This document shows positions 1-32,901 of a stretch of 32,901 nucleotides of DNA, piece after piece. The stretch's first letter is position 1; each line of letters starts with the position of its first letter. Both the position numbers and the translations under genes were made by a program. The notes under the pieces are model-generated. The model saw only the letters and a program-made list of their open reading frames with translations. It was not told the DNA's origin and did no database searches. This DNA is from a virus. Location of the stretch: positions 1-32,901 of IMG/VR virus record IMGVR_UViG_3300022074_000196. One strand, 5' to 3'.

Positions 1-24
1 ACGCGGTAAATCCAGCAAATTCAT

Positions 25-279
25 CTAACAATTCCATCTACGTCGAGCTGCCTTGCCACGCTCGCCAGTCCATCCCCTCGATCGAGCGCAAAACGATTTC
101 TTACGCGCCTTGGCCTTCTTGCTCTTAGGATTCGGCGCAGGAGCTTTAAGATTGCTCCCGGTAGCGCGGTTATACTTCGCACGGCCCTTTGCCGTCAGGC
201 CGGCGCCCTTCGATGCTGGCAGCTTCTCACCGCGTCCAACAGATAACTTAACGCTCTTCTTGCGTTTACCGCTTGCCAC
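25..279 (-). CDS. Small basic protein, DUF6321-like
   Basis: This 84-aa, very Lys/Arg-rich protein contains the stretch GLTAKGRAKYNRATG followed by NLKAP at about residues 27-47, which I recognise as the signature of DUF6321, a small family found in phages and bacteria. No enzymatic motif is visible. The flanks are strongly cationic (KKAKARKK, AARRRW), so nucleic-acid binding is plausible but inferred. Its start overlaps the end of the preceding 61-aa gene by 14 bases, and it is the last of three tiny basic genes downstream of terL. Family assignment is from memory; function is unknown. Confidence 0.8.
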   Translation of the reverse strand: MASGKRKKSVKLSVGRGEKLPASKGAGLTAKGRAKYNRATGSNLKAPAPNPKSKKAKARKKSFCARSRGWTGERGKAARRRWNC

Positions 280-451
280 GCTTTTTAGCCTTGGGCTTCT
301 TTTTGGCAGTCTTGGCCGCAGCCTTAAACTGAGCCGCAGTAGGTGCGCCCTTAGTGCCAGGCTTGCGCATGCGCTCTTTAGAACCCGCCTTAATGCGAGC
401 CTTCTTCAAACGAATATTCTCGTATAAACCGTGCTTCTTTCCGTGTGGCAT
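266..451 (-). CDS. Small basic hypothetical protein
   Basis: This 61-aa protein begins MPHGKKHGLYENI and ends in a run of Ala/Lys/Arg (AKTAKKKPKAKKRGKR). I do not recognise a named family, but the N-terminal pattern GKKHGLYENI followed by KPGTKGAPTA looks conserved rather than random. Its ATG shares one base with the stop of the 38-aa gene upstream (TAATG), which implies translational coupling. The charge suggests nucleic-acid contact or packaging with DNA; this is inference only. Confidence 0.72.
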   Translation of the reverse strand: MPHGKKHGLYENIRLKKARIKAGSKERMRKPGTKGAPTAAQFKAAAKTAKKKPKAKKRGKR

Positions 452-567
452 TATTTCTTCTTTTTCTTAGTCATGGTCATTTTTTTACCAGATTTCTTTG
501 CAGCCTTCATAGCTTTCGCCATGCCCTTTTTCGAATAAGAATACTTTTTGCCGCCAACCATAGGCAT
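451..567 (-). CDS. Tiny lysine-rich protein (38 aa)
   Basis: A 38-aa reading frame starts MPMVGGKKYSYSKKGMAKAM and ends in five lysines; about 40% of its residues are Lys. The start is supported by an excellent Shine-Dalgarno (AAGGAGG) six to seven bases upstream, and the stop overlaps the next start by one base. It is the first gene of the tiny basic trio and follows terL after about 70 bases. The function is unknown. The strong ribosome site suggests high expression, as for a virion or DNA-condensing component, but this is inferred. Confidence 0.72.
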   Translation of the reverse strand: MPMVGGKKYSYSKKGMAKAMKAAKKSGKKMTMTKKKKK

Positions 568-636
568 GAGGCACCTCCTTCGTTAACTCACGCAAATTTT
601 AACACGCAGCAGGCAAATCACGTAATTTGAGGGACG

Positions 637-2046
637 CTAAGCAATGCCAGCAAGATTGCGGCGCAAAGGACCATCCCAACCCATCATCGAGCCTCGAAGC
701 ATCGTGACCTGGTCAGACGCAAAGCTTAAACACAAAGCATCCGCTAAATCTGGAGAGCGAAGTCCACGCTTGCGCATTGAATCCTTTGTCTCAGCCTGCA
801 TCTTGCCCGACGCAGTAAATTGATAGGTAATAGCCGTTAAATCAGCGAGCAAATCATCGTTGCGCGGCACCTTGCAAGACCGGCTCTCAAACCAAGCCTT
901 CGCCTTAAACCACAGCTCACTGCGCAAGTTATTATACACGCCCTTACTCGACGGGCTCTCCGAAACATTAACACCACGAACCCGCTCACCAATCAACTGA
1001 CGCATGCGATCCACAATCGGACCACCTAAGCCAACCTCGTCAATTAAAATCTCAGCTGGCTGCTCACTCTCCGGCAACGCCTCAAACTCAGCCATCACAC
1101 GACCAATCGTCTGCATCGTGTCCAACCCACGCCAGTACATCACCTCAGTCACAACATTGCCCGTGCGCTTGACCAAGGCAGAACGCGCATCACCAAAACG
1201 CGCCGGGTCCAAAGCCCAAATCGTCGTGCCATGCTCGTCCACCGCAATATCACGGCTCATAGCAGCATCAACAAGTTCATACGGTATGATCGTATCCACG
1301 TCGGCCTTGGCGAACTCACCAAGCACGCGAATAGAATAAGCAGCGCTCTCAGGCCCATACCTGTGCTGCATTTCCTCAACAAACTCATCTGAAACTAACG
1401 GACTGTCCAAACACGACCACTTGCGAGTCCACCACTTGTCAGACTGCCGCGTCTGGCTCTCGTAAAACGTGCCGGATACGCGGGTGGGGTTCGAAATCAA
1501 AATAGTCTTGCAATTCGTCGAACTCATAGATCCCGCTGCAGCCTCAAAAACGGCCTCAGAAATGCCGGAAGACTCGTCGCATATGATGTACACGTAACCA
1601 GCCTCATTGTGAACCCCAGCAAGCGCTTCGGGCGTCTCCGCACGCGCTGTGCGCGCAGATATAAAAGCATCAGTCGGCGCAGGGATAAATTCCACACGAT
1701 CAGACTTCACATTTAACAAAGAACGAAGCTGGGGGGGCAACTCGTTAATCCACTTCTTGACCTCGTTAAAAAGCCCATCAAAAAGCTGCGCACTCGTCGG
1801 CGCAGTCACAATAACCTTGCAAGGAAACTGAAACAGCACAATCCAAATCATCGCCCAAGCGCAGCTACACGTCTTACCCGTGCCATGACCAGAACGTATG
1901 CTCAAACGCCGAGTAGGACGCACCAGCTCGTTTAAAAACTCAGCCTGGTAATCAAACGGTTCACAACCCAACACCTCCTGCACAAAAAGCGCAGGGCGCT
2001 CACGGTACTGCGCAATAAACTCGTCAAACGGATTTTCACTCGTCAT
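637..2046 (-). CDS. terL: Terminase large subunit (TerL)
   Basis: This is the ATP-driven DNA packaging motor and headful/cos nuclease, which docks on the portal of the prohead. The 469-aa protein has a Walker A motif SGHGTGKT at about 52-59 and a Walker B VYIICDE at about 152-158, followed by SSG and the coupling region SNPTRVSGT. The C-terminal RNase H-like nuclease shows acidic residues at D280 (LDPARFGD), D336 (ILIDEVG) and D433/D436 (SPDLADAL). I chose ATG 2046 over the TTG at 2052 because GGAGG lies nine bases upstream of the ATG but only three upstream of the TTG. The gene overlaps the end of terS by 11 bases, so the two are coupled. Confidence 0.97.
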   Translation of the reverse strand: MTSENPFDEFIAQYRERPALFVQEVLGCEPFDYQAEFLNELVRPTRRLSIRSGHGTGKTCSCAWAMIWIVLFQFPCKVIVTAPTSAQLFDGLFNEVKKWINELPPQLRSLLNVKSDRVEFIPAPTDAFISARTARAETPEALAGVHNEAGYVYIICDESSGISEAVFEAAAGSMSSTNCKTILISNPTRVSGTFYESQTRQSDKWWTRKWSCLDSPLVSDEFVEEMQHRYGPESAAYSIRVLGEFAKADVDTIIPYELVDAAMSRDIAVDEHGTTIWALDPARFGDARSALVKRTGNVVTEVMYWRGLDTMQTIGRVMAEFEALPESEQPAEILIDEVGLGGPIVDRMRQLIGERVRGVNVSESPSSKGVYNNLRSELWFKAKAWFESRSCKVPRNDDLLADLTAITYQFTASGKMQAETKDSMRKRGLRSPDLADALCLSFASDQVTMLRGSMMGWDGPLRRNLAGIA

Positions 2047-2536
2047 GCTCAATAACCTCCGGGGTAGGGGTCACGTCCTTAGCCTTCTTGAGAGCGTCTA
2101 AATACAAATCACCAACGTTCAACGTAATGTTGGTGTCAGACCGCTTGTTGTACCGATTAGACCACGCCTCAGCAATAAAACGATGCTGAGACGCACGCTC
2201 ACGCGCTATCGACACGTCAATCTGACTAATCTCAGCTAACTTATCACCAGCTTCAGCATTCTCACGCTCCTGCACACGCTCAGCGCGTAACTCGCGCATA
2301 ATATTAGAACCAGCCTCAGCATGGTACTCAGCAGCAATCTCGCGTACATCATCAATGGCGCGCTTGTACTCAGGAGACTGAGTAAGCACGCGCCAAAAGG
2401 TGCCAACATTATAGCCCAGCTCCTTTGCCTTGTCAGAGACAGAGCCGCCACCCATGATATGATCCGCGATAGCCTGCGGACCACCAAGTTTCTCCAGATC
2501 AGCGAGGATTTTACGTTTTTGGGGTCGGCCTGCCAT
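2036..2536 (-). CDS. terS: Terminase small subunit (TerS)
   Basis: This 166-aa protein immediately precedes and overlaps terL. The N-terminal half contains a helix-turn-helix (SVSDKAKELGYNVGTFWRVL, about 32-51), as in small terminases that recognise the pac or cos site. The C-terminal half is a charged helical oligomerisation region (AEYHAEAGSNIMRELRAE and onward). The start has an AGGAGC ribosome site seven bases upstream. Position, size and HTH make TerS the best reading. The non-coding DNA just upstream (2537-2928) would be a natural place for its binding site, but that is inference. Confidence 0.88.
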   Translation of the reverse strand: MAGRPQKRKILADLEKLGGPQAIADHIMGGGSVSDKAKELGYNVGTFWRVLTQSPEYKRAIDDVREIAAEYHAEAGSNIMRELRAERVQERENAEAGDKLAEISQIDVSIARERASQHRFIAEAWSNRYNKRSDTNITLNVGDLYLDALKKAKDVTPTPEVIEHDE

Positions 2537-2928
2537 TTTTCTAGCTCCTGGTGTGTGTTGACCTGCTCGTGCACGGGGGTGTATAGGCCCGGGCCGGGGG
2601 GGGTCTGGCGCGATTCCGGGTCAAAAACGCACTCCCCCAGCACAACATATGGTAGCGATTCAGCATATCGTACATGAGCCTATTAAGCATACTACATATG
2701 GACGCGATAATTAACATAATAACGATTATCCGACTCTTACTCCACCAGATCGCGCGTGCGCGCGCGACGCTTTCTTAGTGTGTGAAACATAGGTTTACGT
2801 AAAAATAGGCGACACTGACAGAAAGGTATAAAAGAACAGTGTCGCCTAGGTGGCGCGCAAACGCCGGGAGGAATGAGGCGCTGCGCACTGAGAGAGACGA
2901 GCCGGAACAATAGCTCATGTCTGACATG
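2537..2928. promoter_or_regulatory. Non-coding spacer before terS, candidate promoter/packaging region
   Basis: No convincing gene lies in these 392 bases. Besides the terminator (listed separately) it holds a GGCCCGGGCC palindrome (2586-2595) running into eight Gs (2596-2603), two copies of ACATATGG (2645-2652 and 2694-2701), a GATAAT...ATTATC inverted pair (2706-2730) and an alternating CG-rich patch (about 2750-2766). Such structure suits a promoter for the terminase genes or a pac/cos recognition site. I cannot identify a clean -35/-10 pair, so the role is inferred. Confidence 0.45.
2801..2848 (-). terminator. Rho-independent terminator ending the replication operon
   Basis: A perfect 12-bp inverted repeat (TAGGCGACACTG at 2806-2817 and CAGTGTCGCCTA at 2837-2848) encloses a 19-base loop. 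On the minus strand it is followed directly by TTTTT (2801-2805). It lies about 80 bases after the stop of the DUF6378 gene, so it would separate the replication transcript from terS/terL. The stem is mixed rather than strongly GC-rich, but it is long and perfect. Confidence 0.82.
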
Positions 2929-3213
2929 TTACTTGTTCTCATCGTTGTCACCTAATCTCAGGGCAATGACCAGGTAGTTCGCAGCGTCCATTAAGCTATC
3001 CTGATGCACTCCTGCATTGTCCAACCTTGCAAGCTTTAGCTCCACCATCATGCGAGCCACATCGTAAGCCGTTATGTCAGAAGAGAGTTTCTGGCTTAGC
3101 ACGGCGTTCCACCTTTGTGCTATTCTTTCGTGGCTTTCTCTCGCGTCTCCATAACTTGTCTCGCGCTCCTTCAGTATCTTCTCCAACCTTGTCAATGTCT
3201 CGCGGTAGCTCAT
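2929..3213 (-). CDS. DUF6378 domain protein
   Basis: The 94-aa protein fits the DUF6378 pattern common in phage replication regions: RETSYGDARESHERIAQRW near the N-terminus, then AYDVARMMVELKLARL, then H-QDSLMDAANYLVIAL at the C-terminus. No biochemical function is established that I know of. The helical fold and conserved acidic/His positions resemble MazG-like nucleotide hydrolases, which is only a suggestion. The start has AAGGAGA eight bases upstream. It overlaps the preceding 147-aa frame by 137 bases, which is unusual (see findings). It is the last gene before the terminator. Confidence 0.88.
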   Translation of the reverse strand: MSYRETLTRLEKILKERETSYGDARESHERIAQRWNAVLSQKLSSDITAYDVARMMVELKLARLDNAGVHQDSLMDAANYLVIALRLGDNDENK

Positions 3214-3520
3214 CTCTTCTCCTTGCTCGATATCGCGCGTATCCCTTACCGTCGTGGACGACGACGACGTACTGCCGGTCGATCAGGTGCAGCAATCTCT
3301 GCATCATGTCCTTGAACGGCTCGTCCATTGCGCCTGCGAGCTCTGCAGCTTCCCAAGCATATCGCTCTCGCATTAACGCAAGCAGCTCCAACTCGAACTC
3401 GCTGAGCGGTTCGAGCCATTGCTTTTTCTTTTTGTCCTTCGGCGCTCTACGTTGACGGCCTGACCGTGCAGCGTCTCGCTGCATGCTCAGCATCCGCTCG
3501 CGCATTTCATCCTCTGTCAT
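3077..3520 (-). CDS. Hypothetical protein with helical, possibly winged-helix core
   Basis: This 147-aa frame has a basic N-terminus (residues 15-33), a helical middle (SEFELELLALMRERYAWEAA, about 40-59) and a segment resembling a wing (LIDRQYVVVVHDGKGYARYR), which could be a winged-helix DNA-binding domain. The last 45 or so residues are Arg/Lys/Glu-rich and overlap the DUF6378 gene in another frame, so they may be a genuine overlap or the result of an indel. The start follows GGGAG by eight bases and overlaps the upstream zinc-ribbon gene by 14 bases. I do not recognise a family. Confidence 0.6.
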   Translation of the reverse strand: MTEDEMRERMLSMQRDAARSGRQRRAPKDKKKKQWLEPLSEFELELLALMRERYAWEAAELAGAMDEPFKDMMQRLLHLIDRQYVVVVHDGKGYARYRARRRDELPRDIDKVGEDTEGARDKLWRRERKPRKNSTKVERRAKPETLF

Positions 3521-3845
3521 GTTCGAGCTCCCACTTCCTCTGCAGGATCATCTCACGTTGAACAGCGCTCCACCTTGTCAGATGCGGTGCGTTCAAATGT
3601 CTGCGTCGGTTCGCAAGTCCATCTAGTTCCTGCAATGAGTTATACGCCCTCAAAGCGGCATAAAACTCTTTTTCTCCAAGCTGAGAATAATCGGCTAAAA
3701 ATCGGCTCCGTCCGGCATGGCATATGCGGCATATCCCCCTAAAGGGGGATATGTCCGTAAATATGCCACTGCCACGGGATACGGCCCCCGGCATATTATG
3801 CCGGCATATGCCACAATCTGCCGGTCTGCCAGCGTCATTCTGCAC
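3507..3845 (-). CDS. Small zinc-ribbon protein
   Basis: The 112-aa protein has CGIC near residue 11 and CRIC near residue 39, about 24 residues apart, with an F and a G between them and HAGRSR after the second pair. This is the layout of the zinc ribbons found in many small phage proteins and at the front of HNH/endonuclease VII-like proteins. No nuclease motif follows; the rest (ADYSQLGEKEFYAALRAY and onward) is helical. The start is a GTG overlapping the primase-helicase stop by 11 bases. The DNA encoding the ribbon is packed with inverted repeats (3711-3807), so the segment may have a second, cis-acting role. Confidence 0.6.
   Translation of the reverse strand: MQNDAGRPADCGICRHNMPGAVSRGSGIFTDISPFRGICRICHAGRSRFLADYSQLGEKEFYAALRAYNSLQELDGLANRRRHLNAPHLTRWSAVQREMILQRKWELEHDRG
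3711..3807. repeat. Cluster of hairpins and GGCATAT/ATATGCC repeats
   Basis: Within about 100 bases there is an 11-bp perfect hairpin with a two-base loop (CATATCCCCCT AA AGGGGGATATG, about 3731-3754). There is also an 8-bp hairpin (CCGGCATA T TATGCCGG, about 3788-3804) and at least five copies of GGCATAT or its complement. The cluster sits inside the 5' half of the zinc-ribbon gene, directly after the primase-helicase gene. Iterated motifs plus hairpins next to replication genes are typical of origins or operators; this role is inferred. Confidence 0.55.
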
Positions 3846-5673
3846 GTCTTAATACCTCATCATTTTGCTGCAACATTTCCTGTTCGATTAGCTTCTTTAT
3901 GTTGTGGTTAAATCGCTTCCTATCGTTGTACTTTTCGCCTGTTCCATGCCTGCTGATGTACGCATCTTTGAGCTCTGCTCTATTCACTTCGCCATGCTCT
4001 TGCATGCTCTCAAATAGCTCCATGACCGCGCGTTGTGACTTGTTCATGCTGCCCTCTGGGTCGCCATTTGGCACGTCCTCTGTCTTTTGCAGAACAATGC
4101 TACTGACCTCTTCAAGCTCTGGCGTCATCAGCTCCACGGGCAGCTTGAGGAAGGCCATTTGCGGCGGGAACGCATCTTCCTTCATTTTAGTCCACGTCAC
4201 GATAACTTTTGCCAGCTCGTCTTCGCCCGATTGCTCGACGCGGAACTCATGGTCTAGTGCTGCGGTGATATTTGACGCGCCTCTGCCGCGCTCTTTGTTA
4301 GCGTGTCCAGTGTGGTGCACTAAAAGCACGACCATGTCCTTATACCGCTCACGCAGCCCGTCCAGCTCGCCTATGAGCAGGTTCATGTCGGTGCCACTAC
4401 TTTCCTCTGATGCACCCAGAGAGCGCGCCAGCGTGTCAACTACAAGCATACCTGGCACACCTTTGGCTTCGATCATGTCGTCTATTTGCTCGACCATGTG
4501 CTTAACTTGCTCTGGTTCACTAAGCACGACCGCGCGATTGCTTTTGTAAAACTCTGCTTCACCGGCTTCGACGTTGTTGTGCTTTTTCCATGCAGCGATA
4601 CGCCGGGCTAGTCCGTTGCCACCTTCGCCTGCTAGGTAGAAAACCGGCTTTTTCTTTGTTGCATATCCGTTCCATGCGCGCCCGGTGGCCACGCAGAGCG
4701 CTAAATCGAGCACCAGAAACGTCTTACCGCTGCCTGATGAGCCAAAGCACATGGCGAGCGTGTCTTGTTCCAGCAGTCCTTCTATGAGCCACTCTGGCTT
4801 GCGGATCTTTAGCTGGTCTATGTGCGTAAAGAGGGCAGGGCGTTCTGGCTCTGTGTATGCGTCCTGCAGCCTCTGTAAGCCCTCCCTGACTGCATCTAGC
4901 CCATTTGCTAGGTGTAAGTCGTTCCAATCCCAATTATCAACCGGTGGCAGGCTGTAAGGCTGTTTTGCGGCGTGTGCGGCTGCAATGCCTGGTTCGTCGT
5001 TATCGCCTGCCACGCGCAAATCTATGTCAGGCCATGTACAATTTATTTTATTACAAACTTTTGGTAGGGTGCCTGCGTCGAGCGCAAATACGACCGTTTC
5101 TTGTGTAGCTAGGTGCACACTAACGCCGGTAGCATATCCTTCTGTGACCCAAACTGGCCCGGGTTTGAGCTGGCCTATGACGCCGAATGCGTCGTCTTTC
5201 TTTAGGCCACTGTTAAACTTCTTGCTGCCACAGGGTTGAATTCTTTGCTCGCCTACGACCTTGCCTTCGTAATTGTAGAGAGGCACGACGACTGTATTGC
5301 CATCCATTTGCGCATTGATAAGCTCGATACCTTTTGCTTGTATGTAGTCTTTGGCGGTCGTATCGAGCTTTACAACGTTACCAAAATCGCTCACGCTGGG
5401 CTTTGGTCTGTACTCATACTGTTTCGTCAGTACGGGCCAAACACCGTCGTGTGCCATTTCTGCAGTGATTGATTTAAAATCGTTGCATTGTCTGCAGAAG
5501 ACTTTGACCAGCCCTTGATGCTCTGAGATCCAAAAGCGGGTGCTTGGCCAGTCGTTGTGTCCACAATTTGGGCACGCCCCATGCCATTCGCCTTTTGGGC
5601 CTTCGCGGAGCGAGTATTTGGTTATGATCTGATCAGACCACTCGCTCCAGTATGGTTGTGGAAAGTCTTTCAT
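3835..5673 (-). CDS. Primase-helicase (zinc finger, TOPRIM, RepA-like AAA)
   Basis: The 612-aa replication protein combines three parts. A CHC2-like zinc finger has C34/C37 (CPNCGH) and C60/C63 (CRQC). A TOPRIM-type primase domain spans about 172-236 with E178 (WVTEGYATG) and the DxD at 224-226 (AGDNDEPG). A RecA/RepA-type helicase ATPase (AAA_25-like) has Walker A GSSGSGKT at 311-318 and Walker B MLVVDTLA around D413, then LLVHHTGHANKERGRGAS, matching the RepA/DnaB-like core. It would prime and unwind the phage replication fork. The ATG overlaps the stop of the 371-aa gene (ATGA), showing coupling. No DNA polymerase is present nearby. Confidence 0.93.
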   Translation of the reverse strand: MKDFPQPYWSEWSDQIITKYSLREGPKGEWHGACPNCGHNDWPSTRFWISEHQGLVKVFCRQCNDFKSITAEMAHDGVWPVLTKQYEYRPKPSVSDFGNVVKLDTTAKDYIQAKGIELINAQMDGNTVVVPLYNYEGKVVGEQRIQPCGSKKFNSGLKKDDAFGVIGQLKPGPVWVTEGYATGVSVHLATQETVVFALDAGTLPKVCNKINCTWPDIDLRVAGDNDEPGIAAAHAAKQPYSLPPVDNWDWNDLHLANGLDAVREGLQRLQDAYTEPERPALFTHIDQLKIRKPEWLIEGLLEQDTLAMCFGSSGSGKTFLVLDLALCVATGRAWNGYATKKKPVFYLAGEGGNGLARRIAAWKKHNNVEAGEAEFYKSNRAVVLSEPEQVKHMVEQIDDMIEAKGVPGMLVVDTLARSLGASEESSGTDMNLLIGELDGLRERYKDMVVLLVHHTGHANKERGRGASNITAALDHEFRVEQSGEDELAKVIVTWTKMKEDAFPPQMAFLKLPVELMTPELEEVSSIVLQKTEDVPNGDPEGSMNKSQRAVMELFESMQEHGEVNRAELKDAYISRHGTGEKYNDRKRFNHNIKKLIEQEMLQQNDEVLRRAE

Positions 5674-6785
5674 GCGTGATCCAGTATTTTGCTAAATCTT
5701 CTGGAAAGCTCGGTTTGGCAGACTAAGCCTTCTGGAGCAGATTCAATATCAACGTAAGGAATACCGTCTGTGGTCCACTCATTAATAGAGTTAATATGTT
5801 TGCCGGGCAGTAAGATGTTTACGCCATACCCGTTCCATTTAAACTTCCGCAGCCCTTTTGTGTGGCTTCTGATAATTTTCTTTTCGCCGCCTGCCATTGT
5901 ACGCTCATAAGCTCTGACAATGTGAAATATGCGTTTTGTCTGTCCGTTTTCATTTACCACCTTGTCGCGGTCATTGAAAAAGTATGGTGTTCTGAGCATG
6001 TCAATTGCAAAGGTAATACGGCGATTGCCTTTACTTACACGCACTTGGACGCCTTGATCAGAGGCGACGCACATATTCACGGCACTCCAGAGTACGAAGC
6101 TAACATACTCGCTCATGCTTATTTTCGCTTCTATGCAGTGTTGCTCCAGCAGTTCTGGGTATTTCCAGCGTGTGCGTACAAAATACGGACCACGCTTATC
6201 GTGTTTATTGGTCTTGAGGTGCACGGGTTCTTGCATAAGTGTCTTAAGTGGTTGCACAGAGCCGTCTTCGCTGACCTCGACGTGGAAAATGTCTGTCATA
6301 GAAAGCTGGTCGCGCTCGCTGTCGAAAACAAAGCCGCACTCAAGCGTGATGTTGTTAGTGGGCTGGACGTTGAACGGTCGCTTGATGCGCCGAAAAAAAA
6401 CCATAGTGGGCCACAGTTTATCTTCGTTGGCTTTTTCAATTTCTCGGTTTCTTTGAACGGTTCCCATGTAAGCACTGCCTAATGCCGGGATGTCGTTGAC
6501 GTCGATCTTCCAGTGGTTGTCGTCAGTATTTCGCACGACGAGATTTTTGTCAGAGACATGGCAGGCAATTTTGCTGAAGATTTTATACAAGTGCTTGTCG
6601 GCTTTCTTTAGACCATTCATTGCGGTGAAAGCTTCATCTATATTGTCCAGCAAGTCGGACAGGTAGTAATGCGCGCCGTAGTGCTTTTTTTCACGTCGCG
6701 CTGATGGTTTGCGTGGTTTTTTTTCTGGCTTGCAAAGCTGATAACGCAGCCCCAACCAGGTCAAAAGTTTGGTTAGCCATTTCAT
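5670..6785 (-). CDS. Conserved replication-region protein of unknown function
   Basis: This 371-aa protein lies between a 71-aa gene and the primase-helicase, overlapping the latter by four bases. It has a basic N-terminus (residues 19-35), a central region of mixed strands and helices, and a distinctive C-terminal segment SHTKGLRKFKWNGYGVNILL. I have the impression of having seen a similar KGLRxFxWNGYxV motif in alphaproteobacterial phages, but I know no assigned function. There are no nuclease, ATPase or membrane motifs. Position suggests replication initiation or an accessory factor, but this rests on neighbourhood alone. Confidence 0.75.
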   Translation of the reverse strand: MKWLTKLLTWLGLRYQLCKPEKKPRKPSARREKKHYGAHYYLSDLLDNIDEAFTAMNGLKKADKHLYKIFSKIACHVSDKNLVVRNTDDNHWKIDVNDIPALGSAYMGTVQRNREIEKANEDKLWPTMVFFRRIKRPFNVQPTNNITLECGFVFDSERDQLSMTDIFHVEVSEDGSVQPLKTLMQEPVHLKTNKHDKRGPYFVRTRWKYPELLEQHCIEAKISMSEYVSFVLWSAVNMCVASDQGVQVRVSKGNRRITFAIDMLRTPYFFNDRDKVVNENGQTKRIFHIVRAYERTMAGGEKKIIRSHTKGLRKFKWNGYGVNILLPGKHINSINEWTTDGIPYVDIESAPEGLVCQTELSRRFSKILDHA

Positions 6786-6786
6786 T

Positions 6787-7002
6787 TTACTTGCGACCTA
6801 CATACCAGACGCGCTTCCTATCGCCTTCGCTGCGTGTCGTCATTTCGCGGTCGCGCTGACGACCTAATAGTGTCAGGTAGTCAGCGCTTGATTTTTTTAA
6901 CAACACGCTGTCTCCTGGCTCCATTTGCATAAGTATCCTCAGCATTGGTCTAGGGCTACCTTTTCTCGGTGGGATGGGAATGTTTTTTTCTATTTTCACC
7001 AT
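6787..7002 (-). CDS. Small hypothetical protein (71 aa)
   Basis: A 71-aa protein starts MVKIEKNIPIPPRKGSPRPM, continues with MEPGDSVLL and ends with RVWYVGRK. The pattern (a short proline-rich lead, then a GDS turn, then alternating strands with a terminal R-V-W) is shared by many tiny phage proteins that look like single-domain beta folds. An upstream in-frame extension to 7128 is rejected because the ATG at 7002 has AAGGA eight bases upstream and the extension overlaps the SSB-like gene. It ends one base before the 371-aa gene begins. Confidence 0.7.
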   Translation of the reverse strand: MVKIEKNIPIPPRKGSPRPMLRILMQMEPGDSVLLKKSSADYLTLLGRQRDREMTTRSEGDRKRVWYVGRK

Positions 7003-7018
7003 AAGTCTGTCCTTTTTT

Positions 7019-7699
7019 TTAAAATGGAATCTCGTCGTCAAAATCGTCTGACGGTTTTGTTGCTGGGGCAGGGGTTTCATCAAGCCCAAGCTGCTCAGCA
7101 AACGGGTGCGCGACTGCTGGGTTGCCATTGGTTTGCACTAAGTCTTTGAAAGGATGCTCTGCAGGCTCTGCAGCTGCTTTGCGCTCTGCAAGATCGACCA
7201 CCATGACACTATCAATGATTGTGCGCACGCCTGCGTTGGAGCCGTATGACCAGCCATCAATCCACAAGTTAACGTGCACCTTACTTTCTGAAGTCAATTC
7301 AAAGTCAGGTCCATACTTGGTTCCATCTAAACTATATTGAGCAACCTCTTTGCCCGACTCGCCCCAGGTTTTTTTCTTGGCGCGGCGTTTGAATAAGTTA
7401 TCTTCTTTTTTAAACAGCTTGTCGCTCGTCAGATTATCTGCAGAGATTTTACCTGCCGTTTTTGTGTTAGTGTTTGCGACGTGCCGGATTGTTTCTGCCA
7501 AATTTTTTGCCTGGTCCTTGTTTAGTAGTAGCTCAACTTCATAGGCAGCTTTATCGTGCGAGACTGTTACAGGTATACTGCGTCCTTGTGAATCGTCCCA
7601 TGCCCATGCGTGCCGCTGACCAGCTTGCGCATGATCCTTTGGGTAGGCCGAGCGCAATAGGGGCCACATAACTATGACATCAGTTATTTGGTGTTTCAT
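7019..7699 (-). CDS. Single-stranded DNA-binding protein-like
   Basis: The 226-aa protein ends in DDFDDEIPF, nearly identical to the acidic tip of bacterial SSB proteins that recruits host repair and replication factors. The body alternates strands (AYEVELLLNKDQAKNL, KVHVNLWIDGWSYG) in the manner of an OB-fold, with similarity by eye to DUF2815-type phage SSBs. A Pro/Ala-rich linker lies before the tip. It directly follows a RecE-like exonuclease, a usual pairing for phage recombination. I chose ATG 7699, preceded by AAGGAGA, over a 12-codon extension. It overlaps the exonuclease by 20 bases. Confidence 0.8.
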   Translation of the reverse strand: MKHQITDVIVMWPLLRSAYPKDHAQAGQRHAWAWDDSQGRSIPVTVSHDKAAYEVELLLNKDQAKNLAETIRHVANTNTKTAGKISADNLTSDKLFKKEDNLFKRRAKKKTWGESGKEVAQYSLDGTKYGPDFELTSESKVHVNLWIDGWSYGSNAGVRTIIDSVMVVDLAERKAAAEPAEHPFKDLVQTNGNPAVAHPFAEQLGLDETPAPATKPSDDFDDEIPF

Positions 7700-8594
7700 T
7701 TCTGTCTCCTTCTTGTAAATATTCGGGTAACTCAATGACGTTGAACGGCTCCCAATTTGTGCCGTATTCGCCGTCGCGGCGAGCTTCGGCTATATCCATT
7801 AAAAGCGCATCAATGCGTGCTCTGGCGCGCCGTATTGCTGCGTTGTCGAGAACGTGAAAATGCGCAACATATGGCTTGGTTTTTTCGACTGCCATAAAGC
7901 CAAATACTTGCGTCCCAACGCCGGGCAGCTCTTTAACTTTCCAGCCACATGCTTCTGCGACTTTCAGATACCAAGCACACTGCAGGTCATAACCCAGTGC
8001 GAAACATTGTTTTTTGAAAGTTTTGGGGTCAGCGCCCATTGTGGTTTTAATGTCGCCCATGACTTGCAACTTAGCGGAGTAAATGTCTGGCCTAGCTTTC
8101 ATCCAGATCCCGCTCGCAGCGTCTTGTGCAATCAATGATGCTTCGCAGATCCTGTCCATGGCCGTCAGAAGCTTTTTGCAATGCCCATCATTAAAAAGAC
8201 CACCGATCTTTTTTCGCTTGTGCACGAAGCCGTGCACCATTCCTTGGACTTGGTCGTATTCGCTTTGTGTTAGCAGAATCTTGCCTTGTTCTTCTGCCTC
8301 TGCGTCAGCCTTCTTAAATGCCTTTGTAGTGCGCGTATTCTCTTCGCTCAGCAGTACCAGCTCTTTCTCTGGTTCAAGCGCCTCTGCATGCACCGCAGAG
8401 CCTAAACGAGCTGCTATTGCGCTGATTGTTGTCTCTCCGTATTCTGCTTTCATTACAGAATGTTTATCAACGATCTTAATGTAAGAGGCGTTGATTAGCT
8501 CAGTGCCGTCAGGAGCTAATAAACGGTTGTGATAGTCGTCATTGCTGTAGTTATTATTTACGCCTGGCTTGGCTTTAATTTTGCCTTGGTTCAC
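7680..8594 (-). CDS. RecE-like PD-(D/E)XK exonuclease
   Basis: The 304-aa protein carries the order of motifs of the exodeoxyribonuclease VIII C-terminal-like (DUF3799) family. These are GSAVHAEAL with H69, GIWMKARPD with D170, the core VMGDIKTT with D181 and K183, and a Q in GYDLQCAWY (about 202-209). It probably resects double-stranded DNA ends for recombination or concatemer formation together with the SSB-like protein encoded next. The gene overlaps the 64-aa gene upstream by four bases. No separate annealase (RecT, Beta, Erf) is visible, so the SSB-like protein or the host may supply annealing. Confidence 0.9.
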   Translation of the reverse strand: MNQGKIKAKPGVNNNYSNDDYHNRLLAPDGTELINASYIKIVDKHSVMKAEYGETTISAIAARLGSAVHAEALEPEKELVLLSEENTRTTKAFKKADAEAEEQGKILLTQSEYDQVQGMVHGFVHKRKKIGGLFNDGHCKKLLTAMDRICEASLIAQDAASGIWMKARPDIYSAKLQVMGDIKTTMGADPKTFKKQCFALGYDLQCAWYLKVAEACGWKVKELPGVGTQVFGFMAVEKTKPYVAHFHVLDNAAIRRARARIDALLMDIAEARRDGEYGTNWEPFNVIELPEYLQEGDRNETPNN

Positions 8595-8785
8595 AACGCA
8601 TCCTCCAATTCGCTGACTGCGTGTGCCAGCGCACGAAGTTGTCTGGCCATGCCTTTGTGAATTGGACCTGAGAACAGCGCCTGCTTACTGTCAGGCACTT
8701 TAACCGAAAACCATGCGCCTTCCTTTGCATTGTGAGTAAGGTCAAAAATCATATGCTCTACTGGCAGCTCTTTTTTAATAGCCAT
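8591..8785 (-). CDS. Small hypothetical protein (64 aa)
   Basis: The 64-aa protein starts MAIKKELPVEHMIFDLTHN and ends with a helical segment MARQLRALAHAVSELEDAL. It is not a family I recognise. The ATG at 8785 has GGAGAG five bases upstream, so the longer in-frame extension to 8950 is rejected. The latter would lie entirely inside the next gene in another frame. It overlaps both neighbours by a few bases and is probably an accessory of the recombination operon. Confidence 0.68.
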   Translation of the reverse strand: MAIKKELPVEHMIFDLTHNAKEGAWFSVKVPDSKQALFSGPIHKGMARQLRALAHAVSELEDAL

Positions 8786-8966
8786 GATGGCTCTCCAACT
8801 CTGCTTCTGTAATGATGCCTTCGCCATTGCATTTGTTGCACTTTTCAATCGTCTCGTATGGATCACCTTGGCTAAACTCAGTTGGCCAGCAAACGCTCCA
8901 AGTGTGTGTGATGTATCCACTTTCGCAGGAAGGGTGGTCGCACGGCACAAGCTTTGGTAGTGTCAT
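8775..8966 (-). CDS. Small zinc-binding protein (DnaJ-type CxxCxGxG)
   Basis: This 63-aa protein has an N-terminal CDHPSCESG and a C-terminal CNKCNGEG, the latter being the CxxCxGxG motif of DnaJ-like zinc ribbons. Together the four cysteines could hold one zinc ion. Small proteins of this kind are common between phage recombination genes and their role is unknown. The ATG overlaps the stop of the preceding gene (ATGA), and the 3' end overlaps the 64-aa gene by 11 bases. Confidence 0.72.
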   Translation of the reverse strand: MTLPKLVPCDHPSCESGYITHTWSVCWPTEFSQGDPYETIEKCNKCNGEGIITEAELESHHGY

Positions 8967-9154
8967 GCCAGCGCTCCGTTGATCTGCCTGGCTAGATCGT
9001 CTAGAAGCGCCTCACAACTATGAATGCGCTCTCCACAAGCATGCAGCTCGTACCGCTGATCGACTTGGTTGTGCTCTGCGCACCGCAAGTCATCCTTCAT
9101 GTTTTGAAGATTACGTTTTAAAGCCAGAAACGTTTTGGTCATGTCCTTCGTCAT
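8963..9154 (-). CDS. Small coiled-coil hypothetical protein
   Basis: A 63-aa, mostly helical protein with heptad-like hydrophobics (FLALKRNLQNMKDDLRCAEH and HSCEALLDDLARQINGAL) and three cysteines. No family is recognised. ATG 9154 is preceded by GGAGAAAAGAG, favouring it over the in-frame ATG at 9142. It overlaps the nuclease gene by 44 bases and the zinc protein by four, showing tight packing of this operon. Confidence 0.62.
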   Translation of the reverse strand: MTKDMTKTFLALKRNLQNMKDDLRCAEHNQVDQRYELHACGERIHSCEALLDDLARQINGALA

Positions 9155-9617
9155 GCTCTTTTCTCCATTCGCGCCAGGCCAATATTTCTCTTGTCAGCTT
9201 ACAAAATGCTGTAAAGCTTAGATCAGCTTGGTCCTCGTTGTTGTGAGTTTTTGTGCCTGTCTCGGCTTCTACAATTGCAGAAAATGGTACGACCGCCCTT
9301 GGAGCTAAGCGGTCGTACCGATACACGACACAGGGAAAGGAACCGTCGTGTAAACTGCTGGCTATCTGTGCCTGCCACCACGCGCCAGCAGGTATGAAAT
9401 TTCCCGCACGTCTGCGCTTAAGTTCTAATGAGAACGGAAAGTCAGCGTCGTCAGGCACAAGGTCAGAATGACCTGCCGTTCTCGTTTGCTCCAAATTTCT
9501 TTGGAATTTTATGCCGAGCTCCATCTCAAGAAGCCTCGCTATTTCTAGTTCGAAGCTTGATCCCCGGTGCTTTGCGAGACTTCCAGTTTGGCTTGCACTG
9601 CGTTTTTTTTTGCTCAT
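9111..9617 (-). CDS. PD-(D/E)XK nuclease, Holliday-junction resolvase-like
   Basis: The 168-aa protein has the archaeal-resolvase/VRR-type layout. RGSSFELEIARLL carries E23, TAGHSDLVPDD carries D52, and SLELKRRR supplies the E65-x-K67 pair. It should cut branched DNA, resolving recombination or replication junctions before packaging. The start codon lies next to a run of nine As, and the first 92 bases overlap the ribbon-helix-helix gene in a different frame. The ribosome site is weak (GAGG about 11 bases upstream), so translation may depend on the upstream gene or on slippage (see findings). Confidence 0.84.
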   Translation of the reverse strand: MSKKKRSASQTGSLAKHRGSSFELEIARLLEMELGIKFQRNLEQTRTAGHSDLVPDDADFPFSLELKRRRAGNFIPAGAWWQAQIASSLHDGSFPCVVYRYDRLAPRAVVPFSAIVEAETGTKTHNNEDQADLSFTAFCKLTREILAWREWRKEHDEGHDQNVSGFKT

Positions 9618-9747
9618 CGTATTTCTGCCTCAAAATGCGTTCGACTGTTTTGCCGAGCGTGCGGTCTTCTCTTACGGCCTCAGCGTCGAGCCATTGCTTC
9701 AATTCACGATCAATGCGGCAAAACAGATCTGCTGATTCTTTGTTCAT
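9526..9747 (-). CDS. Ribbon-helix-helix (Arc-like) DNA-binding protein
   Basis: This 73-aa protein starts with a beta-strand ADLFCRIDRELKQWLDAEA followed by EDRTLGKTVERIL, the Arc/MetJ ribbon-helix-helix layout (strand, helix, turn, helix) within residues 6-45. Such proteins are dimeric repressors. It is the first gene of the minus-strand replication operon, next to a divergent control region with a palindrome, so autoregulation is plausible. The C-terminal 28 residues are basic and run over the start of the nuclease gene. Confidence 0.75.
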   Translation of the reverse strand: MNKESADLFCRIDRELKQWLDAEAVREDRTLGKTVERILRQKYDEQKKTQCKPNWKSRKAPGIKLRTRNSEAS

Positions 9748-9863
9748 TATTGACCCATAGTTAGTGATGAAAAATTTTATGTATGGCTGGTCTTGAACAA
9801 ATGCATATCACCTGATATGTCTCTTGAGAAGGTAACAGTTTGTGAACACTAGGAGGGTTGGGA
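9748..9863. promoter_or_regulatory. Divergent control region with 16-bp palindrome
   Basis: This short region separates the divergent ribbon-helix-helix gene and the recombinase-like gene. It contains a perfect palindrome CATATCA CC TGATATG (9804-9819). A TTGAAC (9793-9798) could be a plus-strand -35 box. On the minus strand a TAAAAT just left of the palindrome could be a -10 box with TTGTTC 15 bases upstream. Either promoter would be overlapped by the palindrome, as expected for an operator. The plus-strand gene has AGGAGG at 9851-9856. Promoter boxes are weak matches; the palindrome is certain. Confidence 0.6.
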
Positions 9864-10601
9864 ATGAGCTTTGTTGGATTCATAAGTGGCTTGCAAAAGA
9901 AAGAACAAGCCGCGCACAAGGCAGCAATAAAAAAAGCCGTCGTTCAGACGTACAGCACTGAAGGCCAAGACATTGACTGGCTAATCGAAGACGAAGCGCA
10001 TGGTAAATGGGACTTCGTAGAACGACCTTTGCTTATGAAAGCCATTAAACGCGCTTTAGCTGGTGACATGGTTTTCTGCATCTCTACACTGAAAGGCTTT
10101 GGCGAAAGACAATGGCAGGGCATGGAGTTTTTTAGTCAACAATCAGAGGAGCACGGCTTAGATCTTCTCGTCGCTGACGAGCCGACCATGACCGGCTCCA
10201 CAATTACTTTTCTAGCACTGGCAGGTAAAGCACAACGTGAGCGGATGGTTGCCAAATCTCAAGCTGCTTTGACGTCAATAAAACAAATTATTGACAGGGA
10301 AGGGAAGTATATTTCAAAAAAGGGACGCACAATAAAAAAGCTTGGGCGGCACGACAAGGTTGGTGAAGCCAGCCGAAAAGGTGCCGACGTCGGTTTCAAA
10401 CGCGCTAGATCGCGCGAAGAAGAGCTATGGCCTCTGATTAAAGATTGCCGTGATCGAGGCATGAACTATTCAGAGACAGCTCGCCACTTAACTAACATGG
10501 GAATTCCCACATTAAGCGAAATGGGAAAACATAAACGCACAACAAAAGGAATTTGGCACCCGAATAAGGTGCGTGCAATTATACTAAGGAGACAGAAATG
10601 A
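9864..10601 (+). CDS. Serine recombinase homologue, probably inactive
   Basis: The 245-aa protein aligns by eye along its full length with small serine recombinases (resolvase/invertase). There is an FIS at 6-8 where RVS is expected, VERPLL at 52-57, GDMVFCISTLKGFGER at 68-82, an ER helix at 126-127 and a C-terminal HTH-like part GMNYSETARHLTNMGIPT (199-216). S8 and R54 are kept, but the usual DRLGR motif reads KGFGE (77-81) and the first catalytic Arg is F6, so strand cleavage is doubtful. ATG 9864 is seven bases after AGGAGG and preferred over TTG 9858. It probably acts as a DNA-binding regulator; this is inferred. It is the first gene of the plus-strand island. Confidence 0.75.
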   Translation: MSFVGFISGLQKKEQAAHKAAIKKAVVQTYSTEGQDIDWLIEDEAHGKWDFVERPLLMKAIKRALAGDMVFCISTLKGFGERQWQGMEFFSQQSEEHGLDLLVADEPTMTGSTITFLALAGKAQRERMVAKSQAALTSIKQIIDREGKYISKKGRTIKKLGRHDKVGEASRKGADVGFKRARSREEELWPLIKDCRDRGMNYSETARHLTNMGIPTLSEMGKHKRTTKGIWHPNKVRAIILRRQK

Positions 10602-11083
10602 AAGCCGATTTAGGTTCAATCGAAGAATACTCAATACAAAAAATTAGTGACTCTGCTTTTCGAAACGCTGCTGAAAGTTGGATTTATATTCAAATGGACA
10701 TGATCCGTTGGCGAAAAGAATCGGGTAATAAACGATATCAAAAATGGGCTTTTAGCAGCTTACCTAAGTTCGAGTTTATGATATTGATGCTTGGAAGTTA
10801 CTTCCAGTCTCACCCCATGAATGTTAAAGAGATAACAGAGCGACTAAAAGTATCTGAAAAGACAGTTTATAGCTTTATCAGTGTTTGTGAAGCAGAAGGT
10901 TGGATAAACGTGTCGCGGACAAAAAAAGGTAACTATTACAAAGCCTCACAGGCAATTCTTGATGGTTACTTTAAATTTTTAACAAAATATTTTGACGCCT
11001 GTAGAGCTAGAAATCTTAAATTAAATTTCGATATGCTCTCAGCCCTACAAAATTTTCGCACTGAAGAATTGCACAAAAATTAG
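10598..11083 (+). CDS. Winged-helix DNA-binding protein, MarR-like
   Basis: The 161-aa protein has a helix-turn-helix at about 77-95 (VKEITERLKVSEKTVYSFI) followed by a wing (GWINVSRTKKGNYYKAS), typical of MarR-type regulators. Helices before and after may form the dimer interface. Its start overlaps the recombinase-like gene by four bases and is preceded by AAGGAGA in the end of that gene, so the two are co-translated. It is likely a transcription regulator of this island or of the phage switch; the target is not known. Confidence 0.72.
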   Translation: MKADLGSIEEYSIQKISDSAFRNAAESWIYIQMDMIRWRKESGNKRYQKWAFSSLPKFEFMILMLGSYFQSHPMNVKEITERLKVSEKTVYSFISVCEAEGWINVSRTKKGNYYKASQAILDGYFKFLTKYFDACRARNLKLNFDMLSALQNFRTEELHKN

Positions 11084-11147
11084 GCATAAGCAGTGGAAGA
11101 AAGGTAAGAACTTGCTTCCGTTGATTTCTTAAATAAGGCGTTACAAA

Positions 11148-11243
11148 ATGAGCACAGGAGGTACACAAGTTGAAGCCGCGCAGAAAGAAAAAATTATTGA
11201 ATCCGATTTTGGTCAAAATGATGACCGGGCGGATGAGATTTAG
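11148..11243 (+). CDS. Possible short leader ORF (31 aa)
   Basis: An ATG at 11148 opens a 31-codon frame (MSTGGTQVEAAQKEKIIESD and onward) that contains the AGGAGG of the next gene and ends within it. The composition is protein-like and acidic, in contrast with the very basic overlapping frame. Its own ribosome site is weak. It could be a coupling leader, the remains of a longer gene or chance; I keep it as a low-confidence entry. Confidence 0.25.
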   Translation: MSTGGTQVEAAQKEKIIESDFGQNDDRADEI

Positions 11244-11535
11244 AAGACGACTCGACGTTCCAATGTGGGACGCTGAACACTTGGACAAGGTTGTTAACAT
11301 CCTGACAGATGGAGCCGATAAAATCAGACGGATACGCGGTAATAATGAACTTAGAACCGACGACAAGCTAATGTGTGCACAAATGATTATCCAGACCATG
11401 CAGAGTGATCTGCAGCGTATGAAACCAACTGATCCGCGCGAGCGTGGTACTGAAAAGTTAGAATATACATCATTCGGTCTGGTCGATCGTAACGGTCACG
11501 ACGAAGTACAAAGGCGAGGTGACAGAGAAATTTAA
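11170..11535 (+). CDS. Basic hypothetical protein
   Basis: A 121-aa protein with a very basic first 27 residues (KPRRKKK, GRMRFRRR), then a helical body (MWDAEHLDKVVNILTDGADK, DDKLMCAQMIIQTMQSDLQR). The best start is TTG 11170, eight bases after a perfect AGGAGG; in-frame ATGs at 11218 and 11233 are alternatives without good ribosome sites. I recognise no family. The plus-strand regulatory neighbourhood suggests a small nucleic-acid-binding or host-takeover protein, but this is only inferred. Confidence 0.58.
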   Translation: MKPRRKKKLLNPILVKMMTGRMRFRRRLDVPMWDAEHLDKVVNILTDGADKIRRIRGNNELRTDDKLMCAQMIIQTMQSDLQRMKPTDPRERGTEKLEYTSFGLVDRNGHDEVQRRGDREI

Positions 11536-11630
11536 CATCAGGTGTCGGAAGACTAATATAAGTCTGGTGTAGAACGATTTACGTGTGGCCTCGTACAATT
11601 TGAAAATCCTTAGGAGGTAAAGAAAACAAT

Positions 11631-11801
11631 ATGTTACGAGAAATAGGCAAAAGTAAGGCGGATAATAAGTATTATCTTAGTATTCCTGATTGCTTTAAAA
11701 ATTCTGCACAAACAGTCGAAACTGTACAGGGTATGTTAGAATTTACAGGGCTCGCTGTATGGTTTGCGAGCTTTTTTATTCTTTTGAGTATAGTCACATG
11801 A
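11631..11801 (+). CDS. Small membrane peptide (56 aa) overlapping a terminator
   Basis: A 56-codon frame starts MLREIGKSKADNKYYLSIPD and ends with one hydrophobic segment (GLAVWFASFFILLSIV, about 40-55), giving a likely single-pass membrane peptide. AGGAGG is at 11612-11617, 13 bases upstream of the ATG, which is longer than ideal. The stop overlaps the start of the coiled-coil gene (ATGA), which supports real translation. The hydrophobic stretch is encoded by an intrinsic terminator-like hairpin, so the frame could also be accidental. Confidence 0.5.
   Translation: MLREIGKSKADNKYYLSIPDCFKNSAQTVETVQGMLEFTGLAVWFASFFILLSIVT
11750..11777 (+). terminator. Intrinsic terminator-like hairpin
   Basis: A 6-bp GC-rich stem (GCTCGC at 11750-11755 and GCGAGC at 11766-11771) with a 10-base loop is followed by TTTTTT (11772-11777). 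This is a standard rho-independent terminator on the plus strand. It lies inside a small open reading frame and before two further plus-strand genes, so it may partly attenuate downstream expression. Confidence 0.6.
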
Positions 11802-12031
11802 ATCGTCGCAGCGAAAAAGAATTGAGAGTTAAGCTCAAGCATATGGCTGCACAACTAGCAGAAGCACAAAGTGAGGTCACAAGGTGGTCAGCGTTAACGC
11901 AGAATTTAGCAGACCTTCTTGCCGAGGCGATGGAATTATCGGAAATTTATGAGGTGCAACAAGGCGAAAACACATATGAGCTTGAAGATGGTCACCTCGT
12001 CGTCACAAGTCAAATCGAGACAGTGCATTGA
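11798..12031 (+). CDS. Coiled-coil hypothetical protein
   Basis: This 77-aa protein has a long N-terminal helix with heptads (KELRVKLKHMAAQLAEAQ to about residue 48) and an acidic C-terminus (GENTYELEDGHLVVTS). No family is recognised. The start at ATG 11798 overlaps the 56-aa peptide stop by four bases and replaces a longer frame that begins inside the terminator. Its stop overlaps the LexA-like gene (TGATG), so the three are probably translationally coupled. Confidence 0.62.
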   Translation: MNRRSEKELRVKLKHMAAQLAEAQSEVTRWSALTQNLADLLAEAMELSEIYEVQQGENTYELEDGHLVVTSQIETVH

Positions 12032-12282
12032 TGTTACATCCCATGAAAAAAACGGAAAAAGAAACTTATGATTTTATTTGTAAGTTTTGGAGTGTGGAAG
12101 GTAGGGCACCTTCTTTAAACGACATGAAGTGCGGCAAAATACGTGACGAGCAAATAAGCCCAGAGCGGTCCAGCCGCACAACACCTTGGCGCGCAGTAAA
12201 TAAGCTTGTTGAGAAAGGTTATCTTGATAAGATCGTTGTGCGCGAGATGGGCAACATACCCTATTGGCGGCCTAAGACATAA
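12031..12282 (+). CDS. LexA-like winged-helix DNA-binding protein
   Basis: The 83-aa protein resembles the N-terminal DNA-binding domain of LexA: TEKETYDFICKFWSVEGRAPSL, then a recognition region, then WRAVNKLVEKGYLDKIVVRE as the final helix and wing. No autoproteolytic (S24) domain is present, so it would not respond to RecA by self-cleavage. The start shares a base with the upstream stop (TGATG); an in-frame ATG at 12043 is the alternative. It ends the plus-strand island, converging on and overlapping the endolysin by 11 bases. It is probably a regulator. Confidence 0.62.
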   Translation: MLHPMKKTEKETYDFICKFWSVEGRAPSLNDMKCGKIRDEQISPERSSRTTPWRAVNKLVEKGYLDKIVVREMGNIPYWRPKT

Positions 12283-12784
12283 GCTTTTTAGCTTGATCTA
12301 GCGTCTCTTGGTTGCGGCGAGTCCAGCCGCGACCAAACGTTTTAAACGTCTTAAGACTTTCGTAAAACTTCTGGCGAATATCGTAAACGCCTTCAACAAT
12401 CTTCTCTGGCTCTATGTCCATTACCGCCTGCAACGTCTTAGGCCCGATAGCACCGTCCTGAGCAGCCCCAACAATACGCTGGATTGCTTTTGCAGGTCTC
12501 CCAGCTCCACTGTTTACAGCCCAATCAAACGCAGCCCAATCAACGCCTGCCGGTAAATCATCACCACGAACTTTATCCCAATAATTCTTTTTGTAGATAG
12601 GACCAACATCTGCAGGCGTAAGAGCTCGCATTTCGGCTTCTGTGGATTCACGTCCTATCCACGCATCATAAACCTTTTTGGTTACACCCAAGTTGGTCAT
12701 GCCACCAGGATCTTTCGGATGATTTACAAAGCCACCTTCGTGATGTAGCAGCATTTTTAAACAATGCTCAAAGTTATCTTTCAT
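12272..12784 (-). CDS. Endolysin, GH108 muramidase
   Basis: The 170-aa protein has the GH108 signature: HHEGGFVNHPKDPGGMTNLGVT at about 14-35 with catalytic E16, then YWDKVRGDDLP and WAAFDWAVNSG. A C-terminal peptidoglycan-binding part (AQDGAIGPKTLQAV) completes the usual length of about 170-180 residues. It cleaves cell-wall glycan at the end of infection. No signal or SAR anchor segment is visible at the N-terminus, so a holin is required for export. The gene is the last of the late minus-strand cassette. Confidence 0.95.
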   Translation of the reverse strand: MKDNFEHCLKMLLHHEGGFVNHPKDPGGMTNLGVTKKVYDAWIGRESTEAEMRALTPADVGPIYKKNYWDKVRGDDLPAGVDWAAFDWAVNSGAGRPAKAIQRIVGAAQDGAIGPKTLQAVMDIEPEKIVEGVYDIRQKFYESLKTFKTFGRGWTRRNQETLDQAKKLMS

Positions 12785-12868
12785 TTTTTTTCATCTCCAC
12801 ATAAAGACGCCAACAATTAACCATGGTGTTTATGCTTATCATTGATAAAAGCGTTGTGTGCCAATCTA

Positions 12869-13213
12869 TCACTTTTTAAGTCCCTTCATTGTTCGAATGC
12901 CAAACGAGGCTGCAATGGACGCATACATGCCCCACTGAACCCAGAGCGGCGTTGTCTCAAGATTGGCAAATCCTTGTGCCATCGTGGTTTGGAAACTTGG
13001 AACAAAGTTGGCAACCAGAATAAGCACAAACACAATTGTCCAAAGCTCATCCTTCCAGCTATCTTTGCTCGCCTCGATTGCCGACTGTTCCCAGTCAATC
13101 TCACCTGTCAGCTGCTTCTTCTTAATCTCCGCTTCAGTAATTTTGACGGCTGTTTTTGCATCAATATACGACTTCGCAAGACCGCCAAGTGATCCAATAA
13201 TCTGTCCAATCAT
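12869..13213 (-). CDS. Putative holin (two-TM)
   Basis: This 114-aa protein has an N-terminal soluble helix rich in Lys/Glu (residues 14-50), then two membrane segments (LWTIVFVLILVANFVPSF, about 57-74, and WVQWGMYASIAASFGI, about 90-106) and a basic tail. It resembles small phage holins of the GTA-type/3TM class and is encoded immediately before the endolysin. It would permeabilise the inner membrane to release the endolysin. Start and upstream stop overlap (ATGA). Confidence 0.78.
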   Translation of the reverse strand: MIGQIIGSLGGLAKSYIDAKTAVKITEAEIKKKQLTGEIDWEQSAIEASKDSWKDELWTIVFVLILVANFVPSFQTTMAQGFANLETTPLWVQWGMYASIAASFGIRTMKGLKK

Positions 13214-13413
13214 TTTTTCTCACTTCCTAGCCAGACTGCAAAAGCGCCTGTCATCGCGCCGCTGCATACACTGATCATTGCCGATTGTTGCGTTGATAAA
13301 TCTGGCAGCGACATGCCCCATTCAAGAACGCGAATATACATGATGGTCATAACTAACATCATAATGCGCGGCATGAGCTTCCACTCTAAAATTCTTTCGA
13401 AGGCTACTGTCAT
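13210..13413 (-). CDS. Small membrane protein, lysis-associated
   Basis: A 67-aa protein with a membrane helix at about 14-32 (MPRIMMLVMTIMYIRVLEW) and a second at about 44-62 (AMISVCSGAMTGAFAVWLG). I have the impression that the motif KLMPRIMML and the ending GAFAVW recur in marine phage lysis regions, but the function is not established. It may be a second holin, antiholin or pinholin. The gene directly follows the 151-aa gene without a gap and overlaps the holin gene by four bases. Confidence 0.74.
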   Translation of the reverse strand: MTVAFERILEWKLMPRIMMLVMTIMYIRVLEWGMSLPDLSTQQSAMISVCSGAMTGAFAVWLGSEKK

Positions 13414-13869
13414 CTAAAGCTCCTTTAAAAAACTTGTAAAAGCAAAAAGCAGGTAGAATCCCAGCGCGCTTAGTAACGACGCGATGCCAAAACCAAAATA
13501 ACGCTTTTGTTTTGCGATAATCTTTTCTCGCTCTTCCGCCTCCCGCTTGCGTTTCACGCGCATTCTTGCTTCAAAAGCTAAATAATCATCCCAAGAAAAT
13601 GTGGCGTATAAACGGACCATACTCTCTAGCTCTTTTCTTTGCTCTTTAATTTGGTGAAGGCTTATAAATTCTTCGAAGTCGTCTGTATTCTTACCCGCAA
13701 GCTTGCTCCACACACTCTTCTTTTTACGATTTCCCGCTGCTCGTAAATCCTCTTCGGCAGCGACCATATTTGAGAGACTCCCCAGCGCACTTGTAATGTC
13801 CTTTCCATGTAAAATTGTTTGTTTTATGACAGCAAAACCGGCATTAAACGCTGCAAGCTCAGCGAGCAT
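13414..13869 (-). CDS. Tail-anchored coiled-coil membrane protein
   Basis: The 151-aa protein starts MLAELAAFNAGFAVIKQTIL, has a basic region KKKSVWSKL, a long charged helix (ARMRVKRKREAEEREKIIAKQK) and a C-terminal membrane segment (FGFGIASLLSALGFYLLFAF, about 126-145). I recall proteins with the same N-terminus in marine phages, function unassigned. Its placement among lysis genes suggests a membrane or spanin-like accessory, which is inferred. The start shares a base with the upstream stop (TAATG). Confidence 0.75.
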   Translation of the reverse strand: MLAELAAFNAGFAVIKQTILHGKDITSALGSLSNMVAAEEDLRAAGNRKKKSVWSKLAGKNTDDFEEFISLHQIKEQRKELESMVRLYATFSWDDYLAFEARMRVKRKREAEEREKIIAKQKRYFGFGIASLLSALGFYLLFAFTSFLKEL

Positions 13870-14042
13870 TACGCCTCTCCAAAGCTAGATTTGCAAACCG
13901 TATCTGGTGGCACGTGATAAATTCGATCATACCAGTGAGCTGACGCCTCATCACATTTGTAATAACATGCTTGGTACAGCCAAGATCCGCCATTTGGCAC
14001 AAACATTTGCCCAAACGCTACGAAGACCAAAACACACGTCAC
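13869..14042 (-). CDS. Small Cys-containing secreted-like protein (57 aa)
   Basis: A 57-aa frame opens at GTG 14040-14042, overlapping the upstream stop (GTGA), and ends sharing a base with the next ATG. The first 14 residues are hydrophobic (TCVLVFVAFGQMFV), suggesting a short signal or membrane segment. The remainder carries three more cysteines (QACYYKC and TVCKSS) and the aromatic patch HWYDRIYHVPPD, indicating a disulphide-bonded periplasmic domain. Tight coupling on both sides argues that it is real. No family is recognised; an Rz1-like or inhibitor role is possible but unproven. Confidence 0.62.
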   Translation of the reverse strand: MTCVLVFVAFGQMFVPNGGSWLYQACYYKCDEASAHWYDRIYHVPPDTVCKSSFGEA

Positions 14043-14218
14043 GAACTGTACATACTGGCAATTAGTAGCAAAATGATTGCACCCGCTGATCCTATCATAA
14101 TGCTTTCCAGCCGCCGCAAGCGCGTGAGCACCTCTTCTGTCATTACTTCAAGTTTTATGACGCGCTCAGATAATTCATCTATTCTTTCGTGAGCGGAATT
14201 TACTGTGCGCTTGTCCAT
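14039..14218 (-). CDS. Coiled-coil, C-terminally anchored small protein (XhlA-like)
   Basis: The 59-aa protein has a leucine/valine heptad helix (RIDELSERVIKLEVMTEEVL) followed by a C-terminal membrane segment (IGSAGAIILLLIASMY). This is the layout of haemolysin XhlA-type lysis proteins. ATG 14218 overlaps the stop of the upstream gene (TAATG), so I prefer it to a six-codon extension. It sits in the lysis cassette and may form part of the membrane lesion or regulate the holin. Confidence 0.68.
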   Translation of the reverse strand: MDKRTVNSAHERIDELSERVIKLEVMTEEVLTRLRRLESIMIGSAGAIILLLIASMYSS

Positions 14219-14511
14219 TACCATTTCCCTTCCCATGCGCGCAGCTTGCTAAACTCTCCGCTCATAAGTTTACGGTTAATGACTTCGTTGACTGCGTTTG
14301 TGTCATGCCATTGCACCCCAGCTTCTTTTAGCCAGTTGCCAACCAAGTTCATGTCAATATTGCCAAGGTATTTGTAGTCAGAGCCAAACTTATTGTCAGC
14401 AACCTGGCGACCGTACTCCGTATCTTTAACCATGACGTCAGCGTCGAAGGTGCGCTTAACAATTATGTCGTCGCCATCAAATGATACTTCCTCGCTTATT
14501 TTGCTGCTCAT
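14218..14511 (-). CDS. Hypothetical protein downstream of capsid gene
   Basis: A 97-aa soluble protein with beta-strand-like start (EVSFDGDDIIVKRTFDADVM) and a helical end (NAVNEVINRKLMSGEFSKLR). No family is recognised. It lies just after the capsid terminator, so it begins the lysis segment and could be transcribed by readthrough or from its own promoter. It ends WEGKW and overlaps the coiled-coil gene by one base. Confidence 0.68.
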   Translation of the reverse strand: MSSKISEEVSFDGDDIIVKRTFDADVMVKDTEYGRQVADNKFGSDYKYLGNIDMNLVGNWLKEAGVQWHDTNAVNEVINRKLMSGEFSKLRAWEGKW

Positions 14512-14540
14512 TCAATACCTCATATATTTCAGGTCTTGGA

Positions 14541-14567
14541 CAAAAGGGCAGGACCGGAGCCCTGCCC
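14541..14567 (-). terminator. Rho-independent terminator after the capsid gene
   Basis: A perfect 7-bp GC-rich stem (GGGCAGG at 14546-14552, CCTGCCC at 14561-14567) with an 8-base loop is followed on the minus strand by TTTT (14542-14545). It begins about ten bases after the major capsid stop. It probably limits transcription into the lysis genes, consistent with capsid protein being needed in great excess. Confidence 0.75.
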
Positions 14568-14576
14568 ATAGTTTAG

Positions 14577-15530
14577 TTATGACGTAGTGCAGTCTGCAAC
14601 AATTCCTGATGATTTTTCAGACTTGACGCAGAGAGTCGCCTCGTAGGTAATTTGTCTCATTTCTGCATCGCCCGTCTTCGCAAGTTCTACATTTTTGTAA
14701 GGACGTAGTTCTGCTATTTCAAACATATCGTCTTGTAAAATGAACACATCGCGAGATCTATTTTGGCGCGATGGTTGGAAAGTTACTTGGCCCCATGGGG
14801 TCAGATATATTGAAAGCGAGTTGACGACGCGCTCTTCAGTAGCAACCACGTTTGCTCTTTGATTATTGTTTCCAGTAAACCCGAGCGCCTTGTTCATCTG
14901 AAACGGGCTGAGGTATACCGTGTTGGGCTCCCCTCCCTCGGTCCAGATAGACTGCATCACGCTATCAAAATCGGCCTGCGCAAACACGGTCGCAGAGCCA
15001 TCTGTGCGCGTATCTGTGCCATCACCCGTCGGCGCTGCACCACCAGATCCGACATTAGATTGGTTTGTTTTAATCCAAGCGCCGAGCCCAGCCATTTTAC
15101 GCGCAGTTGTAGCGTTACCCCCCACTTTTGCTTGATTCAAAAATAAGGCACGTTCGAAATCAAGACGCATTTCTTTACCCATCTTTAAGACTTCGTGGGC
15201 CATCGCACGCTGCTTACCGGCATAGTTTAAGCCAATATCAGTATCTGACACAATACAGGCGTCTTTTAGAATTTGCGTTCGATTTGTGAGACGAACAGCC
15301 TGAGTTTTTGCGCTGGCTGTAGTTTCATCGCCTTCAATGTGGGCATTGTCCGCGCTTGACCGCAACGTCTCGCTGAGCCATTCAACAAGTGTATTCTGCG
15401 CCGATGTTTTGCGGCAACGAGTTGTGAATGGCACGGACTCTGGGTCGATGTTTGTGATGATGTCAGACAAATCTTCACGTATCATATTAGACTGATCATA
15501 ACTGTCGAAGGTATTTGCTTTCTGGGCCAT
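14577..15530 (-). CDS. Major capsid protein, SU10-like (HK97 fold)
   Basis: The 317-aa protein matches the SU10/DUF5309 family of major heads: DLSDIITNIDPESVPFTTRC near the N-terminus, then TEWLSETLR-type region (VEWLSETL), THRTQILKD-type region (RLTNRTQILKDACIVSDT), and a C-terminal strand region RDVFILQDDMFEIAELRPYK. It forms the icosahedral shell. The length is normal. ATG has AGGAGC seven bases upstream. It follows a scaffold gene and precedes a terminator, the standard place for a highly expressed capsid gene. Confidence 0.93.
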   Translation of the reverse strand: MAQKANTFDSYDQSNMIREDLSDIITNIDPESVPFTTRCRKTSAQNTLVEWLSETLRSSADNAHIEGDETTASAKTQAVRLTNRTQILKDACIVSDTDIGLNYAGKQRAMAHEVLKMGKEMRLDFERALFLNQAKVGGNATTARKMAGLGAWIKTNQSNVGSGGAAPTGDGTDTRTDGSATVFAQADFDSVMQSIWTEGGEPNTVYLSPFQMNKALGFTGNNNQRANVVATEERVVNSLSIYLTPWGQVTFQPSRQNRSRDVFILQDDMFEIAELRPYKNVELAKTGDAEMRQITYEATLCVKSEKSSGIVADCTTS

Positions 15531-15553
15531 TGTGCGGCTCCTGTATTAAAGTG

Positions 15554-16516
15554 TTAGTTTGGATTGTTCAGCAGAAGATCAATGGCGTCTGAAACTTTGC
15601 CACTTTTCTTTAGCCGATCAAGTTGCTTTTGGCGGGTGGCTGCTTGGCGTACGCCCGGTTTCTTTTTCGCTCCAACTTTAACAGGATTGACCTTGGCGGC
15701 TGGCTTCTTTGCCTTGCCGCGTTTTTCAACAAGCTGCCGATATTTACGCGCGTCATTCAACGCTCGAAAGTATCGAGCATCTGCAACCTGACCAATTTCT
15801 TCCGCAGTAAATCCGTAATACTGGCCGACGTCAAAAAGCTGTTTTTTCACAACCTCCGACTTCTGTTTGTCTGCCATCTCAGGAATATACTGCGTTAAAA
15901 TCTCAGCTTGCTCTCGCAAATAAGCAGTATGTGCTTGGCTTTCTTGCTCTTGCCGCTGTTGTTGCAGTAGCTGCGCCTTTTGCACTTGTTGGTCATATGC
16001 CGCTTTCTCCGTATCAAACTTGGCTTTTTGCTCAACGTATCCCAGTGGGTCAGCATTAAAGTCCTCAATTGATGGCGGGGTGGGCGGTTTTAATCCGTCT
16101 TGCTGAAGCTGCTGGTAGAATCCGAGAGTTTGATCTCGCAGCTTTTGATATGCCTCACGTTCCTCAGCAAGCGTTTTGGCTTCCTGAGCGTTTTTTTGCA
16201 TAGTTTGCGTTATGTGGTCTTGCCCAGCGTATGATTGTTTCAAAGCATCAAGAGTTACTTTTTTCCACTCGCCATTTGATTTGACGTCAAAAAGTTCTGG
16301 CTCTGAAGTATCTTTTTCTAGGTCTTCGTCAGTTAACTCAAAGTCCTCGCCTTCCAGATCTTCGTCTGTAAGCTCTAACTCTTCATCTTGCTGTTCGTCA
16401 GCAGAAGCCTCGATTTCCTCGGAGGTTGTTTCTGTCTGTTCTTCATCCGTTGCCTCTTGTATTTCTGGTGTTGTCAAAAGTTGTTCAACGGCTTGGTCGA
16501 TAGTCGTGCTTTCCAC
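15554..16516 (-). CDS. Capsid scaffold protein
   Basis: The 320-aa protein is acidic in its first 100 residues (ELTDEDLEGEDFELTDEDLE), Gln-rich and helical in the middle (about 115-210), and basic at the C-terminus (KRGKAKKPAAKVNPVKVGAK). This acidic/coiled-coil/basic design is typical of scaffolds, whose basic tail binds the shell. It directly precedes the capsid gene. The start is GTG, with AGGAAATAGGAAC in front, four bases after the preceding stop. A repeated ELTDEDLE motif occurs twice at about 48-67. Confidence 0.85.
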   Translation of the reverse strand: MESTTIDQAVEQLLTTPEIQEATDEEQTETTSEEIEASADEQQDEELELTDEDLEGEDFELTDEDLEKDTSEPELFDVKSNGEWKKVTLDALKQSYAGQDHITQTMQKNAQEAKTLAEEREAYQKLRDQTLGFYQQLQQDGLKPPTPPSIEDFNADPLGYVEQKAKFDTEKAAYDQQVQKAQLLQQQRQEQESQAHTAYLREQAEILTQYIPEMADKQKSEVVKKQLFDVGQYYGFTAEEIGQVADARYFRALNDARKYRQLVEKRGKAKKPAAKVNPVKVGAKKKPGVRQAATRQKQLDRLKKSGKVSDAIDLLLNNPN

Positions 16517-16520
16517 GTTC

Positions 16521-16754
16521 CTATTTCCTGTTCTCTATGAGCTCTGCTGCTTCTGCAGCGTCAAGCTCTGCCTCAATTAAATTCAGCGCACGCACCATCG
16601 CGTGCGCGTCTTCGCGGATCTCAACATCGTTGGAGCCACTTGAGAGAAAATGATTGATTTGCTTTTGACGCACGGATGCTACGAACTGCAAAAAAGCAGT
16701 ATCATCTCGTAGTCTACGGGCCTCATTAGCATTGATCATAACGTTTACGCTCAT
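16521..16754 (-). CDS. Small protein between portal and scaffold
   Basis: A 77-aa helical protein (NANEARRLRDDTAFLQFVAS, then AHAMVRALNLIEAELDAAEA). Small helical proteins are commonly seen at this place in podovirus head operons; the role is not known to me, perhaps in portal or scaffold assembly. It ends five bases before the scaffold GTG, whose ribosome site lies within its last codons, so it is coupled to scaffold translation. Confidence 0.72.
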   Translation of the reverse strand: MSVNVMINANEARRLRDDTAFLQFVASVRQKQINHFLSSGSNDVEIREDAHAMVRALNLIEAELDAAEAAELIENRK

Positions 16755-16802
16755 AAGCTGAAAATATCATGGGCTAGAGCGTTGACCAAAAATTAAGGAC
16801 GT

Positions 16803-18860
16803 TTAATTGCGCGGCGCTCGCTGTTCAGCGCGTATAGACTCTACGTCCAGAGCCTGGCTGTACTTTCCTGCAAGCTGCGCTGCGTCTGTAATAAGCTCTT
16901 GAGCCATCTTATCGCGCTCGAGATCGTCCTGCATCATCATCTTTTGTTGATCTAGTTGCAGCTTTGCCATGTCTGTTTGCATTTTTGTCTGCGCCTTCAT
17001 CTGCTCTGCCTGCATCATTACAGTCGCCGGATCAGGCCGCTGTGCTTGCTGTTGAGCCATCGCTGCCTGCTGTTGTTGCTGCATTTGCAGCATCTGTGCC
17101 TCAATTTCTGGAGTAAGTGGGGCAAAGTATCTGTCAGGATTACGCACGCCTTGAGTTGATAGCATGTCAGCTAAAGTGTTGCGAATGTTGGTCATACTGA
17201 CCAGCCCGTTCATTGGCCCCATGCTTTGATAAATTTGCATCTGCATCTGCAGGGCTTGTTGAAGTGCAGCCGCACGCTCAGCCTCTCTGCCAGTGCCGAG
17301 CCCGACGTTTATTTCCATGTCCATGTTTTCCCACACACGAGGATCGACCGGAATAAACTGTCCGTTCAAGCGCATATATTTTTTTTCATCTGTATTCTTT
17401 CTCAGGAGCCGCATTAGAAGACCGTACAGATCACGTAAGCCTTCTGCTAGGTTTCGCACCATCACTTCTGTTTGACCTGCTGCAGCCTCTACAGAAGCCG
17501 TTACAGCCGCCTTCGTCGTGGACTGCAATGCGTCAGGATTCAGCGCGAGATTGTTTGTAACGCCTGTCTTTTGCTCGACCAACTTATCTAGATACTGCAA
17601 TGCGTTAAGGGTTTGACCGGCTGCAAAAGGGACACTGAGAGCCTGTACAGCGCCGGGCTGGCGCATTCTTACTAAGCCGCCTAACTCCCCGTTCAATAAG
17701 TCTGGCACGCTGACCTGGCCCTCTATAAAGGCCATGCGCGGATTATTAGTTAAGGCAACGTTGTTTAAGATTCCACGCAGAATTGACGTAGCTGCATCCT
17801 GATCCTCAACAACCATCTCAACCAAGCTTTTGCCATAGAAAGTGTGTGGCTCTGGGATTGGTTCTAGCTTAATAAAAGGGATCTCGTCGCACTCTTCATA
17901 ATCAAGGATTTCATACGACGTGCCACCAAGTAAAAACTTATATAGCACCGGAATGCCCGTGCCATCTATATCCAACTTCATGTAGCATTCTGTAATCGTG
18001 ACGCGCTTAATTGCTGGGTCGTAATTATCATCGTCGTCCAAGCCATCGTAATAGCCTCGGCGTGAACGCTTTTCCTCTTCGATCGTATCTGTACCGCCTT
18101 CAAAACTGCTTAAACCAAAGATAATCTCTGGGTCAAAGCCCATTTGCACAACATCGCCTGCGCTCATTTCTGTTCTATGCACAACAGCGACCGCATCGTC
18201 AAAAGTGGATGCTGAGCTAGAAATGTAAAATTCTTCTGGCGGGACGCACTCCATGCGGATTTCGCCCTTGCGAAATTCCTTGCTGACCTTGCAGGAAAAG
18301 ACCGGCTGCTCGACATCCATGCCAAACTCATCGAGCTGCATCCGCATTTCCATTTCCTGCGAGATAACAGTGACATCTGGGTCGTCGGTGAGGTAGTTTA
18401 GCTCGTCTTCTGATAGGTCGGTGTAGGTGTAAGTTTTTGCGCTTACATCATCAGCGTGATAAACCTTAACGATGCCCTGCGCCTTTACTAAACTGTCTGT
18501 GATAGCCTCTTGCAGTACTTTGAATCCATGCAGCGTTTGGAAAGTGTGGTGCACCATTTCGGTGCATTGCTGCGCCATAGCGACCTGCTGCGGGTTGTTT
18601 GGTATAAACTCGCACGGGCGCGAACTTGTCATAAACACACGCATAATTGAAGGTAGAACCTGGCGCACAACATCACGGCATTTCGTGCTTACGCAACTCG
18701 ACGTGTTTTCCTCGAAGGACAGGTAGGTGTTACCATCGTAGTAATCCTGATACTTTATCCGCTTAGGACTTATCTCAGCTTCTACATGATCGACACAATC
18801 CTCAATCGCTTGCCTAACAATGGATTGGATCTCGCGTTCATCTTTCGGTTCTGGCTGCAT
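16803..18860 (-). CDS. Portal protein
   Basis: The 685-aa protein is a podovirus-type portal. The N-terminal part (KRIKYQDYYDGNTY, TKCRDVVRQVLPSIMRVFMT) and the helical C-terminus with long Gln/Met-rich stretches (about 595-660, QMQQQQQAAMAQQQAQ) match head-tail connectors of this type. It forms the dodecameric ring through which DNA is packaged and ejected, and is the docking site for TerL. The core (TFYGKSLVEMVVEDQDAATS at about 343-362) contains the stem region. It ends about 50 bases before the next gene. The length is normal. Confidence 0.93.
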   Translation of the reverse strand: MQPEPKDEREIQSIVRQAIEDCVDHVEAEISPKRIKYQDYYDGNTYLSFEENTSSCVSTKCRDVVRQVLPSIMRVFMTSSRPCEFIPNNPQQVAMAQQCTEMVHHTFQTLHGFKVLQEAITDSLVKAQGIVKVYHADDVSAKTYTYTDLSEDELNYLTDDPDVTVISQEMEMRMQLDEFGMDVEQPVFSCKVSKEFRKGEIRMECVPPEEFYISSSASTFDDAVAVVHRTEMSAGDVVQMGFDPEIIFGLSSFEGGTDTIEEEKRSRRGYYDGLDDDDNYDPAIKRVTITECYMKLDIDGTGIPVLYKFLLGGTSYEILDYEECDEIPFIKLEPIPEPHTFYGKSLVEMVVEDQDAATSILRGILNNVALTNNPRMAFIEGQVSVPDLLNGELGGLVRMRQPGAVQALSVPFAAGQTLNALQYLDKLVEQKTGVTNNLALNPDALQSTTKAAVTASVEAAAGQTEVMVRNLAEGLRDLYGLLMRLLRKNTDEKKYMRLNGQFIPVDPRVWENMDMEINVGLGTGREAERAAALQQALQMQMQIYQSMGPMNGLVSMTNIRNTLADMLSTQGVRNPDRYFAPLTPEIEAQMLQMQQQQQAAMAQQQAQRPDPATVMMQAEQMKAQTKMQTDMAKLQLDQQKMMMQDDLERDKMAQELITDAAQLAGKYSQALDVESIRAEQRAPRN

Positions 18861-18867
18861 AAATCAC

Positions 18868-21054
18868 CTATAATGGGCCCAAGGAAAGGCCAGTTGTTCT
18901 TTTTAGTTGTTCCAGCATTGGGTTTTGTACTTCTGGCGACCCCATAACCGCAGATCCAGCGCCTGCGCCTGCGCCTTGCGCTCTTGGTGTTGTCAGCGCT
19001 CTGTTAGCACTCTGCACTCGCGCAGCACCATACGCACCCCTAAGCATATTTGTACCAACGACGCGAGTTGCAAATTGACCAAAATTAGTTGCGCCGAGTG
19101 AGGTTGCTAAACGCCCCAAAATATTAAAAGCTGCGTTTGCGCTGTTAGAAGCATTTGTTGCTCCACCCGTTGCCCGTGCAGAAACGTTAGCAAACTGCAA
19201 CATTAAATCTCGCTCTGGTTTTGTAAAAAGCGCTTTTAACAATGCTGGGTTATTATCCATAAGCTTTACAAATTCACGACGAAAGCTGACGCCAGAAAAT
19301 TGATCTGTACCGCCAATTGCCTTTTTACCTGCGGCTGCAATTCTCATAAATGCCTCTTGCCTAATTTGGTTAAATTCTTCCGCAGGCAATTGACGTTTTA
19401 AGGCGAGAATGTTGCTTACCATTTTTGGGTTAGTAGACAATTTATTCGTCGCCACATTGAAGAGTGTATTTGATGCTGCTTCTGGCGATACTCTGAGCTG
19501 CCCATCTGTGCTTAAAACATTTAAAATGTAATTTGGCGTGCCAGACTTTGCTTTCCACACACTGCCAAAATCTTTGTAATTTTTAACAGCAGATCTCCAC
19601 CGCTGCGCAGTTGCCTCATCACCATAAATCAACGCGTTTTCCATTGCGTCGGTTAGCTTTTCATCAAGGAGCTTTTTTAGCTTGATTGCTGCACCGCCAT
19701 CTACGCCACCTTCATCCGCTAAATTTGTGACGCGAGTACGATACTCAAATAAATCTCTTATACTGCCACCACGCGAAATTACTTCATCTAGCTCGCTTAC
19801 AGCCTTTGCTGTTTTTGGTATATTGGAAAAATCATAGTTTTGCTGTAATTCTGTTATTACAGTTTGCACAATGTTTAACCCTGCGTCCTCATCTAAAAAC
19901 GCTTTTCCTGATTGCCGAGCAGCATTAAACATATCATCGGCTTGTTTTTGCGCAGCTTGTCTCTGCGTCGTTAAAGCTTCTTGCGCAGCTCTACCGGCAT
20001 CTCCAATTTCAGAAATTATTGGCGAGCCTTTGGCTACTTGCGTTTGAATTTCTTGAACATTTTGACCAATTGCATCTTGCGTTTTTGCGCGTTGACCCAT
20101 CATCATATTTTCAGCAGTTTGGCCATATGCTCCAGAAGCGGCTGCATCCTCAAACAATTGTTGACCTTTTGACCCGGTAACAGCGCCAGCAGTCAATGGA
20201 ACTGACACTGGAAGAGTTTGCGACTCTGAGATGCGCGCAGCTTCAGTTGGATCAATGCCTCTAGCTACTTGCTTGTTAATACTTTCTAAAGCTTCCATCG
20301 TTACACTGCTAGGATCAAGACCAGCATCACGTAATTGCTTTTCAAACCTCGGACGTAGTTTTCCCGTCTTGTCAAAAATAGCATTAGGATTGCTACGAAA
20401 TGCGCCTAGTAATTTTCCTGCAACATCCGCAACTTTGGCACCGATAGCTCCACCCGCAGCGCCTGCAGGTAAATCACCTACTTGAAAACGATCGCCCGAC
20501 AATTTAGAGCTTAGAAGCTCAACGAGGCCAGCATCAGTTAATCCAATTAATCCACCTCCCAACATGCCTGTAGTTGGCAAGCCTAATAAACCGCCTGTCA
20601 TTGCAGTGGCCTGTCCAAGTGTAACTGCTCCAGCAGCCTGCATAAGATCAGTAACGTCTAAACCTTGAGGGTTTGGATAAAACCGCGTGAATTGTTGCGT
20701 CGGTTTGCCGTCTTTATATATTGGCGAAATTACAACCAAATTGCCAAAGCTATCTTTATCAAACTGTGCCTCAGGTATAATTTTTGAAATACCTGCTTTT
20801 AATCTGTCATCGCTTGCAGTTGTCGCAAGCAATGTAACCATGTCTTTAGCTTTACCCATAGGCAAACCAAGATTTGCGCCGGTTGCTAAGGGTATATTAT
20901 TCTCTTTTTGGTTACCCATAAGAAAATCGCCAGTACGCTGCATAAACGAGCGGTCATCTTTTTTAAAATAATTTGAAAGCGCTGCAGAAATTTCTGCATC
21001 TGACATATCGTCTGGAAATTCAAAAATCTCGTTTTCTACTTGAACGCGCTGCAT
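18868..21054 (-). CDS. Large internal virion (ejection) protein
   Basis: The 728-aa protein starts with a sequence typical of phage ejection proteins (FEFPDDMSDAEISAAL), followed by a Gly/Ala-rich segment of about 60 residues (roughly 138-215) that could cross a membrane, then long helical coiled segments and a Gly/Ala-rich end. It is encoded between the portal and a muramidase-bearing protein, where internal virion proteins are found. By analogy with T7 gp14-16 it would leave the capsid with the DNA and help to form a channel in the host envelope. This role is inferred from architecture and context. Confidence 0.78.
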   Translation of the reverse strand: MQRVQVENEIFEFPDDMSDAEISAALSNYFKKDDRSFMQRTGDFLMGNQKENNIPLATGANLGLPMGKAKDMVTLLATTASDDRLKAGISKIIPEAQFDKDSFGNLVVISPIYKDGKPTQQFTRFYPNPQGLDVTDLMQAAGAVTLGQATAMTGGLLGLPTTGMLGGGLIGLTDAGLVELLSSKLSGDRFQVGDLPAGAAGGAIGAKVADVAGKLLGAFRSNPNAIFDKTGKLRPRFEKQLRDAGLDPSSVTMEALESINKQVARGIDPTEAARISESQTLPVSVPLTAGAVTGSKGQQLFEDAAASGAYGQTAENMMMGQRAKTQDAIGQNVQEIQTQVAKGSPIISEIGDAGRAAQEALTTQRQAAQKQADDMFNAARQSGKAFLDEDAGLNIVQTVITELQQNYDFSNIPKTAKAVSELDEVISRGGSIRDLFEYRTRVTNLADEGGVDGGAAIKLKKLLDEKLTDAMENALIYGDEATAQRWRSAVKNYKDFGSVWKAKSGTPNYILNVLSTDGQLRVSPEAASNTLFNVATNKLSTNPKMVSNILALKRQLPAEEFNQIRQEAFMRIAAAGKKAIGGTDQFSGVSFRREFVKLMDNNPALLKALFTKPERDLMLQFANVSARATGGATNASNSANAAFNILGRLATSLGATNFGQFATRVVGTNMLRGAYGAARVQSANRALTTPRAQGAGAGAGSAVMGSPEVQNPMLEQLKRTTGLSLGPL

Positions 21055-22595
21055 TATTCAAAACTCCCTGTTTCGGGGTTCCATTTTCTAATCGGCAATT
21101 GAGAAGGCTGCGATGTGTTACTGCCATATTTATTAAGCAAATCTCGAACTTGCACCGGTATAGTTGACTCCTGTTCTAGTGCAGCTATCGCGTCATTTGC
21201 ATCCTGTAGCGTAAATTTATCGTTTGTTTGGTATTCTCGAACAATATTTGCTCGCTCTAAATTATATCTTTGTTTTGCTATCATAACTGAAAGAATAGCT
21301 TGATTTGCTTCACGTGAGTTTTGTAGAGAACCAAGAGAATTTAGCATTGCATCAAATTCTAAGTCAGACGTCGCCCCTGACCCTTCTACGCGCAAAGTGG
21401 GCGCAACTCGCGTCACAATTGATTGGCGCAACGCTGCAATATCATTAAAAGAAGGAAAGCGTTGTGCCAGTGCGCCGGTTAGAAATCCAGATGGAGCCAA
21501 GCGTGCTAATTCTTCCAGAACATTTAAATCTCGTAAGGCTTGAGACGCAGCGCTGCCAGATACCAAAAACTCAGCAAAGTCCTTGCCTTGCGCTTCCATA
21601 AGCTTCTCTTTAAGCTTATCCTCTGGATTGTTGGCACCGGGCATATTTATATTAGTACCAGCCCCGCCAACTTTACTTATTTTGATGTCGCCTTGTGGGC
21701 TTTTAATTACATTATATAAACCGTCTGCAATTTCAGTGCCTGGATAGAGTTTTCGCAGCTCTTCAGCGCTCATAACGTTTTTTGTATCAGCAGTAGCTTG
21801 GCCTATATTATAATTTAATAAAGTGGTCATGGCTTCTCTTGGGTTTATTGAGCCTGCAGTAACTGCCTCTAATATTTGCTGTGCAATTGGATCGCCTGCT
21901 GCAGCTCTTCCTTTGAGAACGTCTACTGTTCTATTTCTGTTGACTATATCTCTCTGCGAGTCGATTTGGTTCTGCATGTCCATCCGAAGCTCTGGCATGA
22001 TCAGCGCGTTTAAACTTTGCGCAAACTGCAGACGCCTAAGTCTTGCTTGCTCATCTTCAAGAGTGCGCGGGGCACCACCACCAAAAATGCTCTGCAACAA
22101 ACCGCCTCTAGCTTGTGTTTGATTATTAGGCTGCATTTTATTTGCCTCCATAAAATTGAACAATCCTGGCGCTGTCAGCGGCTTTGGACCTTGGTTTGTT
22201 GCGCTCGCTTTATTCATAGCTTTGACTGCGCCAGGAAAAGCTGCTTGGCCTTGGCTTTCATAGATCGCGCGACCTAACTTGTCTTGAATGTCTTTTGAAA
22301 AAACAGTATCGCCAGGCAAATTTAATCTTTTTGCAAAATCACGCAGGGTTCTGCCAACAATTTGGAAAAAACCCATTGGCGTTGCTACTTCTTTTTTGGG
22401 GTTTAAACGCTTTACATATTGGCCATATGCTCCTGATGGGTCGCTGAACTTGTACAACTCATCCAACGTCATTTGACTGACGTTTGTACCTTCAAACGGC
22501 TTGCCCGGCATTTGAGAATTATTAAACAGCGTGTCGTAACTGCCGCGTGGATTTTCGCCCAACCGAATGAATTTCAGAAATTCATCAAATGTCAT
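21054..22595 (-). CDS. Internal virion protein with N-terminal muramidase-like domain
   Basis: The first 120 or so residues of this 513-aa protein resemble phage lysozyme-like domains. There is an acidic residue at E14 (IRLGENPRGSYDTLF), then VSQMTLDELYKF, the conserved ATPMGFFQIVGRTLRDFAKR (71-90) and GDTVFSKDIQD. The rest is a helical body. It probably opens peptidoglycan locally during DNA entry, distinct from the GH108 endolysin used at exit. The stop overlaps the next ATG (TAATG) and the start overlaps the upstream gene (ATGA). Confidence 0.84.
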   Translation of the reverse strand: MTFDEFLKFIRLGENPRGSYDTLFNNSQMPGKPFEGTNVSQMTLDELYKFSDPSGAYGQYVKRLNPKKEVATPMGFFQIVGRTLRDFAKRLNLPGDTVFSKDIQDKLGRAIYESQGQAAFPGAVKAMNKASATNQGPKPLTAPGLFNFMEANKMQPNNQTQARGGLLQSIFGGGAPRTLEDEQARLRRLQFAQSLNALIMPELRMDMQNQIDSQRDIVNRNRTVDVLKGRAAAGDPIAQQILEAVTAGSINPREAMTTLLNYNIGQATADTKNVMSAEELRKLYPGTEIADGLYNVIKSPQGDIKISKVGGAGTNINMPGANNPEDKLKEKLMEAQGKDFAEFLVSGSAASQALRDLNVLEELARLAPSGFLTGALAQRFPSFNDIAALRQSIVTRVAPTLRVEGSGATSDLEFDAMLNSLGSLQNSREANQAILSVMIAKQRYNLERANIVREYQTNDKFTLQDANDAIAALEQESTIPVQVRDLLNKYGSNTSQPSQLPIRKWNPETGSFE

Positions 22596-23275
22596 GCCAT
22601 ACCCGAAAGAACTTGGAGATAACTAAACAATCCTGGTTTAGACGATTTTGTTTCTCCCGCAAGCTGACCTGCGCTGCCAGGCGCTCCAACCAGAGTGCTT
22701 ATTAGTTGGTTCAGCGCGTTTGTGGGCGATTCCGTAAAACCTCCATATTGGCCTTTTGCCGCATCAATCAAAGCTTGATTAAGGCTAGTCAGCAGAGCGC
22801 CGTCAGTTGATTGCTGCTGTTGAATTGATTGACCATAATTAAATGCTTGCTGGCCCATATTGGCTAATGTGGAAGCTGCGCCGAGTTGAGTAGACAGATC
22901 ATTTTGAGCAGCTCCTAACGCCGTATTAAATCCTGCTTGGCGCAACTTTGCTGCTTGATCTAAAGCTTGTTGATTGTAGCTTTTCCCGAGCTCAGCCATG
23001 GCTATGCCGTGACGGCTGCCGCCAAAAGCATTAGCTTGATCAGCTTGCGCATCAAGCATGTTCATGCCCATTTGCGCTTGATTTCCAACATCGCGCAGCG
23101 TTGATTGAACTACTGCGTTTTCGTAAGGATTTGTGTAATTTTGAATGCCAGAAGCTGCTGTTCCAGTTAAACCTTGACCAACTCGATTCATCGCAGCGCC
23201 TTGAGCTTGAGCCGCTGCTGCGAAAGGATTCGTATTGGCAGTTGTTACTGCGCTTGGATTTGCACCTCCAGCCAT
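22592..23275 (-). CDS. Gln/Ala-rich virion protein
   Basis: The 227-aa protein is rich in Ala, Gln, Gly and Asn, with a motif QNYTNPYENAVVQSTLRDV (about 45-63) and the segment QANAFGGSRHGIAMAE that recur in podovirus ejection-module proteins. It is mostly helical with low complexity. Its place before the large internal proteins suggests an internal virion or tail-vertex component. No enzymatic motif is visible; it overlaps the muramidase gene by four bases. Confidence 0.76.
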   Translation of the reverse strand: MAGGANPSAVTTANTNPFAAAAQAQGAAMNRVGQGLTGTAASGIQNYTNPYENAVVQSTLRDVGNQAQMGMNMLDAQADQANAFGGSRHGIAMAELGKSYNQQALDQAAKLRQAGFNTALGAAQNDLSTQLGAASTLANMGQQAFNYGQSIQQQQSTDGALLTSLNQALIDAAKGQYGGFTESPTNALNQLISTLVGAPGSAGQLAGETKSSKPGLFSYLQVLSGMA

Positions 23276-23276
23276 C

Positions 23277-23711
23277 TCACTTACCTCTTTTTGCCGTCAT
23301 TTCGTAATTCACCGGCTGCATTGACGCGACATTGCTGCCTGGCTCTCCAGTTACTGGATCTATAAAAAAGCTATCTATGTAACTCGCTTGGCCAGGTCTT
23401 TTTTGAGCTAACGTGTCCATTGATTGTTCAAATAGTGGCGCACTGCTGTAACCCTTTGTGCCGTCAGCAAAAGTCTGAGTTTGTGGAAGGTAGCTTGAAA
23501 TATCTGCGGAAGGCATGTTGAATGCATTTGACATCATGTTAGTCGTATCAAATGCTGCCTGTGTTTGTGGCGCGAGCGCAGCGACATCTGGACCGTAATA
23601 AGGCACGAAGCCCGTCGCAGCAACATTCTGGCCAAAATCAAGACCTTGCTGCATGTCTTGTTCAAAAAATTTCGGGAGATTCTTTTCGCTTCTTGTAGAC
23701 CCACCACTCAA
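23277..23711 (-). CDS. Small virion-region protein, TTG start
   Basis: A 144-aa protein with LPKFFEQDMQQGLDFGQNVA, then PYYGPDVAALAPQTQAAFDT, resembling a family next to podovirus ejection proteins. The start is TTG 23711, overlapping the preceding stop (TTGA) and preceded by AAGGAG six to eight bases upstream, so it is well supported despite the rare codon. Function is unknown; virion component by position. Confidence 0.74.
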   Translation of the reverse strand: MSGGSTRSEKNLPKFFEQDMQQGLDFGQNVAATGFVPYYGPDVAALAPQTQAAFDTTNMMSNAFNMPSADISSYLPQTQTFADGTKGYSSAPLFEQSMDTLAQKRPGQASYIDSFFIDPVTGEPGSNVASMQPVNYEMTAKRGK

Positions 23712-24076
23712 TTTTTAATCTCCTTAGTGTAATAGACGTGCTGAAACTTCCAGCCTAAATTTTTTAATGGCCTTTCCCAACCGCGACGCCCTGAGATCAT
23801 GCCGCCATCACAGCCTTCTCTAATTGCCCACTTTTCTACGTCTAACTGCATTGACATTAACTCTTTTAATTCGCCGCCTGCCAAAAATATGTTAAGCAGC
23901 TTTTTTCTAGGATATATCACAATTTCTGTTACAAGGCACGAATGAGAGGCAGGCCAGAGCTGCATTGTACCTGACTTAACTCCGAGCACGATGTCCTCAA
24001 AATTATGAGTGTGCCCAGAATACCCTAATGCAGCCTCAATCCAAGACCTGCAGCGATGTAACTCTATCTCTACCAT
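23708..24076 (-). CDS. GNAT-like phage structural-region protein
   Basis: A 122-aa protein when started at ATG 24076 (MVEIELHRCRSWIEAALGYS), which fits the usual family start better than the 24100 ATG that overlaps the previous gene by 31 bases without a ribosome site. The middle and end (GVKSGTMQLWPA, IVIYPRKKLLNIFLAGG, EGCDGGMISGRRGWERPLKN) look like the acetyltransferase fold seen in T7 gp13-type proteins. Catalysis is unproven; it may serve virion assembly. Confidence 0.72.
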   Translation of the reverse strand: MVEIELHRCRSWIEAALGYSGHTHNFEDIVLGVKSGTMQLWPASHSCLVTEIVIYPRKKLLNIFLAGGELKELMSMQLDVEKWAIREGCDGGMISGRRGWERPLKNLGWKFQHVYYTKEIKN

Positions 24077-24420
24077 GTTGTGAGCTGTACTCGCTTCCAT
24101 ATTGCTGTTGTCCCATCATAATTTGCAGTGCAGATATAAATGTAATTCGTATCCCAAGCCACCATGCCAGCAACGTCACGAGCGCTGCCTGTGCTTGCAG
24201 ACGGCGTTGCTTGGCGCGTTGCGACTTGTCGAAAAGCGTTGTCGAGGCTAACGACAACGTATTTTTTTGTACGATCCCACAGCAAAATTCCGTCTTCAGA
24301 GGGGTTATCGTCATCTGTCTTAAAATAAAGCTTTCCAAGATTTGTCTGCAAGTAGGCGTTTAACTGCCGACCCCACTGACTTAAATCTGGCCCAATGCGC
24401 GGCAAAATTGGTGCTGGCAT
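24070..24420 (-). CDS. Tail/virion-region conserved protein
   Basis: The 116-aa protein starts MPAPILPRIGPDLSQWGRQL, followed by LGKLYFKTDDDNPSEDGILL and ends in strand-rich sequence with VAWDTNYIYICTAN. Such a protein is common directly after the nozzle gene in short-tailed phages. The C-terminal pattern (ARDVAGMVAWDTNYIYIC then GTTAIWKRV) resembles the short bead found in fibre and adaptor proteins. ATG 24420 is chosen over a ten-codon extension because it starts one base after the nozzle stop. Confidence 0.72.
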   Translation of the reverse strand: MPAPILPRIGPDLSQWGRQLNAYLQTNLGKLYFKTDDDNPSEDGILLWDRTKKYVVVSLDNAFRQVATRQATPSASTGSARDVAGMVAWDTNYIYICTANYDGTTAIWKRVQLTTW

Positions 24421-24421
24421 T

Positions 24422-26332
24422 TTATCGCTTACCTGCTGGGAGCGCATCAACGCGCATTGTGCCTACGCGCCAATCTGCGTTTGTAGCAGCCTCCACGCGC
24501 ATTTTAAACTGACGACCACTAAATCGCGCGTCAATACGACCTACCGTTGGATTTGATGCTCTGCTCCCAATAGTAAAAGGTCCATGTGTTGTTTCAGTGG
24601 TATTAGGCGCGAATCTGCTTTTAAATTTTAGCTGCACATCTCCCTGTGAGCTTTCGTCTGGCACAACTTGCAAAACGTTTAAGATTTGCTCACCAGTGCC
24701 AAGCTCTACTGGTCCAGTTTCGCAGAAAACATTTCCACTGTCATAATTAAATCCACTTTCGTGCTCAAAGACATCTTTATTATCATCCAAGAGTAAAGGG
24801 TGCACAAAAATGCCTCGAGGTACGCCAGCTGTGCGTGTTAGATTTCCTGTAAACCAGTAATTACCGAGGTAATTCAGAGCGACGTAGCGGTTAACCTCAT
24901 TTGATGTGTCGGACGGATAGAACCACCAAATCTCTTTGTGCTCAATGTTGTGGAAGCCCCAAACAAGAGATTGCTGTGTTCGATTAAACGTTGAGAATAC
25001 ATAATCATGTACGTCACAGGGCACTTCTTGAACTGTGTTGCCAGTGAAACTAAAAAAACCGTTCTGGCCCATCCAGTAGGCACCCATGTCGGTATCAACC
25101 GCAGATAGCCTTGAGACTGCTCCACAGCCTGTTGCGACCCGTTCAAATCCATAGACATATGGTGGCCCCAAATATCGCGCTGTATGAGCGTCTAGGTCAG
25201 TAATAATGAGAAGTTGGCCGCGCGTTCGTATCGCCTGCATAATTTGACCCGAGGTCGACAGCTCAATATCCCCGGCTTCATTGGTTGCAGCCGCAGTCCA
25301 ATCGTTTTTATTTTCACGGTCGCACCAACTAATTTTGCGAGGATTGCCAGTACTTCCCAGAGCAAAAATAAAACGCTCTTCTGTGACAATGACGCCTTTA
25401 TTGTTAATTGGAGCATTTGTGAGGATAGAAGCATCTACAGCAGCTTTAAGACTTACATTGTCGATTCTAAAATTTGGCTCACTATTTGTTGATGCGTATA
25501 TCTCAATTTTAACCTGACTATCATTAGCAGTAAATCTAAAAGCATTAGCATCAACCTGTAAAGTCTTGTTAATTAACACAGTTCCGTTGTTGACACTTGT
25601 AATTCTAACCTTTGCGGAAGGTATCGTGCTTGCATTGGCGTCTGCGTCAGGATCAATTAGCACAACTGAAAATTGATATTTTGTCCCATTTGTAGTTATA
25701 ACAGATTGTTCAAGGTCAGTCGCAGTCGTTCCACTCCAAAGAGCCTGACCAAGACTTGTGTTAATTGACCAGCCAGCGCCAGTAACCCATGGAAAGCTGC
25801 CTGAAAAATCGCCGTTTGATACTAACTCAGAGCCGGCTGTGTAAGTAGTGGGATTTGTGCTCCACTCGTAAATTTTGCCATCCGCAGACGAGCAAGCGAT
25901 TAGCGTCTCACCAAAATTTTGTAGGCTCCAAGTTGTTGCTTCAGAGCGCACACCCGCAACCAAGTTAGCTGATCCGTAATTTCCAACGCCATAGCGTCCT
26001 TGCCCGTATCCAGTGTTAAAATCAGCCGTTTCTAAACCTGCGGTTAAATTGGCTGGCGTAATATCATACACAATGTTGGCACCACTCATCGCGATTAGCT
26101 CAGCATAGCTGCCACCGGCCAGAAATGTTGTGTTTGTTAAGTCTTCCCAAGCATGCAGGCCGCGAATTTTATAAGTGCTAAAATCGTCAACACGTTTTTC
26201 CCAACCCTTAACAGGGCGCAAAGAATTGCCAAGCCAGCGCACCAAGTTTCCATCTGTCCAACGACCTTTTTGCTCGTAATCTGTGCCGTTGCGAAACATA
26301 CCGGCAGGAAGCTCAATGGGCAATAAAGTCAT
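24422..26332 (-). CDS. Tail nozzle/stabilisation protein with CBM-like insert
   Basis: The 636-aa protein starts LLPIELPAGMFRNGTDYEQK and contains beta-propeller-like segments (GNLVRWLGNSLRPVKGW; NGFFSFTGNTVQEVPCDVHD; ALNYLGNYWFTG), resembling the gp10-type nozzle of short-tailed phages. Between about 169 and 296 lies an extra module (ELVSNGDFSGSFPWVTGAGW to FRIDNVSLK) with the layout of a carbohydrate-binding jelly roll, breaking the propeller between STNPTTYTAG and AVDASILTNAP. It would close the tail and perhaps touch surface sugars. The start overlaps the upstream stop (ATGA); a 27-codon extension is rejected. Confidence 0.8.
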   Translation of the reverse strand: MTLLPIELPAGMFRNGTDYEQKGRWTDGNLVRWLGNSLRPVKGWEKRVDDFSTYKIRGLHAWEDLTNTTFLAGGSYAELIAMSGANIVYDITPANLTAGLETADFNTGYGQGRYGVGNYGSANLVAGVRSEATTWSLQNFGETLIACSSADGKIYEWSTNPTTYTAGSELVSNGDFSGSFPWVTGAGWSINTSLGQALWSGTTATDLEQSVITTNGTKYQFSVVLIDPDADANASTIPSAKVRITSVNNGTVLINKTLQVDANAFRFTANDSQVKIEIYASTNSEPNFRIDNVSLKAAVDASILTNAPINNKGVIVTEERFIFALGSTGNPRKISWCDRENKNDWTAAATNEAGDIELSTSGQIMQAIRTRGQLLIITDLDAHTARYLGPPYVYGFERVATGCGAVSRLSAVDTDMGAYWMGQNGFFSFTGNTVQEVPCDVHDYVFSTFNRTQQSLVWGFHNIEHKEIWWFYPSDTSNEVNRYVALNYLGNYWFTGNLTRTAGVPRGIFVHPLLLDDNKDVFEHESGFNYDSGNVFCETGPVELGTGEQILNVLQVVPDESSQGDVQLKFKSRFAPNTTETTHGPFTIGSRASNPTVGRIDARFSGRQFKMRVEAATNADWRVGTMRVDALPAGKR

Positions 26333-26991
26333 GCTTGCACTCCTTGGTCGAAGGCGAGAGCAAAATGATGAGTGTTTACATTTGTATAGGTATTGCTTGC
26401 TTTGAACTGCCATTCACGCGCTGCATCATTAGAAGTCATAACTACACCAGAATCCGCTATAATTCTAATGGGCCATAGTGTTGCGGTCGACCCCCAAGGG
26501 TATCCAGCGCTTCCCGTAGTGCCTTCAAAAATAATTGTGTTTGAACCACTTAGAGCGCTAGTTTTAAACATTTTATTAGCGGTTCCATTGTCTCCGCTTT
26601 TTACATATGGAAAATCTGAGGCACGAATTAAATCAATCTTAAATCTCGTATTGGTATTTGCTGTCGTGTAAGCAATAAAATCAATGTTTTCTGTATTGTT
26701 CGAATTGACGAAGCCTGTAATTATTGTGCGTGAACTTGTTGTGTAGGTTGCTCCTGCAGAGATCGTAAAATCAGTTGTTGTCGCGCTTGAACTACCGCCT
26801 TGATAATTGTAAGCATCTAAATATCGCGCCTTTCCATAGTAATCATCAAACTGGTAGCCTTGCATTGGACTAATTGGATACACTAAATTTGTAATATCAG
26901 TGTCATTGAGCGAGCACGTAGTTTGTGTTACGCCACCCGCTTCTACGTGAAGGTCGTCTAAGCTTATTGTGCCAGATGCTTGAAGGGCCAT
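26329..26991 (-). CDS. Tail/virion structural protein, adhesin-like
   Basis: A 220-aa protein starts MALQASGTISLDDLHVEAGG and has LVYPISPMQGYQFDDYYGKA at about 36-55, a lead I recognise from phage tail-region proteins. The rest is Thr/Ser-rich with regular strands (about 70-220), resembling a small beta-sandwich. It may be an adhesin tip or collar protein. The stop shares bases with the nozzle start, linking it to the tail module; specific function is unknown. Confidence 0.7.
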   Translation of the reverse strand: MALQASGTISLDDLHVEAGGVTQTTCSLNDTDITNLVYPISPMQGYQFDDYYGKARYLDAYNYQGGSSSATTTDFTISAGATYTTSSRTIITGFVNSNNTENIDFIAYTTANTNTRFKIDLIRASDFPYVKSGDNGTANKMFKTSALSGSNTIIFEGTTGSAGYPWGSTATLWPIRIIADSGVVMTSNDAAREWQFKASNTYTNVNTHHFALAFDQGVQA

Positions 26992-26994
26992 CGC

Positions 26995-27570
26995 TTAACC
27001 TAGACTTGGCGCTGCTACGAACGCACTTATATTTCCAGCAACCTGCAAATTACCACTGCTATCTAAGTCTGCAATTTTTGTAGTACCGTATTTAAAAAGC
27101 AATTTGCCGCCGCTGATTTCAATAGAAAAGTCGTTGGAGCCATTGTCGATCGCTAAAGAGTTAGTAGTAAGCGCAGCGTCAACATCTACAACATCACCAA
27201 AAGTAACCGCGCCTGTAAAAGCTGCGCCAGCCAAACCAGCTTTTGCGTCAATTTGAGTTTGAATAGAGCCAGTGACACCATCAACATAGCCAAGTTCTGT
27301 TGACGTTAAAGTTGAAGGAATGCCTGACAAAGCATTAAACTCTGCAGGCGTAGTAGTTACACCATCCAAGCGATTTAGTTCACTAGCGTCTGCTGTAACT
27401 ACTACGCCTGCAATCTTCCAAGAGCCTTGAGAAAGGTCTGGCTCAATAGTCACCTTGCCTGTACCACTTCCGTTCAAAGTGGATTGTATCGAAGTAAGTC
27501 CAGTATTTATTGTAGTACCCCAAGTGTCAGTACTACTTCCGACAACGGGCAACGTCAGACTTATCGCCAT
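26995..27570 (-). CDS. Tail fibre protein with LDGVT-type repeats
   Basis: A 191-aa protein starts LPVVGSSTDTWGTTINTGL, a usual lead of small phage fibres. It carries the repeated unit TADASELNRLDGVTTTPAEF, then STELGYVDGVTGSIQTQIDA, the T-ELN-LDGV motif that forms triple-stranded beta-helix shafts. A collagen-free C-terminus (DLDSSGNLQVAGNI) looks like a short bead. It likely forms part of the fibre set with its neighbours. ATG follows AAAGGAG at good spacing. Confidence 0.78.
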   Translation of the reverse strand: MAISLTLPVVGSSTDTWGTTINTGLTSIQSTLNGSGTGKVTIEPDLSQGSWKIAGVVVTADASELNRLDGVTTTPAEFNALSGIPSTLTSTELGYVDGVTGSIQTQIDAKAGLAGAAFTGAVTFGDVVDVDAALTTNSLAIDNGSNDFSIEISGGKLLFKYGTTKIADLDSSGNLQVAGNISAFVAAPSLG

Positions 27571-27599
27571 TTTTTTCTCCTTTAGCTTTTTTTAACATA

Positions 27600-28571
27600 T
27601 CAGGCAGCGTCAGACCAAGTTTCAGCGCTGTTGGTTTGATCTGTCCAAATTTCATCAGCCACCTCTTGATCCAGCCAAATCGGGCGCACAAAACCGTCGA
27701 GCAAAATAACGCCCGTCAAAATATTATTTGGTACCAGGTCATGCACCTGCGTAGCTTGTGGAGCACCAAGGTCAGGCGCGCCCGTCAAAATACTGGAAGG
27801 CGTTAAATTGTGAATTTCATTTGATACTGGACTTCCTAAATTTGGACTTCCAGACACAATAGAGTTAGCGACCAGATCACTAATCTGTGTTAAGCTTGGC
27901 GTGCCGAGAACGGGTGCACCAGCCACAAAAGAAAGCGCAGCAAAAGCGCTTGAGGAAATTGTAACACTCTGACCTGTTACATTAAAAATGCCTGCATTAA
28001 TAGCAAGTCTAGCGCTTCTTATAAATGCTGCGTCCTGTCCTGACAGACTGTAACTTGCTTGTGCGGCTCCTGCATTAAGCGTAAAGTTTGCTGCTTGACC
28101 AGAAAGAGCATAAGATGCATTTTCTGCGGTCAGCGAAGCGCCAGAAAATCCTTCCGTTACACGCGCATCACCGCTTTCAGTTATCCTACTATCACCGCTT
28201 TCTGTTATTCGCGGACCATCCAGATCGACATAAGTGAAATCGGCGTCCTGGCCGGTAAATGTGAACGAAACAGCATCACCAGCTAAATTTACGGACGGCC
28301 TAAGAGCAACATCCTGACCTGTTAAAGTATAGCTTGCAGCGCCTGCACTTATGTTCTGCGCCTCCAGCATCCTAGCGTTGGATGCCTCTGTGATGCGCGT
28401 ATCGCCGCTTTCAGTTATTCTGGTGTCATATACAGCTGAGTCCGAGAAGTTGTTATTCTGCGCTGTGATTACAAATGACCCAACGCCTGCAGTTAAAGCG
28501 TTGTTTGTTGCAGCTCCGCTTGTTTGATCGTCTGCTAGTGGTGCGCCACCAACTGGCCCAAAACCGATCAT
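27600..28571 (-). CDS. Repeat-rich tail fibre or adhesin
   Basis: The 323-aa protein is built of three kinds of repeat. A strand unit of the type SYxLSGQDAxF occurs about six times through residues 30-205. RITESGDxRITE occurs in two clusters (about 50-70 and 120-142). Near the end a unit of about 24 residues of the type GAPxLGxPxxxQIxxL recurs three times. The C-terminus carries IWLDQEVADEIWTDQ. Such proteins form elongated fibres. ATG 28571 shares a base with the upstream stop (TGATG), with AAGGA eight bases upstream. Confidence 0.72.
   Translation of the reverse strand: MIGFGPVGGAPLADDQTSGAATNNALTAGVGSFVITAQNNNFSDSAVYDTRITESGDTRITEASNARMLEAQNISAGAASYTLTGQDVALRPSVNLAGDAVSFTFTGQDADFTYVDLDGPRITESGDSRITESGDARVTEGFSGASLTAENASYALSGQAANFTLNAGAAQASYSLSGQDAAFIRSARLAINAGIFNVTGQSVTISSSAFAALSFVAGAPVLGTPSLTQISDLVANSIVSGSPNLGSPVSNEIHNLTPSSILTGAPDLGAPQATQVHDLVPNNILTGVILLDGFVRPIWLDQEVADEIWTDQTNSAETWSDAA
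28160..28430. repeat. Direct DNA repeats encoding RITESGD
   Basis: Copies of ATCACCGCTTTCAGTTAT and close variants occur at about 28168-28184, 28191-28208 and 28401-28418, each encoding the ITESGD unit on the minus strand. Near-identical DNA rather than only protein suggests recent duplication or a recombination hot spot in a fibre gene. Confidence 0.6.
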
Positions 28572-30838
28572 CAAATAATCCTTATTTTGAGATTCTGGGC
28601 GGCAAGTGATTTAATTTTTACGGACGTATTTGATGGAAACTCAGCATCGTAATCCGTCCCAGTCACAGCCTGTTTAACAAGTGTAGCAGCATCGTAATTT
28701 ATTGACACACCATCAGACTTTGGAACAGTCGTTCCGCTTGGTATCTGCAATCCAATCATCAGGTCTAAAGTGTTGCTCGTTGTAAAATGGTTGGCATCAG
28801 GAATTGAGTCTAATTGCGTTTTGTCCATTCGATTGACCGCTTGGGAACTCAGCGCCTGCTGCAAGCAAGACAACTCATTATTTGTGGTTGCATTGGCCCA
28901 AGTTTCTGAGGTGCTGTACGCGTAAGAGCTAGAACCTGTGTTGTATTCTAGTATTCGTCTGGCAGGAGACGTGCCAGTATTCTCAGACAGAATAATGTAC
29001 ATCTTCGTACCCGTAGAGTTAAAATTGACTCCGGCTGGAAAGTAAGTAACCGCACCGCCACCTGACATAGTAGTCACATAAGTTCTGACATACGTAATTG
29101 TTGAGGTTAAATCCCAAGCAGAACTTAATGTAAAACTACTAACGCCTTTGCTGGGCGCCCAATGTGCTACAAAAAATTTAGTCCCGTCTGAATTAAAATA
29201 GAGGCCTCGTGAGGCAAGTGACACAGTCGGAACTGTTACAGTGGCGTTAAGCGTCGCAGAAGATAAATCCCACGCAGAGGACATAGTAAATTGTTTCAAT
29301 CCCCCCGACCCATCTACACTGTAAAGTTTTGTGCCATCAGATTTCATATACAAGTCTTCAGGGGAATGACCCAAAGTCATAGTTACACTGTTGTAAGAAG
29401 CACTTGAAATATCCCAATTAGTCGAAAGGTCTAACTGGTACAATGTTCCCCCACTTATATTTACAATGTAAGCTTTGCTTCCATCGGATTTTAGAAATAG
29501 CCCTCTGGGCGCGTTCGTTGTGCTAAAAGAAAAAGATCTCCCATACGATAAAGTGCTTAGATCAAATGCGGTGGATAAATCGTATTCGTAAATAGTTTTT
29601 TGTTGTTGCCCACCAACCCAGACCTTCGTACCATCTGGCTTGAAGTGAAGGTACTGATAACCTTCACTTTGATTCAATAAACCAGATATCGTCGAGTAAG
29701 ACGCGCTAGATAGGTCATATCCTGAGCTTGTAAGAGTACCTTGGTCGTTGTTGTATTGCCATGTGCCCGAATTATTTTTGGCAATTTTGCGAACACCCTC
29801 AGTGCCTTTGTTGATCAACCAAGTTGTTCTTCCGTCCGTTGAAACAGCGTAATGCGCCGTACCATTGCCTAGAGTTTCGTCAGCCGTCATGGAATTTATA
29901 TCGCTCCAATACTGAGAATCTATTTGACCACCAGCGTTACTTACAGAAGGAAAATATTGTGCAGTCGGAATAGAAGACCCTGTTCCTGAAATACTCAAAC
30001 CAGACCCATCTGAATTTGCGACCACTCCCCTCAGTGTCCAAGACCCTGACGCTATGACATTCGTGTTAGTAAAATTAGTCTGAAGGTCGTAGGCACCCCC
30101 TGTTGATGTGATGATTGCGCTGCCACCATTCCCCGCAACAGTTTTGCCCACATCGCTCGCCGCAAAAGATCCAGACGATAGCGTAAATGTGCCGTCTGCT
30201 GAAGCATTTGAAGGCGTGAGTGAAACGCCAGAATAATTACCTGACTCATCCAGCAAATCATAGTTGGAACCAGTGCTGTTTACATCCCAATTACCTTTTG
30301 AAGAAACGCCAACCTGTGGCACTTCTTTAAAAACACTGACCATTGGCACAGGACTTACTGCACTACTAAGGGTGATTGTAGCTTCTTCATTTTGTACAAA
30401 AGTTTTTGTGAGTGTGCCTTGGTTGGACACGCCGCCACCGCTTGCTTGATCGACAAATGATAGCTCGCCATTGCCAGCAGTTGATAATACTTGGCCATTT
30501 GTGCCATCAGACGTCGGCAGAGTGAAGGTGTCAGCAAAGTCAACAAGCTCTTGTAAATCTGCAGTAGCAGGCGTCAGGAACACTTTGGCACTGCCTGACA
30601 AATCGAGCAAAGCGCCAGTAGAGGAACTGCCTAGAGTGCGCGTTAACGTTGTGCCAGAGTGTGTGTATGTTCCGCTTGATATTTCGTATGCGCTGCCATC
30701 AACTATGGCAAAGCGAACAGTCTCGCCGTTGAGGCTCGAAGGAACAGCAGCAAAGCCTGTTTCAGCCGCACCAAGCGTAATAGTGCCCGTCCCAGTTGTT
30801 GCTGTTGACACTTTGACTCTATCTGCAAATTTAGCCAT
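28571..30838 (-). CDS. Tail fibre with beta-propeller domain
   Basis: The 755-aa protein starts with a fibre-attachment part ([20 protein letters not shown], about 4-23; [20 protein letters not shown], about 39-58). A low-complexity shaft follows. A propeller occupies roughly 365-640, where blades are marked by DLSSAxYxx, PxGLxFxxDGTKxYV and AWDLSSA-type ends, five or six copies. The C-terminus ([20 protein letters not shown] and onward) is compact. It probably binds a host receptor. It follows the chaperone-like gene by nine bases, so the module is co-transcribed. Confidence 0.82.
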
Positions 30839-30847
30839 GACTCTACC

Positions 30848-31348
30848 TCAAGGTTTAATGGGCCAGTCTTCGTCTGCCAAGTTGGGCCAAGCGTCTTGAT
30901 CTGGCAGGTTTCTGAGCTCGGACCTGTAGACTGCCCATTCAGTTTTTTTGTCATTTGTCAGAGGACTGTCATTCATTTGCGTCCAGTCTGTATCATCAAG
31001 CAGCTTGTTTCTTGAGATGCGATGTCTGGCGGCTGCCTCTGCGTCAAGGGTTGCCTTGTATGCTGCCTCTTGTTCAGCTTTTGTGCCAAGCTCTGCGTCG
31101 TCAAAAAACATGTCACGAGCAATATACTTCTCAACCCAATTCCCATTTGAATCTTGCTCTACACCATTTCGTACAGATACCTGATATGCTGTTGTAGTAG
31201 CGCTAGGCGATTGAAAAACAGGATCAATGTTGAGTGCATCAAACACACTACTATTCCATACACGCGGGAGAGACATATTAGGATGCGCAGCTTTCAACTC
31301 AGACTGAGTTTTTACCTCACCTGTTGTACGATTCCTATACTCGGTCAT
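30848..31348 (-). CDS. Tail fibre-associated chaperone-like protein (Phage_tail_APC)
   Basis: The 166-aa protein ends with RNKLLDDTDWTQMNDSPLTN, then EWAVYRSELRNLPDQDAWPN and WPIKP, the pattern of the Phage_tail_APC family (tail assembly chaperone). The N-terminal half (TGEVKTQSELKAAHPNMSLP) is a separate conserved lead. It would assist fibre folding or attachment. It sits between two fibre genes, with GGAGA in front of its ATG. Confidence 0.84.
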   Translation of the reverse strand: MTEYRNRTTGEVKTQSELKAAHPNMSLPRVWNSSVFDALNIDPVFQSPSATTTAYQVSVRNGVEQDSNGNWVEKYIARDMFFDDAELGTKAEQEAAYKATLDAEAAARHRISRNKLLDDTDWTQMNDSPLTNDKKTEWAVYRSELRNLPDQDAWPNLADEDWPIKP

Positions 31349-31376
31349 TTTTAAAAATCTCCTGTGTAGTTTTTTG

Positions 31377-32901
31377 TTATGCTGCTACCGCATAGAAAAT
31401 AAATGTTTCACCATTTTTGTTCATATGTACGTCTGCTGAAGTGGGGATGCTAAAACCTGATGAAAGAGGGTCTATCTGATCTGTCGATGACACTTGTGTA
31501 TCAGTATCATTAAAATGTAACTCAGCATCATTACCCACAACTAGTCCACGGGATGTATCAAAGACCATCCAATCCCCGGAAGCGGTTGCACATTTAATTA
31601 AAACAAGTTTAGCAGAATTACTAAATCCACAGTCAATATTTTGAACGGAACTACCGCCATTACCTGTGTAACTTCCTACCTTACTTACACCTGTGGCTGT
31701 AGCAAAAAGATAGGCCGTGTAAATCCCATTTGAATTATTTACTGTGTTATAAGAAGTCTTTACTGTAAAGTGTGTGCTAGAAGGTGTTTCAAAAATACCT
31801 AAATCCTCTTGTGCTGAACTGCTGTTTATTTTAAGAACACCATCAACTCCACCTGCTCCATAAACATCCTTGTGATAGACTGACCAGTCAGCGCCAACAT
31901 CTTTACGCTTTACCCAAATCATTTCCGGTGCAACACCCAAATTGTGACTTATATTGTTAGTTGACCCAGTACCCGAATAAGAACCTACTACATCAAAATA
32001 GCCGGGAGCGCGTGCCCACAGCCAACCGTAACCATCATTAGAAACTAATCCTGTTGTACCAAGACCATTTTGATGATCCCACGTCACATACTGGTTATTA
32101 TCCTCTCGATAAGATGAGTTTGCAGAAAACTCTTTTGGACCTTGAAGCCTAGACCCTACTCTAAATGAACTTCCAGAAGTTACAGGTGGCCTCCACCAAG
32201 CAAAATCCGCCGCAAAACTTGAATCAAGCAAAGGCGCTGTAGATTCACTGCTGGTCTTCGTATCGATAGCAAAACAACTAGATGCTGATTCTGGTGTAGC
32301 CATTGGACCACGGCGGATTGTTATGTAGATGTAGGTGTCACCGTTATTGTTAGCGTTGGCCCCAGTTAGGGTAAAACCTGTTGAAGTAAAATGACCTATC
32401 TCATCCGTTTGTTCTGCCGCAGAGGTATTCCATGCTAAAGAATCGTCAGGGTTTCCATCTATAGTCACGGCTCTCATGTTGTCCATAACGATCCAATTCG
32501 CTGTACCACTAGATTTCTTGATCATTATAAAAGATGGTTCAAAACCAAACGTTAATGCTTGATCTGTGTTTGGATCGCCAGCAGAATTACCAGTATAACT
32601 CCCACACTTAATTATATCTTGATCTGCACTTTCTCCATAGTCACCATCATTATTGTTGTGCCCAAATATGTATGCAACGTAATCATACCCGTTACTATTT
32701 GTTATCCCGTTCACCGTGAATGCGCTGCTCGTCGGTGCTGTATCGCCCCAGTCTGGGCGTGTATATGCCTGAATTGAGCTTTCTAAAAATAAAGTTTTTG
32801 TTTCGCCAATTCCACGATGATAACAATACCAGCTGTCAGTTCCGTTAGTTCTTTTTACAAAGATTGCACCAACCGTGCCATTAATGTTATGACTTATACT
32901 C
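31377..32901 (-). CDS. Tail fibre, DUF7483-like repeats (5' end beyond window)
   Basis: The frame is open through the right edge, so the start is missing; about 508 residues are visible. Four similar half-units follow one another, each with a W-x-V/C-Y/F-D/H centre: TDSWYCYHRG, ANWIVMDNMR, ADWSVYHKDV, GDWMVFDTSR. Each is preceded by a strand such as ISHNLGVAPEMIWVKR or LTFGFEPSFIMIKK and ends in YVAYIF-type sequence. This is the DUF7483 pattern seen in fibres of marine phages. It would be a receptor-binding protein with the neighbouring propeller fibre. The ATG/GTG within the window is not the true start. Confidence 0.8.
   Translation of the reverse strand, partial: SISHNINGTVGAIFVKRTNGTDSWYCYHRGIGETKTLFLESSIQAYTRPDWGDTAPTSSAFTVNGITNSNGYDYVAYIFGHNNNDGDYGESADQDIIKCGSYTGNSAGDPNTDQALTFGFEPSFIMIKKSSGTANWIVMDNMRAVTIDGNPDDSLAWNTSAAEQTDEIGHFTSTGFTLTGANANNNGDTYIYITIRRGPMATPESASSCFAIDTKTSSESTAPLLDSSFAADFAWWRPPVTSGSSFRVGSRLQGPKEFSANSSYREDNNQYVTWDHQNGLGTTGLVSNDGYGWLWARAPGYFDVVGSYSGTGSTNNISHNLGVAPEMIWVKRKDVGADWSVYHKDVYGAGGVDGVLKINSSSAQEDLGIFETPSSTHFTVKTSYNTVNNSNGIYTAYLFATATGVSKVGSYTGNGGSSVQNIDCGFSNSAKLVLIKCATASGDWMVFDTSRGLVVGNDAELHFNDTDTQVSSTDQIDPLSSGFSIPTSADVHMNKNGETFIFYAVAA

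Follow-up and report, generated by a model that had tools for sequence, protein, structure and literature searches.

Does the gene at positions 9864–10601 still encode a working serine recombinase, or has a recombinase homologue lost its active site, under selection for DNA binding or synapsis without cutting, and become a regulator next to a palindromic operator, as the original prediction proposed? The window, by which we mean the whole stretch of DNA analysed, is an IMG/VR virus record in its full length of 32,901 bases, from a marine phage. The portal protein of this phage shares 39.6% identity with its counterpart in Octadecabacter Antarctic DB virus 2, and RecE-like, terminase-like and endolysin genes were also found. 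The gene in question is an open frame with AGGAGG just 5' of its ATG; it is read opposite to the genes at its left, and an ATGA overlap joins its stop to the start codon of the downstream gene (Table 1).

Descent of the protein and its operon slot

Taken alone, the window protein matched nothing in Pfam, PHROGs, NCBIfam or PDB sequence searches, and no close relatives were retrieved from viral contigs with its own peptides or from phage records by tblastn. Relatives were instead reached through intermediates: a search with the neighbouring winged-HTH-like gene led to phages in which a serine recombinase gene immediately precedes that gene, and further members came from a DNA pattern that encodes the common peptide GRTIxKLGxHD and then from the third gene of the operon (28 loci). 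A hidden Markov model of 34 catalytically intact relatives recognizes the window protein with 148 bits (E 2.3e-47) and gives no score to any other frame of the region. The resemblance to resolvases and invertases earlier seen by eye is thus homology beyond chance, but the alignment with gamma-delta resolvase itself is not significant (score 41 against a shuffled mean of 34 and maximum of 62). A plasmid recombinase of Roseomonas matches at E 6e-3 and aligns with a score of 109 (shuffled mean 33, sd 5.4). What proves the homology are the relatives that hold the corresponding place in the operons of uncultured marine phages. On comparison of the sequences, the open reading frame is a member by descent of the serine recombinase (resolvase/invertase) superfamily, although Pfam Resolvase is matched by 12 of 12 relatives tested and not by the window protein. 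A scan of a bacterial genome collection returned one relative only, which is intact and lies on a 12.4-kb phage-like contig (L040) binned in the metagenome-assembled genome of an uncultured Flavobacteriaceae.

The AlphaFold model built with the relatives is that of a resolvase (mean pLDDT 77) and includes a predicted catalytic-domain fold with a long helix E and a C-terminal HTH with helices at residues 202–212 and 233–244. It aligns to gamma-delta resolvase (1gdt_A; Z 10.4, rmsd 8.2, 179 residues), TP901-1 (3bvp_A; Z 10.1, rmsd 3.4, 128 residues) and Sin (3pkz_G; Z 9.9, rmsd 2.7, 96 residues). In the HTH part, residues A206, L209, W231 and V236 of the invariant set are kept.

The order recombinase, winged-HTH gene and RRLDxPMW gene is shared within an uncultured marine phage group. 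The RRLD(I/V)PMW gene is present in 28 viral loci at 40–54% identity, most of which have the same operon; it has no Pfam or PHROG match and no match in cultured phage records. Intact marine phage recombinases (L020, L041, L066, L015 and others) hold the orthologous slot and carry GRTIxKLGxHD like the window protein. Their candidate roles may include phage integration or the resolution of prophages that exist as circular plasmids; small serine recombinases have been reported for prophages of this kind (PMC8026635). A search of the window and of L077, the closest relative (below), with PF00589, PF00239 and PHROG 1 gave no second recombinase or tyrosine integrase, in records that are possibly incomplete. 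In G001, however, the portal is split across both ends of the record, which suggests that this record is circularly complete.

The slot varies among related phages. Three of them (L020, L032 and L033) have an intact recombinase and the RRLD gene with no winged-HTH gene between, and in L016 (9842–11780) unrelated small ORFs occupy the place of recombinase, winged-HTH and RRLD genes. The winged-HTH-like gene is also found directly 3' of a tyrosine integrase (PHROG 1) in two phage contigs (L012 1675–3130 and L013 717–2172), there upstream of an apparent T7-type RNA polymerase gene; it accompanies two unrelated recombinase types and might be a directionality factor or regulator. Elsewhere, at the region of window gene 5670–6785, L007 has two ORFs of about 290 aa (2918–3799 and 4007–4879) with a common QHR motif (GQHRCWAI / AQHRLNAV).

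Table 1. Features of the locus, in window coordinates; positions of protein parts are residue numbers.
Feature	Position	Strand	Remarks
Divergent ribbon-helix-helix (Arc-like) gene	9526..9747	-	candidate palindrome binder; phrog_228 Arc-like repressor, E 0.0047
Promoter-like element TTGAAC-17-TATGTC	9791..9819	+	ends approximate; reads toward the recombinase operon; position conserved in related phages; by inspection, consensus resemblance only
Palindrome CATATCACCTGATATG	9804..9819	.	within the -35/-10 region; candidate operator position common to the phage group, not recombinase-specific
Catalytically dead serine recombinase homologue (pseudo-recombinase)	9864..10601	+	245 aa; predicted parts: b1 3–8, aA 13–30, active-site loop 77–82 (KGFGER), aE 111–146, arm/hairpin with GRTIKKLGRHD 154–164, helix 161–197, HTH 202–244
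Codons K77-G78-F79-G80-E81-R82	10092..10109	+	R68 and R71 positions of intact relatives, both Arg lost (G78, E81)
Codons of GRTIKKLGRHD (residues 154–164)	10323..10355	+	arm signature, between helix E and DNA-binding domain; family-level conservation
Winged-HTH-like partner gene	10598..11083	+	ATGA overlap with recombinase stop; partner in most related phages
Third operon gene, RRLD(I/V)PMW motif	11170..11535	+	no assigned function; served to establish operon orthology

Loss of the catalytic residues

All 34 intact relatives have R8, S10, T11, Q14, R45, R68, R71, E118, R119, R125 and T126. Leaving aside T126, the window protein retains only R45 (Arg54, the arginine of VERP, already recognized as kept) and R119 (Arg125), and has Gly78, Glu81, Gln124 and Lys131 at R68, R71, E118 and R125. 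The previously remarked KGFGE, in place of a DRLGR-type motif, occupies residues 77–81, where the intact relatives all have xR(F/M/L)(S/A)R; both loop arginines are invariant in these relatives and lost in the window protein and L077. The damage exceeds what had been claimed, with E118 changed to Gln and R125 to Lys as well. The arginine of R8 is also lost, this position being occupied by Ser8 (or Ile7/Gly9). Compared with the small serine recombinases (PF00239 and PF07508; gamma-delta/Tn3 resolvase, Sin), the window protein therefore shares the predicted fold, helix E, arm, C-terminal HTH and the R45 and R119 equivalents; unlike them, it has its nucleophile, R8, R68, R71, E118 and R125 replaced and gives no Pfam match of its own. 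It differs in the same way from the intact orthologues in its own slot, which keep the core catalytic set.

The serine said to be kept, S8, probably does not stand at the nucleophile position. At their start, structural alignments of the model pair window residue 1 or 2 with residue 1 or 2 of gamma-delta, residue 3 of TP901-1 and of phiC31 and residue 1 of Bxb1, and window residue 2 with Sin residue 1. With these starts and the nucleophiles S10 in gamma-delta and Bxb1, S12 in TP901-1 and phiC31 and S9 in Sin, the nucleophile would fall on window residue 10, a leucine. As judged from the first aligned residue only, the nucleophile position is probably Leu10, with R8 on Ser8; positions 9–11 are Gly-Leu-Gln in each register compatible with L077, where Ser8 is replaced by Phe8. 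A model built without N-terminal relatives was poor (pLDDT 63) and left the b1 register unsettled. Alternative MAFFT registers, which place Glu14 or Ser31 at S10, were set aside as dependent on the trimming of the relatives, and a frameshift concealing the catalytic motif was dismissed after the other frames yielded none.

Could the enzyme nevertheless be active with its residues rearranged, using S31 (in STEGQD) or S8 as nucleophile and R82 or K77 in place of a lost arginine? A sequence-only profile of the catalytic strand prefers S31 (AVVQTYSTEGQ scores 5.0, p 3e-4 per site and about 0.02 across all positions), and R82 adjoins the R71 position. However, this profile match is marginal, STEGQD reads FDGED in L077 and aligns there to the aA–b2 loop before strand 2 (LNGGNH in intact relatives), the model sets S31 after helix A, S8 is not shared with L077, and R8, R68, R71 and R125 are gone in both proteins. 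We rejected S31 as the catalytic serine and regard a rearranged activity as scarcely credible. Judged by its residues, the window protein belongs to the serine recombinases by homology but has had its active site destroyed and is very unlikely to work as an enzyme, and annotation by fold or synteny would mislabel the gene as an integrase or resolvase and the phage as temperate.

A second dead homologue and the constraint that probably remains

The last pattern scan brought the family to 65 distinct near-complete members, among which only the window protein and L077 are degenerate in this way; R119 is the sole changed residue in four others, and there are a few truncated or split proteins. One otherwise intact orthologue (L053 3430–4204) lies in two overlapping frames, with the catalytic start in one ORF and the rest in the other, through a frameshift or a sequencing error. 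The L077 protein, encoded on a 37,732-bp phage contig (IMGVR_UViG_3300033273_000108), shares 35% identity with the window protein in a full-length comparison and is degenerate at the same positions: Gly replaces R68, Pro R71, Gln E118 and Lys R125; R45 and R119 remain. One alignment sets its Ser at residue 11 at the nucleophile position, and no register supplies R8. Its Pfam Resolvase match is sub-threshold (20.8 bits, E 8.6e-6). Its gene is followed by a winged-HTH-like gene and an RRLD gene, the same operon as in the window, and the two phages have many genes in common, at about 31–69% identity. In the tree, both proteins form one clade (100/100 support), nested among intact proteins on a common stem of 1.32 changes per column, and comparison of these sequences indicates that catalysis was most likely lost once, before the two phages parted.

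The two dead proteins have not diverged evenly. Between them, 32 of 129 positions (25%) are identical in the catalytic part and 53 of 112 (47%) in the C-terminal part (Fisher p 4e-4), a ratio of 1.91 against at most 1.02 in intact I–II pairs and at most 1.00 in intact II–II pairs. In the active-site regions, identity is 0.17–0.22 between the window protein and the intact groups and 0.35–0.36 between intact groups, while the helix-E end and arm give 0.46–0.48 and 0.49, respectively; in the HTH part, the window protein is only about 30–36% identical to intact relatives. The ratio of recombinase to RRLD gene distance is 2.38 in the window and 0.37–0.67 in 14 other phages, distances this long being imprecise. 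In those 14 phages, the recombinase is the more conserved gene, and by this measure the window has undergone a rate shift specific to the recombinase. A frame free of stops at such divergence would be unlikely under drift (rough p 3e-5 to 2e-3); dN/dS is not estimable because the dead sequences number two and are 35% identical. The pattern most likely reflects a catalytic constraint that was lost and a predicted DNA-binding constraint that was kept. The earlier proposal of an active site lost with the DNA-binding half retained is borne out by this second dead homologue, its single clade with the window protein and a C-terminal half conserved about twice as well.

A gene no longer needed for recombination might simply be drifting to loss with no present function. 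The very long branch of the window protein is consistent with such decay, as are L016, whose portal is 60% identical to the window's and which has neither the recombinase nor its two operon partners, and the split gene of L053, which indicates that loss is possible; with L016 lacking it, the recombinase gene is not essential to the phage group. But two phages whose proteins are 35% identical both have the dead version in intact ORFs, the C-terminal half is the better kept, the stop-free frame is hard to obtain without selection, and the ribosome-binding site and ATGA coupling persist, so that we find decay unlikely. Because the same dead version occurs in a second phage, the protein was probably converted to a DNA-binding protein and not simply broken; from its presence in two phages with the C-terminal half kept, we infer that it was retained, most likely for DNA binding.

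We consider it probable that a once-active recombinase died once and was kept as a DNA-binding protein acting by occupancy. The ancestor would have been a small serine recombinase that was active and held this operon slot within the uncultured marine phage group, and its catalytic apparatus would have been lost before the window and L077 phages separated. Selection would since have maintained an intact, expressed-looking protein through its helix-E end, arm and HTH, with the catalytic half only loosely constrained. Most likely the dead protein, probably a dimer, binds DNA sites of recombinase type, and by occupying them it may act in regulation or in DNA architecture within the phage that encodes it. 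In known systems, Sin is bound but catalytically inactive at its regulatory site (PMC2428073).

An occupying protein could also be turned against others. As a dominant-negative competitor, it would hold the recombination sites of related phages or prophages equipped with the intact enzyme, or enter the dimers of that enzyme, and block recombination, a form of superinfection interference. The retained DNA-binding half and predicted fold, the abundance of intact relatives within the same phage group, and the catalytically inactive S10A Tn3 resolvase domains, which still join site complexes and work at the accessory sites II and III (PMC9943657), would all suit such a role. The HTH identity of about 30–36% to intact relatives makes shared site specificity doubtful, and this competitor role also appears improbable to us. 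A broader formulation is offered tentatively, as a possibility short of an expectation: a pseudo-serine-recombinase clade, maintained vertically, that is now either a transcriptional or lysis/lysogeny regulator, matching MrpR on the serine recombinase side, or a dominant-negative agent directed at related phages in which the intact enzyme is still in use.

MrpR, the master repressor of phage SPbeta, has the fold of a tyrosine recombinase but no longer recombines DNA, having become a repressor (PMC10516654). It may serve as a working model for the window protein, by analogy, as a phage recombinase fold turned DNA-binding repressor; the two are not homologous, and repression was demonstrated for MrpR and is inferred here. 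This conversion is documented for the tyrosine recombinase and was not found for phage serine recombinases in the literature searched, which likewise yielded no inactive serine recombinase in phages. The sole dead member found there is a predicted one from a poxvirus: vaccinia F16, described in PMC11980589 (citing Senkevich et al., 2011) as a predicted catalytically inactive protein of the serine recombinase superfamily. By that description, F16 and the window protein are both viral, of the same superfamily and predicted dead, although F16 belongs to an unrelated virus and is targeted to nucleoli of eukaryotic cells. Because intact and dead orthologues occupy the same slot in related phages, the conversion is directly testable by binding and complementation.

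The shared control region upstream

The palindrome proposed as the operator of the recombinase homologue is real (CATATCACCTGATATG is the sole match in the window with up to two mismatches allowed), but its link to that homologue, the one operator candidate examined, is not supported. A private autoregulatory switch, in which the dead recombinase binds this palindrome as its own operator, would suit a palindrome that adjoins the gene, and promoter autorepression is known among Tn3 family resolvases. However, phages with intact recombinases have the same candidate operator position, and an identical GATATCACAGTGATATC stands there both in L016, which is without a recombinase, and in L077, where other ORFs separate the promoter region from the dead gene about 1.9 kb downstream. 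A private switch is accordingly a long shot, and the candidate operator belongs to a shared control region. As its constant neighbour is the divergent ribbon-helix-helix gene, we provisionally assign the palindrome as the candidate operator of the ribbon-helix-helix protein.

The divergent region of related phages reads, by inspection, TTGnAn, a palindrome in the spacer and TATnTn. This arrangement of a promoter-like element with a spacer palindrome beside a ribbon-helix-helix gene, seen at 9748–9863 of the window and in the divergent regions of L014–L077, extends through a large uncultured phage group. The sequence of the spacer palindrome varies among phage subgroups, possibly in step with the ribbon-helix-helix protein. 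Inside the ribbon-helix-helix gene of the window lies a perfect 11-nt inverted repeat, CTGTTTTGCCG/CGGCAAAACAG (9645–9655 / 9716–9726).
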